Shown piece after piece: positions 1-64,000 of a stretch of 64,000 nucleotides of DNA. The translations under genes and the position numbers were made by a program. The stretch is from positions 1,116,001 through 1,180,000 of the forward strand of contig NZ_CP042912.1 of NCBI RefSeq assembly GCF_008087665.1. Reading direction: 5' to 3'. Source of the DNA: Mariniblastus fucicola. Its GTDB lineage: Bacteria > Planctomycetota > Planctomycetia > Pirellulales > Pirellulaceae. Every line of letters begins with the position of its first letter. Position 1 is the first letter of the stretch. The notes below the pieces were generated by a model. The model searched no databases. It was not told where the DNA came from and saw nothing but the letters and a program-made list of their open reading frames with translations.

Positions 1-359
1 ATCTTGTCTTCATCGCTACCTTCGGCGTCGTTCGGGTCTTCGAACGGCCAATGCAAGACGCGGCTCGCGCCCGGAAAAACCGGACAGGCGGTTTTTGCGT
101 TGTCGCAAACCGTCACGACCAGGTCAAACTCCTGACCATCAAACTCGGTGATCGATTTACTGGTCAAGCCTTCGGTTGGCAGCTCGAATTCCTTCAGCAG
201 TTCAATCGCCATCGGATGGACGTAGCCCGACGGATCGGAACCAGCAGAAAACGCTTCCCAGCGTCCTTCGCCAAGGTCGTTCCAGATCACTTCAGCCATT
301 TGGGAGCGACAGGAATTCCCTGTGCACAGGATGAGGACTCTTTTCTTGTTCTCGGACAA
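1..359 (-). CDS. arsC: Thioredoxin-coupled arsenate reductase (LMW phosphatase fold), C-terminus cut by window edge
   Basis: The reading frame has the low-molecular-weight phosphatase P-loop LCTGNSCRSQMAE near the N-terminus and the downstream pair of cysteines in VTVCDNAKTACPVFPG typical of thioredoxin-dependent ArsC, which reduces arsenate to arsenite through a cysteine relay. Cytoplasmic. The best start is TTG at 359-357, preceded by AGGAAAAGAG; no ATG fits better. It begins 10 nt after the stop of glnA, so the two probably share a transcript. The gene runs off the left edge, so the last residues are not visible. A protein-tyrosine phosphatase role is less likely because of the second cysteine pair. 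Confidence 0.85.
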   Translation of the reverse strand, partial: MSENKKRVLILCTGNSCRSQMAEVIWNDLGEGRWEAFSAGSDPSGYVHPMAIELLKEFELPTEGLTSKSITEFDGQEFDLVVTVCDNAKTACPVFPGASRVLHWPFEDPNDAEGSDEDK

Positions 360-369
360 TGCTCTTTTC

Positions 370-1782
370 CTAGATGTCGTAGTAAAGACAAAATTCAAAT
401 GGATGTGGTCGACGGCGCATGGATTCTACTTCCTGGTCACGCTTGTGCGCAATCCAGTGCTGCACGACGTCGCGCGTAAACACGTCGCCGCGAAGCAAAA
501 ACTCGTGATCGAATTCGAGAGCCGCGAGCGCTTCGGCGAGCGACCCTGGAGTTCGCGGAACATCTTTCAGTTCCTCCGGCGGCAAATCGTAAATATCTTT
601 GTCCAGCGGTTGGCCCGGATCGACTTTGTTTTCGATTCCATCCAAAGCCGCCATCAGAATTGCGGAAAACGAAAGGTATGGATTGCCACCCGCATCGGGA
701 CAGCGGAACTCGACGCGTTTCGTCGCCGGATCGGTGCTGTAAACCGGAATGCGGCACGCCGCCGAACGGTTTCGCTGCGAGTAAGCCAGGTTGATCGGTG
801 CTTCAAATCCTGGAATCAATCGCTTGTAGCTGTTGGTGGTTGGATTGGTGAATGCCAGCAGTGCAGCAGCATGTTTCAGAATCCCACCGATCGCATACAT
901 CGCCGTTTGGCTCAGCCCGGCGTACGCGTCACCGGCGAAAATGGGTTCGTCTTCTTTCCATAGCGATAGATTTGTGTGCATGCCGGAACCTGCCTCGTCG
1001 AGCAGCGGTTTGGGCATGAACGTGGCCGACTTTCCATGTCGCGCGGCAACGTTTTTCACGATGTACTTATAAGTCATGATGTTGTCCGCGGCGCGAACAA
1101 GCTCGTCATACCTCAAGTCGATTTCCGATTGGCCAGCAGAGCCAACTTCATGGTGCTGGCACTCGACCGTCAAACCGCAGTCGATCATCGTCTGCATCAT
1201 TTCGTTGCGGACGTCCATCAGTTTGTCGACCGGTGCACTGGCAAGGTATCCTCGCTGATACCGCGGACGGTAACCAGAGTTCGGGCCAAGATCGGTGCCA
1301 CGATTCCAGGGGCCTTCGTCGCTGTCGATGTGGTACCACGCAGCATTGCGGGTCTGGTCGAACTGGATGTTGTCGAAAATGAAAAACTCAGCTTCCGGTC
1401 CGAACCACGCGCGGTCGGCAACGCCGGAGCCTTTCAAATAGTTGACGGCTTTGCGAGCGATGAATCTTGGATCGCGGCTGTAGTCTTCAAACGTGATCGG
1501 GTCGACGACGTTGCAGATGATGTTCAGCGTTGGCAGTTCGGTGAATGGATCCAGAAAGCAAGTGTCAGGCTGAGGCAGCAACAGCATGTCGCTTTCGTCG
1601 ATACGTTGCCATCCTTGAACGCTTGAACCGTCGAAGCCGATGCCTTTTTCGAAAACCGCTTCGCCAAACATGGACACCGGCACGGTCGTGTGAGCCCACT
1701 GGCCGAGGAAGTCCGTGAATCGCAAATCGACGGCGCCAACATTGTTCTCACGGCAGTAAGCAAGTACTTCTTTGGGTGTCAA
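370..1782 (-). CDS. glnA: Type I glutamine synthetase
   Basis: Catalyses ATP-dependent ligation of ammonia to glutamate; a cytoplasmic dodecamer. Seen: the beta-grasp start (AVDLRFTDFLGQW), catalytic motifs GFDGSSVQGW, HHEVGSAGQSEID, KPLLDEAGSGMH and NPTTNSYKRLIPGFEAP, and the adenylylation-site motif KDIYDLPPEE with its tyrosine at about residue 398. Starting at TTG 1782-1780, with GGAG five bases upstream, gives 470 residues, the normal bacterial GlnA length; the frame stays open upstream to 1932 but the extra residues resemble no GlnA. The adenylylation tyrosine suggests control by GlnE-type adenylylation (family knowledge). arsC follows closely downstream. Confidence 0.95.
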   Translation of the reverse strand: MTPKEVLAYCRENNVGAVDLRFTDFLGQWAHTTVPVSMFGEAVFEKGIGFDGSSVQGWQRIDESDMLLLPQPDTCFLDPFTELPTLNIICNVVDPITFEDYSRDPRFIARKAVNYLKGSGVADRAWFGPEAEFFIFDNIQFDQTRNAAWYHIDSDEGPWNRGTDLGPNSGYRPRYQRGYLASAPVDKLMDVRNEMMQTMIDCGLTVECQHHEVGSAGQSEIDLRYDELVRAADNIMTYKYIVKNVAARHGKSATFMPKPLLDEAGSGMHTNLSLWKEDEPIFAGDAYAGLSQTAMYAIGGILKHAAALLAFTNPTTNSYKRLIPGFEAPINLAYSQRNRSAACRIPVYSTDPATKRVEFRCPDAGGNPYLSFSAILMAALDGIENKVDPGQPLDKDIYDLPPEELKDVPRTPGSLAEALAALEFDHEFLLRGDVFTRDVVQHWIAHKRDQEVESMRRRPHPFEFCLYYDI

Positions 1783-1968
1783 ACGAAACTCCGGGCACGT
1801 CAGAACTGCATCGATTGGAAACCGTGAAGATACCCAGCCAGCGGTAAACTGTAAACTTGCCGTACCGAATGAAAGGCCGCAGCAAAGTCGTAAAAAACAG
1901 GACGAAAAAGCTGAATTGGTCGCCTCGTCCACTCACAGGCCGCGGACCGAGGCTAACGAATCAACCTG

Positions 1969-4086
1969 TTAGAAGAAAAACTTCGAGATCCGCCCGACAT
2001 CCATCACGGTCACGAAAATCATCAGGCCAAGGATGAAGAACAGGCCACCGTAGGTCAGCAGGATTTCCACTTTCTCGGTGACCGGTCGTCGAAACAGTCC
2101 CTCGTACGCAAGGAACATCATGTGACCGCCGTCGAGAACCGGAATCGGAAGGAAGTTCACGATCGCGAGGTTAGCGCTGAGCAATGTCAGGAAAAGCAAC
2201 AGTCGACTGGTGCCCTGGGATGCCTCTGACGTCGCCGCCACGGCAATCATCCCCGGTCCGCCCATGTTGGTGACCGACAGCTTTCCGGTAACCAGTTTCT
2301 TCAGGAACCGCCATACTCGGCTGGCATCATTTCTAACCTGCTTGGCTCCGTTGCTGAACGCGTCCGACCAGGTTGGTGACTGGTAGTGCCATTGCAATCC
2401 GGTTAGCGAAAACCCTCGCATCGCCAGGTAGTGACGATCGGATTTCGTTGACTTGATCGTGACCGATTTGATCGTTTCACCACTTTTGAAATCGATCGCG
2501 AACTCAGTGCCAGCCGGCAGTTTCTGGACCATCTCAAAGATCTCGGCAAAGCTGGTGTCTTCCAGCTCCACTTCCTTCTCGTGCATCTTCTCAAACCATT
2601 TTTCTTTTTGGTCCGCTTCGGAGAGAAGGTAAGTCACCTTGACGATTTGATCGCCCGATTTGATTCCTGATTGAGCCAGTTTGCTGGTCGGATCAATGTT
2701 GCCAACGCGATCGGATACTTTGACCGCGATGCCGATTGAATCGATAGCCAGCACGCCGATCGATCCAACGCTGGACATCGACTTCGAGGGAACCGGAGTC
2801 ACCTTCACCGATGTCTCCTGCCCTGCCCTCTTGATCAAAAACTCAAGCTCGCCACCACCTTCGGCAAGATGACGGCTCATTTCAAAATCGAACGTCAGCG
2901 GGCCGATATCTTCCAAGCCAACGACAGAGAGAATCTCGTCGCCTTTCTCAAAAACTCCATCCGCCGGCGAACCTGTTTGGATCGCGGCAACGGTTCCCCA
3001 CTCGATTCCGAATCCAATTTCACGAGCCGGATTGTGGTCGATCGAAACTTTGATCTGGTCTTTGGTTTCGCTTTCCTTTTCACCCGTCGTTCGCTCAACA
3101 AGCAACTCAACCGGTTCGGAAGCGTTGACGTACATTTGCTGGCGAAGCATTGCGACGCGATCAATTTTCGTGCCGTTGATTTCAAGGATCACATCGCCCT
3201 TTTTCAGCGGCGGACTCGCGTTCATCGCGGGATTGCCCGGAATTGCATCGTCGGAACCGACTTCCGCGATCATCTGCGGTCCCAGCCCCAGCAGTGGAAG
3301 GTCGGGCATGTCGCGTCGCATCCCTTTGCGAGCAGTAACGGCAACCGTCGTCGCTTCGTCAGCTCCGTCACGCTTGAGATCGAATTCAACGGGGCCCTCG
3401 TCAGCCGAGAAGATGATCTCTTGAGCCATGTCGCCCCAAGTGAAATAGCGATCTTTCTTCACCGGTTCATCGCCGACCCGTGTGAGTTCCGATCCAGCCA
3501 GGTTTTGTTCCCAGGCCGGTCCGCCGCCGACGACCGAGCCAATCGATGCAGGATCGTAGTCCACGCCAAACTTGAACGCCAACGCTGCGAACAGAATGGC
3601 AAAGATCAAGTTGAAGATAACGCCCGCAGAAATGATCGCCATTCGCTGTGGAACTGTTTTGGCGCGATAGCTTCTTGGGTCAAGCTCATTGCGGTCGACG
3701 TACCCAGCGCTTTCGGCCTGGCCATCGTCGCCGCGAGAACGTTGGATTTCGCGCTCGATGTTGCCCGGGTTATCGTCCTGCCCCAGCATCTTTACGTATC
3801 CGCCGAACGGAACCATGCCGATGCCGTATTCCGTTTCGCCAATCTGTTTGCGAAACAGCGCGGCTGGCAAAATCTGGCGACCAAAAATTTTGATTGGAAC
3901 GTCAAAGCCGACATAGAATTTTTCGCACTTCACGCCGCATGCTTTGGCCACCAGGAAGTGTCCCAGTTCGTGAACGAAGATCACGAACCCGAGGCCCAGA
4001 ACGACTTGAGCGATCGCCCACCAGGTTGAAAGCTGCAACCAATAACTTACGTCGTCGGCAGCGAGTACGATCAGACTGAAATCCAC
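1969..4086 (-). CDS. rseP: RIP site-2 zinc metalloprotease RseP
   Basis: An intramembrane protease of the S2P family, which in other bacteria cleaves anti-sigma factors within the membrane. Zinc-binding HELGH lies at residues 39-43 in the first membrane helix. The C-terminal membrane motif with LPIPVLDGGH near residue 650 supplies the third ligand. Between them are PDZ-like segments. At 705 residues it is much longer than the approximately 450-residue E. coli protein, because the periplasmic part is expanded, with at least two to three PDZ-like repeats (ILEINGTKID, ILSVVGLEDIG, IVKVTYLLSE). Its start overlaps the 3' end of dxr by 16 nt, so the two genes are translationally linked; a dxr-rseP order is common in bacteria. 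Confidence 0.92.
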   Translation of the reverse strand: MDFSLIVLAADDVSYWLQLSTWWAIAQVVLGLGFVIFVHELGHFLVAKACGVKCEKFYVGFDVPIKIFGRQILPAALFRKQIGETEYGIGMVPFGGYVKMLGQDDNPGNIEREIQRSRGDDGQAESAGYVDRNELDPRSYRAKTVPQRMAIISAGVIFNLIFAILFAALAFKFGVDYDPASIGSVVGGGPAWEQNLAGSELTRVGDEPVKKDRYFTWGDMAQEIIFSADEGPVEFDLKRDGADEATTVAVTARKGMRRDMPDLPLLGLGPQMIAEVGSDDAIPGNPAMNASPPLKKGDVILEINGTKIDRVAMLRQQMYVNASEPVELLVERTTGEKESETKDQIKVSIDHNPAREIGFGIEWGTVAAIQTGSPADGVFEKGDEILSVVGLEDIGPLTFDFEMSRHLAEGGGELEFLIKRAGQETSVKVTPVPSKSMSSVGSIGVLAIDSIGIAVKVSDRVGNIDPTSKLAQSGIKSGDQIVKVTYLLSEADQKEKWFEKMHEKEVELEDTSFAEIFEMVQKLPAGTEFAIDFKSGETIKSVTIKSTKSDRHYLAMRGFSLTGLQWHYQSPTWSDAFSNGAKQVRNDASRVWRFLKKLVTGKLSVTNMGGPGMIAVAATSEASQGTSRLLLFLTLLSANLAIVNFLPIPVLDGGHMMFLAYEGLFRRPVTEKVEILLTYGGLFFILGLMIFVTVMDVGRISKFFF

Positions 4087-5228
4087 TTAGCTAACTCCTG
4101 GCGAGCCCACTGGTCGCAAGCCATAAGCTGCTCCAGATTCGGATCCGCGATAAAATCGTGTTGTTCCAAAATTTCCTGACACGCGATCGCAATGTCAGTG
4201 AACGAAAGTTCTCTTTTTAAAAACGCAGCCACGGCAGATTCGTTCGCTGCATTCAAAACAGCTCCCGACGTCCCACCTCTGGCCGCGACATCAAATCCCA
4301 GTTTCAAAGCCGGAAACCGGTCCGTGTCCGGCGGTATAAACTCCAGCGTCTGCGGTCGACTCAAATCCAGCGGCGGACTGACTCCCGCGATTCGGTCGGG
4401 CCATGTCAACGCGTACTGAATCGGCAACCGCATATCCGGCGGACTCAGCTGAGCAACCGTCGAATGGTCGACGAATTCAACCATCGAGTGCACGATCGAT
4501 TGAGGGTGCACCACGACTTCGATTTTGGCAGCCGGCAAATCAAATAGCCACCTGGCTTCGATGACTTCCAGCGCCTTGTTCATCATGGTCGCCGAATCGA
4601 CCGATATTTTATCACCCATCTGCCATGTCGGATGCGCCAATGCTTGCTCAACGGTGACAGTTTTCAACTCAGAATCCGAAAAATCCCGGAACGGCCCGCC
4701 GCTGGCCGTCAGCACGATTCGGGACACCTCGTTCGGCTGACCGGACTGTAAAGCCTGAAAAACGGCACTGTGTTCGCTGTCTACGGGCAGGATTCGGCTG
4801 CCGCTGCTGGCCGCCATCGCCGTGATCAGGGAGCCCGCGACGACCAGCGACTCCTTGTTCGCGAGAGCCACGGTTTTGCCAGCTTCTACTGCTGCCATCG
4901 TGCCTGGCAGCCCCGCGATTCCCACGATCGCCGCCACGACGACGTCGACTTCCGGAGCAGACGCGATCTGGGCGATGTGGTGAGAACCGACAAGAAGCTC
5001 GGTCCCTGCCGGCAGATCTCCGAAGTCAAAACCGTCGGCCGCGGATTGGCTGGTCGCTACGACGAATTTCGGCTGAAACTCTTTCGCGGCTTCCACGAGC
5101 GACTCCAGCGCCGAATGCCCGGACATCGCGAAAACCGACATCCCGTCAGTCTGCCGCACAACGTCCAGCGTGCTTTGGCCGATGCTGCCTGTGACGCCAA
5201 GAATGCTGATTCGTTTCGGTTGGGTCAT
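4071..5228 (-). CDS. dxr: 1-deoxy-D-xylulose 5-phosphate reductoisomerase
   Basis: Second enzyme of the MEP isoprenoid pathway, converting DXP to 2-C-methyl-D-erythritol 4-phosphate with NADPH and a divalent metal. Seen: the N-terminal nucleotide-binding motif GVTGSIGQSTLDVV, the ALANKESLV segment, the metal-site region PVDSEHSAVFQAL, SGGPFRD, the flexible-loop HPTWQMGDKISVDSATMMNK and the C-terminal helical domain. Length 385 is normal. First gene of the dxr-rseP pair, which overlap. It faces away from ftsH across about 370 bp, which should hold both promoters. Confidence 0.96.
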   Translation of the reverse strand: MTQPKRISILGVTGSIGQSTLDVVRQTDGMSVFAMSGHSALESLVEAAKEFQPKFVVATSQSAADGFDFGDLPAGTELLVGSHHIAQIASAPEVDVVVAAIVGIAGLPGTMAAVEAGKTVALANKESLVVAGSLITAMAASSGSRILPVDSEHSAVFQALQSGQPNEVSRIVLTASGGPFRDFSDSELKTVTVEQALAHPTWQMGDKISVDSATMMNKALEVIEARWLFDLPAAKIEVVVHPQSIVHSMVEFVDHSTVAQLSPPDMRLPIQYALTWPDRIAGVSPPLDLSRPQTLEFIPPDTDRFPALKLGFDVAARGGTSGAVLNAANESAVAAFLKRELSFTDIAIACQEILEQHDFIADPNLEQLMACDQWARQELAKWISV

Positions 5229-5599
5229 TCAGCAAGCCGGTGGTTGGGGCGGGATTTATGTTGCGTCGAGGCAACGTGTTTCAATATATCAACAAAGTCC
5301 TCCGAAACTCTGTTGGGAAAAAGCATCGCTCGCTGGCGGCAAACTGGCTTCTGAGAGAGCAGGAAATTTTACGAAACGGTGGAATCTCCACAAGATGAAC
5401 GTTTCATGAGGGTTATTTGTCGCGGTTTCGTGAAGCATAACGCTATCGCGGCGCGGTGACGCTTTACTGCATTTCGCAGAGCGATACCATTGAGTCCACT
5501 CTGACTGGCGCGGGATCTGCATCCTTTGTTCAGGGCTTGGTGACCGCTTCGTGCTGTTGCCGCCATTCTGGAGCACTTACCTACGGGCAAAACGAGAAC
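5229..5599. other. Divergent intergenic region between dxr and ftsH
   Basis: About 370 bp separate the divergently transcribed dxr and ftsH genes, and it presumably contains promoters for both. The frames here are open only by chance and give no protein-like composition. A small perfect hairpin (GTGGA, ATC, TCCAC) lies near 5380-5392. No convincing -35/-10 pair or known RNA motif could be recognised by eye. Confidence 0.5.
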
Positions 5600-7657
5600 A
5601 TGGATCAAAACTCAAAACGACCTTCCGAACCCAAAAATAGCTCGACGACGTGGTTTGCACTGATCATCGTCGCTTCCCTCGCCGTATGCCTGTTTCTGGT
5701 TCTTTCGCAGAATCGAAAGACGCTCACGTTCAGTCAATTCGAAGCTCTGGTTGCTGAAACGAAATATGTCGACAGCTTTTCCGAAGAGCTCGAAGACGGA
5801 TACAGCGGCAAGATAACCATCAAAACAAAGGGCCGAACCGAGCGAGAGTTCGTGGTTGAAAAGCCCAATGACCTGAAAATCAGCGACACCGAGATTCAGG
5901 GAACCTGCTTTTACTACGAGAAAGCCAAATCGATTGACGGCGAACCGTACGGAACGCGTACGAACTTCACCGTTGTGAAAAGTGATTCTGATTCGGCGCC
6001 GTCGATCAACGAGCAACTGGCCTCGAGCAACATTCGCTGGCAATTTCTCAAACCATCGTTCTTCGAAGAGTACGGCGGCTTGCTGTTGCTGATGGCTCTG
6101 ACCTTGGGCTTGTTTTACTTTATGATCCGTCGACTCGGCGGAGCCGGTGGGCCGATGCAGTTCGGTCGTAGTCGCGGAAAGCTGTACGCCGAAGAAGACC
6201 TTGGGGTCAGCTTTTCTGACGTGGCCGGAATCGACGAAGCGGTCGAAGAAGTCCGTGAGGTCGTCGACTTTCTCAAGTCCCCCGAAAAGTATCAGCGGCT
6301 GGGCGGAAAGATTCCTTGCGGCGTGCTGCTCGTTGGACCTCCCGGAACCGGGAAAACGCTGCTGGCGAAAGCCATCGCTGGCGAAGCTGACGTTCCATTC
6401 TACAGCCTCTCCGGAAGTGACTTTGTGGAAATGTTCGTCGGCGTCGGTGCAGCGCGTGTTCGAGACATGTTTCAACAGGCTGAAGCCAAGGCTCCCTGTA
6501 TCATTTTCATCGACGAGCTGGACGCGCTTGGGAAAACACGTGGCGGCCAACCCGTCGGCGGTCACGACGAACGCGAACAAACGCTCAACGCGTTGCTCGT
6601 TGAGATGGACGGATTTTCCTCCAACAGCGGCGTGATCGTGATGGCGGCAACCAACCGCCCTGAAACACTCGACCAGGCGTTGATGCGTCCAGGTCGCTTT
6701 GATCGCCACGTTCTGGTCGATCGGCCTGACGTTCGCGGACGCGAAGAAATCCTCAAAGTTCACGTCAAGAACGTGAAGCTGGATCCAAATGTTGACTTGA
6801 AGAAAGTCGCTGCGATCAGCCCCGGGTTCGGCGGTGCGGAACTGGCCAATCTGGTCAATGAAGCCGCGTTGTTGGCGGCTCGAAAAGAACAGAACTCCGT
6901 CGTGATGGAAAACTTCAACGAAGCCGTCGAACGTGTGACTGCCGGTTTGGAGAAAAAACAGCGGGTGATGAACACGGAAGAAAAACAACGCGTTGCGTAC
7001 CACGAAGCCGGACACGCGTTGGTGGCTTATGTGCTTCCGAACACCAACCCGGTCCACAAAGTCTCAATCATCCCACGCGGTCTGGCAGCGCTCGGTTACA
7101 CCATGCAGCGTCCAACCGAGGATCGTTACTTGATGACCAAGAGTGAGCTCGAGAGTGAGTTGCAGATTCTGGTCGCGGGAACGATGGCTGAAGAGTTGGT
7201 CTATAAAGATATCTCAACGGGAGCCTCGAACGATTTGGAACGAGCCACTGATATCGCTCGCGGTATGGTGACGCGATATGGCATGAGCTCGCTGGGCCGA
7301 GTCAATTTCCAGCCGGATCGCAGCAGTCCGTTCCTCGCCGGTTCAGGCGGTTCGGTCGGAGGTCAACTTTATAGCGAAGTCACGGCGCGGGAGATTGATC
7401 AGGAGGTCAGCCGCATCATCGAAGAGGCGGTCGAGAAAGTTCGCGATACGCTCAAGGTCCGTAAGCAGGCTTTGGTCGCACTTACCGAACGATTGATCGA
7501 AGTCGAGTCCGTTGATTCGGAGGAACTGAAGAGCATCATGGATGAAAACTCTCCAGGTCCGCTGTTGGTTCCAGGGACCAACGTCAAATCCGAAACGGAA
7601 GCAGAGCCTGATCAGAACGATGAGGAACATGGGACTGACCTCAACGCGGCTCAATAG
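5600..7657 (+). CDS. ftsH: ATP-dependent zinc metalloprotease FtsH
   Basis: A membrane-bound AAA+ protease that degrades damaged membrane and regulatory proteins as a hexamer. Start ATG 5600 gives 685 residues; the frame is open further upstream without FtsH-like residues. First membrane helix about 18-35, periplasmic domain, second helix about 157-177, then the AAA module with Walker A GPPGTGKT (about 247), Walker [12 protein letters not shown], the second region of homology [19 protein letters not shown], and zinc-protease HEAGH at about 468-472. The C-terminal tail is acidic. Followed by a strong hairpin at 7691-7725. Planctomycetes often carry several ftsH copies. Confidence 0.97.
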
Positions 7658-7690
7658 ATAGCCGAACGATTTGGCAATCAAACTCCACCC

Positions 7691-7725
7691 GAAAGGCCGG
7701 TAGCTCCATATGCTGCCGGCCTTTC
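7691..7725 (+). terminator. Rho-independent-like hairpin after ftsH
   Basis: A 14-bp stem (GAAAGGCCGGTAGC with GCTGCCGGCCTTTC, one G-T wobble) closes a 7-base loop, 33 nt after the ftsH stop. There is no long U-run after it, so termination is inferred from position and stem strength. Confidence 0.6.
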
Positions 7726-7878
7726 GCTATTCGCGGTTCTGGCACCCGAACGGATCGCCTCGGTTTTGTCGCATGCCGGTATAAGCGTGCGGCTCGTAGC
7801 TGCTTTTCTCATTGTATTCACCTGGCGATCAAATAGGATCAAACGAACCCATCCCGTGAATACCGCCTGGAAAAAACC

Positions 7879-9141
7879 ATGAAGATGCTTTCGAACTTGA
7901 CTTGTGTTGGCCTGATTTTGATTTCGACCGCTGTCGCTTCGGCGCAAACCGGTGGCTTCTCAGAGATCAATTTCGAACGCGTCGCTGACGGACTTAGTCG
8001 TCCAATCTTTGCAACTTCGGCTCCCGGAGATCCAGACCGATTGTTTGTTGTCGAGCAACATTCGGCGGATATCAAAATTCTGGATCTGGCAACGAACACG
8101 GTGACTGGCACGTTCCTCGATTTGCCGAACGGTGTGACGACTGGAAACGAACAGGGACTGTTAGGTCTGGCGTTCCATCCTGACTATGCCAGCAACGGAC
8201 TTTTCTACGTCAACTACACGAACAGCAATGGTGACACGCAAGTCCAGGAGTATTCTCGACTCAACGCGAATCAGGCGGACACGAGCTCAGCAAGAAACAT
8301 TCTTTCGATCGACCAACCGTTCTCCAATCACAACGGAGGCTGGATGGGATTTGGCCAGGATAACCTTCTTTATGTTGGAACCGGCGATGGAGGAAGTGCC
8401 AACGATCCGCTAGGCAACTCGCAGGATATTACCAACAACCTGTTAGGCAAGATGTTGCGGATCGACGTCAATGGAGACGACTTTGCCGCCGATGCGAATC
8501 GAAATTATGCCATCCCGAATAGTAATCCGTTCGTGGGGCAAACAGGAGACGATGAAATTTTCGCCTACGGTTTGCGGAATCCCTGGCGGAGCAGTTTTGA
8601 TCGCCAAACCGGAGATTTGTGGATCGGAGACGTTGGGCAAAATGCCCGCGAAGAAATCAATGTGTTGCTAAACGGAACCAGCGGACAGAACTATGGCTGG
8701 CGTGACCGTGAAGGAACCGTCGGCAGCGCGTTGGCCGGCGCAATTGATCCGATCTATGACTACTCTCACGGTAGCGGCGACTTGCAAGGATTCTCGGTCA
8801 CCGGCGGCTACGTTTATCGCGGACCGATCGAAGCGCTCGACGGACACTATTTCTTCGCGGACTTCGTGACGGACAATCTGTGGTCGATGAAACTTGACGG
8901 AACCGACGAAACGCTTTTCGACGGCACGAATTTCAGTGACTTTGTTAACTGGACGGACCTGATCAGCACGGATTTTGGAACCGTGAACAACATTTCTTCG
9001 TTCGCCGAAGACGGAAACGGCAACCTGTACATCGTCGGTCTCGACGGGGAGATTTTCCGTTTGGTATCGGTTCCAGAACCGGCCTCCGGATTGATCCTGT
9101 TGGGCCTTGGCGGATTGATGGCGATGCGTCGGCGAAGATGA
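7879..9141 (+). CDS. Secreted PQQ-type sugar dehydrogenase (Yli/GDH-B fold) with PEP-CTERM anchor
   Basis: A soluble-glucose-dehydrogenase-like six-bladed beta-propeller. Seen: signal peptide ending near ASAQT, the entry motif RVADGLSRPIFATSAPGD, GLLGLAFHPDY with FYVNYT, the SNHNGGWMGFGQDNLLYVGTGDGG signature, and EIFAYGLRNPWRSSFDR. The C-terminus is a PEP-CTERM sorting signal: VPEPASG, a hydrophobic helix, then RRRR. By family it should oxidise an extracytoplasmic aldose or related compound using PQQ and calcium, but the substrate is unknown. The PEP-CTERM tail implies exosortase processing and surface location. It stands alone between ftsH and a sugar isomerase on the same strand. Confidence 0.85.
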   Translation: MKMLSNLTCVGLILISTAVASAQTGGFSEINFERVADGLSRPIFATSAPGDPDRLFVVEQHSADIKILDLATNTVTGTFLDLPNGVTTGNEQGLLGLAFHPDYASNGLFYVNYTNSNGDTQVQEYSRLNANQADTSSARNILSIDQPFSNHNGGWMGFGQDNLLYVGTGDGGSANDPLGNSQDITNNLLGKMLRIDVNGDDFAADANRNYAIPNSNPFVGQTGDDEIFAYGLRNPWRSSFDRQTGDLWIGDVGQNAREEINVLLNGTSGQNYGWRDREGTVGSALAGAIDPIYDYSHGSGDLQGFSVTGGYVYRGPIEALDGHYFFADFVTDNLWSMKLDGTDETLFDGTNFSDFVNWTDLISTDFGTVNNISSFAEDGNGNLYIVGLDGEIFRLVSVPEPASGLILLGLGGLMAMRRRR

Positions 9142-9189
9142 ATGTTATGATGTCTGTTCAATGAACGACTGACATTATTCGGATCCGTG

Positions 9190-10107
9190 ATGAACAACCG
9201 ACGCAACTTTCTTGCCGCGACGGCAGCTTCGGCTGCACTTTTGAGTACGACCACAGCCCGCATCTTTGCGGCTGACCCGCCGGTGCGGACCGAGCCATCG
9301 ATGATGAAGCTCAGCCTCGCCGCGTACAGTTTCAACAGCCTGTACGCGCGTCGCGGAACGCTTGAGCAAATTGCTGCGGCGAAAATGTCGCTGGAGAAAT
9401 TCATTACTTATTGCGCACAGCAAGGCTTGGGTGCGGCGGAACTGACGGGATACTACTTTCCCAAAGACGTGACGCCCGAGTATCTGGCCTCAATCAAGCA
9501 ACTGACTCATCGGCTGGGCATCGACATTTCGGGTACTGCGATCGGCAACAACTTTTGCTTGCCCGACGGCGAAGCGCGGGAGGCTCAGCTTGCGATGTGC
9601 CGCGACTGGATCGACTACGCCGCGATGATGGGTGCGCCTGTGATTCGCATCTTTGCCGGCAATAAATCGAAAGACGATACCGAGGAAGTCGCAATCGATC
9701 GTTGCGTTGCGGGAATAAATCAGAGCCTCGAATATGCGGCGACCAAGGGCGTTTTTCTGGCACTGGAAAACCATGGCGGCATCACTGCGACGCCCAAACA
9801 AATGCTCAAGATCATTGATAAAGTCGACGACTCGCCGTGGTTCGGCGTGAATTTTGACAGCGGAAATTTCCGTACGGACGATCCGTATCGCGACCTTGCA
9901 ACGATCGCACCCTACGCGGTCAACGCCCAGATCAAAGTTGCCGTTTCACCCAACAATGCCGGCAAGCAACCTGCAGACATTCCTCGTGTCATCAAGATCC
10001 TCAAAGATGCCAAATATCGTGGCTATGTGACGTTGGAGTTTGAAGAACAGAAACCGTTCGAGGAAATTCCAAAGTATCTGGATCAGCTACGCGAGTTGAT
10101 CGGGTGA
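9190..10107 (+). CDS. Exported sugar phosphate isomerase/epimerase (xylose isomerase-like TIM barrel)
   Basis: The N-terminus NNRRNFLAATAASAALLS is a twin-arginine-like export signal, followed by an AP-endonuclease-2-type TIM barrel (LSLAAYSFNSL, GLGAAELTGYYF, PVIRIFAGNK, LALENHGG, WFGVNFDSGNF, YVTLEFEEQ). Residues Glu and Asp in LENHGG and NFDSGN match metal-ligand positions of the family. Such proteins are abundant in planctomycetes and are thought to act on sugars or inositols; the substrate cannot be told. GTG 9187 lies immediately before ATG 9190; the ATG is preferred. Confidence 0.82.
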   Translation: MNNRRNFLAATAASAALLSTTTARIFAADPPVRTEPSMMKLSLAAYSFNSLYARRGTLEQIAAAKMSLEKFITYCAQQGLGAAELTGYYFPKDVTPEYLASIKQLTHRLGIDISGTAIGNNFCLPDGEAREAQLAMCRDWIDYAAMMGAPVIRIFAGNKSKDDTEEVAIDRCVAGINQSLEYAATKGVFLALENHGGITATPKQMLKIIDKVDDSPWFGVNFDSGNFRTDDPYRDLATIAPYAVNAQIKVAVSPNNAGKQPADIPRVIKILKDAKYRGYVTLEFEEQKPFEEIPKYLDQLRELIG

Positions 10108-10116
10108 CAACGCGAA

Positions 10117-10429
10117 TTAGAAAGTCTCTTTCGTTGTCTCAGCAAGGTCTGCCTGCATCATCATGCCTGAACCGCTGAGACGCTTTAAGACTTCGCCTTC
10201 TTGCAGCCAAATCGCTTCGCCGTAACCGTTGTACACAAGCCTCAGTTCGGGATCGGACTGCGCCCATTCGATCAGCCATCGTGGTGTGTGCTCGGTATGG
10301 TCGACCAAAAAGATCTTGATGTTTGGCGTGCGGTTATTCCACCGCCAGTCTCTGACGAATTCATCGACTTCCCTTTGGCCCAGAACCGAATTGGCTGACC
10401 AGCGTTGTTCGTAAGGAAAATCGTTTCAT
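10117..10429 (-). pseudogene. Small hypothetical gene, apparently frame-disrupted at its start
   Basis: A protein-like frame of about 100 codons (from NDFPYEQRWSANSV through DWRWNNRTPNIKIFLVDHTE to the stop at 10117) follows the aldo/keto reductase. It has no start codon in frame: the only ATG, at 10429-10427 and overlapping the reductase stop codon, is one base out of register, giving a 22-residue dead-end peptide beginning MKRFSLRTTL. Deleting one A from the GAAAC run would join them. Either this is a one-base insertion (mutation or sequence error) or translation begins at the internal TTG near 10308, giving 63 residues. Function unknown. Confidence 0.4.
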
Positions 10430-11367
10430 CAAATCACGGAACTCAATTCCTTCAACTGCTCTTCATCCAAACTCCAGCCCATTGCCCCGGCTGTATCTTC
10501 AATCTGCCAGGGCCGTTTGGCACCGCAGAGTACCGAGGTGATTCCCGGGCGATGCATGCACCAGTTCACGACAACCTGAGCCACCGTTTTGTCATGCTTA
10601 CTCGCAATCAGGTCCAGCTTGTCCAGCAACAGTTGGGCTCGCTCAAAGTTCTCGCCTTGAAAAACTTCGTAGGACAGTCGCTTGTCATTTGGATCGAATT
10701 TGAAATCGCGACGGATCTTTCCGGCAAGCAATCCCTTCATCAAAGGCCAGTAATTCATCACTGAGACATTGTTTTCCAAACACCACGGAATCACTTCATC
10801 CTCAAGCCCACGCTGCAGCATGTTGTATCGGTTCTGCACGGCAGAGATGGGGCAGACTTCATTGAAACGCTTGAGCTCATCAAGTTTGAAGTTCGAAGCG
10901 CCAACACTGCGGATCTTTCCGGACTCCAGCAACTTCACGAACGCCGTCGCACTTTCTTCGACCGGCACGTTGGGGTCTGGCGAATGCAGATAGTACAAGT
11001 CAATCGTTTCGATGTTCATTCGCTGAAGACTGATTTCGCATTCCTTGACGATTCGATCCGGCGACGCGTCGTTGTGGCGGACGATATCGCTATCCCAGTG
11101 AATCCCTCCCTTGGTCGCGATCACGACATCGTCGCGGCAATCCGCGATGACTTCTCCGATCAGTTGTTCACTTTTTCCATCAGCTCCGTAGCAAAATGCC
11201 GAATCCAAAAAGTTGATGCCAGAATCGATCGCAGCGCGAACCGTGGCTCGAGAATCGTCGTCGTTAACATTCAGGCTGGTCATACCGGAAATCGGCCAAC
11301 ATCCCATCGCCACAGGCGAGACAAAGATTCCGGACTTTCCAATTTCGCGTTTCGTCTCACTCATCAT
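10429..11367 (-). CDS. Aldo/keto reductase
   Basis: An NAD(P)H-dependent (alpha/beta)8 reductase of 312 residues. The catalytic tetrad is visible: Asp and Tyr in INFLDSAFCYGADGKSE, Lys in VVIATKGGIHW, His in LYYLHSPDP. Also visible are SVGASNFKLDELK and the C-terminal cofactor-binding segment TSVLCGAKRPWQIED. Substrate unknown; it resembles the perakine reductase/YghZ-like group. Its start overlaps the end of mqnD by 11 nt, so it belongs to the minus-strand mqnB-mqnD transcript, although no known menaquinone step needs it. Confidence 0.88.
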   Translation of the reverse strand: MMSETKREIGKSGIFVSPVAMGCWPISGMTSLNVNDDDSRATVRAAIDSGINFLDSAFCYGADGKSEQLIGEVIADCRDDVVIATKGGIHWDSDIVRHNDASPDRIVKECEISLQRMNIETIDLYYLHSPDPNVPVEESATAFVKLLESGKIRSVGASNFKLDELKRFNEVCPISAVQNRYNMLQRGLEDEVIPWCLENNVSVMNYWPLMKGLLAGKIRRDFKFDPNDKRLSYEVFQGENFERAQLLLDKLDLIASKHDKTVAQVVVNWCMHRPGITSVLCGAKRPWQIEDTAGAMGWSLDEEQLKELSSVI

Positions 11368-12250
11368 AGATTTCCAATTCGTGTTTTGTTGTCGCCAACC
11401 CGCACTTGCGAGCTTCCTGCGAAAGTACTGCCAAAGCCTTGCGGCCGACCTCGCCCAAATCGACCGTCCAGTCGTTCACATACAGCTCCACATGCTTCAT
11501 CAGCACATCGTCATCAAACTCGGCCGCGTTCTTTCTCATCGTTGGTAGCGCCGCGTCTGGATTGGCGTTTGAAAACTCAATCGATTCCCGAATCACCGCC
11601 TGGACTTTCGTCACCGTATCACGATCGAGAGATTTACTGGCCAGAATCCCTCCAAGTGGCAACGGCGAATCGGTTTCGTTCTCCCAGCGTGTGCCAAGGT
11701 CTTCGACGAGCGACAATCCGTTTTCTTCCCAGGTAAAACGCCCTTCGTGAATACAAACGCCAAAGTCAGCGGTCTGGTTTTTCAGCCTCGGCATGATATC
11801 TGAAAACAGTTCCTGCTCAACGTTTGCGTCGCCGTAGAACAGTCGAAAAAGCATGGTCGCCGTTGTGTGAGTTCCGGGGCAAAGCGTAACCGAATCGACT
11901 TTGATCACAGGCGTTTGATTCGGTTGGGCAGACAGAAGCAGTGGTCCGACGCCGAATCCGAGTGCCGATCCGCTCGGCAGCACCCACATTGAATCGGCCA
12001 GCAGCACAGCCGCGTGAAAGCTGGCTTTGGCAACATCGAAGGAGCCCGCAAACAGACCGTCATTGAGTTGTTGGATGTCGAGCAACCGGATTTCAAAATC
12101 GAGGCCTCGCCAATCCACAAGGCGATTCATCAGAGCATGAAACGCGAACGTGTCGTTGGGGCAGGTGGAGATTGCCAGTCTAATTTTTGGGTCGTTCAAA
12201 TCTTCGTCCGGTTGAGGTGCGTAAGCTTTCAGGATCTGACCGCATTTCAC
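11357..12250 (-). CDS. mqnD: 1,4-dihydroxy-6-naphthoate synthase MqnD (futalosine pathway)
   Basis: Converts cyclic dehypoxanthinyl futalosine to 1,4-dihydroxy-6-naphthoate in the futalosine route to menaquinone. Family signatures: LAISTCPNDTFAFHAL, ADFGVCIHEGRFTW, LPLGGILASKSL and the C-terminal region HVELYVNDWTVDLGEVGRKAL. A periplasmic-binding-protein fold acting in the cytoplasm. The N-terminus is about 20 residues longer than usual, so the start could be internal. Lies 45 bp after mqnB, supporting the pathway assignment; mqnA and mqnC are not in this window. Confidence 0.93.
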   Translation of the reverse strand: MKCGQILKAYAPQPDEDLNDPKIRLAISTCPNDTFAFHALMNRLVDWRGLDFEIRLLDIQQLNDGLFAGSFDVAKASFHAAVLLADSMWVLPSGSALGFGVGPLLLSAQPNQTPVIKVDSVTLCPGTHTTATMLFRLFYGDANVEQELFSDIMPRLKNQTADFGVCIHEGRFTWEENGLSLVEDLGTRWENETDSPLPLGGILASKSLDRDTVTKVQAVIRESIEFSNANPDAALPTMRKNAAEFDDDVLMKHVELYVNDWTVDLGEVGRKALAVLSQEARKCGLATTKHELEIYDE

Positions 12251-12295
12251 TGCATGACTTTATCGGACATCTCCAGTACGTCCACATGTGGAAGC

Positions 12296-12913
12296 CTATG
12301 CCGCCGAAGTCCACTTGTTTACCAACGCTGCCGCGGCAACAAGTGCTTCGTCGATTTTCCAATTCCCTTTCGCACGATCGCCAGCCACGTTCGAGATGCC
12401 GCGAATCGCCGTTAGAGGAACGTTTGCGACCGCCGCCGCGAAGGCAACGGCAAAAGTCTCCATGTCTTCTGCAATCGCGCCGGGAAATCGTTCGCAGCGA
12501 GAATCTGCTTGAGCCTGCGACCCGGAAGCCGCGCAAACGGTCAGCAACGATCCTGCTCCGCTGCCTCCAACCAAATCAAGCCTCGCCCCGATCGTTCCCC
12601 AAAAGTTCCAACCCATCGACTGAGCCGACTCGAATTCTTCGCCCGAACCGGCTCCGATGCCATCGATCAAGACGTCAGAGAAAACAGATGCCTGGCCGAC
12701 CGATAGAGAATCGCCAATCGCGCCTGCGATCCCGGTTAGTAATATCGCCGTCGGCTGCACCTGCTGGATCAGTGTCGCCGTCCTGGCCGCAGCAGCAATC
12801 GGCCCGAAACCGCAAACGGCGACTTCCACGTTCTCGTTGTCCAAATGGTTCAGGTGCGGACGAAGCTTGTTCAGCTCAAACTCGGTCGGCACCAACAGCA
12901 GAATCTTACTCAT
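12296..12913 (-). CDS. mqnB: Futalosine hydrolase MqnB
   Basis: A nucleoside-phosphorylase-fold enzyme that removes hypoxanthine from futalosine, yielding dehypoxanthinyl futalosine. Seen: ILLLVPTEFELNKL, CGFGPIAAAARTATLIQ, LLTGIAGAIGDSLSVGQ, and the substrate-site motif AEDMETFAVAFAA with the catalytic-type Asp after AIRGISNVAGD. Start ATG 12913 gives 205 residues, normal for MqnB; the open frame further upstream overlaps the preceding gene. Directly followed by mqnD. Confidence 0.9.
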   Translation of the reverse strand: MSKILLLVPTEFELNKLRPHLNHLDNENVEVAVCGFGPIAAAARTATLIQQVQPTAILLTGIAGAIGDSLSVGQASVFSDVLIDGIGAGSGEEFESAQSMGWNFWGTIGARLDLVGGSGAGSLLTVCAASGSQAQADSRCERFPGAIAEDMETFAVAFAAAVANVPLTAIRGISNVAGDRAKGNWKIDEALVAAAALVNKWTSAA

Positions 12914-12920
12914 CGCAGGC

Positions 12921-13472
12921 TCATTCTCCGCCACGATTCTGTTCCGCAGCACGCATCCCGAACAGCAGCGATTCCGCTCGCTGCCATCTTGCCGATTCGC
13001 GACCTCCCAGATAACTGGCCAAAGTCGCCACGCACAACATCGCGACGCACCACAATCCGGCACGGCGAACCAGCCCTGATTCAAGGCCAAGGAACTGCGG
13101 AATGAAGCCGCCGCCGTCGCCAACGATCAAACCCGTCGAAAGGATTCCGAACGTCATCGCAATGGCCAACATCGCAAACGAAACCGCTCGCAGCGAAGCC
13201 CAATCTGGAACCTGGACCAGAAAGACCGCGTACACGATGTGCAACAGCGCGGCGAAAATCTGTAGATAAATCCAACGCGGCAACGGTTCGACAACGTCCA
13301 TCGAACTCCAGCGATACCAGTAGATTGCTGCCGGGACGACATTCACGATTGCCACGCCAACCAGGCAGGCCGCGAGAAAACGAGCCAGCACGACACGGTC
13401 GTCATGCGATTTTCGAAAACGGGACTCCCATCGATTCTGTTCTGATTCCGGATGAATGTCGAAATCGATCAT
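12921..13472 (-). CDS. Hypothetical four-helix membrane protein
   Basis: 183 residues with a charged N-terminus and four predicted membrane helices, around AACLVGVAIVNVVPAAIYWY, YLQIFAALLHIVYAVFLV, VSFAMLAIAMTFGILSTGLI and AGLWCVAMLCVATLASYL. No family was recognised. It starts 3 nt after the lipase stop and ends 7 nt before mqnB, so it is part of the same minus-strand transcript. Confidence 0.75.
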   Translation of the reverse strand: MIDFDIHPESEQNRWESRFRKSHDDRVVLARFLAACLVGVAIVNVVPAAIYWYRWSSMDVVEPLPRWIYLQIFAALLHIVYAVFLVQVPDWASLRAVSFAMLAIAMTFGILSTGLIVGDGGGFIPQFLGLESGLVRRAGLWCVAMLCVATLASYLGGRESARWQRAESLLFGMRAAEQNRGGE

Positions 13473-13475
13473 GGA

Positions 13476-14354
13476 TCAGGACTTCTTTCCGCTACCGTTC
13501 GTTTCTTCCGCCCGGGCAAGGTTAAAGATGTGATCGATGTAGTCGAGTGCCGAATGGTCAGACAAATAGTCGATACGAAAGCGACGCAGTTCTCGAAAGA
13601 ATCCCTGCAGTCGATCGCTGACACGTTTCCATCCGGAAAGCTTCACGTGCCGTCCGTTGCGGTCGATGTACTGCTCCTGACCATTGTGTCGGTAGCCCAT
13701 GAAAACGGGAGGAACACGCGTCACGATGTCGTTATTGTTGACCCAACGATTGTGCTGAAGCTCCACATGCGAAACGTAGCGTTTGCATCCGATTCGCGGG
13801 CTGCCGTAGGTGTAAAGTTCTTCGGGGTCGCTTTCGATGTAAGACAGAATGCAGCGAGCCGCACAGATGTTGGCCATGGCGCCGCCCAGTGAATGGCCGC
13901 AAAACCACAGCGGTTTTTTGTTCTCTTCGAGCGCCTCTTCGATGTAGGGCCAGATCCGATCGACTTCGGCTTTGAATCCGCGATGGACTTTGCCCACCGT
14001 TTCGGCGATCGCAGTCAACGCATTGGCGTCCGCTTTGATGTCTTCCCATTCGTGTGGCTCGGTACCGCGGCAGACCACAACGCTGTCCCATTCGTTGTGG
14101 AACCAATACGCCTGAGCGCCTTCGGTGTCAAAATACTTCCCGTTTGTGAAGCCAAGTTTTCCTGCCGCGATATTGCATTCCTCGATCGAGAGATACGAAA
14201 TCATGGCGACTTCCGCAAACAGCACCGACCGGCGGAGAAAGGAAAGCTCCGAAATTGGTCCCGTGAGCTTTGATTTGAAGACAAAGTCCTCTGCGGATTT
14301 GTCGCCGACGTTTTGCAGGCCCTTGTCCTGTTGCTTTTTCGTTTCCGTTGCCAT
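13476..14354 (-). CDS. Lipase class 3 family protein
   Basis: An alpha/beta-hydrolase of 292 residues with the nucleophile elbow WFCGHSLGGAMANICAAR and the surrounding class 3 pattern: VVCRGTEPHEWEDIKADANAL before it and LYTYGSPRIGCKRYV plus a late histidine (YRHNGQEQYIDRNGRHVKLS) after it. Predicted to cleave acylglycerols or similar esters. No signal peptide is evident, so it may act inside the cell. First gene of the run through mqnB and mqnD. Confidence 0.85.
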   Translation of the reverse strand: MATETKKQQDKGLQNVGDKSAEDFVFKSKLTGPISELSFLRRSVLFAEVAMISYLSIEECNIAAGKLGFTNGKYFDTEGAQAYWFHNEWDSVVVCRGTEPHEWEDIKADANALTAIAETVGKVHRGFKAEVDRIWPYIEEALEENKKPLWFCGHSLGGAMANICAARCILSYIESDPEELYTYGSPRIGCKRYVSHVELQHNRWVNNNDIVTRVPPVFMGYRHNGQEQYIDRNGRHVKLSGWKRVSDRLQGFFRELRRFRIDYLSDHSALDYIDHIFNLARAEETNGSGKKS

Positions 14355-14590
14355 GTTGCAGTTAGATAAGAGTACCGCGATCTGTTCGGCGGCGATTATA
14401 GCAAATCAGTCTCGCATGGTAGTGCCGATTTGGTCAGGCGGTGGCAAAGCCGTCTGCTTGAGTCCGCATCTGACGGCGTGAGCAAAAAGGCTCACCAGCA
14501 CGGTCCCTTGATCACGCTTTGGGTTGTGAATCTTGACTGGAGCCCTTAGCTTGATTGGAAGACACGAACCAATCGAGGCTGAACTTCATC

Positions 14591-14839
14591 ATGCAAATCA
14601 AGATCATCCACTGTCCGACCTGACAGTCTTACGTTCCAAAGGTGGCGAGTTACGCTGCCACGATTAAGGACGCGTTCGGCATTGAACCTGAAATTGAAAC
14701 GGGTTCGCGAGGTCAGTTTGATGTCCTTGTTGACGGTAAGACCGTCGTTTCGCGTAAAGGCGGTTTGATGGCACTGTTGCTTCGCAAGCCCTGGCCCGAT
14801 CGCGCAGAAGTCGTCAACTCTATTGAGGCAAATTCTTGA
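14591..14839 (+). CDS. SelW/Rdx-family selenoprotein; in-frame TGA at codon 11 read as selenocysteine
   Basis: Reading ATG 14591 to TGA 14837-14839 in one frame gives 82 residues if the TGA at 14621-14623 is decoded. The product begins MQIKIIHCPT, then Sec, then QSYVPKVASYAATIKDAFG, matching the thioredoxin-like Rdx family whose redox motif is CxxC or CxxU just after the first beta strand. The rest (RGQFDVLVDGKTVVSRKGG and a final helix) also fits. Codons on both sides of the TGA are conserved in style, arguing against a random stop. After the TGA, 18 nt precede a stem GTGGC/GCCAC (14642-14661) with a 10-base loop starting with G, compatible with bacterial SECIS geometry. The likely role is thiol/selenol redox. 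Conventional gene finders would miss it or call only the last 65 codons. SelA/B/C/D are not in this window. Confidence 0.8.
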
Positions 14840-14845
14840 CAACGA

Positions 14846-16348
14846 TCAGGCGATCACATCCTTGATTACCTCTCCGTGCACGTTAGTCAATCGCCGTTCA
14901 AGCCCGTTGTGATAGAACGTCAGCCTTTCGTGATCCAGTCCCATCAGGTGTAGCAGCGTCGCATTGAAGTCGTAAACCGATCGCTTGTTCACCGTTGCCT
15001 TGAATCCGAACTCGTCGCTTTCGCCGAAACTAAAACCACGCTTGACGCCGGCACCGGTCATGAAGCAGGTGAACGCGTCCGGATTATGATCGCGCCCCGT
15101 GCCGTTAGCTTGCAGGAACGGCATGCGACCGAACTCCGTCGCCCAAACGACGAGCGTGTTCTCCAGCAAACCGCGTTGCTTCATGTCCGCGATCAACGCT
15201 GCCGTTGGCTGATCCATAATCTCCGCCTGCATCGCATGCGTTTCCTTGATCTTTGAATGCGAATCCCAATTCGTGATGCCGTTGCCTCCCGCCGGATCGC
15301 TGCCGTTGAAAAGCTGCACGACGCGAACACCTTTCTCGATCAAGCGACGGGCAAGGATGCAGTTCTTGGCATACTCCTTCTTCAAGTCCGTTCCCTGATC
15401 GACACCGTATGCCGTCAGCGTGGCTTGTGTCTCGCCAGAAATGTCCATGACTTCCGGCACCGAAGTCTGCATCCGTCCCGCCAGTTCATAGCTGGCGATT
15501 CGGCCCGCCAGGTTTGCATCGCCAGGATACTTCTCCAAGTGATTGGCGTTGAGTCGTTGCAGCAGATCCGTTGTTCTGCGATCAGTATTGCCGGTATAAG
15601 CTTTGGGTCTGAACAGGTTTGCCGGCGGATTCTTGGCGTTGAAGTCCGTTCCCTGAAAAGCCGCGGGCAGGAATCCGCTGCCGAAATTGTTCTTGCCGCT
15701 CCGCGCCAGACCGCGAGGATCATTGATCGCGACAAACGCCGGCAGTTCCTGATTCTCCGTACCGAGCGCGTAGGTTACCCAAGCCCCAAACGAAGGAAAG
15801 CCCTCCATCGTGAAGCCAGTGTTCATGAAGTTTTCGCCCTGAGGATGAGCACTCGTCTCGGTGTGCAGCGAGTGGATGAAGCAAAAATCGTCCACCATTT
15901 CGGCAAGGTGCGGCAGCAAATCCGAAACCATTTTTCCGGTTTCGCCGCGCGGTTTGAAATCCCAGAAAGGTTTGGCAATGTTTCCCGACGGTCCCTCAAA
16001 GGTCACTGCCGGCATGCCCGGCGGTTTCTTGCCGTGCATCTTCGTGAGGCCAGGCTTGTAGTCGAACGTGTCGATGTGACTGACGGCTCCTGGGCAGTAA
16101 ATCACCAGCACCTGTTTTGCCGGTGCTTCGAAGTGAGCCGCGCGAGACGCGTACGGATCGTTGGCTTTAAACTGCGGACGGATCGGAGTCTTGCCGCTGA
16201 CAGTTTTCGCGTCGTCGTTGGCGAGCAAGCCTTCGCTGGCGAGAATGCTGGTCAGACCCAGTCCGAGCGTCGAGAGCCCGGCTGTTTGGATGAAGCCACG
16301 GCGGTTGAGCAAACTGCGTCCGTGGAGAGATAGTTTTTCTGGGTTCAT
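14846..16348 (-). CDS. DUF1501 family exported protein
   Basis: A 500-residue protein with a twin-arginine signal (NRRGFIQTAGLSTLGLGL) and the DUF1501 core: VLVIYCPGAVSHIDTFDYKP, HPQGENFMNTG, GKNNFGSGFLPAAFQG, VVWATEFGRMPF, GRDHNPDAF. DUF1501 proteins have an alkaline-phosphatase/sulfatase-like fold and in planctomycetes are nearly always encoded beside a PSD1 cytochrome protein, as here. Enzymatic activity is not established. Probably co-transcribed with the genes upstream, although a tandem repeat separates it from the PSD1 gene. Confidence 0.9.
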   Translation of the reverse strand: MNPEKLSLHGRSLLNRRGFIQTAGLSTLGLGLTSILASEGLLANDDAKTVSGKTPIRPQFKANDPYASRAAHFEAPAKQVLVIYCPGAVSHIDTFDYKPGLTKMHGKKPPGMPAVTFEGPSGNIAKPFWDFKPRGETGKMVSDLLPHLAEMVDDFCFIHSLHTETSAHPQGENFMNTGFTMEGFPSFGAWVTYALGTENQELPAFVAINDPRGLARSGKNNFGSGFLPAAFQGTDFNAKNPPANLFRPKAYTGNTDRRTTDLLQRLNANHLEKYPGDANLAGRIASYELAGRMQTSVPEVMDISGETQATLTAYGVDQGTDLKKEYAKNCILARRLIEKGVRVVQLFNGSDPAGGNGITNWDSHSKIKETHAMQAEIMDQPTAALIADMKQRGLLENTLVVWATEFGRMPFLQANGTGRDHNPDAFTCFMTGAGVKRGFSFGESDEFGFKATVNKRSVYDFNATLLHLMGLDHERLTFYHNGLERRLTNVHGEVIKDVIA

Positions 16349-16428
16349 GTGATTTGCCCTGGGTGGTTGGAAATGCTTTTTTGTTTTGTTGGCGGCAAGC
16401 CGTTGGCGGCTGTGTTTCCGAAGGTTCG

Positions 16429-16534
16429 CAGTCGCCTACGACTTGCCGTTAAACGAGTCAGTCGCCTGCTGCTCGCCGTCAAACGAAACAATCGCCTATG
16501 GCTAGTCGTTAAACGAAGCAGTTGCCTGCGGCTA
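16429..16534. repeat. Imperfect 30-bp tandem repeats between PSD1 and DUF1501 genes
   Basis: Three full 30-bp units start at 16429, 16459 and 16489, with a partial fourth at 16519. Each follows the pattern CARTYGCCT, variable, then GCCGTYAAACGA. The units differ at several positions, so the array is old or under little constraint. The flanking sequence (around 16397) contains related fragments such as AAGCCGTTGGCGGCT. Confidence 0.7.
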
Positions 16535-16547
16535 AACATTCGGTCGC

Positions 16548-19292
16548 TTATGGCAGGAACGCAAATTCATTGGAGTTGATCAGAGCCCGACACACGATTG
16601 CGAGGCTCTCTTCTTTTACAATGCTGGAACAGAAAGTCAGTTCATCATCGGTTGGTTCACGATTGAGAATCAACTCAAAGCAACGCTTCACCGCCGCGGA
16701 CTCGCTGTCTGATTCCGAGACTGCCCGATCGGCGATCAGATTCGATTGTTGAACAACGAAATCGCTGTTCATCAAGTTCAGAGCTTGCAGCGGCGTTGTC
16801 GAAACTGGACGGCGGGCTTTGATCTGACCACAGTCCGGGAAATCAAATGCCGTGAAGTTCCTGTCATCGACGCGTCGCATCCTTTCCTGATAAAGCAACC
16901 GTCGCCAGGTTTTATTGCTGAAGTTGTCGACGACTTCCCATTGAGCGTAGCGTTCTTTAACGTTGTGAATTCGGTAGCTGCGTCCGCCGATCGAGTCGTC
17001 CAGCTTCGCCGAAGCCTGCAAAATCGAATCACGGATCACTTCGGCCTCCACACGCTTCGGCGGATATCGCCACAACAACGTGGCTCCTGCGTCGACCGCG
17101 AGGCAATCCGCCCGCGGCAAACTTTGCTGGCGAAAGGCGTGCGACAGGACCATTTTTCGGATCATGTGTTTTGTCGACCAGGGCTGTCCGTCAGTCGGTT
17201 CAACAAACTCGTTGGCCAGCCAGTCCAACAGTTCCGGGTGCGAAGGCGGAGCCCCTGCTTTGCCAAAATCGCTGGTTGTCGGAACGATGCCCTGACCGAA
17301 AACGTGATGCCAGATTCGATTGACCATCACACGCGACGTTAGCGGATGTTCTTTACTCGCCAGCCATTCAGCGAACGCGGCGCGACGCTGCTGTCCATTG
17401 GCCTCTGCGTCGATGCCAAGATCTCCATTGAGTTCCGTCAGCCCGGAAGGGTAAACTTCGTCGCCCAAATTTTCGGGACTGCCGCGACGGAGTACGTGCG
17501 TTTTACCAGGCTCAACGAACCGGGCGACAAAGCTGGGCTTGGGGCCTTCTTCGGCCAGAATTCCCAGCAAACGCTGAATCTCGGCGAGTGCTTCGGCACG
17601 CTCGGGTTTGGACTTGTTTTGGATAGCGACGAATTTCGAATGAGCAACCTGTTTCCATTCGCCATCACCGGTTTTCAGCTTCAAAATGTACTCGCCGAAG
17701 TTCTTGGGATTCAGACCTTTGAGATAATCGGTCTCCATTGAATCTTCACGGTTCGTGCTGATCCGCATTCTGTCGACGGACTTTGCGGAACCAAATTCAA
17801 ACTCAAGCCATGGACGCTCCTTTGAGCCTTTCCCTGATTTGACTCTCCATGCCATCGTGCCGTACAACCCATCATTGAGAACGTGAAACTCCTTGATCTC
17901 TTTGAGGTTTTCGTTTTGCGTGACCGTGACGGATTGGTTCTTGTGAACCAAATTTTGGTCGCCCTGTTTTGTGCCAAAGAACTCAATCTCATCGATACCA
18001 ATATTCGGCCAGAGAAACTCAATGCGAATCGCCGTCGCTTCCGTGGGGTAAAAGTGTAACTCGTCGTAGCCCAGAGATGACTCGATCCACGGACCTGTTT
18101 TGCGAATGATGTCACGCTGCCTCGCAATCTTCGGCCAAATCTCATCTGCCCGTTTTCGTCGCGGGTGGTCCTCCCTGTACTCTGGAAAACGACTGCCGAA
18201 TTCTACATCCTCGAAAGCGGCAGTCATCGCATAGTAGTCGTTGATCGAAATCGGATCGAACTTGTGATTGTGACAGCGAGCACACCCGATCGTGACTCCC
18301 ATCATTGAGGCGCCGACCGTTTGCATGACTTCGTCCATACGATCCGCGCGCGCCTGCCGTTGGGCTGACGGTTCACGTCCGACGGTGGCTGCAGGAACGT
18401 GAGGACCAGCAACCAGGAATCCAGTCGCGTCGCCGATACCCATCGTGTCGCCAGCAATCTGCTCGCGAATGAACTGGTCGTACGGTTTGTCTTCGTTGAA
18501 AGCCCGAATCACGTAGTCACGATAGATCCAAGCGTTCTTGCGATACATGTTGCTCTCGGAACCATTCGTTTCCGCCCAGCGAATCACATCCAGCCAGTGT
18601 TGCGCCCAGCGTTCTCCAAAATGCGGCGACCCGAGAAGCCGTTCAACGAGGCCTTCGTAGGCCCGGTCGGCATCATCTGAGTACGCCTGTTGGAAAGCAC
18701 TCACTTCTGCCGGAGTCGGTGGCAAGCCTGTCAATACGATCGAGGCGCGACGAATCAGCGTACGCGGATCGGCTTCGGCTGACGGCGAAATCGACCTGAA
18801 TTCGAGCTTGGCTTGCAGGAAGGCATCGACCTCGTTCCGCCGCGGAAACGTGGACTCGACTTCGGGAACTTTGGGGCGCGTTACGGGTTGGAACGACCAA
18901 TGGTTGGACTTTTCTCGCGTGACTTCGGCGTCCATTTGACCCGGCCAGATCGCACCTTCCACGACCCAACGTTTTAGCAATTCGATTTTCGTGTCATCCA
19001 GCTTTTCATCCGGCGGCATTGCCAAGTCTTCGTCCTCGTAAGACACGACATGGATCAACATGCTTTTCGCGACGTCGCCTGGCACGATCGCTGGTTCGCC
19101 ATAGTCGCCGCCCCTTAGCAACGCTACGCGACTGTCAACGCGAAACCCGGACTCGGCATCGTCGGGGCCATGACAATCGATGCAGGATTCTTCGAAGATC
19201 GGCATGATGTCACGCTCGAAGTCGATCTCTTCCGCAAGAAGAATTGACTGCATCGCCAGTGCGACGATGACAAAGATTAGGTTAAGTTTCAT
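16548..19292 (-). CDS. Planctomycete PSD1 protein (cytochrome c-like, DUF1549 and DUF1553)
   Basis: A 914-residue secreted protein. After a signal peptide it has a haem-binding CIDCH motif in a PSCyt1 domain (FEESCIDCHGPDDAESGFRVDS), then DUF1549 (LTGLPPTPAEVSAF, FGERWAQHWLDVIRWAETNG), a central insert resembling a carbohydrate-binding module (about residues 420-560), and DUF1553 (HPLTSRVMVNRIWHHVFGQGIV, PLQALNLMNSDFV). It works with DUF1501 partners in planctomycetes, possibly in polysaccharide-related oxidation; function is unproven. It lies between a sulfatase and a DUF1501 gene, an arrangement typical of sulfated-glycan catabolic clusters. Confidence 0.92.
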   Translation of the reverse strand: MKLNLIFVIVALAMQSILLAEEIDFERDIMPIFEESCIDCHGPDDAESGFRVDSRVALLRGGDYGEPAIVPGDVAKSMLIHVVSYEDEDLAMPPDEKLDDTKIELLKRWVVEGAIWPGQMDAEVTREKSNHWSFQPVTRPKVPEVESTFPRRNEVDAFLQAKLEFRSISPSAEADPRTLIRRASIVLTGLPPTPAEVSAFQQAYSDDADRAYEGLVERLLGSPHFGERWAQHWLDVIRWAETNGSESNMYRKNAWIYRDYVIRAFNEDKPYDQFIREQIAGDTMGIGDATGFLVAGPHVPAATVGREPSAQRQARADRMDEVMQTVGASMMGVTIGCARCHNHKFDPISINDYYAMTAAFEDVEFGSRFPEYREDHPRRKRADEIWPKIARQRDIIRKTGPWIESSLGYDELHFYPTEATAIRIEFLWPNIGIDEIEFFGTKQGDQNLVHKNQSVTVTQNENLKEIKEFHVLNDGLYGTMAWRVKSGKGSKERPWLEFEFGSAKSVDRMRISTNREDSMETDYLKGLNPKNFGEYILKLKTGDGEWKQVAHSKFVAIQNKSKPERAEALAEIQRLLGILAEEGPKPSFVARFVEPGKTHVLRRGSPENLGDEVYPSGLTELNGDLGIDAEANGQQRRAAFAEWLASKEHPLTSRVMVNRIWHHVFGQGIVPTTSDFGKAGAPPSHPELLDWLANEFVEPTDGQPWSTKHMIRKMVLSHAFRQQSLPRADCLAVDAGATLLWRYPPKRVEAEVIRDSILQASAKLDDSIGGRSYRIHNVKERYAQWEVVDNFSNKTWRRLLYQERMRRVDDRNFTAFDFPDCGQIKARRPVSTTPLQALNLMNSDFVVQQSNLIADRAVSESDSESAAVKRCFELILNREPTDDELTFCSSIVKEESLAIVCRALINSNEFAFLP

Positions 19293-19379
19293 TGGGTTGG
19301 CGTGGTTGAACAGGGGCAGTCTTGCTCCGCAGAATTAGGCTGCGTAGACGTAGTCTTCGCGTTTTGAGGCAACGATCGG

Positions 19380-20993
19380 TTACTTGGATTTGCGAATCTG
19401 GGCCATCAATCGTTCGCTCAGCCGGTTTGTGATTTCCGGATACTTGTCCGCGACGTTGGATGTTTCATGTGGGTCGGCTTCATGATCATATAGCTCAACA
19501 AAAACAGGCTCCGCATCTCGATCGCGATAGTCTCGCCAGGAAACCAGGCGGTAGCGATCCGTTCGCATCGTGTAACCCATCAGGTGTTCTTCGAAAAGTT
19601 CACGGTTCCATTTGTCACCCTGCTGTTTGATGATTTTCTTCTCGACTTGATTGATCAGCGGACCAAAAAATGTCTCACGCATGCCCACCGAGAGGGGATT
19701 AGCGGCCCACTCTCGCAAAGCCGGATTCGGATACTGGCTGAACGCTGCGTCCTTCCATTTTTGAGTCGGATCGTCAAGCAGCGGAACGAAGCTCTTGCCT
19801 TCCAGATGTTTTGGCAGCGAAATTCCTGCCAGTTCACACAGTGTCGGATAAATGTCGACCAGTTCCACCAACGCGTCCGTTTTCTGACCGCGAACTTGCA
19901 TGTCCGGAGTCCAGATCATCATCGGTACACGGGTCGCGATCTCGTAATTGGTCGCTTTACCCCACACGCCCATGTCGCCGAGATGCCAGCCATGGTCGCT
20001 CCAGATGATGATGATCGTATCGTCGCGCAGACCTTGCTCTTCCAGTACGTCCAGCAGAATTCCGATCTGAGCATCGACGTAGCTGACTGACGCAAGGTAA
20101 GCATGCTTCAGCGTGCGCGAAAGCTCTTCGTCGAGCGGTCCTTCTTTCGGGATACCGGCACGAACCCGCAGTTCGAACGACGCGTGCAAACCCATCGCGG
20201 CACCCCCATCAGGACTTTCCGATTCCGTCGCCATTGGGATTTTCGCTCGATCGTACATGTCCCAATACTTCTTGGGCGCAACCCAATTGAGATGTGGCAA
20301 CTTGTAACCCATCGCCAGAAAGAAAGGCTTTGACTTGTCCGCCGCCAACACCTTCATTGCTTCAATCGCACGCAAAGTGTTGTGACCATCCACGTAAGTC
20401 TCATCCGACACGTCGGCACTCTCGTACGCCGGTCCAATGCCGAGCCCTCGCTTTGCGGCCTCGCCGTACTTCTCGAACATCTTCTTGAAGTTTTCATTCC
20501 GCGATTTGATGTTTTCCGGCAAAGCATACCCAACCGGTTTCTTGATGCCTTTGATCGATTTCGGACAAGCGTAACTCCATGACCTGCCTTGATCGTCGTC
20601 GCCACGATGAAAGATCTTGCCGCTGTAGGCGGCCTCGTAGCCGTTGGCGATAAAGTGCTGCGGCAGCGTTACGACGTCGGGCTGAAGTTCCCGAAGCGAA
20701 ACGTAATTGTGAAACAACCCGGTCGTTTCAGGCCGCGTGCCCGTCATCAGACTTGCTCGTGAAGGGCGGCAAATCGCCTGCTGACAATATGCTCGATTGA
20801 AAAGCAAGCCTTGCGACGCAAGCTTGTTCATCGACGGCGTGACAGCAATCGGCGATCCATAGCAACCAAGCTCAGGTCGCAGATCATCGATCGCGATGAA
20901 CAGAATGTTTGGCTTTTCAGCCGCGGCAACATTGGGCAGCAGGGCGAAAACAAGCAACAGGAAGCACAAGCTGAATCGATGCGACGTGATCAT
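19380..20993 (-). CDS. Exported sulfatase, iduronate-2-sulfatase-like
   Basis: A type I sulfatase of 537 residues with a signal peptide ending near NVAAAEK. Metal ligands appear in NILFIAIDDLRPELGCYG. The formylglycine motif is CRPSR, within QQAICRPSRASLMTGTRP, so maturation by a formylglycine-generating enzyme is needed. IIIIWSDHGWHLGD supplies the second Asp/His metal site. The closest style is iduronate-2-sulfatase/choline-sulfatase subfamilies; the target is probably a sulfated algal polysaccharide (inference from the planctomycete context). First gene of the sulfatase-PSD1-DUF1501 run. Confidence 0.93.
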   Translation of the reverse strand: MITSHRFSLCFLLLVFALLPNVAAAEKPNILFIAIDDLRPELGCYGSPIAVTPSMNKLASQGLLFNRAYCQQAICRPSRASLMTGTRPETTGLFHNYVSLRELQPDVVTLPQHFIANGYEAAYSGKIFHRGDDDQGRSWSYACPKSIKGIKKPVGYALPENIKSRNENFKKMFEKYGEAAKRGLGIGPAYESADVSDETYVDGHNTLRAIEAMKVLAADKSKPFFLAMGYKLPHLNWVAPKKYWDMYDRAKIPMATESESPDGGAAMGLHASFELRVRAGIPKEGPLDEELSRTLKHAYLASVSYVDAQIGILLDVLEEQGLRDDTIIIIWSDHGWHLGDMGVWGKATNYEIATRVPMMIWTPDMQVRGQKTDALVELVDIYPTLCELAGISLPKHLEGKSFVPLLDDPTQKWKDAAFSQYPNPALREWAANPLSVGMRETFFGPLINQVEKKIIKQQGDKWNRELFEEHLMGYTMRTDRYRLVSWRDYRDRDAEPVFVELYDHEADPHETSNVADKYPEITNRLSERLMAQIRKSK

Positions 20994-21380
20994 GAGCTAA
21001 CTTTTCAGTAGGAGGTGGTAACGCCATCCTAGCAAAAATGGCGCGTGTCCATTTCATGGATTTTGTTGCAGTACCAGTCCAGCCAAACAACCTGACAAGG
21101 CAAATTTCGAGCTATCGATTCGACGCTATCGGTGGCCGATGGCAAGTCTGCAGATCAACGCCATCTGCATCGTTTGCAGATTGAGAACCCCGAAGATGAT
21201 TTCGCTTGCGTAAAAATTTCTGGTCACCGCAGCGAGAAGGTCGATCGCAAAAACGCCAAGGTCCAGCCTGGGCACTGTTTGGCAAACAAGCACCACGCGC
21301 CAGCGAGTGAGTCGGAAATTTGGGCGTATACTCACTCGCTGACGCATCGGGCTCGTATTTATCAGGCAGTGCCTGGCTAG
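20994..21380. other. Intergenic region with a long perfect hairpin
   Basis: No gene is supported in these 387 bp. It holds a 12-bp perfect inverted repeat, CAGCGAGTGAGT (21301-21312) with ACTCACTCGCTG (21330-21341), extended by three more pairs after one mismatch, with a 17-base spacer. It lies about 40 bp downstream of the FHA gene stop on the minus strand and may terminate that transcript. A weaker dyad, CGCCAT/ATGGCG, lies at 21022-21043 next to the sulfatase start. Confidence 0.55.
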
Positions 21381-21986
21381 TTAGTTCGACGGCTGACCGA
21401 TACGGTCGAGATACTCAGCGAGTCGAGCCTGGACTTCCACAATCTGCTGCCACATTTCTGCAGTGATTTCGATCGTTTGCTGGCGAGGTTTGACCTCTGC
21501 TTCGCTGACGATTTCGCGGACGTGGTGATGAAGAAAGTCGATGACTTCAGAAAGTTGAGCAGCCTGCCCCGGAGAAAGTCGCTCGGGAAGTTTTGGTGGC
21601 GTCGACTCAAAGATTGGAACGTCTTCGTGGCCCGAACCGCTGGCCTTGGAACCCGTTGCCGGACCGGACTTTTTCAGACGCTCCTGGATTTCCGCACGAG
21701 ATCCGTAAACGAGAGTGCTGCGACCAACTGTGATCAGGTCTCCATGGCGTAAAATTTTAAGCTGAATTTCTTCGTTGTTGACTCGTGAGCCGTTTGTGCT
21801 GTCCAGGTCCGTTAGCACAAGATCGTCGTGATCCATTTGAATACGCAAATGGACTCGGCTGACGCGTTCGTCGTTCAGTTGAATCGAATTGCCTTCTTCA
21901 CGACCGATGGTGATCGGAAGCGAGATGTCTTCGTAGATCTCTCCGCGGTTTGCACCGTCGAGCACTCGAAGCGTGATCTTGGTCAT
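21381..21986 (-). CDS. FHA-domain protein
   Basis: A 201-residue cytoplasmic protein whose first 95 residues form a forkhead-associated domain that binds phosphothreonine: ITIGREEGNSIQLNDERVSRVHLRI followed by DLDSTNGSRVN carries the conserved Gly-Arg, Ser-Arg-His-type and Asn-Gly residues. The rest is a low-complexity linker and a C-terminal helix. It probably reads Ser/Thr kinase signals, which fits the kinase-rich genome, but the partner kinase is not adjacent. Confidence 0.88.
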   Translation of the reverse strand: MTKITLRVLDGANRGEIYEDISLPITIGREEGNSIQLNDERVSRVHLRIQMDHDDLVLTDLDSTNGSRVNNEEIQLKILRHGDLITVGRSTLVYGSRAEIQERLKKSGPATGSKASGSGHEDVPIFESTPPKLPERLSPGQAAQLSEVIDFLHHHVREIVSEAEVKPRQQTIEITAEMWQQIVEVQARLAEYLDRIGQPSN

Positions 21987-22372
21987 TCGTCTGCCTTGTT
22001 TTGAGGATCAACGATGACGCATTTGACATGCTCTCGATCGCTCTGGTCCAACGGGTGGGACGCAACGGTGATGCTGGGACTGGAAGGGAAACTGCCTGAA
22101 ATTCCGATTGCGTTCACTTCCAATACTAACACAACAAGCAAAAAAATCGCGGGTTTATCCGCTCCGATGCAGAAAAGAACCGGTTGCAGGACGATTTCAC
22201 CCCCTTAAATCGTCGCAAGCCCAAACGTCGACACTCAAGGTTTGCGAAACAGGGGATGCTGTAGTCTTGATCGGGTTAGATCGCTACTCGAAAGTCGATT
22301 GTGTTCGTTGTCGAAAAAACAAGACTCTTGCCGCTTTCCTCAGAAAATCAAATCCGCTATTATTCATGCCAC
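21987..22372. other. Intergenic region upstream of tRNA-Arg
   Basis: No protein-like frame is seen. TATTAT at 22358-22363 is well placed to be the -10 box of the tRNA gene, which begins 9 bases later, but no good -35 hexamer was found at the right spacing. Confidence 0.4.
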
Positions 22373-22446
22373 GCACCCGTGGCTCAACTGGATAGAGCAT
22401 CGGTCTTCGGAACCGAGGGTTGCAGGTTCGAATCCTGCCGGGTGTA
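22373..22446 (+). tRNA. tRNA-Arg (anticodon UCG)
   Basis: A complete cloverleaf of 74 nt: acceptor GCACCCG/CGGGTGT (first pair G-U), D stem GCTC/GAGC, anticodon stem TCGGT/ACCGA with loop CTTCGGA giving anticodon TCG, T arm GCAGG/CCTGC with loop TTCGAAT, discriminator A. CCA is not encoded. It reads CGA codons. It sits at the junction between the chromosomal backbone and the plasmid-like island, a classic integration position, although no duplicated 3' end was found elsewhere in the window. Confidence 0.95.
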
Positions 22447-22460
22447 CTTTTTGAGCAAAC

Positions 22461-22494
22461 AAAAACCGAGGTCAAATCTGATCTCGGTTTTTTC
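22461..22494 (+). terminator. Intrinsic terminator after tRNA-Arg
   Basis: AAAAACCGAG pairs with CTCGGTTTTT around a 12-base loop and runs directly into TTTTTT, 14 nt after the tRNA. Confidence 0.85.
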
Positions 22495-22517
22495 ATGCGC
22501 AGTCCCCTCCTCCCGAG

Positions 22518-22543
22518 CGACCCACTAATCGACCCACTAATTC
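22518..22543. repeat. Tandem 12-bp repeat, candidate attachment-site sequence
   Basis: CGACCCACTAAT occurs twice in tandem (22518-22529, 22530-22541). The second copy with flanks, ATCGACCCACTAATTC at 22528-22543, recurs exactly at 54527-54542. It lies just after the tRNA terminator at the island's left edge. An att role is inference. Confidence 0.4.
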
Positions 22544-22967
22544 AATTTTTTTGTAAGCACTCTCCACGATTGATTCATGGACCGAGGATTCTTGCCCAGC
22601 TCTCCAGCAGCAGAAACGTGCTACAGACGAAGCACATACAAGTTGCCGGGGCTCAAAAATTCACTGGAAAGGCTAATCGACCGGAAACGCTTTGATCGCG
22701 TACCCAATCGTCATGTCTATTAACTTTCGCCCGCACGTGGTGAGTTTGGGTTGCTTTGTGCTGCCTCATTTTAATTCGCCGGTTCAACCGTCAAGAACAG
22801 CTCGCTGCGTGGCACAACCAACGGTTCGACGCCGCCCCTTGGGACGACATCGAACCGGGGAGCCAAAAGCACGCTCGCGATCTTGACTGGTCGACTTGCG
22901 GCTCATTGGAAATGGGCTGCACTTCGCAACACCAAGCGAAGGCGTTTTATTTTCTTCCCCACATCCC

Positions 22968-23372
22968 ATGGGCAATTCTTTCAATGGTTCAGCCGTACCA
23001 GATAACGGCTACCCTCAAGCGGCAGAAACGATTTTCGTTGAAACGCTAATCCCCTTTCACTTCGATCTGCCGTCCGGCAATGAAGCACTGGTTCACTACC
23101 GAATGCAAGAAATCGAATTTAGTGACAAGCGATCTAGCTGGAGGTTTACTCCCAGCGATCGAAAGCCGTTCCTGATCACTCCCGGAGCCGAGCAAGCAAT
23201 CGGCATTGGCCTGGCCTACGAATGCCTGACACGACTCCACGGTTTGGCAAAGCTTCACAATGGCATCGACTACATGCAAAAGTTCGAGATCCTCGAGTCG
23301 GATATCACCGTCTGGTTCATCGAGGATGGCGACGGTGGAGCAATCACCGCTTTGCTGCCATCGGAGTACTAA
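22968..23372 (+). CDS. Hypothetical mobile-element protein
   Basis: 134 residues from ATG 22968 (MGNSFNGSAVPDNGYPQA). No family recognised. The composition is protein-like (ETIFVETLIPFHFDLPSGNE, ITVWFIEDGDGGAITALLP). The start has no Shine-Dalgarno sequence but a pyrimidine-rich leader (TTTTCTTCCCC, then 8 bases, then ATG) shared with several genes in this island. The frame is open to 22896, so a longer N-terminus is possible. First gene of the island. Confidence 0.6.
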   Translation: MGNSFNGSAVPDNGYPQAAETIFVETLIPFHFDLPSGNEALVHYRMQEIEFSDKRSSWRFTPSDRKPFLITPGAEQAIGIGLAYECLTRLHGLAKLHNGIDYMQKFEILESDITVWFIEDGDGGAITALLPSEY

Positions 23373-23410
23373 GCCGACTCCCCTCTTCTATTTCTTTTCC
23401 AATCAAAACT

Positions 23411-23641
23411 ATGGAACCAAATGCAAACATCAAACAGTGGATCGAGCTATCGAGACAGCACGGCGGAAAGCCGGGGGAAGCTCGCGTGCTTCCTATCGCA
23501 CGGCACAAAAGCAAGTACTACTTCATTGACGACCGTATGCGACAGCTGCGAAACGTCGAAGACTTCAATGATTCGATCAGCTTCAAAACCAACGGCGAGC
23601 TACTCAGCTTCAAAATGAATCAATGTTCGATCATCACCTAA
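23411..23641 (+). CDS. Small hypothetical protein
   Basis: 76 residues beginning MEPNANIKQWIELSRQHGG. Basic/acidic balanced, no membrane segment, with a central ARHKSKYYFIDDRMRQLRNV. Family unknown. The leader before ATG is pyrimidine-rich (TTTCTTTTCC) with no Shine-Dalgarno. The stop codon leads directly into a terminator hairpin. Confidence 0.6.
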   Translation: MEPNANIKQWIELSRQHGGKPGEARVLPIARHKSKYYFIDDRMRQLRNVEDFNDSISFKTNGELLSFKMNQCSIIT

Positions 23642-23661
23642 GGGGCATTCGCCCCTTTTTT
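23641..23661 (+). terminator. Intrinsic terminator
   Basis: AGGGGC, loop ATTC, GCCCCT, then TTTTT: a compact GC stem with a U-run immediately after the preceding stop codon. Confidence 0.9.
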
Positions 23662-23691
23662 CATGCGCCACAAATAAAGAAGGAATATTTT

Positions 23692-23814
23692 ATGAGCTGC
23701 GGTAGGTGTGAGGCTAAAACTCGCCGCCCCGCTGGCTGGTGGATCCCCTTCGCAGACACGATTCCATCGATCTCGCTTCGCTACTCCCCTACCTCAGGTC
23801 GCGGCTTCGAATGA
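23692..23814 (+). CDS. Very small Cys-pair hypothetical protein
   Basis: 40 residues beginning MSCGRCEAKTRRPAGWW. ATG is preceded by AAGGAAT at good spacing. A CxxC near the N-terminus could bind metal. The length is too short for certainty, but the frame lies alone after a terminator and has its own ribosome site. Confidence 0.45.
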   Translation: MSCGRCEAKTRRPAGWWIPFADTIPSISLRYSPTSGRGFE

Positions 23815-24276
23815 CTGGCCCGCCGAGTTAAGCAACGAGTGTCGTTGAGCTTGTTCACTTGACTTGTTCATCTTCACGTCGAAGACGCGTCATCGACACG
23901 GCCATTGGCACGCCAGTGCGTTTTGCAAAATGAGTATGCCGCTCTATCAAGCCAAAACAAACCTCACATCAGCTCGTCACGGTGCTAGTTCAAACTCCCC
24001 TCTTCACGCGTCACGAGCTAGCTACTGACGAGTCACCAATGACACTGCCACGGTAACGCTGACGAGTTCATTTTGCCGAGCTGCAACGTGCGCACTTGCC
24101 AATGATCGCGACCATGGCAAGCCATACCGCGTTGGTTGAGCGTGCAAATATTGTGTTCCCCCCACCAATAGCTAGCGATAGACACGTTCAACACAAGCCC
24201 GCGAGCTTGGCAAGTCGTTTTGCTGGGCGCCGAGTCCATCCCGCGCTACACTGGGCACGCTCATACTCCCCTACCC
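23815..24276. other. Non-coding region rich in short dyads upstream of the replication genes
   Basis: No convincing frame in 462 bp. Several short inverted repeats are visible: CAACGA/TCGTTG around GTG (about 23832), the near-palindrome CATTGGCACGCCAGTG (about 23903-23918), ATGGC/GCCAT (about 24115), and oppositely oriented GCAAAATGA elements near 23926 and 24070. Its position just before the HTH and initiator genes suggests a regulatory or origin-accessory role; this is inference. Confidence 0.4.
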
Positions 24277-24849
24277 ATGACTGAACAATTCTTGAGCCTC
24301 AAAGAGGCTGCACAACACACTGGCAAGTCGCACAGTTCGCTCCGCCGGTTCCTCGAGAAAATCACCAAGGCCGACGATCATTCCGATCGCGGCCTGATCC
24401 AACCAGACGTCACTGAGGTTGCCCGCCTGCACGCAGAAAACCATCCGTTCTCGTGGCGAGTTAGCACGGTGCTACTGGATCGTGAGTTTGCGAAACAGGG
24501 GAGCGGTGAATCAGACACAACGAAAAGTACTTCGCAAGCTTCTGAGACGGCCTATCAACTACTCAGCAAAACTATTGAGATGTTGCAAACAGAGCTTGCT
24601 GCAAAGAATAAACAAATCGACGAATTTCTCGCTCGACAAAAAGAAACAAACATTCTCATGTTGCCAAAGGGGCAACAGCAGGCGGGCAGGAACGACGAAG
24701 CGGTGACGGTATACACAAGCAGCACCGAGGAAGAGGGAAGTAAGCCCTCCCAATCCAACTCTGATCAAGACTCTACACCTGATCCGCAATCCAAACAAAA
24801 AAGAGAATCGCTTTGGGATAAAATGCGAAAGCCACTTTTTCAACGCTAA
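24277..24849 (+). CDS. HTH and coiled-coil protein in the replication module
   Basis: 190 residues. The N-terminus (FLSLKEAAQHTGKSHSSLRRFLEKI, about 4-28) resembles an excisionase/MerR-type helix-turn-helix. A coiled-coil segment (about 95-125, LLSKTIEMLQTELAAKNKQIDE) follows, then a Ser/Gln-rich low-complexity tail. The architecture recalls plasmid KfrA or replication-accessory proteins. Its stop is immediately followed by the initiator ATG, so the two are co-translated. The leader before the ATG is C/T-rich without Shine-Dalgarno. Confidence 0.6.
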   Translation: MTEQFLSLKEAAQHTGKSHSSLRRFLEKITKADDHSDRGLIQPDVTEVARLHAENHPFSWRVSTVLLDREFAKQGSGESDTTKSTSQASETAYQLLSKTIEMLQTELAAKNKQIDEFLARQKETNILMLPKGQQQAGRNDEAVTVYTSSTEEEGSKPSQSNSDQDSTPDPQSKQKRESLWDKMRKPLFQR

Positions 24850-26472
24850 ATGAATCACCATGCCGTTATCCCACAGGCATCAAAAGCGTCAATAAAGCAA
24901 GACGCCGCTGCAGAGCAGCGGGCGGAAATCTTTCGTGGCTTCGAACCACTGAACTCCAACTACGTCTACTGCCCCAATCAGTTCTTCGATATCTGCCTTA
25001 AAAGCAGCTCACGTGGCATGGTTCGAATTGTCGCCTACATCCTTCGACAAACGCTTGGTTGGCTGGATGAAAACGGGCAGCCCGTCAATCAAAGGGTGAA
25101 GGTCAGTTATCAGGACCTTATCACCAAGGCGGGCGTCAGCAGGGGAGCGATCAGCAAGGCACTTCAGCTTGCTGTCGCAAGTGGTTTTCTTGATTGCTGT
25201 GTGATTGGAAACGCCAACGCCAAGGGGCGTTCAAGTCAGTCAGCTGAGTACACCCTGCGATGGGACGAAAACGGAGAGTACACGGGAACCTACGACCGTT
25301 TTGAAGGCTTCTTTGCTGGTGACGGCAACCGCACACCGGTTCCAAACTCTTTTTTCGACAGCGTTATCCCTGCTGAAAATCTCGCCGTCGTGAAAGTTGT
25401 CGGGGCAGTGATTCGACACACCGTCGGTTACCAAACTCAATTCGGCGGAAGGCGAAAGGTAACGCCGCTTTCCTGTTCATTCATTCAGCGGTACACCAAC
25501 TTGTCGAACCGCCGCAACCTTATCGCAGCGATCCGCCGAGCAGAATCGGCAGGCTACATCACTAAAGAGAAAGCTGGATCTTTCTCGCCAGTTCCTTCAG
25601 AACAATCGGCAACCAGTTACAGCATTCGCTGGCTTCAAACAAACAAAAATTCCGATAGCGGTTCAAAAATGACACCAGCCGCGCAACAGTTCAAAAATGA
25701 CACCAGCAACGGTTCACGAATGACACCAGCGGAACGGTTCAAAAATGACACCAGTATAGAAATAACAAATTCAAATAAAATTCTTAAACAACAAACTGCT
25801 GCTGCAGATTTGAAAACCAGAAACCAATTGATTGAAGTTGGTTTTGATGACGCAACAGCCAACGATCTCATCGAGAAGAGGGGAGTTGCAGTTGCCCAAA
25901 AACAGCTCGACTGGATTGATGCACGTAAACCCGAGAATCGCTCGGCGATGCTACGGAGAGCGATCGAAGAAGATTGGTCGGAGCCAGCTTCGTTCGCAGT
26001 AAAGCAAAAGCTTGCAGACGCTCGCAAACGCGATGCGATGCGAGATGCAGCGAAGCGTTCGGAAGAAAGGATTATCAATCAGCGAAAAGCAGCGAGGGCG
26101 AGCCGCAAGAGCCGATTGCTGACCGAATGGGACAAAGCCACTCACTCAGAACGAGCCGAATGGATTGCTGCGGCGGCCAAGCGTCAAACGGCCACGATGC
26201 TGCAGCAGATCATTGCCAAGCAAAATCCAACAACCGAAAAGCCGCACGCTCAAGTCCTTGATGAAATCGCGTTTGCGAAGTCACTCCCGGCGGTTACCGA
26301 ACCAGCCTCACTGCCTGTCGAACCATCGGCTGCGGAACAACCGAAGACGCAACCACAAAGCTCAGCAATCGAGTCGAAACCGAACTCGCTTCGCTCACCA
26401 CGAACAAAAAAACGTCGACCGAAATGGCGTCGTTTTGAAGCCCACCCGAAACCTACAAGGCGACCGGGATGA
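24850..26472 (+). CDS. Replication initiator with two phage-O-like winged-helix domains
   Basis: 540 residues. Residues about 35-125 match the phage replication protein O N-terminal pattern: NYVYCPNQFFDICLKSSSRG, VRIVAYILRQTLGW, then VSYQDLITKAGVSRGAISKAL. A second, diverged copy follows at about 160-255 (TPVPNSFFDSVIPAENLAVV, AVIRHTVGYQTQFGG, IQRYTNLSNRRNLIAAI). A linker with repeated FKNDTS follows (about 270-302), encoded by iteron-like DNA repeats. The C-terminal half is charged and helical, ending in a basic RSPRTKKRRPKWRR tail. Predicted to bind the origin within its own gene and recruit helicase. No Walker motif is seen, so the helicase or loader must come from the host. Confidence 0.7.
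   Translation: MNHHAVIPQASKASIKQDAAAEQRAEIFRGFEPLNSNYVYCPNQFFDICLKSSSRGMVRIVAYILRQTLGWLDENGQPVNQRVKVSYQDLITKAGVSRGAISKALQLAVASGFLDCCVIGNANAKGRSSQSAEYTLRWDENGEYTGTYDRFEGFFAGDGNRTPVPNSFFDSVIPAENLAVVKVVGAVIRHTVGYQTQFGGRRKVTPLSCSFIQRYTNLSNRRNLIAAIRRAESAGYITKEKAGSFSPVPSEQSATSYSIRWLQTNKNSDSGSKMTPAAQQFKNDTSNGSRMTPAERFKNDTSIEITNSNKILKQQTAAADLKTRNQLIEVGFDDATANDLIEKRGVAVAQKQLDWIDARKPENRSAMLRRAIEEDWSEPASFAVKQKLADARKRDAMRDAAKRSEERIINQRKAARASRKSRLLTEWDKATHSERAEWIAAAAKRQTATMLQQIIAKQNPTTEKPHAQVLDEIAFAKSLPAVTEPASLPVEPSAAEQPKTQPQSSAIESKPNSLRSPRTKKRRPKWRRFEAHPKPTRRPG
25661..25800 (+). repeat. Four iteron-like repeats plus AT-rich tract inside the initiator gene (candidate oriV)
   Basis: GTTCAAAAATGACACCAG or a two-base variant starts at 25661, 25689, 25712 and 25737 (spacing 28, 23 and 25 bp, all same orientation). 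Directly downstream, 25755-25800 is strongly AT-rich. Four approximately 18-bp iterons followed by an AT-rich unwinding region inside the initiator gene is the layout of phage lambda ori in gene O. Confidence 0.6.
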
Positions 26473-26567
26473 TGACCTTTGATCAGGTCGTCCAACATGT
26501 CACTCAACAGGTCGACGCAATCGAACCTGTTCACCGCTCGGCACAGCCAAGAAAGCCCCACGACGAG

Positions 26568-26694
26568 GGCGGGGGCGTCGACGTCCTAACGTCCGCGACC
26601 CGGGCGGCTTCCGACTATCGCATGGAATGCGGCGTACACCGCCCGGGTCGCGGCCTTTGCTCCCCTTCGGTCGCTCGTCCTCGACGCCCCCGCC
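26568..26694. repeat. Triply nested GC-rich inverted repeat
   Basis: In the non-coding gap after the initiator gene three inverted repeats are nested. The outer is GGCGGGGGCGTCGA (26568-26581) with TCGACGCCCCCGCC (26681-26694). The middle is CCGCGACCCGGGCGG (26593-26607) with its exact complement (26639-26653). The inner is CGCAT/ATGCG (26619-26631). All are perfect. The region is far more GC-rich than its surroundings. Role unknown; see findings. Confidence 0.85.
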
Positions 26695-27272
26695 GCACAC
26701 CACTTTACCACGGTGGAACCGCCCCTCATTGCCGGCGAAGCCAGCGGTTGACGCCCAGATTGACACATCAGTTGTATGAACCAAAATAGTAAATAACTTT
26801 GCGGTCGATTTTCAGAGAGGTTCGCAATGAATCAAGTTTGGGCATTTCGTCTTTTCGTTTTCCTTCTGGTCATGTGCATTGACGGGTCAGTCTTGAGCGC
26901 CCAGCAAAGGTTTTCTGCCCCTGGGCTTACCAATGCACGGCGATTGATCGAATCTCGGCAGAGAAAGATCATGTTCGCAATGCACCCAACAGTTGCTGAC
27001 AAAGATGCCATATCACTTGAATACCTCGGTTGCGAAGTTGAAGGAGCCAACGTCAGCTATAAATACAAATTCCGCTTTAAGGGATTTGATGGCAAGCAGA
27101 GTGCGACCATGAAATTCACGTTTCACAACAATGGACTGTTCAGATCAATCGAGACAGTCGACTATACGTCACAGTTAGTTGCTCCATTTACTGCTGCTGA
27201 TCTTGTAATTGACTTGTTGCGAGACATGGTAAAAGAAGATGCGAAACTCAAAGACGACGCTTTGATGACTAA

Positions 27273-28151
27273 GAGGGTGTTTTAAAATTATTTTTCCAGC
27301 CTGTTTAGCATGAATTGAATCATTGCGATTCGTATGACAGTTTCGCTGTTTTGAGTCAGTCTTTCATAGTCCTTTGAGAGCCTTCTGAATTTTCCAAGCC
27401 ATGCGAAAGTCCGTTCAACGATCCATCGCTTGGGTAAGACAACGAACCCTTCGGCTTCGACCGGACGCTTAACGGTTTGCAAGATGACACGATACCATTG
27501 CTTCAGGAACTCCGGCAAATCAGCCCGCCCGTAAATCGAGTCCGCGAAGATGACTCGAAGCCGACGAAACTTCTGTCTGATGTTTTCAAGAACAAGATGT
27601 GCACCTTCGTAGTCTTGTAGATCGGCCGAGTGGACAACAACGACCATCACAAGCCCCAACGTATCCACCAGGATGTGACGCTTTCGTCCGGTAATTCGTT
27701 TCGCCGCGTCATACCCGCGTAATTCTCCTCCTTCAGCACTGCGAATGCTTTGCGAATCAATGATGGCTGCTGTTGGCGTTGGCTTCCTGCCTTCTTTGCG
27801 GCGTACCTTTTCGCGAAGACGATCGTGAATGCGTTGCCATGTCCCATCAATACGCCAAGCTCGATAAACTCCATAAACCGTGTTCCAATTCGGAAAGCAG
27901 TCCGGAAGCAACCGCCACTGGCAGCCCGTTCGACACCAATACAATATCGCATCGACAATTTGACGCCGATCGATTCGTTTGCGGCCGCGAAGTTTTGCTG
28001 GCGGAATCAGACGACGAAGCAATCGCCATTGATCATCACTGAGACTGCTGGGATACTCAATACTCATCGCTACGGCTCCTTCCGTTTACGGTTTAAATGC
28101 AAACGGGGCTGTAGCGATTTTTTCAACTCAGAGCAATTTCAAAACACCTTC
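27273..28151 (-). mobile_element. IS5-family insertion sequence, copy 1
   Basis: An 879-bp element with imperfect terminal inverted repeats (GAGGGTGTTTTAAAATT at the left, complement of GAAGGTGTTTTGAAATT at the right). It is flanked by the 3-bp direct repeat TAA (27270-27272, 28152-28154), the TNA-type duplication typical of the IS5 family. It carries one transposase on the minus strand. It matches copy 2 (35460-36338) in inverted orientation, with no difference noticed by eye. Confidence 0.92.
27288..28067 (-). CDS. IS5-family DDE transposase, copy 1
   Basis: 259 residues: N-terminal DUF4096-like region (YPSSLSDDQWRLLRRLIPPA, ILYWCRTGCQWRLLPDCFPNW), then the DDE domain with Asp in AAIIDSQSIRSAEGG, Asp in VIFADSIYGRADLPEF, and Glu in KRWIVERTFAWLGKFRRLSKDYE. 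The single-frame gene looks intact and the protein is identical to copy 2, indicating recent transposition. Confidence 0.95.
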   Translation of the reverse strand: MSIEYPSSLSDDQWRLLRRLIPPAKLRGRKRIDRRQIVDAILYWCRTGCQWRLLPDCFPNWNTVYGVYRAWRIDGTWQRIHDRLREKVRRKEGRKPTPTAAIIDSQSIRSAEGGELRGYDAAKRITGRKRHILVDTLGLVMVVVVHSADLQDYEGAHLVLENIRQKFRRLRVIFADSIYGRADLPEFLKQWYRVILQTVKRPVEAEGFVVLPKRWIVERTFAWLGKFRRLSKDYERLTQNSETVIRIAMIQFMLNRLEK

Positions 28152-28308
28152 TAAGAAGGATACGAAAAAAATATTTAAGGAGACGATGGCGATCTATGTT
28201 GGCTTTCTCAAAAACCTCTACGCAACCGAAATGCCAGGTGAGACGTATCTTCACAACGTGATAGATAGCGTGCCAAAGAACGAAGATGGCGAATAGAATT
28301 CGCCGCAA

Positions 28309-30315
28309 CTATGAATTGACCAATCTATGGCCTTGTAGGTGAACTTGCGAGTTCTTTAGCCGAATGGACAACTCAGATTTTTTGAGTTGATTGTTGTTAG
28401 AAACGATGCCGATTCTTCGTAGCGACTTCGCAAACCTTTCAAAAAGTATTCGTTGTTTATAATTATCATTTACAAGTTCAAATTTTTCAAGCAAGACATA
28501 AGGATCATCCCACGTCGAATAGTCAAACCAATCAATATTCAGAGACCGGAGCGACACTTTCATTCGTTCCTTTAATTGAGGGTGCGGGTTTTTGTCAAAT
28601 CCGTCATACGTTATGTATGAGACCTTCCCAGAAAATCGATGAAGTTTAATTACATTTGCATCGTCTAATTCACCAACCAAAGCTCGTGCACAGCCTTCGT
28701 AGATCCGAAGCAGCGGCTCAAGGCTATCCAAGCAACTCTTGTGAAAAATCAGGGCATTGTCGACAAGCTGACCAACGTTTGATCGTTGACATGCCTGGTC
28801 GATTGCATCCGGATCGCCAGCACGGAAAAGTAACGTGTCGGCCCGACCACATGCAACTTTGTAGCCGCCCAGAAAAACCTTGATGTCTTTCTGAACCGTT
28901 GGCGGAAGTTTCGACAAGGGTGGTCGTTTTCTAAAACGAGCCAACGCAAGATAAACAAGCAAGTCTTCGCAACGCTTTTGGGCAATCTCCTCCCACGGCG
29001 ATTCATCAGTGACCTTCTGAATCAATTTGAATGCCCGCTTCAACGATCCGAATTTCTCAATGATCGCATTTGATGCTGCATACTCACTGGCGGCCGGCAC
29101 ACGACCAAGCTCAGTTAGTCGCTCCATGAACGGGTCGAGCAAATCCCGATTCTGATCAAAGAGGACTTCAGAGATTCTTTGACGTGGAACGGTGTATCGA
29201 CGCTTGAATCGCGTCGCAAAGAACTGTTGTTTGGCTTCCTCACATTTGAACAAATAAAAGATTCCGGGCGCTGCAGAAATTGCATCAGTACCAACAACGT
29301 CTTGCAAATATTCACGGAGCTCATGCTGGTTGTAGTACTTTTGAAATGTACCGCGTGATGTCAGGTAGCCGTCGCCAAAAACTTGTTGCTCCTTTTCTGG
29401 CGCTGCGAATTCAATTTGAGCCGCTACACAAAGCACCTCTTTCGCGAGAGCCCAAGCACTTCTCACGGCGTCAGCTCGCTCGTTAGGATCCTCGATTACG
29501 TTGATGACGTATCCGATGTTGACAACCGCCGCCTCATTCTTAGGGGCGGTTGGGCGAAACGCGGGATCCCAGCCTTGGCAAGAAATGTCGATGTCGGCCA
29601 AGAGGTCCAAGTCGCGGCCATGGCCACAGCCGTAATCGAAGAAGACCTTTGAATCCGATAGAAGTCCATCACGCAACAGACACTTTACAGGTTTAGAATA
29701 GCTCCCTCGTTTAATCGCAGTCTTGTGACGCGGAACTTCAGTCATTGGTTTGGCTGCTTTATCACATTCGGATAACTGCTCGCCCCAGGACTCCCTTGGT
29801 TCGGAAACTTCATCACGAGGCTGGCCATTTAGTCGTGGCAGGACGTTCTCGACCCAATAGCTTTTCTTTCCAATCTTTCGTTTATTCAATCCCTTCAAAT
29901 TGATCCACCTCAAGGATCTCATGCGACTACGTTCAACATCAAATCCTTTGTAATCGTCAGCCACAAACATCCACTTATGATGATAGATTTCCGGATCCTT
30001 GGCTTTGCTTCGCCGTCTTGTTTGGCCATCGGGATGAACAATGATTGAATCGCCAACTTCAGGCTCGTCTTCAATATCAAAGTCGTCGCAGCAAATGAAT
30101 GAAATGGCCTTCGTTTTCAAATTGAGTTTTACGATCGTGTAATCGACTTCATCGTTTAAGTGTAGCTTGGCCTGCACAATCGCTTCTCCAAGCTCGTCTT
30201 CGTAGTCGCGATGAAGATAGATTGCCCCTCCAATTTCTTTTCCGATACGATATCGGGATGACCTAGTTGGAAGCTTGCTTTTCACGAAATTGCATTTAAA
30301 AAAGTGTATCGACAT
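28309..30315 (-). CDS. DNA phosphorothioation-associated putative methyltransferase with N-terminal extension
   Basis: 668 residues from ATG 30315. The core from about residue 195 has HKTAIKRGSYSKPVKCLLRD, a class I methyltransferase glycine motif FFDYGCGHGRDLDLLA, GWDPAFRP and VVNIGYVINVIEDPNERADAV. This is the pattern of the dnd-associated methyltransferase family known as TIGR04096 (recognised from memory). The first about 190 residues form a separate, unrecognised domain. No dndABCDE or dptFGH genes are in this window, so it is an orphan here. Divergent from a ScoMcrA head-like gene 150 bp away. Flanked by an IS-disrupted gene; probably island cargo. Substrate unproven. Confidence 0.75.
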   Translation of the reverse strand: MSIHFFKCNFVKSKLPTRSSRYRIGKEIGGAIYLHRDYEDELGEAIVQAKLHLNDEVDYTIVKLNLKTKAISFICCDDFDIEDEPEVGDSIIVHPDGQTRRRSKAKDPEIYHHKWMFVADDYKGFDVERSRMRSLRWINLKGLNKRKIGKKSYWVENVLPRLNGQPRDEVSEPRESWGEQLSECDKAAKPMTEVPRHKTAIKRGSYSKPVKCLLRDGLLSDSKVFFDYGCGHGRDLDLLADIDISCQGWDPAFRPTAPKNEAAVVNIGYVINVIEDPNERADAVRSAWALAKEVLCVAAQIEFAAPEKEQQVFGDGYLTSRGTFQKYYNQHELREYLQDVVGTDAISAAPGIFYLFKCEEAKQQFFATRFKRRYTVPRQRISEVLFDQNRDLLDPFMERLTELGRVPAASEYAASNAIIEKFGSLKRAFKLIQKVTDESPWEEIAQKRCEDLLVYLALARFRKRPPLSKLPPTVQKDIKVFLGGYKVACGRADTLLFRAGDPDAIDQACQRSNVGQLVDNALIFHKSCLDSLEPLLRIYEGCARALVGELDDANVIKLHRFSGKVSYITYDGFDKNPHPQLKERMKVSLRSLNIDWFDYSTWDDPYVLLEKFELVNDNYKQRILFERFAKSLRRIGIVSNNNQLKKSELSIRLKNSQVHLQGHRLVNS

Positions 30316-30466
30316 TCGGCTGACTATTTCACCGCCGGTTACATCTAGGATTGTATTGAATTCTTTCAAAACAATCGAGCAAACCTGTTTTCAGCTCGTT
30401 CAATGAAACTGGCGAGCCATAGTAACATGATGCCGTTTAGGATTTAATGAAGTTGGAGTTCTTCGT

Positions 30467-30805
30467 ATGGGGCTCGTAAGGCATATTGGAAGGGCGATTT
30501 ACGTGGAAAACTACCGGGACGACAGCGTAATTCCAGATGATATTTCTCGAGCAGAAGTCTTAAAGGGGATCAAAGAATTCTTGGCGGACGGATTTCCAAC
30601 AGGCTTCAAAAAATCCCACACTTACGAGTTGGCTCATGAAGATGCGAGATATCCACCGCCAGTGATCCTTGCCTTAGCAATCAAAGCAAAAACTGGCTCA
30701 TTACCAGCGACCAAATTTCGAGCGGGGGAAAAGACTAAGTGCTTTGAAGTCCTTCGCAGTTGCGGGTTCGAGATAGTTCGAATCGCAGATGACGACAAGA
30801 ATTAA
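30467..30805 (+). CDS. Free-standing ScoMcrA N-terminal (head)-like domain protein
   Basis: 112 residues matching the pattern of the domain that heads ScoMcrA-type Type IV restriction enzymes: ITREHVLxA-like start (ISRAEVLKGIKEFLADGFP), Y-x-L-x-H (TYELAHEDARYPPPVILALA), TGSLPATKFRAGE and a C-terminal LRSCGFEIVRI. In restriction enzymes this region sits next to sulfur-recognition or HNH domains; here it is alone with no nuclease motif. Its neighbour is a phosphorothioation-associated methyltransferase, so a link to modified-DNA sensing is plausible. The family call is from memory and needs an HMM search. Confidence 0.6.
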   Translation: MGLVRHIGRAIYVENYRDDSVIPDDISRAEVLKGIKEFLADGFPTGFKKSHTYELAHEDARYPPPVILALAIKAKTGSLPATKFRAGEKTKCFEVLRSCGFEIVRIADDDKN

Positions 30806-30806
30806 A

Positions 30807-30827
30807 AACCCAGTTGTGAACTGGGTT
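30807..30827. terminator. Bidirectional terminator hairpin between convergent genes
   Basis: AACCCAGTT, loop GTG, AACTGGGTT: a perfect 9-bp stem bounded by A-runs on the left, placed between two gene ends that meet tail to tail, so it can serve both. Confidence 0.8.
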
Positions 30828-30848
30828 GGATTCCTTTCCGTTTTGGCT

Positions 30849-31112
30849 TCATTTCTGCTTCTGCCCCTGAATCTGTCGGTACAGTTCCTGGGCCGCGAAG
30901 GCCAAGGTAAGCAAGTCGATGTCTTTGAAGCCTTTTGCTGATTTCCATTTTTTGTCTTCGTCATCATAGTAACGACGCTGAATGGTAACGCCATGGCTGG
31001 TGAAGGTCTCACCGTCCTTGGACTGTTCGTTTTCCCAAACCGCTGCTTGGATCTGACCGCCGCCGGGGCAAGGCAGATTTAGCGTGAGCTTGGGTTTTGA
31101 CTCTGAACTCAT
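30849..31112 (-). CDS. Small mobile-element protein, paralogue family A member 1
   Basis: 87 residues beginning MSSESKPKLTLNLPCPGGG. The core GGGQIQAAVWENEQ, TIQRRYYDDEDKKWKSAKGF and DIDLLTLAFAAQELYRQI shares its layout with proteins at 41252-41503 and 42713-43048: short N-tail, G-x-I-x-A strand, basic R-x-Y motif, aromatic/basic turn, Asp-Leu helix. Such proteins are common on planctomycete and cyanobacterial plasmids with no assigned function (family memory). It has ACCAGGAGT-like spacing before the start (AGGAGT). Encoded just downstream of the DUF932 gene. Confidence 0.65.
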   Translation of the reverse strand: MSSESKPKLTLNLPCPGGGQIQAAVWENEQSKDGETFTSHGVTIQRRYYDDEDKKWKSAKGFKDIDLLTLAFAAQELYRQIQGQKQK

Positions 31113-31160
31113 GGTTTACTCCTGTGTTGGGTAGTGATATGAACCGACGATCGGTTCGGA

Positions 31161-31886
31161 TTAAGCAGCCAGAAGGTTCTGGAACTGCATGACTTCGTAA
31201 GCCGCGCGATGCGGATATCGACGCTGGCGGTCTTTTGCGACGTGAGTAAAGGCCGACAACATCGACCAGCCATTTCGCGGTTCGAACTCCTCAAATGAAG
31301 GATTTCGCCATTCGTCCAAGAGCGGACGAAGCTTGCGGGAACCAATCAGCTTTTTGTCCCAAGCTTGTAGCATCAGGGATTCGGCTTTCGTTTCGGACAG
31401 CGGCAAGTGTTGCAACAGTTCGATCCGTTTTGCCTCAAGATGTTGATAGCTGGACAACTGCCCAATTGCTTCAGCAATGCCTTCGCGAAAACGACTCTCT
31501 CCAAACCGAGTGTGCCGCTTGCTAATGATGACTTCGCTGCTGAAAGCGAGGTTGTCACAAACGAACGTACGGTTGCCTATACAGAAACCGATTGGAAACG
31601 TCTTGTCGTTTGAGTTTCGGATTCCGACTGAAAGCGAGACGCCATCAGCAAGCTCAGACTTAAGATCCAGAACTCCAAAGAATCGACAATTCTGTTTTGA
31701 AATGGCGAAACGGCAAGCTTTGATTTCAAAACTTGCCTCTTGAATCGTTTCTTCAACAGCTTCCAAAACGTCAAAATGACGAATCGGAAACCATGAGTCA
31801 GTAGGCGGGGGAGCTGGAATCCGCTCCAAGTCACCTTTGGTGACCAGACGGGCACCGCAGTGGTTAATGAGTGTGCCATTGGCCAT
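31161..31886 (-). CDS. DUF932 plasmid/phage protein
   Basis: 241 residues with the DUF932 signature GVSLSVGIRNSNDKTFPIGF followed by VCDNLAFSSEVIISKRHT. DUF932 proteins are encoded on many plasmids and phages and their role is unknown. It starts MANGTLINHCGARLVTKGDL. In an apparent minus-strand pair with the small protein at 30849-31112. Confidence 0.8.
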   Translation of the reverse strand: MANGTLINHCGARLVTKGDLERIPAPPPTDSWFPIRHFDVLEAVEETIQEASFEIKACRFAISKQNCRFFGVLDLKSELADGVSLSVGIRNSNDKTFPIGFCIGNRTFVCDNLAFSSEVIISKRHTRFGESRFREGIAEAIGQLSSYQHLEAKRIELLQHLPLSETKAESLMLQAWDKKLIGSRKLRPLLDEWRNPSFEEFEPRNGWSMLSAFTHVAKDRQRRYPHRAAYEVMQFQNLLAA

Positions 31887-32003
31887 GACAATGCTCCAAA
31901 TGAAACCAGAAGTAGAAAAGAACTGATTTCACGTTAGCGCAAAGGCAATGCGAGCGCGAGCAGATTGTCGAGTTTGTTTTCTTTGACGGGAAATCGTGGC
32001 AAC

Positions 32004-32615
32004 TCAACGTCGCTCTCGAATGCTGACGCATTCCTTGCGGCCAAGAACTATATGGTCGAGCACATCGATGCCTATTGTTCTGCCGACCTCGGTAAGACGA
32101 TCAGTTACTTGAAAATCTTCGCGGCTAGGAGTCGAATCCCCTGATGGATGGTTGTGGACGAGAAGGATGGATGAAGCAGCGTCCTTTATCGCGGGGCGAA
32201 AGACTTCACGAGGGTGAACAAGCGACGCATCTAGAGTTCCAATGGTGATTTGGTGGCCGCGGAGAATCTGGTTCTTTGTATCCAAAGTGACAATGTGAAA
32301 CTCTTCCTGAACTGCATCCATAATAAGCCGAGAAAACTTCACTTGGCAAAATTCGATGGCGTCAGACGAGCTGCTTATCTTGGTGATTGCTCGATACTCG
32401 GCTCGAGCTTCATGGATACGGCGTCCAAGCTCAATACTTGCCTGTAGTCGTTCGTATGCTTTGGGAGTTAGCTGAAGCTCATTGCGGTGAGCGTGAATCA
32501 GCTCGTCGATTGACATGTCTTGCAAAATGTCGTCCGCTTTTTGGTCTGAACGCAGCAGCGTCGCCAAAAGTTCGCGATCCGGCAGTCCGTTGATGTCGCT
32601 CGGTTTGTTTGGCAT
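32004..32615 (-). CDS. RadC-like JAB-domain protein
   Basis: 203 residues from ATG 32615. The helical N-terminus (LPDRELLATLLRS) and JAB/MPN metalloprotease-like C-terminus are typical of RadC: EFHIVTLDTKNQI, SLVHPREVFRPAIKDAASSI, LLVHNHPSGDSTPSREDFQV with the HxHxxxxxxxxD-type zinc ligands. RadC proteins are frequent on plasmids and islands; the proposed DNA-repair role is not established. Confidence 0.88.
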   Translation of the reverse strand: MPNKPSDINGLPDRELLATLLRSDQKADDILQDMSIDELIHAHRNELQLTPKAYERLQASIELGRRIHEARAEYRAITKISSSSDAIEFCQVKFSRLIMDAVQEEFHIVTLDTKNQILRGHQITIGTLDASLVHPREVFRPAIKDAASSILLVHNHPSGDSTPSREDFQVTDRLTEVGRTIGIDVLDHIVLGRKECVSIRERR

Positions 32616-32754
32616 CGGATCCAAGCTTGCCGGAGCAACTCGAAATCTGCAACAAAAACTTGCGCGGATATTTGCCAGATGGCAGTGTGAACCAGAACGT
32701 CTACTTCGGGCGTTCCCGCAAATGCGGTTCGTTCATTTCAAGCGGGAGAGGCCA

Positions 32755-32967
32755 ATGCTGGTTGATCTTGAAGATGGCTGTTGTCGCGAGTGCGAAGGAC
32801 AGCTTGAGATCACACACTTTGATGACGCTTGCCTTTGGGTTTGCTGTACAGAGTGCAATAACGACTACGAAGTCGAAACCGATTTCTTTGGCGACGGCTG
32901 TGTCAAATATTACTTCACCATGCAATGCAAATCGCTTGGGCTCGATCCAAACGACATGCACCAATAG
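32755..32967 (+). CDS. Small zinc-ribbon-like protein
   Basis: 70 residues from ATG 32755, preceded by GGGAGAGG. Two cysteine clusters, CCREC and CCTEC, are separated by about 14 residues, suggesting a four-cysteine zinc site. The C-terminal half (NNDYEVETDFFGDGCVKYYF) is acidic and aromatic. The frame is open far upstream but overlaps radC antisense, so the short start is preferred. Function unknown. Confidence 0.65.
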   Translation: MLVDLEDGCCRECEGQLEITHFDDACLWVCCTECNNDYEVETDFFGDGCVKYYFTMQCKSLGLDPNDMHQ

Positions 32968-32976
32968 GAGGAGACG

Positions 32977-33222
32977 ATGGATCCAGACGCAGCGTTTAGC
33001 CTCATGTTGGCTTCCTTTGCAGAAGACGAGTTCCTAATCGCAAGTGATGCTGCTCAAGCCGTATTGAATTGGTTGCGAGCAGGTGGCTACCCGCCAACAG
33101 TTCATGTTGCGGGCGGCGGCCAATTGCTGGAGCTTTCGCATGAACAATCGAACCGAGCTGTCGCGATCGCGGTGGCAAACGAGGTTCTTTCAAAGTCCAA
33201 TCAAGCTTTGACGAGCCAATAG
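32977..33222 (+). CDS. Small hypothetical protein
   Basis: 81 residues beginning MDPDAAFSLMLASF, directly after an excellent ribosome site (AGGAGGAG). Mostly helical with a central GGYPPTVHVAGGGQLLEL. It follows the zinc-ribbon gene by 9 nt in the same transcript and is closed by a terminator at 33229-33255. No family recognised. Confidence 0.7.
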   Translation: MDPDAAFSLMLASFAEDEFLIASDAAQAVLNWLRAGGYPPTVHVAGGGQLLELSHEQSNRAVAIAVANEVLSKSNQALTSQ

Positions 33223-33228
33223 CGACTA

Positions 33229-33255
33229 AGCCTTGCCAGTGTGCAAGGCTTTTTT
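33229..33255 (+). terminator. Intrinsic terminator
   Basis: AGCCTTG, 8-base loop, CAAGGCT, then TTTTT, right after the stop of the 81-residue gene. Confidence 0.9.
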
Positions 33256-33291
33256 CTGGCCAAAACAACCGGAGAGTGTTAAAATATAAGC

Positions 33292-33648
33292 ATGTCACAC
33301 GACCTAAATCTATCACCGGAAATCGAGACCCGACTGTTCGAGTACGCGAAGGCGACCGGACAGGATGCCGTGCATTTAATGCAACTGGTTGTATCTCGGT
33401 TTGTCGAGCATGAAATTCCTCGCGATGGTGAGCCAGAGTGGACGGATGAATTGAACGCCCGTCGGGTTCACTTGATCGAGAAGGACGTTACTGGCGAATT
33501 GAATGTCGAAGAGAAGGTTGAACTTCATTCGCTTCAGAAGCGAGCAGAGCGATATTTCGACCATGTGTCATCGCCCGACATCGAAATACCAACTCAGTTG
33601 CTTGAGCAACTTCTAGCCAAAGCAAACGAAGCGAATGGCCAAGAGTAG
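33292..33648 (+). CDS. HNH-partner protein (antitoxin-like)
   Basis: 118 residues. The N-terminal LNLSPEIETRLFEYAKATG resembles a ribbon-helix-helix antitoxin strand-helix. The middle ELNARRVHLIEKDVTGELNVEEKVELHSLQ has the R-R-x-x-LI-x-K-x-x-x-G-x-L-x-x-E-E pattern of small proteins often encoded directly before HNH nucleases in cyanobacteria and planctomycetes (family memory). It overlaps the HNH gene by 14 nt, so they are coupled. A toxin-antitoxin relationship is speculative. Confidence 0.6.
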   Translation: MSHDLNLSPEIETRLFEYAKATGQDAVHLMQLVVSRFVEHEIPRDGEPEWTDELNARRVHLIEKDVTGELNVEEKVELHSLQKRAERYFDHVSSPDIEIPTQLLEQLLAKANEANGQE

Positions 33649-34252
33649 TTCCATTGCCTTCGTTTATCCGAACAGCCCTCGCGAACGAAAGCACGGGCCA
33701 TCGGGATACAAAGACGTCCAGTCGTTTCGTCCGTGGCTGAGAGACGAATTCGATTTTCGCTGCGTCTATTGCTTGAAACGCGAAAGCTGGGGAACGGCAA
33801 AAGAGGGCTTTGACATTGAGCATTTCGTGTCCTCAATGGTCGCTCCTGACAAACGATTGTCGTACAGCAACCTTGTATACGCTTGCCATGAATGCAATCT
33901 GCGAAAAGGAAGCACGTCCGTCAACGATCCGTTTGAGTGTTGCACGGCAAATAACATCGCACTTTTGGAAAACGGAATGCTGGTTGGGCTAAGCCGAAAC
34001 GCTCGATTGATTATTGCTGTGGTTGCCCTGAATTCGCCAAATATGATCCGCTGGCGTTTGCTTTGGATGCAGATCGTCGAGCTTGCACAAACGCATGACT
34101 TTGAGTTGTTGAACCAGCTCTTGGCCTACCCGCACAACCTTCCAGATTTGACGGCACTGACCCCACCAAGAAATGAAAAACCGGAGGGCGTCAACGATTC
34201 GCATTACGCTCGAAAGCGAAACGGGGACTTGCCCGCAAGTTACATCGTCTAA
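33635..34252 (+). CDS. HNH endonuclease
   Basis: 205 residues with a zinc-bound HNH core: FRCVYC (first Cys pair), GFDIEHFVSS (the H-bearing strand), SYSNLVYACHECNLRKG (second Cys pair with Asn). A DNA-cutting nuclease by family; target unknown. Coupled to the upstream partner protein. Its stop overlaps the 3' end of the convergent integrase by 4 nt. Confidence 0.85.
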   Translation: MAKSSSIAFVYPNSPRERKHGPSGYKDVQSFRPWLRDEFDFRCVYCLKRESWGTAKEGFDIEHFVSSMVAPDKRLSYSNLVYACHECNLRKGSTSVNDPFECCTANNIALLENGMLVGLSRNARLIIAVVALNSPNMIRWRLLWMQIVELAQTHDFELLNQLLAYPHNLPDLTALTPPRNEKPEGVNDSHYARKRNGDLPASYIV

Positions 34253-35244
34253 ATTAGAATCCGTTCAACTTCATCAAGCGTCACGGCATCATTGGATCGG
34301 TTGTACATGTTCGTCGTGCGACTGGAGGCATGAGCCGCCATTTGTTGCGCCTTTTCCAGTGTGCCGCCAGCCATCATGTAGGCGGTGATGCCTGTCGCTC
34401 TGAACGTGTGATTGGAAAACCGATCGCCGAGACCCGCAGCTCGAGCTCTGCGTTTCACCATCGCCCAAGCATCCTGCCGATAAAGACGGTTCTCGGTCAG
34501 ATTACGACGCCGGTCGAGCGTTCGAAACAGGGGAGTCCCGGCTTGGCCGTGCAGATAGCCAGCGTCCAAGTATTCGAGGATTGCTTGTTCCGCTTTGTGA
34601 TTCAGTGGCATTTCATGTTGCCTGCCTCCTTTTTCTTTGAGGCGAACCCACCATCGTCGACCGTTTTGGTAGACGTCGTCAACATTCACCGCAACCGCGG
34701 CTCCGACGCGTGCGAACGTAAAAAGCATCAGCGAAATCAATGCTCGGTCTCGGAGTCCGGATATTTTATCGGTCGGAATTGAATCGAGCAGCTGCCGAGC
34801 ATCAGCTGGCTGCAGCACAGGCGTCTTGCCTTTGACGACCACATGTTTTGGGCCTTTAACGGCAGCGGCGGGATTTGTTTGGAGAATCCCGCCAGTCACG
34901 AAGAAGTCGAACAGCATCCGAATGGCAGCCAAGTGCTGCTTGACTGTCGGCTTGCTGTACGCGGTCAGCAATTCTTCAACGTACAACGCGATCATGGTCG
35001 GCTCGACAAGTTCGATTGTCACAGAGTGAGCGTCGCACCAGTCACAAAACAGTCGAACGGCACGCAGGTATGCAGCCCGTGTATTCGCATTTCGGATATT
35101 TGCCGCAAAGAACTGGACGAATCGTCGTCGTGTGGCTTGATCACTTTTCAAAATCAAGTTTGGCAAACGGCTCAACTTTTGATTAAAATGCTGAACCTGT
35201 CGGGATGAAAAGCCAATGGTAGAAAGTTGATTCTTGCGTTTCAT
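34249..35244 (-). CDS. Tyrosine recombinase (XerC/D-like)
   Basis: 331 residues with an N-terminal SAM-like domain (ATRRRFVQFFAANIRNANTRAAYLRAV) and a catalytic domain: Arg in LFTFARVGAAVAVNVDDV, Lys in RLKEKGGRQHEMP, His/Arg in FSNHTFRATGITAYM, His in MAAHASSRTTNMYNRS with nucleophile Tyr. All catalytic positions are present. It may resolve plasmid dimers or mobilise the element. Distinct from the larger integrase at 43268-44797. Confidence 0.92.
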   Translation of the reverse strand: MKRKNQLSTIGFSSRQVQHFNQKLSRLPNLILKSDQATRRRFVQFFAANIRNANTRAAYLRAVRLFCDWCDAHSVTIELVEPTMIALYVEELLTAYSKPTVKQHLAAIRMLFDFFVTGGILQTNPAAAVKGPKHVVVKGKTPVLQPADARQLLDSIPTDKISGLRDRALISLMLFTFARVGAAVAVNVDDVYQNGRRWWVRLKEKGGRQHEMPLNHKAEQAILEYLDAGYLHGQAGTPLFRTLDRRRNLTENRLYRQDAWAMVKRRARAAGLGDRFSNHTFRATGITAYMMAGGTLEKAQQMAAHASSRTTNMYNRSNDAVTLDEVERILI

Positions 35245-35459
35245 TTTCTCGTTTTGGAATGCCCGACTTAAAGGACGTTATGTCTGGTAAATGATTGCAC
35301 AGAACTGGATTAGAAATCAAGTAATGAGATGGATATTTTGGATAGTCGGAAACATTACTGTCGGAACGATCCTCGTTGCATCATGCATATTCTTAAGCGT
35401 TGACCGGCAGCAAACAGCGAAAGAATGCTTTGACACATTGCTGTTTTCTTTTTTTCTTA

Positions 35460-36338
35460 GAAGGTGTTTTGAAATTGCTCTGAGTTGAAAAAATCGCTAC
35501 AGCCCCGTTTGCATTTAAACCGTAAACGGAAGGAGCCGTAGCGATGAGTATTGAGTATCCCAGCAGTCTCAGTGATGATCAATGGCGATTGCTTCGTCGT
35601 CTGATTCCGCCAGCAAAACTTCGCGGCCGCAAACGAATCGATCGGCGTCAAATTGTCGATGCGATATTGTATTGGTGTCGAACGGGCTGCCAGTGGCGGT
35701 TGCTTCCGGACTGCTTTCCGAATTGGAACACGGTTTATGGAGTTTATCGAGCTTGGCGTATTGATGGGACATGGCAACGCATTCACGATCGTCTTCGCGA
35801 AAAGGTACGCCGCAAAGAAGGCAGGAAGCCAACGCCAACAGCAGCCATCATTGATTCGCAAAGCATTCGCAGTGCTGAAGGAGGAGAATTACGCGGGTAT
35901 GACGCGGCGAAACGAATTACCGGACGAAAGCGTCACATCCTGGTGGATACGTTGGGGCTTGTGATGGTCGTTGTTGTCCACTCGGCCGATCTACAAGACT
36001 ACGAAGGTGCACATCTTGTTCTTGAAAACATCAGACAGAAGTTTCGTCGGCTTCGAGTCATCTTCGCGGACTCGATTTACGGGCGGGCTGATTTGCCGGA
36101 GTTCCTGAAGCAATGGTATCGTGTCATCTTGCAAACCGTTAAGCGTCCGGTCGAAGCCGAAGGGTTCGTTGTCTTACCCAAGCGATGGATCGTTGAACGG
36201 ACTTTCGCATGGCTTGGAAAATTCAGAAGGCTCTCAAAGGACTATGAAAGACTGACTCAAAACAGCGAAACTGTCATACGAATCGCAATGATTCAATTCA
36301 TGCTAAACAGGCTGGAAAAATAATTTTAAAACACCCTC
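35460..36338 (+). mobile_element. IS5-family insertion sequence, copy 2
   Basis: An 879-bp element, apparently the same sequence as copy 1 in inverted orientation, flanked by TTA direct repeats (35457-35459 and 36339-36341). Each copy having its own duplication argues for two separate insertions rather than a composite transposon. Confidence 0.92.
35544..36323 (+). CDS. IS5-family DDE transposase, copy 2
   Basis: A 259-residue protein identical to copy 1 (catalytic Asp in IIDSQSI, Asp in FADSIYG, Glu in VERTFAW). Read outward toward the coupling-protein operon; the IS end could supply or block transcription there. Confidence 0.95.
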   Translation: MSIEYPSSLSDDQWRLLRRLIPPAKLRGRKRIDRRQIVDAILYWCRTGCQWRLLPDCFPNWNTVYGVYRAWRIDGTWQRIHDRLREKVRRKEGRKPTPTAAIIDSQSIRSAEGGELRGYDAAKRITGRKRHILVDTLGLVMVVVVHSADLQDYEGAHLVLENIRQKFRRLRVIFADSIYGRADLPEFLKQWYRVILQTVKRPVEAEGFVVLPKRWIVERTFAWLGKFRRLSKDYERLTQNSETVIRIAMIQFMLNRLEK

Positions 36339-36494
36339 TTAGTTTCCCCGTTGGATGGCTGGTCTGCCTCATTGTTGATAAGAGAGACTGGAGCTGGAGA
36401 AACCTGTAACAAGTCGACAACCACGTTGAGGTTGCCCGGATGTTGGCAGCATTTAACGGAAAGTTTAACCGCTCGAATTCAAAAATTTGACTGC

Positions 36495-36692
36495 ATGAAA
36501 GATCTATTTACATTCACTGGACAAATGACAACTGGTTTGGTGCTTCTCTCACCTTGGCTGCTGGATCCTAAATATCAAGAAGGAGAAACACCGCTCATTT
36601 TGGGAGCCGTTGCTTGGGCGGTCGGAGCTTTTAGTTGTTGGCTAATTGACCGGCGTTCGGCTGTGTTACGGTTGATTGAGGAGGCGTTTTAA
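36495..36692 (+). CDS. Small two-helix membrane protein
   Basis: 65 residues from ATG 36495: MKDLFTFTGQ, helix around TTGLVLLSPWLL, short polar turn KYQEGETP, helix around LILGAVAWAVGAFSCWLI. The frame is open upstream to 36351 but that part overlaps the disrupted gene. Its TAA overlaps the next ATG by one base. Probably part of the conjugation-type operon; family unknown. Confidence 0.6.
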   Translation: MKDLFTFTGQMTTGLVLLSPWLLDPKYQEGETPLILGAVAWAVGAFSCWLIDRRSAVLRLIEEAF

Positions 36693-37306
36693 TGGCAGAC
36701 GAAGCCGAAAAAATGTCATTTGCAGAGTGGGTTGGAAGGCTGGTGCTGTTCCCTCTATCGTGGGCAGACCGAGCAGCTACAGCAAAAAGGCGGAGAACAC
36801 GAGAAGCTGCAGAAGCCGAAGAAGCGGAGCGGCGTGAACAGGCTGCTGCGTTGCAAAGGCAGCAGGATGCAGCGCAAGCGGCGGCTCAAGCTGACGAGAG
36901 ACGGCGTGCGGAAAAAGAGCAAGAAGCCGCTTTGGAGGATGCTAAGATTCGCGCAGAAAGAACCCGTTTCAAATGCCAACTCTTATACGACCAACACGAA
37001 TACAAGATTCGCGACAAATTCCCGCAAGAGAAATTGAAACATTACTTTGAAGAGTATCTTGATGATGAGCTTTCAATCGAAGTGATTGAGCGTCGTGGTC
37101 AAGAGCTAGAAGCAATGATTCATGGGTTTCTCGATGATGGCAAACCGAAAAAGCCGCGGTCACGCGTAGAATTGAAAGCGTTTTTCGACAAGCAACGCGC
37201 TGACGCTAAAGAGGCTGGCTTGTCGACGGAAGTTCTCGAGGCGACGCTTGTTGATATCAACGTTCGCGAGGATCAAGCAATGATGGATTTTTTGGGTGAC
37301 GAATGA
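36692..37306 (+). CDS. Ala/Glu-rich coiled-coil protein upstream of the coupling ATPase
   Basis: 204 residues. An amphipathic N-terminus (FAEWVGRLVLFPLSWADRA) is followed by a long charged coiled coil (about 30-90, repeats of EAEEAERREQ type) and a helical C-terminal domain. ATGA overlap with the coupling-protein gene indicates translational coupling. It could tether the ATPase to the membrane; speculative. Confidence 0.65.
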   Translation: MADEAEKMSFAEWVGRLVLFPLSWADRAATAKRRRTREAAEAEEAERREQAAALQRQQDAAQAAAQADERRRAEKEQEAALEDAKIRAERTRFKCQLLYDQHEYKIRDKFPQEKLKHYFEEYLDDELSIEVIERRGQELEAMIHGFLDDGKPKKPRSRVELKAFFDKQRADAKEAGLSTEVLEATLVDINVREDQAMMDFLGDE

Positions 37307-39045
37307 GAATCCGACTAGGCAAAAACTCAGATTCGTCCGAGCGAATCTCTATCGATGATGATTTGCTGCGAACTCACATGCACTTGGTTGGTGCAACTGG
37401 GGCAGGCAAGACGACAGCAATCCACGCAATTTTGCGTCAATTGATGTCGGGAGTTGGTGATGACAAATCTTGCATTTTCGTAATTGATCCCATGGGGAAT
37501 TTGTCGAGGGATTTGCTCAAGATAATGGCTTATGAGCGATATGTAACGAACAGCGCCCGAGAACGCTTGCTTTATATTGAGCCCGCCCGCGAGGATGTTG
37601 TCACGCCGTTCAACCCTCTGCACTACACCACCGAAGCCAACCGGTACTACCAAACGATGCGTGCGGTTGACTTAGTGCTTCGAGCTTGGGAAGCCCAAGA
37701 TGTCGCACAGCAACCTCGGCTGCTTCAATGGACGTACAAAGCATTCTGCGCGGCTGCTCAAGTTGGCTTTCCCATATCTATTTGCAGATTTCTACTCCAC
37801 CCGGGATCGGACTACCACAAAGCGATCATCAATCGAATTCCAGGCGAAATTGGAAATCAATGGCAGCAAATACTGCATGCGAAGGGTGGCGAGGCTGTCC
37901 GGATTCTTGAGTCTACGAGAAACCGACTTGATCCTTTTTTTGAGAGTCCCAATTTAAGGATGATGTTTGGCGTCCAGCAAAATCGCTTTGACTGCGAACG
38001 CATGATTCGCGAGCGGAAAATTGTCATTGTCAATCTCGCCAAGCAAGGTAACGTGCCGGGATTTATCAGTGACACGGTTGGTGCTCTGATGCTGAACGAG
38101 ATTTTTGAAACCGCAAGCCGCCTTGCAGTAACTGAGGGGCGTTCAGTTGTTGAGCCGACTTATATTTTTCTCGACGAATTCCAGCGGTATGTCAGCGGAG
38201 ATATCGAAGATGCCTTGCCAACAGTTCGTCAAATGGGCTTGCGACTTATCTTGGCCCATCAGTCGTTTGCACAGCTCGAGAGAGAAGACGTTGATCTTGA
38301 GCAAATGATCTGGCAAGCCAGAACACGTTTGGCTTTCGCTAGTTACCAAAAGGACGCCGACATCATCGCAGATGAAATTGCCAAGATGACATTCAACGAC
38401 ATGGAAATCAAAGACAAACGAACTTCTAAACGCCAGCTCATCGACGGGTACAAAAAAGAGATCTTGCGAAGTTGGTCCGAGTCAACCAGCGATAGCGCGA
38501 GCGAAAGCAAGAGTTCCGGACAAGCGAACAATAGCAGTCAAAATTCGGTGTATCCCTTCGGAGAATCTTCTCCCGCGTCTACCAGTCGCGGAAGTGGCAG
38601 TAGTGAGAATCGTGGCAGTGGGGAATCAATGGGGCGAACGGCTGGGCGCACTTCTGGAGAAAGTGAACACCTGACTCCGAACCATGTTACGTTCGATGAA
38701 GTTTCAAATGTTACTTATCGATCGTTTGAAGAACATTCGCTCCGATGGGGCAAACGCTTGCGTTCTTTGAAAGCTGGAGAAGCCATGCTTCAAACGCCCG
38801 GCAGCGCCGATATTAAACCTGTGAAAATCGATCACCTTCGCGTTCCCGACACTCCCGAAGTGCGGGAGAAGGTCGAGCGGCTACTTGAAAAAAACTTTGC
38901 TAGCGACTTCTTCATGAAGATGGAAGATGCTCGCCGTGAGCATGAGCTCTGTTTGCAGCAGATCGTTGACGGCGCTTTGCCTAAACTAAGTGCTGGAAAG
39001 CCTCAAGCCAAGGAATCAGATCCTCATAGGCCGTTTACGTTGTAG
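37303..39045 (+). CDS. Type IV coupling protein-like ATPase (TraD/VirD4 family)
   Basis: 580 residues. Walker A GATGAGKT at 30-37, CIFVIDPMGNLSRD, TPFNPL, IVIVNLAKQG, Walker B YIFLDEFQ near 287, and LRLILAHQSFAQL are the VirD4/TraG pattern used to feed DNA to a type IV secretion channel. There are no N-terminal membrane helices; the small membrane proteins upstream may supply the anchor. A Ser/Gly-rich linker (about 385-445) interrupts the C-terminal part. No VirB4 or relaxase was recognised in this window. Confidence 0.82.
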   Translation: MRIRLGKNSDSSERISIDDDLLRTHMHLVGATGAGKTTAIHAILRQLMSGVGDDKSCIFVIDPMGNLSRDLLKIMAYERYVTNSARERLLYIEPAREDVVTPFNPLHYTTEANRYYQTMRAVDLVLRAWEAQDVAQQPRLLQWTYKAFCAAAQVGFPISICRFLLHPGSDYHKAIINRIPGEIGNQWQQILHAKGGEAVRILESTRNRLDPFFESPNLRMMFGVQQNRFDCERMIRERKIVIVNLAKQGNVPGFISDTVGALMLNEIFETASRLAVTEGRSVVEPTYIFLDEFQRYVSGDIEDALPTVRQMGLRLILAHQSFAQLEREDVDLEQMIWQARTRLAFASYQKDADIIADEIAKMTFNDMEIKDKRTSKRQLIDGYKKEILRSWSESTSDSASESKSSGQANNSSQNSVYPFGESSPASTSRGSGSSENRGSGESMGRTAGRTSGESEHLTPNHVTFDEVSNVTYRSFEEHSLRWGKRLRSLKAGEAMLQTPGSADIKPVKIDHLRVPDTPEVREKVERLLEKNFASDFFMKMEDARREHELCLQQIVDGALPKLSAGKPQAKESDPHRPFTL

Positions 39046-39419
39046 CCTGGATCGGGCATGGCAATTTCTTCGTGCCGTGCTCGCGCATTCGCTAACGCGG
39101 TTGCTTCTAGCAGTGTCATCCCGCCGTGCTGAGAGTTTTCTTGAAGAATTGTCATCAGTTCATCACGGTGTTCGCAACGGATACCAAAAGTGAACAAGTA
39201 GTCCATGTTCAACTGGTGTTCGGCCATCATATTGTCGATGCGGTCGCGGCATTCGGCATTGATTCGCTCTCGCTCTTGCACTTCTTTTTCAATTTGCTGC
39301 ATGGCCGCGAGCATTTCGTTCGCATCTTGTTGTCTGGCAAGCTTGCCAACTTTGCTGTGAGCAGCATATTGACTGAGGAAGTCGTTTGAGATGCCGGTGA
39401 ATCGTTCTTTGCCTAACAC
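39024..39419 (-). CDS. Hypothetical helical protein
   Basis: 131 residues, GTG start at 39419, nearly all helical with a coiled-coil centre (MLAAMQQIEKEVQERERINAE). It ends inside the 3' end of the convergent coupling-protein gene (22-nt overlap). Family unknown. Confidence 0.5.
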   Translation of the reverse strand: MLGKERFTGISNDFLSQYAAHSKVGKLARQQDANEMLAAMQQIEKEVQERERINAECRDRIDNMMAEHQLNMDYLFTFGIRCEHRDELMTILQENSQHGGMTLLEATALANARARHEEIAMPDPGYNVNGL

Positions 39420-39576
39420 GCTTTTATACTAGCGCACTACTGAAACTTGCGCAAGAAAACTTCTGTTGCATAATCCTGTTTTGATGGTGCCAGTAAACTG
39501 TCCGTTGGGTGACCGAGAGACCGACCAATGCGTGTCCAACCCCGGTCAATGGGCGCTATGACGGAAGTCCCACTCT

Positions 39577-39832
39577 GGCAGGCATTTAGGGTGCAAGGGG
39601 CGTGCTCCGCAACCCCTTGCCCAAAGGGATTCCAGCCAACCCCGCTCTCAAGTTCGCGGATGTCTGACGCTACGCTAATCCCTTTGGGCAAGGGCTGGCT
39701 CCCGCTGGCTTTCGTCGGTTCGTTTCCACTCCCGTCCTCGGCCAATCGTACGCACAGCCCCTGCACCCATTTCGCTTTCGGGCCTCGAGCCCTCACTCGA
39801 AAAACCTTCGCTACGCTCGGCAAATGCCTGCC
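39577..39832. repeat. Second triply nested inverted repeat
   Basis: The outer repeat is GGCAGGCATTT (39577-39587) with AAATGCCTGCC (39822-39832). The middle is GGGTGCAAGGGGC (39589-39601) with GCCCCTGCACCC (39757-39768), one bulged A. The inner is CCTTGCCCAAAGGGATT (39615-39631) with its exact complement (39677-39693). It lies in a 500-bp stretch with no supported gene. Same architecture as 26568-26694 but a different sequence. Confidence 0.85.
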
Positions 39833-39919
39833 CTCCAAAATTTACTTGACATTCCGATCGCTAGTTTTTCTAATCGTAAATGAGCGAAAGCTCTATTTGT
39901 TTTCTTCCCCCATATCCCC

Positions 39920-40081
39920 ATGAGAAGATTGTTTTCTCGGTACTCGAAACTGGTCACATGGTCGACTAGAACGAGGACAAAAGGAAAGCCCAGTTCCCTG
40001 CCAGGAATTGGACTTGAATTGAGCCTACTGGGCTCTTTTTTGGCGATTGGAGCTGGACAGCTATTGCTGTTTCTCCGATGA
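39920..40081 (+). CDS. Possible 53-residue single-pass membrane peptide
   Basis: ATG 39920 opens a 53-codon frame beginning MRRLFSRYSKLVTW and ending in a hydrophobic segment LELSLLGSFLAIGAGQLLLF. It is preceded by the same pyrimidine-rich leader (TTTTCTTCCCCC) found before other island genes. Against it, a terminator-like stem with U-run (39987-40041) lies inside the frame, so this could instead be a non-coding leader. Confidence 0.35.
   Translation: MRRLFSRYSKLVTWSTRTRTKGKPSSLPGIGLELSLLGSFLAIGAGQLLLFLR
39987..40041 (+). terminator. Terminator/attenuator-like hairpin
   Basis: Either AGCCCAG (39987) with CTGGGCT (40028-40034), or the local stem GAGCC/GGCTC (40021-40035), is followed by TTTTTT. 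The two pairings are mutually exclusive, as in attenuators. It lies upstream of the replication-relaxation gene; another perfect hairpin, GAGCGACG/CGTCGCTC, follows at 40218-40236. Confidence 0.55.
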
Positions 40082-40297
40082 TGGAAGAATGCCACAAGGT
40101 TGATTGCTTTGTCAATCAATTTTGAGGAAACTGGGCGAACTCGTCTGCGGAACCAGTAATGGTGTACCTGACGTTTTCACTAGTTGAACAACAGTCCTGC
40201 TTGGACTGACTCCAGAGGAGCGACGTTCCGTCGCTCTCTCTCTTTAAGACAGATGCGGATGATCTGTCTGGAAAATGTTCGCCCAGAAAGCCCAACG

Positions 40298-41212
40298 ATG
40301 ATTCTTCAAGAACGAGATATAAAAGCACTTTCGCTGCTCTCTCAATATTTCATGCTTACGTCTCGTCAGCTTCGCGAGATGTGCTTCACGACTGATTCAA
40401 CCGGACGCGTTACGCGCCGACGCCTGACTGGATTACGGCAAGCCGGTTATGTACGCAAACGCAATCTTCAAGTTGTGAATCCAAAGGACGGCTCGAACAG
40501 TCCAGTCTTTCATCTCACCCGTACCGGGCTTGAACTGCTGGCCGGACATTTCGATGACGATTCGATCCTCCGAAAGCCAGTAGAACCTTCGCAGCCACAG
40601 CACTTACAGCATTACACTGCCGTTTCCGAGACGCAGCGGTTGATGCACGCCGCCGTTGAAGCGACTTCGGAAAAGATTCGCATCGACAAATGGGTCAATG
40701 AAGATGAGGCGTTGAATCTTGATGAGGCCGACAAGCCGCGAAGATTCCTGCGCACCAAATTCGGCAACGTTGTTTGTATTCCTGATGCAGCATACGTTCT
40801 TGAATTCAAGGAACAAAAAGCCATCTTCTATCTTGAGCAAGACCGGGACACATTTTTTCATGACCGTGTCGCGGCTCGCAAGAGCCCCGGCTACCAACAA
40901 CTCTGGGAGCAACAGGGACACCGACAGCACTTTCCCGAGACGAATGTGGGCCATTTCTATATTTTGTTCGTTGCTCCATCTGCAAAGCGTCGCGATCAGC
41001 TTTGCCGCGCATTCGCCAAAAAGAATGACGGTCACGAAGTTCAAAAAGCATTTCGGTTCGTCTCTTTCGATGAAGCCACGCCAGACAACGTTCTGTTTGA
41101 ATCAATTTTCGCCTGTTGCCATCACACTGAAATGGTGCCGATGGTTAAACGTGGCGCTACACCGACCACCGAAGTGAAAACGACTTCCCTACTTCCGTCA
41201 GGGCAGAAGTAG
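40298..41212 (+). CDS. Replication-relaxation family protein
   Basis: 304 residues from ATG 40298. N-terminal winged helix (ERDIKALSLLSQYFMLTSRQLREM, RRRLTGLRQAGYVRKR, FHLTRTGLELLAGHF) and a middle region with a nuclease-like strand pattern (CIPDAAYVLEFKEQKAIFYLEQDRDT). This matches the plasmid replication-relaxation/MobC-type family (PF13814 by memory), found near coupling proteins on mobilisable plasmids. The D...E-x-D pattern could be catalytic. An upstream start at 40184 is possible. Confidence 0.7.
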   Translation: MILQERDIKALSLLSQYFMLTSRQLREMCFTTDSTGRVTRRRLTGLRQAGYVRKRNLQVVNPKDGSNSPVFHLTRTGLELLAGHFDDDSILRKPVEPSQPQHLQHYTAVSETQRLMHAAVEATSEKIRIDKWVNEDEALNLDEADKPRRFLRTKFGNVVCIPDAAYVLEFKEQKAIFYLEQDRDTFFHDRVAARKSPGYQQLWEQQGHRQHFPETNVGHFYILFVAPSAKRRDQLCRAFAKKNDGHEVQKAFRFVSFDEATPDNVLFESIFACCHHTEMVPMVKRGATPTTEVKTTSLLPSGQK

Positions 41213-41251
41213 CGCGTTTTCCAGTGGAACTATTTTTTACCCCAATTTTTT

Positions 41252-41503
41252 ATGGCCAAAAAGGAAACTAACCAACCTGTAGAACGCTTTCAACTACGCG
41301 GCATCACAGCCAGTATTTTTGAAAACAAGTCCGATAGCGGCGCTGTTTTTCATAAGGTGAGCATCGCTCGCACTTACAAAGATGGCGATCAATTCAAATC
41401 GACCAGTGTTTTTAGTCGTGATGACTTACCCGTTGTCGAGGTTTTGACCAAGAAATCGTGGATTGCAATTTTGCAACGCGAAACGAAAAAAGACTCCGAG
41501 TAA
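41252..41503 (+). CDS. Small mobile-element protein, paralogue family A member 2
   Basis: 83 residues beginning MAKKETNQPVERFQLRG. The core GITASIFENKSDSG, FHKVSIARTYKDGDQFKSTS and FSRDDLPVVEVLTKKSWIAI parallels the proteins at 30849-31112 and 42713-43048. A compact mixed alpha/beta protein of unknown function. The start is preceded by TTTTTTACCCCAATTTTTT with no Shine-Dalgarno. Confidence 0.7.
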   Translation: MAKKETNQPVERFQLRGITASIFENKSDSGAVFHKVSIARTYKDGDQFKSTSVFSRDDLPVVEVLTKKSWIAILQRETKKDSE

Positions 41504-41517
41504 TCGGAAGAAACCAT

Positions 41518-41780
41518 GGGGCCACCCTGATGGCTCCGTCGCTTCTTTGAAGCGGCACGTTGTGTGTTGACACGAGACGCCTCTGGCAGTCCTTGTCACG
41601 TCAAACGTGAATTCGTTGAACTTTGTTCAACATCTCCAACAAGGGCGCTCCGCCCTTGTATCTCTAAACAAAATCCGCCCGACTTGGTTGGAGCGGTTCT
41701 CAATACACCCAACACGTTTGTTGGCTCAGTTGCGGCTGAGTTCGATAGGCGTTGCGGGCCGTTCGCTTCGGCGATTTTTT
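41518..41780 (+). repeat. Train of eight or more consecutive short hairpins
   Basis: The gap between two genes is packed with inverted repeats. They are GGGGCCA/TGGCTCC (41518-41537), CGCTTC/GAAGCG (41540-41554), GTGT/ACAC (41562-41573), TCACGT/ACGTGA (41596-41610), GTTGAAC/GTTCAAC (41615-41631), ACAAGGGCG/CGCCCTTGT (41639-41659), CCAACA/TGTTGG (41709-41724) and CTCAG/CTGAG (41725-41740). A last stem, GCCG/CGGC, is followed by a T-run (41758-41780). Loops are mostly 3-6 bases. No coding frame. Confidence 0.8.
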
Positions 41781-41801
41781 AATTTCTTTCACCCCTAACC
41801 T

Positions 41802-42257
41802 ATGGCAACACGTTCATTTATTGCTCGTTCACTTAAATCTTCATTCGAAGGAGTCTACTGTCACTACGACGGCTACCCTGAATACAACGGAGCAATTCTC
41901 CGGCACTATTACTCGGAAGCGTCTAAAGTCAAAAAGCTAATTTCTCTTGGCGACATCTCTACCCTTGGTAGATGTGTCGGCAGAAAGCACGACTTCAACA
42001 AACGAACCGAAGAACAAACAACCTACTACGGTCGTGATCGTGGTGAACTTCACTGTGGGAAACCGACTCCTTTCATTGAGTTGAATGACCTTGTCGTTCA
42101 CGCAAGCGAAGCGGGTTGCGAGTTCATTTATCTGTTCGATTCGGGCAGGTGGTACTTTCTCGAGAGAACCATGCAGTTTTTTGGTTCGAATGACGGTACA
42201 CCGTTCGGCGGATTTGAGCCACTGACACACGAAATGACCAAAGCCAAACCTTTTTGA
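41802..42257 (+). CDS. Hypothetical phage/plasmid protein
   Basis: 151 residues beginning MATRSFIARSLKSSFEGVYCHYDGYPE, then KVKKLISLGDISTLG and a C-terminal region GCEFIYLFDSGRWYFLER. Proteins with this opening (MATRSxI followed by YCHxDGYP) are widespread in phages and plasmids without a known function (family memory). The leader has TTTCTTTCACCCC before the ATG, no Shine-Dalgarno. Confidence 0.75.
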   Translation: MATRSFIARSLKSSFEGVYCHYDGYPEYNGAILRHYYSEASKVKKLISLGDISTLGRCVGRKHDFNKRTEEQTTYYGRDRGELHCGKPTPFIELNDLVVHASEAGCEFIYLFDSGRWYFLERTMQFFGSNDGTPFGGFEPLTHEMTKAKPF

Positions 42258-42262
42258 TCTTG

Positions 42263-42425
42263 ATGACAGCCGCAACTGTCATTGATGATCGCCATGAGCG
42301 AACGCGTTTGAGTCTTTTGACCTTACGCCTTCATCATACAACCCGCAGTCTTTTCGACTGCCACTCCTGAACGCCTTTTCTCCGGGCGTTCATTTCTTTC
42401 CCGCCATCGCCATGTTGGCGATGGC
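42263..42425 (+). repeat. Second train of hairpins
   Basis: Four perfect stems are ATGACAG/CTGTCAT (42263-42282), GCAGTC/GACTGC (42345-42361), GAACGCC/GGCGTTC (42369-42391) and GCCATCGCC/GGCGATGGC (42403-42425). The last stem encloses an ATG (42412) that opens a 12-codon leader frame whose TGA overlaps the ATG of the next gene. Confidence 0.75.
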
Positions 42426-42446
42426 TTCTATCTCAAGGAGAAAAAT

Positions 42447-42647
42447 ATGAAAGTTGTTTTGTCAAAGCGTCATGAACAAGCAAATTGTTGCTGGTGCGAA
42501 AAAGAGCGTGAATGCGTGACGGTCACATTTTCAGACGGATTCATCAAACAGGGATCACTTTGTTGGAAGTGCCTGCAAACGGCTTACAAGGTTCGCTCGC
42601 TTCACAGTGGGCAAGCCAGTTCTGAGCCCGAAAGCAGTCAGGCCTAG
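42447..42647 (+). CDS. Small zinc-ribbon-like protein
   Basis: 66 residues beginning MKVVLSKRHEQANCCWCEKE. Cys pairs CCWC and CWKC, about 25 residues apart, suggest a zinc ribbon. A strong AAGGAG ribosome site lies 7 bases before the ATG. Family unknown. Confidence 0.65.
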   Translation: MKVVLSKRHEQANCCWCEKERECVTVTFSDGFIKQGSLCWKCLQTAYKVRSLHSGQASSEPESSQA

Positions 42648-42712
42648 GCGATTGCTCGTCGGTGTTTTGCATCGACAAGTTATCTCAATTCAAAACCAAC
42701 AAGGATCTAAAA

Positions 42713-43048
42713 ATGAAATCAAATCAACCGGAGCGAGTCTTTCGACTTGGTTCAATTAGTGCCAGTGTATTCGTGAATTCGGTACCAGACAGCGATGTCC
42801 CGGAACGCGAGTTTCGTTGCGTCAGTTTGCAAAAGCGGTACTCGGTCGATGGTGAATCTCGATTCAGCTCGACCTTCAACTTGTCAGACATCCCTATTGC
42901 GATCGAGGTGCTGCGAATCGCGTTCAATCATGTAGCCAGCATGGAACTGGACGTGGCAGTGGCTCGAGACTGGCATGGCATCGCAGAACGCACTTTTCGA
43001 GCCACTGGCAGCCAATCTACTGCTGATGCTCAGGGAGGTGCGAAATGA
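42713..43048 (+). CDS. Small mobile-element protein, paralogue family A member 3
   Basis: 111 residues. FRLGSISASVFVNS, FRCVSLQKRYSVDGESRFSST and FNLSDIPIAIEVLRIAFNHV align by eye with the two other members in this island, with a longer C-terminal tail. Its TGA overlaps the ATG of the excisionase-like gene (ATGA), so it belongs to the recombination operon. Confidence 0.7.
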   Translation: MKSNQPERVFRLGSISASVFVNSVPDSDVPEREFRCVSLQKRYSVDGESRFSSTFNLSDIPIAIEVLRIAFNHVASMELDVAVARDWHGIAERTFRATGSQSTADAQGGAK

Positions 43049-43263
43049 GCCGGCGAAACGAAGGAGGTGTCATCCGAATCGATGAAGCATACAGCAAACG
43101 TTGCGTGCTCGATCGTCTCGGCGTGTCCCAGCGTTTTTGGGACAAGATGCTTGATGAAGGACTTCCCTACACCAACGTGGGTCACACGCGTTGGGTAACC
43201 GGCGAAGCGATCATGAACTACCTGAAAAAGTTTGCGCAAACCAAGCAGGTTCAGGCACAGTAG
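43045..43263 (+). CDS. Excisionase-like HTH protein
   Basis: 72 residues. The layout (KRCVLDRLGVSQRFWDKMLDEGLP, then YTNVGHTRWVTGEAIMNYL) is the winged MerR/Xis-type fold in which a helix-turn-helix is followed by a wing carrying the R-W-x-x-G-x-x-I motif. Five bases upstream of the integrase ATG, as expected for a xis-int pair that controls integration and excision. Confidence 0.75.
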   Translation: MSRRNEGGVIRIDEAYSKRCVLDRLGVSQRFWDKMLDEGLPYTNVGHTRWVTGEAIMNYLKKFAQTKQVQAQ

Positions 43264-43267
43264 CTTC

Positions 43268-44797
43268 ATGGCTCGTTCTCCAGAAATTGGCAACGTAAAG
43301 TTGTACCCAAATCGGCCTTTGCGTGATTCCGATCGCGGATTCGTCTTGCAGTTTTATTGTCCTATTCAGGGCAAGCGAGTTCGAAGAAGCACCGGAACGC
43401 GCGATCGCCGTGAGGCTAGAAGAATGCAGAAAGAATGCACGAATCGCTTAATCAGCGGCGAATACATTGCGTCTGGCGGTTTGATAACCGCAGAGCAGGA
43501 TCTCACGAGACACGGTGTTGGTCGTGTTCTTGCAGGTGGAATGCACCAAGAGCAAGCGTCAGAATATTCGCGGTCATGGGACGAGTGCAAAGATCAGTAT
43601 CTTGCTTACAAGAAGACCCGGGTGCGTGACTCGTCCTTTGCTGACACAACTTCACGCCTGAATATTGCCGAGAGAATCCTGACGGGAAGACGCGAAGACC
43701 AAGGTCTGGTCGGTACTGGTTCAATCAAAGAATGTTGTACCCTTGGCTCACTGGAGTATCTACAAGACCGATTGCTTGCCGGCGACGAATGTCGCTACGA
43801 CTGGCGTTCACCGATGACGGTTAATTCCTCGATGGGCGTCATTATGGCGTTTGTTCGCTATTGCGCACGTCATGAATGGATCGACAAAGTCCCCTATCTC
43901 GAAAAGCTCGAAGTCGACAATCCAATGAAAGGCCGCCCAATTACCGAGGCTGAATTCGAGGCGATGCTCAAAGCGGTTCCCAAAGTTGTCGGCGAAAACG
44001 CAACCGGTTCTTGGCGTCGAGTACTACAGATCATCTGGACTACCGCATTTCGAGTTGGCGACGTTATGAATTTCTCATGGGATGACAAATCGCAAATCCA
44101 CCCTCTGTGGCCCGACGACCGCCGCGAGCATCCCACGATCGCGATTCCGTCAAAACAAAAGAACCGAAAGAATCAAGAAGTGCCAATGCTGCCCGAGCTG
44201 GAAACACTCCTCGATACCACTCCTGAAGATGCGAGAACAGGTTGGATTGCCAATCCCCTCCCGATCGACTCGGAAAACTTCTTTGGGGATCGCCCAACGC
44301 CAAAGGAGTTGGCCAAACTCAAAAAACGACTTTCCAATGTTGCCATCGCCGAGCAGTTCGGCGTGAGTGAAACGGCAGTACGAAAATGGCTGGCAGATCC
44401 AAGTCGGTTGAAAGCAGAGAGCCAAATCAGCGAAGTACAGCGATTGACGAAAGAGCGTGTCGGCCGCGTTCTTGGCCTGATCGGTCAAAAGGCCGATGTC
44501 GTTGTTCAAGAAAAAGACGACGAGCTTCGCAAGCGTCTGAAATATGCTTCGGCCCATGATATCCGCCGCGGCTGTGCCCAGCGTCTCATCAACCAAGGCG
44601 TCTCTGCCGAAACTCTCAAACTCATTCTCCGGCATTCCGATTTCGCGACAACTGAAAAATTCTACGGGGCTGTAAAGAGCGTTCAATCAGCGTCGCTGGA
44701 AATTCGCAACCTCGATTCTAAAGCAGCGAATGAAGAAGCTTCACAATTTAATCCGTCTGAGCTTGAGAAGCTCCGCAAGCTTCTCTCACAGCTTTAG
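43268..44797 (+). CDS. Large tyrosine integrase with an internal helix-turn-helix insertion
   Basis: 509 residues from ATG 43268. The N-terminal arm-binding region contains GFVLQFYCPIQGKRVRRSTG, followed by a core-binding domain and a catalytic domain with Arg in WTTAFRVGDVMNFSW (about 261), Lys in IPSKQKNRKNQEVP, His/Arg in SAHDIRRGCAQRL (about 430), His in LILRHSDFATTEKFY and nucleophile Tyr. Between the Lys and the His-x-x-Arg box there is an extra segment, about 345-380, with a clear helix-turn-helix (LSNVAIAEQFGVSETAVRKW). Likely the integrase of this island. Confidence 0.88.
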   Translation: MARSPEIGNVKLYPNRPLRDSDRGFVLQFYCPIQGKRVRRSTGTRDRREARRMQKECTNRLISGEYIASGGLITAEQDLTRHGVGRVLAGGMHQEQASEYSRSWDECKDQYLAYKKTRVRDSSFADTTSRLNIAERILTGRREDQGLVGTGSIKECCTLGSLEYLQDRLLAGDECRYDWRSPMTVNSSMGVIMAFVRYCARHEWIDKVPYLEKLEVDNPMKGRPITEAEFEAMLKAVPKVVGENATGSWRRVLQIIWTTAFRVGDVMNFSWDDKSQIHPLWPDDRREHPTIAIPSKQKNRKNQEVPMLPELETLLDTTPEDARTGWIANPLPIDSENFFGDRPTPKELAKLKKRLSNVAIAEQFGVSETAVRKWLADPSRLKAESQISEVQRLTKERVGRVLGLIGQKADVVVQEKDDELRKRLKYASAHDIRRGCAQRLINQGVSAETLKLILRHSDFATTEKFYGAVKSVQSASLEIRNLDSKAANEEASQFNPSELEKLRKLLSQL

Positions 44798-45027
44798 TTG
44801 CATCAGGTTGGCCGAACGAAACTCATCTTGGCCGCTCGACGAAGAGCACAACAAGGACTTACGGTCGCTTAGACGCTCGAATCTTTGCAATGGTGATCTA
44901 AACCAAGTTTTATATCCCGAAAATGTGTTTTTTGTTGACGGGCACGTTCAGGAGTTCCGGACTTAACCGATTGTGCGAGTTGTATTAGCCGCAATCTGCC
45001 CGTTTGAACTACCGCGAGAGCCCTCCC

Positions 45028-47982
45028 ATGCATGCCCATTCGAAAGTCATCCTTGTTGTCTTGTCACTGTTCGTGGCGACACCAATGGCAGTACATGCAC
45101 AAGGGCGAAATTTATTTTGGAACTATCCGCAAGCACCATTTGACGGTTTCCACCGAGGCTTGAATTGGCAGATCGAAGGCACCAATGATTCGCCTCTCGG
45201 GCTTGCTGACGCAGATCATCTCTTCTTTGACAAAGACCACGGCACGAGTGTAGCTTGGGATCGATATTCAGATCCTTGGCATTCTGACGTATTAAACAGT
45301 CGTTCTGCGAGTCTGCAAGTATCTAGGGGGCAAGTCCGAATGTACGGGACTCATGAGTACTCCATGACCTTAACGGGGCCCGACGCGATTCACGATGTAA
45401 CCGGATCCGCGAACCTGCTGGGAGAAAACACCGTCCTGTCGATTGGTGACGAAAACAACCCTTTCAAAAGACAATTTACATTGAGCGTCGAAGATGATTT
45501 CGCGATCAATGAAAACGGTTCGCTAAGAATTTACGACAAAGGCGTCGTAAAAACCAATACACTTTCCATGGGCGACTCTTTCTACGCAAACCTGCATATT
45601 TTCGATGGTGGTGAAATGGAGGTTGTCGATACTGCATGGTTTGGAAAAACGAACACGCCTTCTCCCGCAGGCACTGGATACTATTCATATGTGACAGTGG
45701 AATCCGGTGGCCAATTCAGTAGCAAAGATCTTTTCATCGGCGATGGCAACGGTGCTCGGTTAAATATCAACGGCGGATTGGTTGACGTGGGGCAAACCGT
45801 TGTTGCGAATCAGGACAAAAGTTTGGCTGAGCTTCATGTCAATACCGATGGAATTTTACGAACCGCCGACCTGACCATCGGCAACTTTGGTGTTGCAAGT
45901 GCTACTGCTGGACAGAACTCTACCATCGATGCGAAACATACAGTTATCGGCGGAGAACTTGGGGGTCGAGGCACGTTGTTGACAAGCGGAACAGACATTG
46001 ACTTCCAGACGTTGACCTTGGGAGACAAAGGGAACGGCTTCCTGTTGTTGGAAGAAGACAGTTTCCTGACGACAGGCGTCGCTCACCTAGGAGTTGAGTC
46101 AGGTTCGAGCGGAAAACTCAATCTATTCGACAGCGTTTGGAATTCGACGGAAACGACCATCGGTGAAATGACAGATAGCAACGGCACGGTTGATGTTTAT
46201 CGCAGTCATTTTGAAACGGGCGATCTTCGCGTTGGAAAAAACGGATTTGGCCGACTACGAATTTTTGATGGATCAGTTATCACCAATAGTGACGTCTATG
46301 TTGGCGGTCGCGATCCGGGTGATCCTCCAGCCGGGGGTGTCGTAATTGGAGCGGCCTATGGTACTGGAATTATTGACGTTGATCTCATCGACACGACCAA
46401 TGGAGAAGCTGCGTGGACGATGGATTCGCTGAACATTGGTGCTCGTAGCGACATCGACGCCAATTATGGGTTGGTCCGAGTAAAAGCTCGACTTGCGGAG
46501 ACAGAGGATTTGACAGTAAACAACACGGGGACGCTCGAGATCAACGGCGGGCTGTTTGCAGCGAATGGAAAAACTCTGATCCGTGACGGCGGCAAAGTGC
46601 AACTCAACGCTGGCGTCTTCAGACTCAATGAAATCTCGCAGGAATCACTCGATCGAGTTGAGCATTATGGAGGGCGGATCGGTTTGCTCGGTGACTATGA
46701 CTTGGTAGACACCATTCCTTCAATGATTCTTTCCCGCACGGACCTCCTTGAAAGTGGGCGCGGATTTGAAATTGACGGACAGGCCCACATTAATAGCTCG
46801 ACTGTTGTAGATATCGATGGCGGAACATTCAGGGCTCGCAATCTGGAGAACCACGGTGTCATCAACAATTTTTATGGGAGTGTAAATGACTTTGCCACTC
46901 CTGAGCAAACAGGGTCTGCATTTCAAAACTATGGCACGATTAACAGCACGGGAGGTTCATTCGAGTGCTCAGTCATCAACAATAGTGGCGGCGTGATTCA
47001 CACACATGAAACAACTGACCCGTTCAACGAAGTTTCCCGCTTCAAACATGTAGAGAACCATGGGGCACTCAATATCGATGGCTCTACCTCAATAGAGATG
47101 AACAACTTTGGCAGTGTGACCGTCGGCAGCGGCTCAATAAACCCAAGCAACCTTGTCGTTTCTTTAATGGGTGACAACCGAGGAGTCCTTGAAGCATTTT
47201 CAGGCGCCTACGTCGATCTTGCGCCGACACTCTCCATTGACCAGGGTGAGTTTAGAGTGGGGCGTTTCACAAACCACTCTGGCGGAACAATCCGTGCCAA
47301 AGAGTTTGCGGCTTTCGATGTGAACTCATCTCTTGTCGGCACGGCGATGGCATTCCATACAGGATCCAACTTGGAAATTGAACGAAACGCATACTTTGGC
47401 ATCAGCGGGAACACGTTCTTCCAAGAGGGTACCATCGTCAGCGGAGACGGGATTCTGTTCATCGGAGATGCGGTCGAAATTGGAAGTAACCTCACAACAG
47501 AAGAAATCCGCATCAACGCTGGCGGAATAACTCTTGTTGGAGAGAAAGTGGATATCGACAACAGTGTGTCAGCTCAAGAATTTGGCACTCAGGTCGAGAT
47601 CGGCACTGAAGGCCGATTAGTTGTGGATATTCGACGCAGCAACGGACGCGACAGCAATTTTGAATACGACCAGTTCATCTTTGACAAGGATGTGTTCCTC
47701 GATGGAACTCTCGAAATACGGTTTGACGAAGCGTTGCTAGTCGGACCGGAAGTTGGCTTTGATATTCTTGAGTATCGCGGGGGTGCATTTGGACAATTTG
47801 CTGAAATCGTGACGAATGCTCGATCATTCGGATTCGTAGCTTCTGATTTAGAATTGTCCTCGTCCGGACGCCTGACCTTCTCTACGGCTGCCGTGCCGGA
47901 GCCGTCAGCAATGATAGTCATGCTTGGAATCACTTTGTGCGTTGCCAGTTCAAGGCATCGACGCAAACATATTCAACGATAA
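45028..47982 (+). CDS. Large PEP-CTERM beta-helix surface protein
   Basis: 984 residues from ATG 45028. Signal peptide (VILVVLSLFVATPMAVHAQG), then a long repetitive region rich in Gly/Asn/Asp turns (GDGNGARLNINGGLVDVG, LRVGKNGFGRLRIFDGSV), typical of autotransporter-like parallel beta-helices, then a PEP-CTERM signal (VPEPSAMIVML plus hydrophobic helix and RHRRKH). Expected to be exported and anchored by an exosortase system. Probably a surface adhesin or coat component. The next gene is an ECF sigma factor. Confidence 0.88.
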   Translation: MHAHSKVILVVLSLFVATPMAVHAQGRNLFWNYPQAPFDGFHRGLNWQIEGTNDSPLGLADADHLFFDKDHGTSVAWDRYSDPWHSDVLNSRSASLQVSRGQVRMYGTHEYSMTLTGPDAIHDVTGSANLLGENTVLSIGDENNPFKRQFTLSVEDDFAINENGSLRIYDKGVVKTNTLSMGDSFYANLHIFDGGEMEVVDTAWFGKTNTPSPAGTGYYSYVTVESGGQFSSKDLFIGDGNGARLNINGGLVDVGQTVVANQDKSLAELHVNTDGILRTADLTIGNFGVASATAGQNSTIDAKHTVIGGELGGRGTLLTSGTDIDFQTLTLGDKGNGFLLLEEDSFLTTGVAHLGVESGSSGKLNLFDSVWNSTETTIGEMTDSNGTVDVYRSHFETGDLRVGKNGFGRLRIFDGSVITNSDVYVGGRDPGDPPAGGVVIGAAYGTGIIDVDLIDTTNGEAAWTMDSLNIGARSDIDANYGLVRVKARLAETEDLTVNNTGTLEINGGLFAANGKTLIRDGGKVQLNAGVFRLNEISQESLDRVEHYGGRIGLLGDYDLVDTIPSMILSRTDLLESGRGFEIDGQAHINSSTVVDIDGGTFRARNLENHGVINNFYGSVNDFATPEQTGSAFQNYGTINSTGGSFECSVINNSGGVIHTHETTDPFNEVSRFKHVENHGALNIDGSTSIEMNNFGSVTVGSGSINPSNLVVSLMGDNRGVLEAFSGAYVDLAPTLSIDQGEFRVGRFTNHSGGTIRAKEFAAFDVNSSLVGTAMAFHTGSNLEIERNAYFGISGNTFFQEGTIVSGDGILFIGDAVEIGSNLTTEEIRINAGGITLVGEKVDIDNSVSAQEFGTQVEIGTEGRLVVDIRRSNGRDSNFEYDQFIFDKDVFLDGTLEIRFDEALLVGPEVGFDILEYRGGAFGQFAEIVTNARSFGFVASDLELSSSGRLTFSTAAVPEPSAMIVMLGITLCVASSRHRRKHIQR

Positions 47983-48185
47983 ACACCTAGACTGATTCCT
48001 GTTGCAAGCTGCCACTTTATCGCCAGTGAATTTTGAATACTAAACCTAACTACAACGTTCCCAAAATTTCGTAGTCGCAAGTTCGATAGTTAAGGTATTT
48101 GACGAGCACCTAACATAGCACATATGCTAGACAGTCGCAGATCGCGACAGCGTCTAATTATCCGTTTTCTCGCCAACGGTCCATC

Positions 48186-48788
48186 TTGAATCACTTACCC
48201 GGATCGATCACCAAAGCAATCACCGATATTGGTGAACAGGATCAGTCAGCAGCTGAGTTAATCTGGCGACGCTTCTTTGATCGGTTGTGTAATTATGTGA
48301 AGTCGAAAATTTACGATCGCCACCGGCGTCTTATTTCTCCTGATGAAATCGCATCCAACGCGTTTCTAGCTCTGTTTACTGGTCTGCACGAAAAAAGATT
48401 TAATAAAGTTCGCAACCGTGATGAGCTTTGGCAGATGCTTACCTTGATCGCTGCGCGTGATGCTATTAACGAACAGGAAAAAATCCACGCACAAAAGCGG
48501 GGAGGCGGGAAAATTTGCGACAGTTCTGCTTTCGGGCCGCAAGGCATTGGCAATGTGCAGGATTACGTGCAACGTGATCCGCCGCCGGAAGTCTTTGTTG
48601 AATTGGAAGAACTAAGCCAACGGTTGTTGCGCAATCTTCCCAGTGATGAAATTCGGAACGTTGCCATTTGGCGCATGGCAGGATATAGCAACGTCGAGAT
48701 CGCGGAAAAGCTTGGAAAAACCGAGCGCACTGTCGAGCGAAAGCTAAATCTAATCCGGAAGATTTGGTCAAAGCTTGCAGACAGTTGA
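48186..48788 (+). CDS. ECF-type RNA polymerase sigma factor (planctomycete type)
   Basis: 200 residues: region 2 (AELIWRRFFDRLCNYVKSKI, SPDEIASNAFLALF, WQMLTLIAARDAINEQ), a longer-than-usual linker, and region 4 (LRNLPSDEIRNVAIWRMAGYSNVEIAEKLGKTERTVERKL). The start appears to be TTG 48186 with no obvious Shine-Dalgarno. Planctomycete ECF factors of this type are often encoded beside Ser/Thr kinases (family knowledge), and a kinase follows at 51236. No anti-sigma factor is visible. Confidence 0.85.
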   Translation: MNHLPGSITKAITDIGEQDQSAAELIWRRFFDRLCNYVKSKIYDRHRRLISPDEIASNAFLALFTGLHEKRFNKVRNRDELWQMLTLIAARDAINEQEKIHAQKRGGGKICDSSAFGPQGIGNVQDYVQRDPPPEVFVELEELSQRLLRNLPSDEIRNVAIWRMAGYSNVEIAEKLGKTERTVERKLNLIRKIWSKLADS

Positions 48789-48958
48789 CTTTTTCATTCT
48801 GCACTGCACATACGGATCTCATGAAGATGCTCGTTTGTGACGCCGAAATTTGGAATCAATTTTTCACAATTTCACGAAAGGCCTGTCGGGTTGCAAGTTT
48901 TTTGTCGGACCAATGAAGGGAACGTCTACCCTTGTCTTTCGCTAATGCAAGTTGATAT

Positions 48959-51044
48959 ATGAAGCCACCCTTTGATACTCGCCATCTTTTTTCGTCTCTT
49001 GCCCTATTTGGAATTATGGGCTTGAACAGTTGGACTTACGGCCAAACGCTAGACATTGGAGCCGACGAATTCGTCGATCTCATCGGGCAAGACATGAGAT
49101 ATGCCGAACCTTATCGTGACATAAGCATTCACGACGGAGGGCGGCTGAGAGTGGATGAGCTCGATTGGCTGAACGATCCTTTTGCATCACCACAGCCTGC
49201 ATCAATCACCGTCACAGGCACGAATTCCTTACTGGAAACTCGCCTGTTTCAAAGCAATGATTCAAACGACAACAACACTCTATTCTTAAGGTTTGGCACG
49301 ACCGGAGTTAAAGACGGCGGTAGAATCAGCGCTTGGCAGTCGTTTCTATACGGAACTGTGATCGATGTAGAAAACGGAATTTTTGATAGCGGCATTGCGC
49401 TTTCTTTGGCACCCGACTCCACTGGCAAGGCGACGTTACTGACGGCTTCCAACTCGGTGATCGCCGCAAGTAATGGCCGCCTGAGTAGTGATGTGGAGTT
49501 ATCCAGCGGTTCGAGGATGTGGCTTGCAACTTCAAATATCGGGGGAGACTTTGGGCGAGGCGAAGTCACCTTAAGCGGAAATTCGACGCTAGGAATCGGA
49601 ACCACCAAGGTGACCTTGGATTCTTGAACATCGGCACCTCGCTGAAAGAAAACTCCAATATATTTCAAGTGACGGATTCGACCAGTCGACTCTCGGCGAA
49701 CGCAAGCTCAATTCATTCTCGATCGACACAGATTGGACACAGATTGGACTCAGATTGGACTCAGATTGGACTCAGATTGGACTCAGATTGGACTCAGATT
49801 GGACTCAGATTGGACTCACTGAACGGCAGTCTACGTTGGATGAATCGCTCTCGGCCTTTTGCCAACGGGAAGTGGTTTTATCCAATAATTCTTACTGGTC
49901 CAATTCGGATGGAATCGACATAGAAAACGGTAGAGTTACAGCAACCAACAGCACCATTGAAACAGAAATCTTAAACGTCAATGCCGACGAACGATTTAGC
50001 GCCTGCTTTGAAATGTCTGGTGGATCCTTGGTAGTTGCCGAAAATCCGAGTGGTAACTACTCTGGATCGTCCCCCGGCTCATTGTCGGTTCGAGGCGGGA
50101 AATTTCATGTCACGAACGATGCGATTGTTGATCTTCAGGCGACGTTTTCAGTTGGTGAAACGAACTTAAGTAACATCACGGCACCAATTCCTAACGAATT
50201 GTCGGATATTAAAATTTCAGGAGGCTCAAAGCTCAAAGCCAATAGTTTAAACGTCGAAGCAGGCGTGGGCGACAGCAGAATAACCGTCACAGGGGCTGAC
50301 TCCGCAATCAACGTGACAGCAACTGTTTTCTTTGACACTGATTCTTTCGTGTTTCCAACAGCCGGCGAGATTGGTGTCGAGGTGCTGGATGGAGCATCCC
50401 TAACTGGTGAATCGATCTTCTTGGCTGGTGGAGCAACGTTTGTCCAAGTAGCCGAGAACGGCTACCTTGCCGCCGATCAGTTTGTTACGGTTGCCAGTGG
50501 GGCAAACCTGGAAATAGGAGTTGATGGGTCGTTGCGAGCGAGCGTTTTGGACTTGTCTTTGTCCCCAGGTGAAATTGAATTGTCAGGCAGGCTCGATATC
50601 GATGAAGTGAAAGGTAGTCTCGACCAACTGGGCGGGGTTCTTGAATTCGGCCAAAATCTGGGAGTTACGGTTTTCGAAAACGACTACGAGCTTGGCGATG
50701 CTGCTTCCATTGAGTTCGATATACATGGCCTCTTACGAGGCGAAGATTACGGCTCTGTATCAATTTTGGGTTTAGCAGAATTAGATGGCGTGCTTGATAT
50801 CAACTTCGTTTCCGGATTTAATGCCAACTTGGGGGATACCTTTCAACTTTTCGAGGGGCAAATTATGGGGGATTACACGTTCGATTTTTCCGATGCGTTG
50901 TTAAACAAGGGGCTGGCGTTTGACACTTCTGAATTTGATAAGACTGGCTTCATTGCCGTAGTTTCCGCGATACCAGAGCCAAATTCAGCAGCTGCTATTT
51001 GTTTCTTGCTGCCCTTCCTCTGCGTCGGCAGACGTCGGATATAG
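48959..51044 (+). pseudogene. PEP-CTERM surface protein gene broken by frameshifts
   Basis: The first part (48959-49627) has a signal peptide and beta-helix-like repeats and stops at a TGA just after GIGTTKVTLDS. The protein-like reading then continues in the next frame (GDLGFLNIGTSLKENSN) and, after an 11-bp tandem repeat, in the third frame through to VSAIPEPNSAAAI, a hydrophobic helix and GRRRI (PEP-CTERM). One missing G near 49610 and a repeat-number change would explain both shifts. Intact it would be about 690 residues, related in style to the 984-residue protein upstream. Confidence 0.7.
49730..49817 (+). repeat. Eight tandem copies of an 11-bp unit inside the PEP-CTERM gene
   Basis: Unit AGATTGGACTC repeated head to tail (the first copy ends CAC instead of CTC). 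Since 11 is not a multiple of three, gain or loss of a unit shifts the frame, and at least two reading frames remain open across the array. Confidence 0.9.
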
Positions 51045-51235
51045 TGGTTGTTATTGATTGTTGAAATAATGAGGGTCGGAGTTCTGAGGCGCTTTACAAA
51101 GTTCCGTTTTCCAGCCAGTTAAGTTAATCATTCTTTCGACGATTTCAGGTGGGACTGCGGGTTGCAGCAAAAGTAAAATCCTAAAGCTGTTTGTCAGACA
51201 TTTGATGAGTCATACATCTGGGCAGAGATTTCTTG

Positions 51236-54200
51236 ATGAGCCGTGATTTTCAAAAAGAACTTTTAGTTGATTCAGCTTGTGATGATTTCGAATCAAGGTT
51301 TCGGGACGGTGGAAAATTCCCGAATGTCAAAACATTTGTCGAAACGTTGCTCTCTAGCCCGTCAGCACCAAAGTTAGGAGAAGCAAGAGACTCTTTCAAA
51401 GAGGAACTCACTTTTGAGCTATTGTGTGTGATGCTGGCTTTGGACGAATCCACTGGAACTCAAATAGTCAATGAGCAATTCCCTAAGTTGGCTTCGCGAT
51501 TGCAAAATGAGCTTGGACGGACTCGATCTGAAGGTAGCGTAAGTGGGCTGAGGCCAGCCGAATCGAAACTTGCAGATCGAAAATTGATTTTGCATGTTGG
51601 CCAGCGAATTAGAGAGTTCGAGCTTGTCGAGCATCTTGGCCAAGGCGGGATGGGAACGGTTTGGAAAGCGTTCCAATCCGATCCTGTTAAACGTGACGTT
51701 GCCATCAAGTTCGTTCGGGCTTGGGTTACCTCGCCATCCATGCTCGCCAGGTTCAAAAACGAACAGCAGTCTTTGGCGATCCTTAAGCATCCGAACATTG
51801 CACAAATTTTCGATGCTGGTGTGACTGAAGAAGGGCACCCCTTTTGCGTGATGGAACTGGCTGATGGCCCGAATCTGGTCGAACATGCGAGCGTCTTAGA
51901 TTTTGATGTGGGGGAACGAGTGAAGTTGTTTCTTACCGTTTGTCGGGCGATTCAACATGCTCACCAAAACGGTATTATCCACCGCGACCTGAAGCCATCG
52001 AACATCTTGGTTGCTAACGATGGCAATAAATTTCGTGCAAAGGTGATTGACTTTGGGCTGGCAAAAGTTGTTCGGCCTGAAAGCGATTCCGACCTATTTC
52101 AATCTTCTCCGACGGTTGTCGGACAGGTTTTGGGGACACCAGACTACATGAGCCCGGAGCAAACGAGCCTCGGGAGTTCGTCGTCGATGTCGGAAGTTGA
52201 TACCAGAGCTGACGTCTATTCACTGGGTGCGATTCTTTATGAGCTTCTGACGGGATCGAAAACTTTTGCAGAACATCGGCTTCATGAGATCACACTGGAA
52301 GAGGCTGTCGAGGTAATTAGGCATCAAGACCCGATGCCTTTCCGCAAGCGGAAGTCTGAAGGGACAACTCTTGCGTTGGTCTCGCGTGAACTTGAGTGGA
52401 TCACAATGAAATGCCTTGAGAAGAATCGCGATAGACGATATGACACCGTGGCACAGCTGGCTGACGACTTGCAAAGATTTCTGGATGGCGAGCCCGTCGA
52501 GGCTGCTCCGCCTTCTCAGCTGTACAGGCTGTCGAAATTTCTTTCCAAGAACAAAGTGCTAACCACGTATTTGCTTGCGGTGACGCTTGGACTTGGATTG
52601 GTAACAGCAATGGCAGGATTGGTGCTATCCAAGAATCGTGAATTGGCCGGAGTAAATGCTCAGGTAGTTGAAGCACGCGACAAAACAGAGCTGGCAAAAA
52701 CCAACGCGGAGAGCGTAACTCGCTATCTTTCATCCGTCTTTCAAGAGGCCAGTTCGACACGGTCAGGCAAAGAGCTCAAAGTTGTCGATGCACTATCCGA
52801 AGCAGTAACAAATCTTGATGAAGACTTCCCTGAAGACAACGAAACAAAGGCAAGCGTTCAGTATGCCATCGGCAAAACGTTTTTGGGGCTTGGGCAGGCC
52901 GAGCTTGCCTTTCCGCTGCTTGAACGTTCACGGGAGATTCGTCAACGGAAATTACGTCCAGAGGACCCGAAACATTTTGAAGTTACCTACGCGCTAGCCG
53001 AGGCAGCTTACTATCTCGAAAAGAAGCCCTTTATCATTGACATTCTTTCCCAAGAAATGATGCAGTTTGTTGAATCCGGTAAGGACAACTCGTTCGAGTT
53101 TTATAAAACTAAATGTCTTCTTTCCGTCGTGCGCTCGCTCGGCCGTGAATTCGAGTATGTGGATGTTGCTATCGATGCAGCGGAGCGAATGGCAGAGCTT
53201 CGAAGCTGGGAAGACGAAGACGTTTTGTCAGCCCAAGTGTATGTTTCCGATTGCATTCACAAAACTGATAACCGTGAAATGACCACAAAGTTTTTGAGGG
53301 CCGCGGTTGAGAGACTCGAAAAGGTCTACCCGAGTCGGCACGTTTCTATCCTCAAGGTCAAAGATAATTTGGGGCAACACTTGTCAACTGCAGTTGAAAA
53401 GCAAACGCGACTTGAAGCCATTGCGATTTTGGAAGAGTTGTTCAGGGACACGCGAGAGACGCTTGGTGACAAAGATCAATCCTTCATGGAAGCGGGCAAC
53501 AGTGCTGGGTTTGCATGTTACCGCGGTGGAGCATTCGAGCAGGGCAGGCAAATTTACGAAGAGCTTTACGAAACCATGCTGAAGTCGGCTGAGACTGACA
53601 ATCCAATGTGGGTGTATGCGGAGAACAACTACGGAGAAAGCCTGATCAAAACCTTTTATTTTCAAAAGGCGTTGCTGTTGCTAAAAGTAAATCGGGAACG
53701 CCGAAAAAATAGTTACCCGCCTGATGATGCGAGAGTTTACGTGGCCGCAAAGGATTTGGCATTAGCCGAACTGCGACTTGGCAAAATAGAAACAGCGACG
53801 GTTAGGATCGAAGAAGTGTTGAGGGCCATCAACGATCCTGAGTACCAAACGCATCTCTCTCCCAGCACAATGAATCGTTTCCGCCGACAAGTCGAGTGGG
53901 TTCTTGGGGAGTGCATGCGGGTAAGTGGTGATTTGGAATTGGCAGCAAAGATTCTTGAGGAAAATGTCAGTCATGACGCTGATACGCCTTCTGCAGTTCC
54001 TCCTCATCGGTGGCTTTCACTTGGTAAGACGCTAGTACATCTTGGCCGGACAGATGAAGGATTTGCGGCATTCGATACCGGAATCGCAGTAGCTCGAGAA
54101 ACGCAAGTCAGCAACGAGTTCCGGTTGCATCTTCAACGCGAAAAAGCGGGAGCGTTTCTTTTCGTTGGCAATCAAGATGAGGCGGAATTGCTTCTCAAGG

Positions 54201-54415
54201 AAACCGTCAAGGAATACGAAGCGGCAATTGAATCACAACAGCTTCCTCCGGATTTCCTGCCCTATCTTCTCTGCCGCCTCCAGCAGAAGATGCTTGCGAA
54301 GAATTCTAAAGCCGAGGCCGATAAGACAACGACGTCCGAACTGGTTTCGACGCTAACTAAAGCCATGGGCAAGGACTCACCTTTACTTCTGGAGGTGCTT
54401 TCCGGCTTGAATTGA
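51236..54415 (+). CDS. Membrane Ser/Thr protein kinase with TPR-like C-terminal half
   Basis: 1059 residues. The N-terminal about 120 residues are a helical region typical of planctomycete kinases. The kinase domain at about 125-410 has G-loop LGQGGMGTVWKA, VAIKF lysine, IIHRDLKPSNIL and VIDFGLAKV, with TPDYMSPEQ in the activation segment. A membrane helix lies at about 440-463 (YLLAVTLGLGLVTAMAGLVL), followed by a helical TPR-rich region likely outside the membrane (ETKASVQYAIGKTFLGLG and others). All catalytic residues are present. Its position after an ECF sigma factor suggests a shared signalling role. Confidence 0.92.
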   Translation: MSRDFQKELLVDSACDDFESRFRDGGKFPNVKTFVETLLSSPSAPKLGEARDSFKEELTFELLCVMLALDESTGTQIVNEQFPKLASRLQNELGRTRSEGSVSGLRPAESKLADRKLILHVGQRIREFELVEHLGQGGMGTVWKAFQSDPVKRDVAIKFVRAWVTSPSMLARFKNEQQSLAILKHPNIAQIFDAGVTEEGHPFCVMELADGPNLVEHASVLDFDVGERVKLFLTVCRAIQHAHQNGIIHRDLKPSNILVANDGNKFRAKVIDFGLAKVVRPESDSDLFQSSPTVVGQVLGTPDYMSPEQTSLGSSSSMSEVDTRADVYSLGAILYELLTGSKTFAEHRLHEITLEEAVEVIRHQDPMPFRKRKSEGTTLALVSRELEWITMKCLEKNRDRRYDTVAQLADDLQRFLDGEPVEAAPPSQLYRLSKFLSKNKVLTTYLLAVTLGLGLVTAMAGLVLSKNRELAGVNAQVVEARDKTELAKTNAESVTRYLSSVFQEASSTRSGKELKVVDALSEAVTNLDEDFPEDNETKASVQYAIGKTFLGLGQAELAFPLLERSREIRQRKLRPEDPKHFEVTYALAEAAYYLEKKPFIIDILSQEMMQFVESGKDNSFEFYKTKCLLSVVRSLGREFEYVDVAIDAAERMAELRSWEDEDVLSAQVYVSDCIHKTDNREMTTKFLRAAVERLEKVYPSRHVSILKVKDNLGQHLSTAVEKQTRLEAIAILEELFRDTRETLGDKDQSFMEAGNSAGFACYRGGAFEQGRQIYEELYETMLKSAETDNPMWVYAENNYGESLIKTFYFQKALLLLKVNRERRKNSYPPDDARVYVAAKDLALAELRLGKIETATVRIEEVLRAINDPEYQTHLSPSTMNRFRRQVEWVLGECMRVSGDLELAAKILEENVSHDADTPSAVPPHRWLSLGKTLVHLGRTDEGFAAFDTGIAVARETQVSNEFRLHLQREKAGAFLFVGNQDEAELLLKETVKEYEAAIESQQLPPDFLPYLLCRLQQKMLAKNSKAEADKTTTSELVSTLTKAMGKDSPLLLEVLSGLN

Positions 54416-55064
54416 GATCAGTATTCTGTCAACCCAGCGAGTGAGCTAAGAGTTTGCGTTTTGCACATAGGCGTCTGCTAAGATGCATGTTTATTCGCTC
54501 CCGGCCAAAAGACGAACCGCGATTTCATCGACCCACTAATTCGCAAAATGTGTAACTGGTGGACGCATTGTCGAAGAGTCGTCAACGAAGAAATCCCGTA
54601 AAAACAAGGGTTTGCGAAACGATGTCAAAGCCAAATCGAACCCCTGAAAGACTTCGTGCCTTGTGCGTGACGCACACTAACGACGATCTCCCCTAGTTCC
54701 ATGTTCAGATCAACGTTTGATACTTCCCAGGGCGACTCAATACCAAGGATCTGTTGATAAAGTTCGGTGTCTTGCATTCGGGTTCTCCTTCACAGAGAAT
54801 TCTACAAGACCCACAAACTTCCGCGATGGACCCTTTTTTAACTCGATGGACACCGATGGCAAACACCTAACTACGAAGCAGTCGCTATAGGACTTGAAAA
54901 CCACGCTGAAACCCGAGCGGATCCAATTTTTGATCCCAAAGCGACGCCAAATCCGACGCTACTTTATCCGCGATAAGACTTGAAAAGTTGTCTTATCATC
55001 TGGCATCTCCGTTCATTGTTTGCTGGCGGGACGGTCCATATCGAGGCGAAGTGCTGTCTCGCAA
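54416..55064. other. Gene-poor junction region with IS remnant and repeat
   Basis: Contains the 16-bp match to the tRNA-side repeat (54527-54542), the ISL3 remnant (54625-54777), a hairpin GGATC/GATCC (about 54929-54946), and GATAAGAC/GTCTTATC (54972-54997), which lies beyond the stop of the Sel1 gene and could end its transcript. No intact gene is seen. Confidence 0.6.
54625..54777 (-). pseudogene. N-terminal remnant of an ISL3-family transposase
   Basis: ATG 54777, with AAGGAG upstream, opens a 50-codon frame beginning MQDTELYQQILGIESPWEVS and VDLNMELGEIVVSV, the characteristic N-terminus of ISL3-type transposases. It then diverges and stops at 54625. The zinc-finger and catalytic regions are absent. 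A TIR-like end (GGGTCCATCGCGGAAG on the minus strand) lies near 54830. Evidence of past IS activity at this junction. Confidence 0.75.
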
Positions 55065-56174
55065 TCAGCGAGTTAATTCTTCAAGCAATACGCGCTGTTG
55101 ATAAATTTCTTGGGCATGTTTGTGCCCATTGTTGGCCGCTCTGCCAAACCATGCCATCGCTTTCGAATAGCTTGGCCGAACACCGCGTCCCTTATCATAC
55201 ATTATGGCAAGTTTGTACTGAGCCCAAGCATCGTCTTGATTGGCTGCCTTGCTTAGCCAAACAAACGCGTTTTCATAGTGACCGTCTGTAAAGGAAGAAG
55301 TTATTCGTCTGCCTTCGTAGTACATAGTCCCCAAATTATATTGAGCTGCTACGTAGCCTTGCTCCGCCGCTTTTCGATACCACTTGGCAGCCTCAGTGTC
55401 ATTCACGCTCAAACCGTCACCTCCGACATCGTATCTGTAGCCAAGATTAAATTGTGCGCGGGCGTAGCCTTGTTCAGCTGCTTTTAGGTACCATTTCATC
55501 GCTTGCTTTTGATCTTTCTCTATCCCTTCACCCAATGCATAGGCTACGCCCAAATTGTTCTGAGCGTCAGCTTGTCCTTGTTCTGCAGCTTTCTGATACC
55601 ACTTTACGGCTTCCAGCGAGCTTTTCTCAACACCCTTACCCTCTGCGTAGCAGAGTGCGAGTTCGGCCTGAGCTCGAGCATTTCCTTTCTCTGCGGCCTT
55701 GCGGTACAAACTCACCGCAGCCTGAATATCCTTCTCGACGCTGAATCCTACTTCGTAGCAATTCCCCAGCCTCGTTTGCGCATTTGGAAATCCCAATGAA
55801 GCATGTTCTTCAACAACATTCAGCGGCGCGGATTCGTACTCTTCGTAAGTCTTTAGCTCTTGAATGTCATTTGGTTTAACTATTTCCGTAGTAGCTGCTG
55901 ATTCATTTTCATCATCCCGTACCGACTGCCTGCTTGGCGATTCAGCATCTGGTTTTGAAAGCAACCAATCGGAGTGGCTGACCAACGTAATCTCTTCGCC
56001 GCTGGATGGAGGTGAGGAATCGCCGTTCTTTTGAGTCGAATCGCAGCCGCTCAGGATGATCAATGCAAGCAAATACCATTTTGGCACAACTGCAATTGGG
56101 ATGACTTTCCCGATTTGTTCATTGATCGAAAACATACAACTGAGACTCAATTTTTGAATTGAATTGACTGTCAT
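55065..56174 (-). CDS. Sel1-repeat lipoprotein
   Basis: 369 residues from ATG 56174 (GAGGAAG upstream). A hydrophobic segment ends in the lipobox LSGC (YLLALIILSGCDS), though the N-terminal part before it is unusually long for a lipoprotein signal. After a Ser/Glu-rich linker come at least five Sel1 repeats of about 36 residues (A-x-x-WYxKAAEQGxAxAQxNLG) in tandem. Sel1 proteins mediate protein-protein interactions; no enzyme motif is seen. Encoded between kinase and subtilase genes. Confidence 0.85.
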   Translation of the reverse strand: MTVNSIQKLSLSCMFSINEQIGKVIPIAVVPKWYLLALIILSGCDSTQKNGDSSPPSSGEEITLVSHSDWLLSKPDAESPSRQSVRDDENESAATTEIVKPNDIQELKTYEEYESAPLNVVEEHASLGFPNAQTRLGNCYEVGFSVEKDIQAAVSLYRKAAEKGNARAQAELALCYAEGKGVEKSSLEAVKWYQKAAEQGQADAQNNLGVAYALGEGIEKDQKQAMKWYLKAAEQGYARAQFNLGYRYDVGGDGLSVNDTEAAKWYRKAAEQGYVAAQYNLGTMYYEGRRITSSFTDGHYENAFVWLSKAANQDDAWAQYKLAIMYDKGRGVRPSYSKAMAWFGRAANNGHKHAQEIYQQRVLLEELTR

Positions 56175-56425
56175 GTGAGCACTTCCTCTATTCTGCATTT
56201 GTGAAGTTGGCTTTCTTAAACGATTGTCAAAAGCCTTCACTTGAGAGTTACCAACTCAGCACCGAGATTTCATTCGTTCTGCACGAATTCCAAATGCGGT
56301 AACTTTTATTTGTGCGGGATTGGAGACGTGCAGTATCGAATGTCAGCAGCGAACAAACTTCGAGGCCAAAAGAAAAGCTGCAGCAATGGAGCCGCAGCTT
56401 TTCAAAATATTGTTTTGGTTCGACA

Positions 56426-58885
56426 CTAGATCCAATCGATCCATTCGAAATTCCACCACTCGTGATCTTCGATCAAGTTGTCCATGTGGTTGGCATAGAT
56501 CACTGTAAATCGATCTGCGCCGCTGTCTCCACGCAGACGGTTCTTTCCTTCGCCCCCATCAAGCAAATCGTTGCCCTCGTGGCCACGCAAGTAGTCATCG
56601 CCCAAGCCGCCGAACATGGAATCGTCACCAGTTCCGCCTTCGAGGCGATCATTGCCCGCTTGTCCAAAGAGCTGATCTCGACCCGCATCACCTAGAATTC
56701 GATCGTTCCCGAGATCTCCGTAGAGAACATCGTCGCCTTCGTTGCCACGAAGGAAATCATCGCCGATGCCACCCGTCATCCAGTCATTACCTGCGTGCCC
56801 GTAGAGTTTGTCGTTACCGGCGTCACCGAAAAGGCTGTCGTGCCCTTCGTTTCCGTAAACTCGATCGTTACCGTCGCCACCCCGAAGGATGTCATTTCCT
56901 TGATTGCCATCTAAGCGATCGTCTCCGGAACCACCGTAAATTGGGTCGTTACCTTCTCCGCCAAGGAGTGTGTCGTTGCCAATCCCTCCAAAAATCCAAT
57001 CGTTGCCAGATTTGCCAACAACGTAGTCATCTCCACCATTTCCAAAAAGAACGTCGTGCCCAGCACCGCCGTGAATGAAATCGTTTCCTAATCCACCCTC
57101 GATTCGATCAGCGCCGTTACCGCCACCAAGGTTGTTGGTTCCCGATACAACGAGGATTCGATCGTCACCATTATTGCCCCGAACGGTTGAATCCAAATTG
57201 ACGCTTCGATTGATGAAGACATCATCAAACTGGCTTCCCAAAAATGTGACTTCAGATAGACTCGCAAATGTGGCTGAAATGGAGGCGCCAACACCCGATA
57301 ATTCAAACCGAACATTCTCTCCTACGTCGGTTGCTCGAACATTCTGTCGTTGGTTGGCATGGATATAGATAGCCCCGTCGTTAACGGTGACAACCCGGTC
57401 GCCGACTTGGTTTAGCGGCATGGAAAAATTGTCAGCTGGCGCCGAGAGAACACCATCTACGATTGTGACTCGGCCATCAAGCTCAAGTGGGCGGACGGCA
57501 TTGAGTGCACTGGCGACATTCAAACGGCCGTCGCTGATAGTGTAACCTTGCTGGACCGTGTCGGCAGTCTCCATCAACGCCTGTTTCGCCTCAAAAAGCC
57601 CGAGGTCTGGCTGTGCAGCAAACATGATGGCCGCCGCACCAGCCACTTGCGGTGCAGCCATACTAGTGCCATTAAAACTTTGATAACCACCACCTCGGAC
57701 TGTGCTTACGATGCCTACGCCGGGGGCAGAAAGATCTACGGATTGAGTCCCATAGCTTGAAAAACCAGCAAGGCGGTCCGACTGATCCGTCGCCGCGACA
57801 GTAATGACGCTGTCGACATCAACATTTGCAGGACTATACGTGTAGCTGTCGTTGTTTTCACTTTCGTTGCCCGCCGAAACGACGCTCAGAATGCCTACTG
57901 CTTCAGATTGAGCAAACGCATTCTCCAAGGCTTCACTTGCAAACGCGCCGCCCCAACTATGATTGGCAACTCGAATGTTGATCCCATATGTAGCTCTCAT
58001 CAGATTCGTGTAATTTATGCTTTTGAGAGCGTTGTCCAGCGATCCTCGTCCGTCAGCGCCAAGGAATTTGACGGCCATGATATTGGCTTGACTGACTCCG
58101 ACGATTCCAACATTGTTGGAACGATCTGCAGCGATAATTCCCGCAACGTGAGTTCCGTGGTTGGCGTCATCATGTGGATCGCTATCTCCGTTTGCAAAAT
58201 CAACTCCGAAGATATCATCGGTAAATCCATTGCCGTCATCGTCGATGCCATTCCCCGCGATCTCGCCCGGATTCCGCCACATGTTGTGTTGCAAGTCCGA
58301 GTGCTGATAGTCAACGCCCGTATCTATTACGGCGACAACAATTCCAGTGTCATCGAATCCGGCATCCCAAGCCTCTGGTGCGTTAATCTTGTCGAGAGCC
58401 CATTGTTGATTGGAGAGATCTGAATTGCTTGAGCCCTGATCCAAGCCAGCAATCGTCAGTATTTGCACTGGCTCATGTGCAGAGATCGCTGGGGAAGTGG
58501 CGAAGGCGCGTTGCGCTTGATCGAAGCCAAGGCTTGACCGAACATGTAGTTGTCCGATCCTTCCTGTCCCGCCAATAACGTCAACATGTGGCATTTCTGA
58601 TTGGATTTCCTCAACCACTGTCGCAATTGAGTTGTCTTGAAGAGTGTTGTCGGCCAATTGAATTAGCCACTCCCCGGACTTCACTTCTGTTTGCTGACCG
58701 CCCCAATCCTGTTTCGAAACTGTATTTTCAGCAGTTCGTGCTGTTTGTTGTTGGGCTACAGGCTCCTCAAAGAACCAGTCCGCAGACAAATTGGCGGAAA
58801 CAAGATCTCCCGCCATTAACTGCTTGGGTTCGAGCTTTTGAAAGCCAAATCCTGAACGTTTTCCTGTTTTTCTTCGCTTGGCCAT
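56426..58885 (-). CDS. Subtilisin-like protease with RTX calcium-binding repeats
   Basis: 819 residues. The N-terminus FQKLEPKQLMAGDLV is the planctomycete LEPRxMLAGD-type export motif. S8 protease domain: Asp in VAVIDTGVDYQHSDL, His in NHGTHVAGIIAADRS, Ser in FNGTSMAAPQVAGAAAIM. After a linker domain, the C-terminal third is made of about 20 RTX nonapeptides (GGxGxDxLxG type) that fold as a calcium-dependent beta-roll. Secreted; could process surface proteins. Unusual for RTX exoproteins, no type I secretion genes are adjacent. Confidence 0.93.
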   Translation of the reverse strand: MAKRRKTGKRSGFGFQKLEPKQLMAGDLVSANLSADWFFEEPVAQQQTARTAENTVSKQDWGGQQTEVKSGEWLIQLADNTLQDNSIATVVEEIQSEMPHVDVIGGTGRIGQLHVRSSLGFDQAQRAFATSPAISAHEPVQILTIAGLDQGSSNSDLSNQQWALDKINAPEAWDAGFDDTGIVVAVIDTGVDYQHSDLQHNMWRNPGEIAGNGIDDDGNGFTDDIFGVDFANGDSDPHDDANHGTHVAGIIAADRSNNVGIVGVSQANIMAVKFLGADGRGSLDNALKSINYTNLMRATYGINIRVANHSWGGAFASEALENAFAQSEAVGILSVVSAGNESENNDSYTYSPANVDVDSVITVAATDQSDRLAGFSSYGTQSVDLSAPGVGIVSTVRGGGYQSFNGTSMAAPQVAGAAAIMFAAQPDLGLFEAKQALMETADTVQQGYTISDGRLNVASALNAVRPLELDGRVTIVDGVLSAPADNFSMPLNQVGDRVVTVNDGAIYIHANQRQNVRATDVGENVRFELSGVGASISATFASLSEVTFLGSQFDDVFINRSVNLDSTVRGNNGDDRILVVSGTNNLGGGNGADRIEGGLGNDFIHGGAGHDVLFGNGGDDYVVGKSGNDWIFGGIGNDTLLGGEGNDPIYGGSGDDRLDGNQGNDILRGGDGNDRVYGNEGHDSLFGDAGNDKLYGHAGNDWMTGGIGDDFLRGNEGDDVLYGDLGNDRILGDAGRDQLFGQAGNDRLEGGTGDDSMFGGLGDDYLRGHEGNDLLDGGEGKNRLRGDSGADRFTVIYANHMDNLIEDHEWWNFEWIDWI

Positions 58886-59011
58886 AACTTGCAACCCTGT
58901 GTTTGGAGTCTATTGATTGGTGTTCAATAGTGGGGTTGCGAAGAAGGCCAGCGGATTTCAGCCTTTCTTAAATATTCTCAAACTACTGTCAGTGTTGCAA
59001 AAACAAGCGGG

Positions 59012-62000
59012 CTACTTCGGTTCGAAAACATCTTGAAGCTCAAGCATTTCACCGTATTTTTTGAAGAACGCTGCACACTCTGGATCTCCTTTTCTGCCCT
59101 TAGATTGAATCTGCTTTTTGAGCTCAAGTTTGAAAGTACCAGCCGCTTCTTTTTCACCCAACTTGTTATTGCAAGATGTCAATATTGCCAAGTCGATTGG
59201 GTGTGGGCTTCGCCATGACTTTTTGGTCAGCGACAAAGATTCTTTCGCAGCCGCCGCTGCTTCATTCCAGTTGTTAAAGGTGCACTCAGCAAGTGCAAGC
59301 GTGTTGATAAACTCTTGCCGGGGATGTTGCGCACAAACTCTTCGCATTGACTCCAATGATTCTTGCGAAATCGATTGGGAAGGTTCGGATTCAATAGACA
59401 TCAATGCAGTCCAAACACGTTGGTTGATTGCCTGTCCTTCTTTCAAAGAGACTCGACTTTTAACGTACTCTCGAGACTCTGCGATTGCAGTGTCTCTCAA
59501 TTCTATCCACATGGACTTTGGCGTTTCATTGGTATCAGCAAAAGCAATCCCCCGTTCCGCCATTCTTGCGATCTGCCAAAGACGGTGATCCGGAATTTCA
59601 CTTCGCAACGAATTTGCCTTATGAAAAAGTTCTTTAAGCTGTTCGCCATCTTGAGATGCAGTGCTGCCGTTTGATGAACTGCATATCTTGCTGATACTTA
59701 AGGCACGAAGTAGATCGAATCCTTTCAACTGTCCATCTTCGAGGGCGCCCTGTAGTTCTGAGAAAGCCTCCCTGTTGCGATCCAACTCAAGCAGGCAGAT
59801 CGCCCTATGAAGCTCAACACTAGCCTGCCTTGAGGCGCACTCGCTCCAGACATCACATTTCTCAAGTGCCGCTTCCCAGTTCCGCTGTCCAATAGCAACT
59901 TCAACAGACAGTCTCGCAAATGCTTCATTATTTTGTCGCGAGGAACTTCTGTTTTCCACTAAGAACGCAGATGTTTTCTGCGCTTTTTCAAAGTCCTCCT
60001 TGGCCATTAAATTTTGGACTTGGCCTCTTAACGCATTCATCGCCATATTTAATGCGTTGGTTACCCCATGTCGCTTGGCGTCAAAAATGTTGTATCGCTG
60101 CTCTGCAATCGGCTTTAACTTGCAGTAGATTGTTGCCGCATCCTTATATCGCTCGGCAAGCATATACGCCCCAGCGAGCGTAGCTTGCGCACCGAAAGCG
60201 TCTTCAGAATTGCTGGAAAGATGCGAAGGAGCTTCTTCGAAAAGTGGCTCAAGGGTGCTAATGGCCTGTTCCGATTGCCCAGCGATACCACAAGCGTTGC
60301 CCAAGTTAAGCGCTGCACCAAGAACCCTAGGATTCGTGGGCTGAAATCGCTCACGACACAATTTGTAAACATGGGCGTAGTTTTCTATCGCTTCTTGAAG
60401 CTTCCCTTGACTACTTTGAGCTTTCGCGAGAAGGGTGAGAGGATGCACAATCTCTGGATACGCATCACCACCTAAATGCCGTTCGATCAACTCGATACAG
60501 CTATGACACATCTGTGCTGCGTCAGCAAACTTTTTTCTCGCTAACAGGCTTTCACTGTAGTTGGACATGCTGTCAATTGTGTTTGGGTGAGCCTCTCCAA
60601 GTTGGGAGGCGCAGAATTCATATACTTCCTTTCGCAACTTTTCGGCTTTGCTGTGTCTATTGAGTTTCGAATAGACGAAGGCGCAGTCGCTTTTTGCGGC
60701 AATTGTTTCAGGGTGTTCTTCGCCTAGGTACTTTTGGTTCATGCCAATTGATTTATCAGCCTCCTTTAATGCATCGTGGTACTTGCCGAGACCTGCCAAA
60801 GCCTGAACCGCTTTCCTTGACATGCTCAAAGTGAGCTGGTGACCTTCGCCCAAACAATTCCTGTATTCATCCGTTAGCTTTGTGACCAGCTTCAATGCAT
60901 CTTCATGGTTTTGTTTCTCGAATAACAGTTCAAGGTCAACGCTCTTTAGTGCAAGTGTAATTGGATGTTGTTCACCCAAAAGTTGATTGGCATACTTTTC
61001 ATTTTCATCCAGTGTTTTCCGCACCTCGTTGAACTTGCCTTCTCTCACTAAGCTGGCGGCCAAATCGATACTTGCACCGATCGTCGATGGATGCACGATG
61101 CCGAATTTTCTAGTTTGGATATCGCGGATTTCCCGACGCAAATTACTGCACCTTTCATACTGGCCGCACGAATATTCAAAGCTTGCGAAACCAGTTTTTA
61201 TCAAAATGGAATCTTCATCATCTTTCGCCAGTTTTTGATCTGCGAGTGTAAGTAGATCCGAATAGACTGTTCTCGCTTCCGCAACATCGCCAATCGCGTA
61301 GTAGCATCTGGCCAAGAGTACTTTCAATTTTGGTTCGAAACTTGCTTCACAGGCTGGCGAGACAATCGCGGCTTCGATAATCGGTACTGCTTCATTGTGG
61401 TTTCCAGTTGCTTCCATTGCCTCCACCAGGAAAACAGTCGCTTCCATCGTTTCTTTGGCGCCTTTGCCAAACATATTGCTCGTCAATGCGACCCGCTCTT
61501 GGCAGACATTCTCAGCCGCATTGAATTCACCTAACCCCATGAAGGCACCGGAGAGCACAGACAAAATCCGGTCTTTCGAAACATAGTCTAATTCTGAGTT
61601 TTGGGTTTTCTCGAACGCAACTTCAAGAACGTCTTTGGCAGACATCTGCTTCGCACCAAACCGAGGATCAGAGCTTTTATAAGAATCGGTCATTATTCCA
61701 AGAGTCGTGTTTGCTTGATGCGCAGATGCTTCTGCGTTCAAGCGAGCTCGGTTAGCCTTTACCAAGCCGTAGCCTGTACCAATAATTCCGCCGACCATGA
61801 GAGCGACTATCGCGGTAGCCGAAGCCACCACTCCGCGATTTTTCCGAACAAATTTTCTGACGCGATAGACTGCTGATGGAGGACGTGCCGACACGATATC
61901 GTGTGTTAGAAAATTACTTACATCTGACGCGAGCTCTGACACAGCTTGGTATCTGCGGTCAGCTTCTTTCTCAATAGATTTCATGACGATCCAATCGAGA

Positions 62001-63145
62001 TCCCCTTCAACAGTTCGAGTTAACTTCTTGGAGTCGAGCTTTCGATTCTCTGAAATATTTTCGATGTGCATCGACTCGGTCTGAAGTCTTCTGCTTGGAA
62101 GTAAAACTGAATCATGCTTGATCGAATCAAGCGCACGTTGGTACTCATTCTTACCGAATTCGCTACGGTTGAATGGAGTACTGGAAGTAAGCAATTCATA
62201 CAGAATGACACCGAGTGAATAGATATCGGTCCTTGTATCAGTCAACTCGGGGTTCAAGGAGGCTTGTTCAGGGCTGATGTACTCGAGAGTTCCTGCAAGC
62301 TGACCAAACTCAGTCAACCCATCCCTCCTTTCGGAGGCGCGAGCAAGCCCAAAGTCGATTACTTTCACTGAAAAGGATCCGTTTTCAGCGCGGCTGGCGA
62401 GAATATTTGACGGTTTCAGATCGCGGTGAATGATACCTTTCTGGTGAGCGTGTTGGACGGCACCACAAACTAACTCAAAAACCTCCAGTCGCTCAGTTAC
62501 GCTCAATTTCTCTTCGTCACAAAACTCGGTCAGCGGTTTACCGTCAATCAATTCCATGACGACGAAGGCTCGTCCGTCTTCGGATGTGCCGACGTCGAAA
62601 ACGCGAGCAATGCTTTCGTGATCCATTGTCGCCAGAGCTTGACGTTCAAACTCAAAGCGTTGAAGAGCGCTATCATCGAGCCGGTCGGACTGAACGACCT
62701 TAACTGCTACCTCACGTTGAATTCCATCTGACTGAGTCGCACGATAGACAACTCCCATCCCGCCACGCCCAATTTCCTCCTGCAAGGCATACTTGCCGAG
62801 CCATCCCAGCGGTGCGGCTTTTTTCGGCTCTCTTTCCCAGGAAAGATCCGAGATAACGCCTTCGAATTCAGGAGAATAGGCGTCCTCTATCTCTTGCTTG
62901 GTGATGGGACGTCCGTCAAGAAGGCAATGTCTCAAGGTGAGTTGCAGTAACTGCTCAAACAATGCCTCTCGAATTGTGACTTCGCTGGACGGATACACTG
63001 ACATTGCTTTTTGAAGTGCGTGCAGTTCCTCTCCCTGAGCCACTTCTGTTTGCAACACATTTTCAAACTCATCGCAGGCATCTCCCACTTGAGCCATTGC
63101 AATAGATGACAAAGCATCGAACCGGTGATTGACAACTTCTTTCAC
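59012..63145 (-). CDS. Very large Ser/Thr protein kinase with extended TPR region
   Basis: 1377 residues. Kinase domain about 113-410: IGRGGMGVVYRA, VAVKVV, IIHRDLKPSNIL (about 237), VIDFGLARA (about 264), TLEYISPEQ. A membrane helix lies at about 432-456 (ASATAIVALMVGGIIGTGYG), followed by more than 800 residues of TPR repeats, several of the kinesin-light-chain-like type (LGEEHPETIAAKSDCAFVY, LGEAHPNTIDSMSNYSESL). The extracytoplasmic-type repeat region is probably a sensor or scaffold. Similar in plan to the kinase at 51236 but longer. Follows the unknown gene at the right edge by 48 bp. Confidence 0.93.
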   Translation of the reverse strand: MKEVVNHRFDALSSIAMAQVGDACDEFENVLQTEVAQGEELHALQKAMSVYPSSEVTIREALFEQLLQLTLRHCLLDGRPITKQEIEDAYSPEFEGVISDLSWEREPKKAAPLGWLGKYALQEEIGRGGMGVVYRATQSDGIQREVAVKVVQSDRLDDSALQRFEFERQALATMDHESIARVFDVGTSEDGRAFVVMELIDGKPLTEFCDEEKLSVTERLEVFELVCGAVQHAHQKGIIHRDLKPSNILASRAENGSFSVKVIDFGLARASERRDGLTEFGQLAGTLEYISPEQASLNPELTDTRTDIYSLGVILYELLTSSTPFNRSEFGKNEYQRALDSIKHDSVLLPSRRLQTESMHIENISENRKLDSKKLTRTVEGDLDWIVMKSIEKEADRRYQAVSELASDVSNFLTHDIVSARPPSAVYRVRKFVRKNRGVVASATAIVALMVGGIIGTGYGLVKANRARLNAEASAHQANTTLGIMTDSYKSSDPRFGAKQMSAKDVLEVAFEKTQNSELDYVSKDRILSVLSGAFMGLGEFNAAENVCQERVALTSNMFGKGAKETMEATVFLVEAMEATGNHNEAVPIIEAAIVSPACEASFEPKLKVLLARCYYAIGDVAEARTVYSDLLTLADQKLAKDDEDSILIKTGFASFEYSCGQYERCSNLRREIRDIQTRKFGIVHPSTIGASIDLAASLVREGKFNEVRKTLDENEKYANQLLGEQHPITLALKSVDLELLFEKQNHEDALKLVTKLTDEYRNCLGEGHQLTLSMSRKAVQALAGLGKYHDALKEADKSIGMNQKYLGEEHPETIAAKSDCAFVYSKLNRHSKAEKLRKEVYEFCASQLGEAHPNTIDSMSNYSESLLARKKFADAAQMCHSCIELIERHLGGDAYPEIVHPLTLLAKAQSSQGKLQEAIENYAHVYKLCRERFQPTNPRVLGAALNLGNACGIAGQSEQAISTLEPLFEEAPSHLSSNSEDAFGAQATLAGAYMLAERYKDAATIYCKLKPIAEQRYNIFDAKRHGVTNALNMAMNALRGQVQNLMAKEDFEKAQKTSAFLVENRSSSRQNNEAFARLSVEVAIGQRNWEAALEKCDVWSECASRQASVELHRAICLLELDRNREAFSELQGALEDGQLKGFDLLRALSISKICSSSNGSTASQDGEQLKELFHKANSLRSEIPDHRLWQIARMAERGIAFADTNETPKSMWIELRDTAIAESREYVKSRVSLKEGQAINQRVWTALMSIESEPSQSISQESLESMRRVCAQHPRQEFINTLALAECTFNNWNEAAAAAKESLSLTKKSWRSPHPIDLAILTSCNNKLGEKEAAGTFKLELKKQIQSKGRKGDPECAAFFKKYGEMLELQDVFEPK

Positions 63146-63193
63146 GACTCAGGCCTTTCTGTCAAAGAGAGCGAATTGCAAATTTCAAAAACG

Positions 63194-64000
63194 CTATTCA
63201 TCTTTTGAATCAGGAGAACTAATAGACTCGGAAACGGATTTCAGTTCTTCCTGCAACTGCCCCAAAAGCTTCTCGGTGACGTCGCTCTGTTCACGTTTTC
63301 GCAGATTGTCACCAATCTGGGCAAGCAAAGACAATTGAAGAAACTCAGGATTTTCTCGGATGATAGCACGCGAGTTTCGAATGAGAGTGTTGGCTCTACT
63401 TTCCAGGACTTCTCCTTCGAGGCCTCGCAGACAATCTTTAACAATCGCCTTCGAAAGTGCGGGATCGCCAAGTCGAACAATTGCTGGAAGTGCGTTAAGC
63501 TGATTCGGCGGCAGCGTTCCATAGCGGCGCCTGTACTCCAACAGGTCGATCGACGTGGAGGCACGGTCATCGAATTTACTGGAAGTAATTTGAACAGCCG
63601 CAGAAAGAAACCCGCGAAGAAACAAAGCCTCATCATGGATCATTGGAAACGGGCAAGGTAATTCAAGACAAGCATCACAGGCAGCGATTGCTTTTTGAAA
63701 CTCATGATTCCCTGCGCGAGGGTTCTTGGGATCTTGCGGTGCCGCAAGGAAATAGAATACCGCTGCCGCAAAATAGACTTTGGCGTCATCATCTTTTTCT
63801 GCCATTTGGAATAGCGTCTGAGCTGTTGATTTGTTGCCCCATAGTTTGCTCATGAGTATAGTCCGGCCAACTTCTGAAAGTTCTTTGCTGAAATAGCGTG
63901 GTGGCATGGGAAGGGCTGAGCCTTTACGATCAGGCGAGTAAACAAGCTGCAAAATCGTCTTTGACAAGTTGTTGAATTTTGCAAGTTCTGTAGGAATTCG
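63194..64000 (-). CDS. Unknown protein, 5' end beyond the window
   Basis: The frame is open from the right window edge to a TGA at 63194, at least 268 codons, with no stop upstream, so the true start lies outside. Mostly helical, with segments such as PPRYFSKELSEVGRTILMSK, KVYFAAAVFYFLAAPQDP and RNSRAIIRENPEFLQL. An internal TTG at 63967 would be a weak start. It precedes the large kinase on the same strand and may be co-transcribed. No family recognised. Confidence 0.65.
   Translation of the reverse strand, partial: RIPTELAKFNNLSKTILQLVYSPDRKGSALPMPPRYFSKELSEVGRTILMSKLWGNKSTAQTLFQMAEKDDDAKVYFAAAVFYFLAAPQDPKNPRAGNHEFQKAIAACDACLELPCPFPMIHDEALFLRGFLSAAVQITSSKFDDRASTSIDLLEYRRRYGTLPPNQLNALPAIVRLGDPALSKAIVKDCLRGLEGEVLESRANTLIRNSRAIIRENPEFLQLSLLAQIGDNLRKREQSDVTEKLLGQLQEELKSVSESISSPDSKDE

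What the first reader, a model, noticed from the sequence alone, without database searches (positions are those of the whole stretch)
14591..14839. Hidden selenoprotein: in-frame TGA at a CxxU redox motif
Seen: an 82-codon frame continuous except for TGA at 14621-14623, placed exactly where the Rdx/SelW family has the second residue of its CxxC/CxxU motif (HCPT then Sec). A stem GTGGC/GCCAC begins 18 nt after the TGA and its 10-nt loop starts with G, which fits the published bacterial SECIS rules as remembered. Established: SelW-like Rdx proteins occur as selenoproteins in bacteria. Inference: this planctomycete makes selenocysteine. The gene would be truncated or missed in automatic annotation.
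Basis: partly seen in the sequence, partly recalled or inferred. Interest (0 to 1): 0.78.

Follow-up and report, generated by a model that had tools for sequence, protein, structure and literature searches.

The report
Hidden SelW-like selenoprotein gene in planctomycete

Summary
The finding holds. Window 14591-14839 (+) is an 82-codon frame with one in-frame TGA (14621-14623) at the second position of a CxxC/CxxU motif (HCPT-U), over Pfam's Rdx cut-off. The genome has tRNA-Sec, SelA, SelB and SelD over curated cut-offs. Twelve rows of one clade (window included; three genera of one family) all have the TGA at the same codon and a start 30 nt before it. pN/pS is 0.22 before the TGA and 0.33 well after it; in codons +7 to +11 synonymous change collapses (pS 0.19 against about 0.75). 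That stretch is the SECIS hairpin, GTRGCG-AGTTA-CGCYRC, and over 60 planctomycete loci it covaries strongly. The predicted fold matches solved SelW-related proteins. SelW-like CxxU selenoproteins are a known, abundant marine family (PMC1088965, PMC2398784, passages), so this is a new member: a divergent planctomycete clade below NCBIfam's cut-offs, in which no match found lacked a TGA. Sec insertion and redox function are inferred, not measured.

The parts
14591..14839 (+). selenoprotein gene of the Rdx/SelW kind, 82 residues (ATG 14591-14593, stop TGA 14837-14839)
   Evidence: translation with TGA read; Pfam Rdx 26.7 bits, cut-off 22.6; 11 further clade rows
14612..14623 (+). CxxU redox motif, Cys-Pro-Thr-Sec
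   Evidence: aligned with the CxxC of the genome's own Cys-type Rdx protein L001
14621..14623 (+). TGA codon read as selenocysteine (inferred)
   Evidence: TGA in 12 of 12 clade rows at the same codon
14642..14658 (+). bacterial SECIS hairpin: stem 14642-14647 with 14653-14658, loop AGTTA 14648-14652, loop starts 24 nt after the TGA
   Evidence: synonymous change collapses here; covariation over 60 loci, 51 distinct

Best explanation
The frame is a genuine selenoprotein gene of the Rdx/SelW kind. The ribosome reads TGA 14621-14623 as selenocysteine, brought by tRNA-Sec with SelB and directed by the hairpin at 14642-14658, and makes an 82-residue thioredoxin-like protein with Cys-Pro-Thr-Sec at the turn between the first strand and the first helix. 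By analogy with SelW it is probably a thiol/selenol redox protein; substrate and partner are unknown. Shown here: the frame, the machinery genes, the conserved TGA, protein-level selection on both sides of it, the covarying hairpin, the predicted fold. Inferred: the actual insertion of Sec, and the redox function.
For: tRNA-Sec 70.1 bits (gathering 47) and ARAGORN tRNA-SeC; SelB 355.7, SelA 555.4, SelD 265.1 bits, over cut-offs. All 38 matches in 32 of 147 relatives contain one TGA; 12 of 12 close rows have it at the same codon. pN/pS 0.22 before and 0.33 well after the TGA; pS 0.19 in codons +7 to +11 against 0.74-0.76 elsewhere. Hairpin: 91.2% of cells paired, 55 cells with changes on both sides, covariation score 0.482 against 0.142 in shuffles (0 of 500 as high) and 0.01-0.21 when slid. 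The TGA residue aligns with the second Cys of the own Cys-type Rdx, CTKC. Fold: all 17 PDB chains with E <= 0.001 come from 2oka, 2obk, 2p0g, 2fa8, 3dex and 2ojl, of which 2p0g and 2fa8 are titled SelW-related; mouse SelW 2npb is rank 22.
Against: No measurement of Sec. The third stem pair is broken in 19 of 60 loci. The gene is patchy: 10 of the 28 genomes of the own genus have the clade's form (drafts). Five of the 32 genomes with a TGA match have no SelA over the cut-off. The Pfam search of the whole own genome did not list the window gene. NCBIfam's SelW-like models score it below cut-off. No conserved gene neighbourhood.
Confidence: 0.95

Rival explanations
1. The TGA is a true stop: the gene is a decaying pseudogene, or a shorter protein starts downstream (GTG 14642, 65 codons).
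For: A GTG frame of 65 codons exists after the TGA. Frames of this sort with CxxU or UxxC are not rare in the window (7 of 82).
Against: Codons before the TGA are under protein-level selection (pN/pS 0.22), with His, Cys and Pro invariant in 12 of 12 rows through several synonymous codons. The only damage is the TGA itself, at the same codon in all 12.
Confidence: 0.03
2. The TGA is read through, but another amino acid (Trp, Cys or another by near-cognate reading) is inserted.
For: The computations do not see the inserted residue.
Against: The genome has the whole Sec machinery; TGA is also the final stop of this gene; the position aligns with a Cys; a covarying hairpin with G in the second loop place lies 24 nt downstream, inside the loop and spacing limits quoted in PMC13188914 (passages).
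Confidence: 0.02

Closest known systems
Bacterial SelW-like selenoproteins (Rdx family, PF10262, CxxU)
   Same: Size, CxxU, TGA with a downstream hairpin, thioredoxin-like fold; the family is reported as Sec-rich and abundant at sea (PMC1088965, PMC2398784, passages), with few or no Cys forms in Sec-using organisms (PMC1794560, passage)
   Different: One more residue between Sec and the SECIS loop codon than in most SelW-type rows (24 against 21 nt); C-terminal part SRKGG...KPWP in place of SK...FPE; below both NCBIfam cut-offs
The genome's own SelW-type paralogue (L002 1498-1728)
   Same: CxxU with TGA, hairpin with an AGTTT loop
   Different: 33% identical over residues 2-57; outside the window clade in the tree; third stem pair broken
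The genome's own Cys-type Rdx (L001) and solved bacterial SelW-related proteins such as 2p0g and 2fa8
   Same: Rdx family, same fold as predicted here
   Different: L001 has CTKC and no TGA; 22% identical to the window protein; the solved chains are 13-22% identical in the fold alignment
Campylobacter-type SelT/SelW/SelH proteins (NF041051)
   Same: Best NCBIfam model by E-value (8.2e-10)
   Different: 38.8 bits against a cut-off of 88

Membership tests
Rdx / SelW-like family (PF10262) | Profile match over the curated cut-off | tested here: met
   26.7 bits against 22.6 with Cys at the TGA; the six-frame search of the genome did not list it
Rdx / SelW-like family (PF10262) | CxxC/CxxU at the turn between strand 1 and helix 1 of a thioredoxin-like fold | tested here: met
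   motif at residues 8-11 between strand 3-7 and helix 14-29, mean pLDDT 90.8; PDB matches
NCBIfam SelW-like models TIGR02174 and NF041051 | Score over the curated cut-off | tested here: not met
   24.4 of 34.2 and 38.8 of 88 bits
Bacterial selenoprotein gene | Genome makes and inserts Sec (selA, selB, selC, selD) | tested here: met
Bacterial selenoprotein gene | In-frame TGA aligned with a Cys of a homologue, and conserved | tested here: met
   12 of 12 close rows; aligned with Cys of L001, a distant homologue; no close Cys homologue was found
Bacterial selenoprotein gene | bSECIS as quoted in PMC13188914: loop of 3-9 nt with G in the first two places, stem of 4-16 bp, 16-37 nt from the TGA | tested here: met
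   loop AGTTA, stem 6 bp, 24 nt; bSECISearch itself was not run
Bacterial selenoprotein gene | bSECIS energy of -7.5 kcal/mol or lower (PMC13188914) | tested here: inconclusive
   -5.5 for the 17-nt stem-loop, -12.3 for 55 nt with another pairing
Bacterial selenoprotein gene | Sec residue present in the protein | not testable with these tools
   needs 75Se labelling or mass spectrometry

The most novel reading that the evidence does not exclude
The window gene belongs to a distinct Rdx clade of Planctomycetota (WP-type: GSRGQFDV ... SRKGG ... KPWP) that curated SelW-like models miss, that exists only as a selenoprotein in this phylum, and that shares with the SelW-type paralogues one phylum-wide SECIS signature (AGTTA/AGTTT/GGTCT-like loop on a covarying 6-bp stem). 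It may serve a redox partner different from SelW's and be kept only where Sec is made.
Probability: 0.5. Interest if true: 0.45.

Novelty: new member of a known kind. Interest (0 to 1): 0.36.

Why it matters
Small genes of this kind are easily cut short or missed in annotation, and this one lies below the curated SelW-like cut-offs. It shows a divergent SelW-like clade kept as a selenoprotein in several planctomycete genera, and the aligned hairpins give a usable SECIS model for finding more planctomycete selenoproteins. It adds no new mechanism.

Tried and rejected
Frame and motif as evidence on their own: rejected, since 7 of 82 comparable read-through frames of the window have CxxU or UxxC; the other six have no Pfam match.

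Stability of the single hairpin as evidence: no signal (z -0.25). A comparative test was used instead.

In the window sequence alone it is nevertheless slightly the more stable and the minimum-energy choice. Replaced by the stem that pairs 6/6 in 12 of 12.

Gene neighbourhood: eight window neighbours against the ten loci gave only weak sulfatase matches (22-30% identity) in L057, L058 and L062, so no functional hint. Promoter and terminator scan: none found.

PDB by sequence: one chance match, E 0.78; by fold: SelW-related chains.

Literature: papers with selenoprotein, planctomycete and SelW terms: one, PMC1794560 (passages seen). 'selenocysteine' with 'Pirellulaceae': 0 papers; 'Mariniblastus' with 'selenium': 0 papers. 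'selenocysteine' with 'planctomycet': 40 papers, 20 listed, of which only PMC1794560 and PMC4807772 were opened, as passages. The supplementary tables of PMC4807772, which list planctomycete selenoprotein candidates, were not seen, so a SelW-like gene may be among them.

Full report
What is there. Window 14591-14839 on the + strand is a frame of 82 codons broken only by TGA at 14621-14623 and ending in TGA. Read through it gives MQIKIIHCPT-U-QSYVPK..., a CxxU motif. With C at the TGA it passes Pfam's Rdx cut-off (26.7 against 22.6 bits) but not NCBIfam's TIGR02174 (24.4 of 34.2) or NF041051 (38.8 of 88). The six-frame Pfam search of the own genome listed two Rdx genes elsewhere and not this one, so it is a marginal member by that profile. 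The window lies in a single-contig genome of 6.57 Mb, 95% complete.

Chance. Read-through frames are cheap: 82 TGA codons in the window have a start within 40 codons upstream and at least 60 open codons downstream, and 7 of the 82, this one included, have CxxU or UxxC. The other six match no Pfam family at E <= 0.01. The observation therefore needed outside evidence.

Machinery. The genome has tRNA-Sec (70.1 bits, gathering score 47; ARAGORN tRNA-SeC with anticodon tca), SelB (355.7 bits), SelA (555.4) and SelD (265.1), each over its curated cut-off. They lie at about 3.48, 3.89, 3.97 and 4.28 Mb (tRNA, SelB, SelA, SelD), not together.

Homologues. Searched with the protein, 32 of 147 genomes (own included) have a match at E <= 0.001; there are 38 matches, each with one TGA inside. 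Twelve rows, window included, are close and full length (58-67% identity to the window): ten from the own genus, of 28 genomes of that genus searched, and two from other genera of the family. In 12 of 12 the TGA is at the same codon and an ATG (7) or GTG (5) lies 30 nt upstream. With the 12-row alignment, 54 of 392 genomes of the phylum matched, with 56 matches, and each of the 56 has a TGA inside (at most 13 candidates a genome were scored). The letters of the CxxU place were read for the 30 loci, for L002 and for 29 of the 30 loci (the thirtieth, L063, is the window again); 7 rows and 25, L002 not counted among them, were not read. The queries had Cys at this place, so the search did not favour TGA. 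SelA over the cut-off is found in 27 of the 32 genomes with a match and in 62 of the 115 without (Fisher p 0.002). For the 12 close rows it is 11 of 12, against 78 of the other 135 (p 0.03); the twelfth, G022, has a SelA fragment of 245.1 bits at a contig end. Relatedness is not corrected for. The other four of the five misses (G002, G003, G004, G019) are drafts of 80-92% completeness.

Selection. Over the 12 close rows pN/pS is 0.22 for codons -9 to -1, 0.26 for +1 to +6 and 0.33 for +12 to +69 (its label says +70). The stretch before the TGA is thus selected as protein. In codons +7 to +11 pS falls to 0.19, from 0.74-0.76 in the other three stretches: GCG, AGT and TAC are used in 12 of 12, GCT in 11 of 12. 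Of 71 columns tested for codon uniformity, codons +8 to +11 are four of the six with the lowest p; the other two, +28 and +54, lie outside the hairpin. Common ancestry contributes to such uniformity, but the neighbouring codons vary.

The SECIS hairpin. The frozen codons form GTRGCG-AGTTA-CGCYRC, at 14642-14658 in the window. To test it beyond the clade I took 60 loci: all 30, 29 of the 30 (L063 dropped as the window again) and L002. They were placed by the loop codon AGT, GGT or AGG at codon +8 or +9, not by pairing (L081 by hand). On the 51 distinct rows 91.2% of cells pair (shuffles 72.7), 4 pairs have changes on both sides (shuffles 2.3; 3 of 500 as high), 55 cells have changes on both sides (20.5; 0 of 500), and the covariation score is 0.482 (0.142; 0 of 500); slid by 1 to 3 bases it is 0.01 to 0.21. 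The tool warns that related rows can exceed all shuffles; the slid control keeps relatedness. The pair next to the loop is C-G in 31, G-C in 28 and T-A in 1 of 60. In L090 Asp and Ser codons stand where most rows have Ala or Thr and Ala, and the stem is kept. Against: the third pair is broken in 19 of 60 (A-C 15, T-C 4), 18 of them SelW-type rows and one, L067, not. The bacterial model quoted in PMC13188914 (passages seen) asks for a 3-9 nt loop with G in the first two places, a 4-16 bp stem, 16-37 nt spacing and -7.5 kcal/mol; the corrected hairpin meets the first three and not clearly the last.

Protein. AlphaFold2 on 11 sequences gives mean pLDDT 90.8 and pTM 0.80, with the motif between strand 3-7 and helix 14-29. 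All 17 PDB chains with E <= 0.001 come from six entries, 2oka, 2obk, 2p0g, 2fa8, 3dex and 2ojl; two are titled SelW-related and one putative Se binding protein, the others I recall as Rdx proteins; mouse SelW 2npb is rank 22 (E 2.4e-3). In a three-row alignment the TGA residue falls on the second Cys of the own Cys-type protein's CTKC. Redox function is inferred from motif and family.

Place in the family. In a tree of 61 rows the 12 close rows lie on one side of a branch (95/67; 94% of 200 bootstrap trees), inside a wider group of 28 rows (92/81) with 16 rows from other classes of the phylum, apart from the SelW-type rows to which the own paralogue L002 belongs. The tree has few columns, 26 of 58 inner branches are open, and the Cys row is very long. 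The genome thus has three Rdx genes seen here: two with TGA (window, L002) and one with Cys (L001).

Known or new. SelW-like was the most abundant selenoprotein family of the Sargasso Sea set (48 genes; PMC1088965, passages seen) and heads the GOS table with 427 Sec and 56 Cys forms (PMC2398784, passages seen). That it has few or no Cys forms in Sec-using organisms is in print too (PMC1794560, passage seen). Sec genes and selenoproteins are reported in other planctomycetes (PMC4807772, passages seen). So this is a well supported new member of a known kind. No paper on Sec in Pirellulaceae or on selenium in Mariniblastus came up in the held library, which lacks most subscription journals.

Noticed in passing
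L002 1498-1728 (G000:C1, about 4389685-4389915): A second Sec-type SelW-like gene of the same genome, starting 12 nt after a gene for a LON substrate-binding-domain protein (L002 784-1485; Pfam PF02190), so possibly co-transcribed.
   Followed up: partly
L021 328-2520 (G000:C1, about 4274854-4277046): SelD is the C-terminal part of a 730-residue frame whose N-terminal part matches Pyr_redox_2: an NADH-dehydrogenase-like/SelD fusion of the sort mentioned in PMC2398784 (passage).
   Followed up: partly
SECIS hairpins of L002, L038-L042, L044, L047-L050, L067, L080-L082, L084, L085, L089, L092: The third stem pair is A-C or T-C in 19 of 60 loci, the 3' base always C; it may be a tolerated or even recognised mismatch in SelW-type SECIS elements.
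   Followed up: no
L090, hairpin at 1602-1622 (-): Stem GCCGAC/GTCGGC kept with Asp and Ser codons where most relatives have Ala or Thr and Ala: RNA structure seems to have steered protein change.
   Followed up: no
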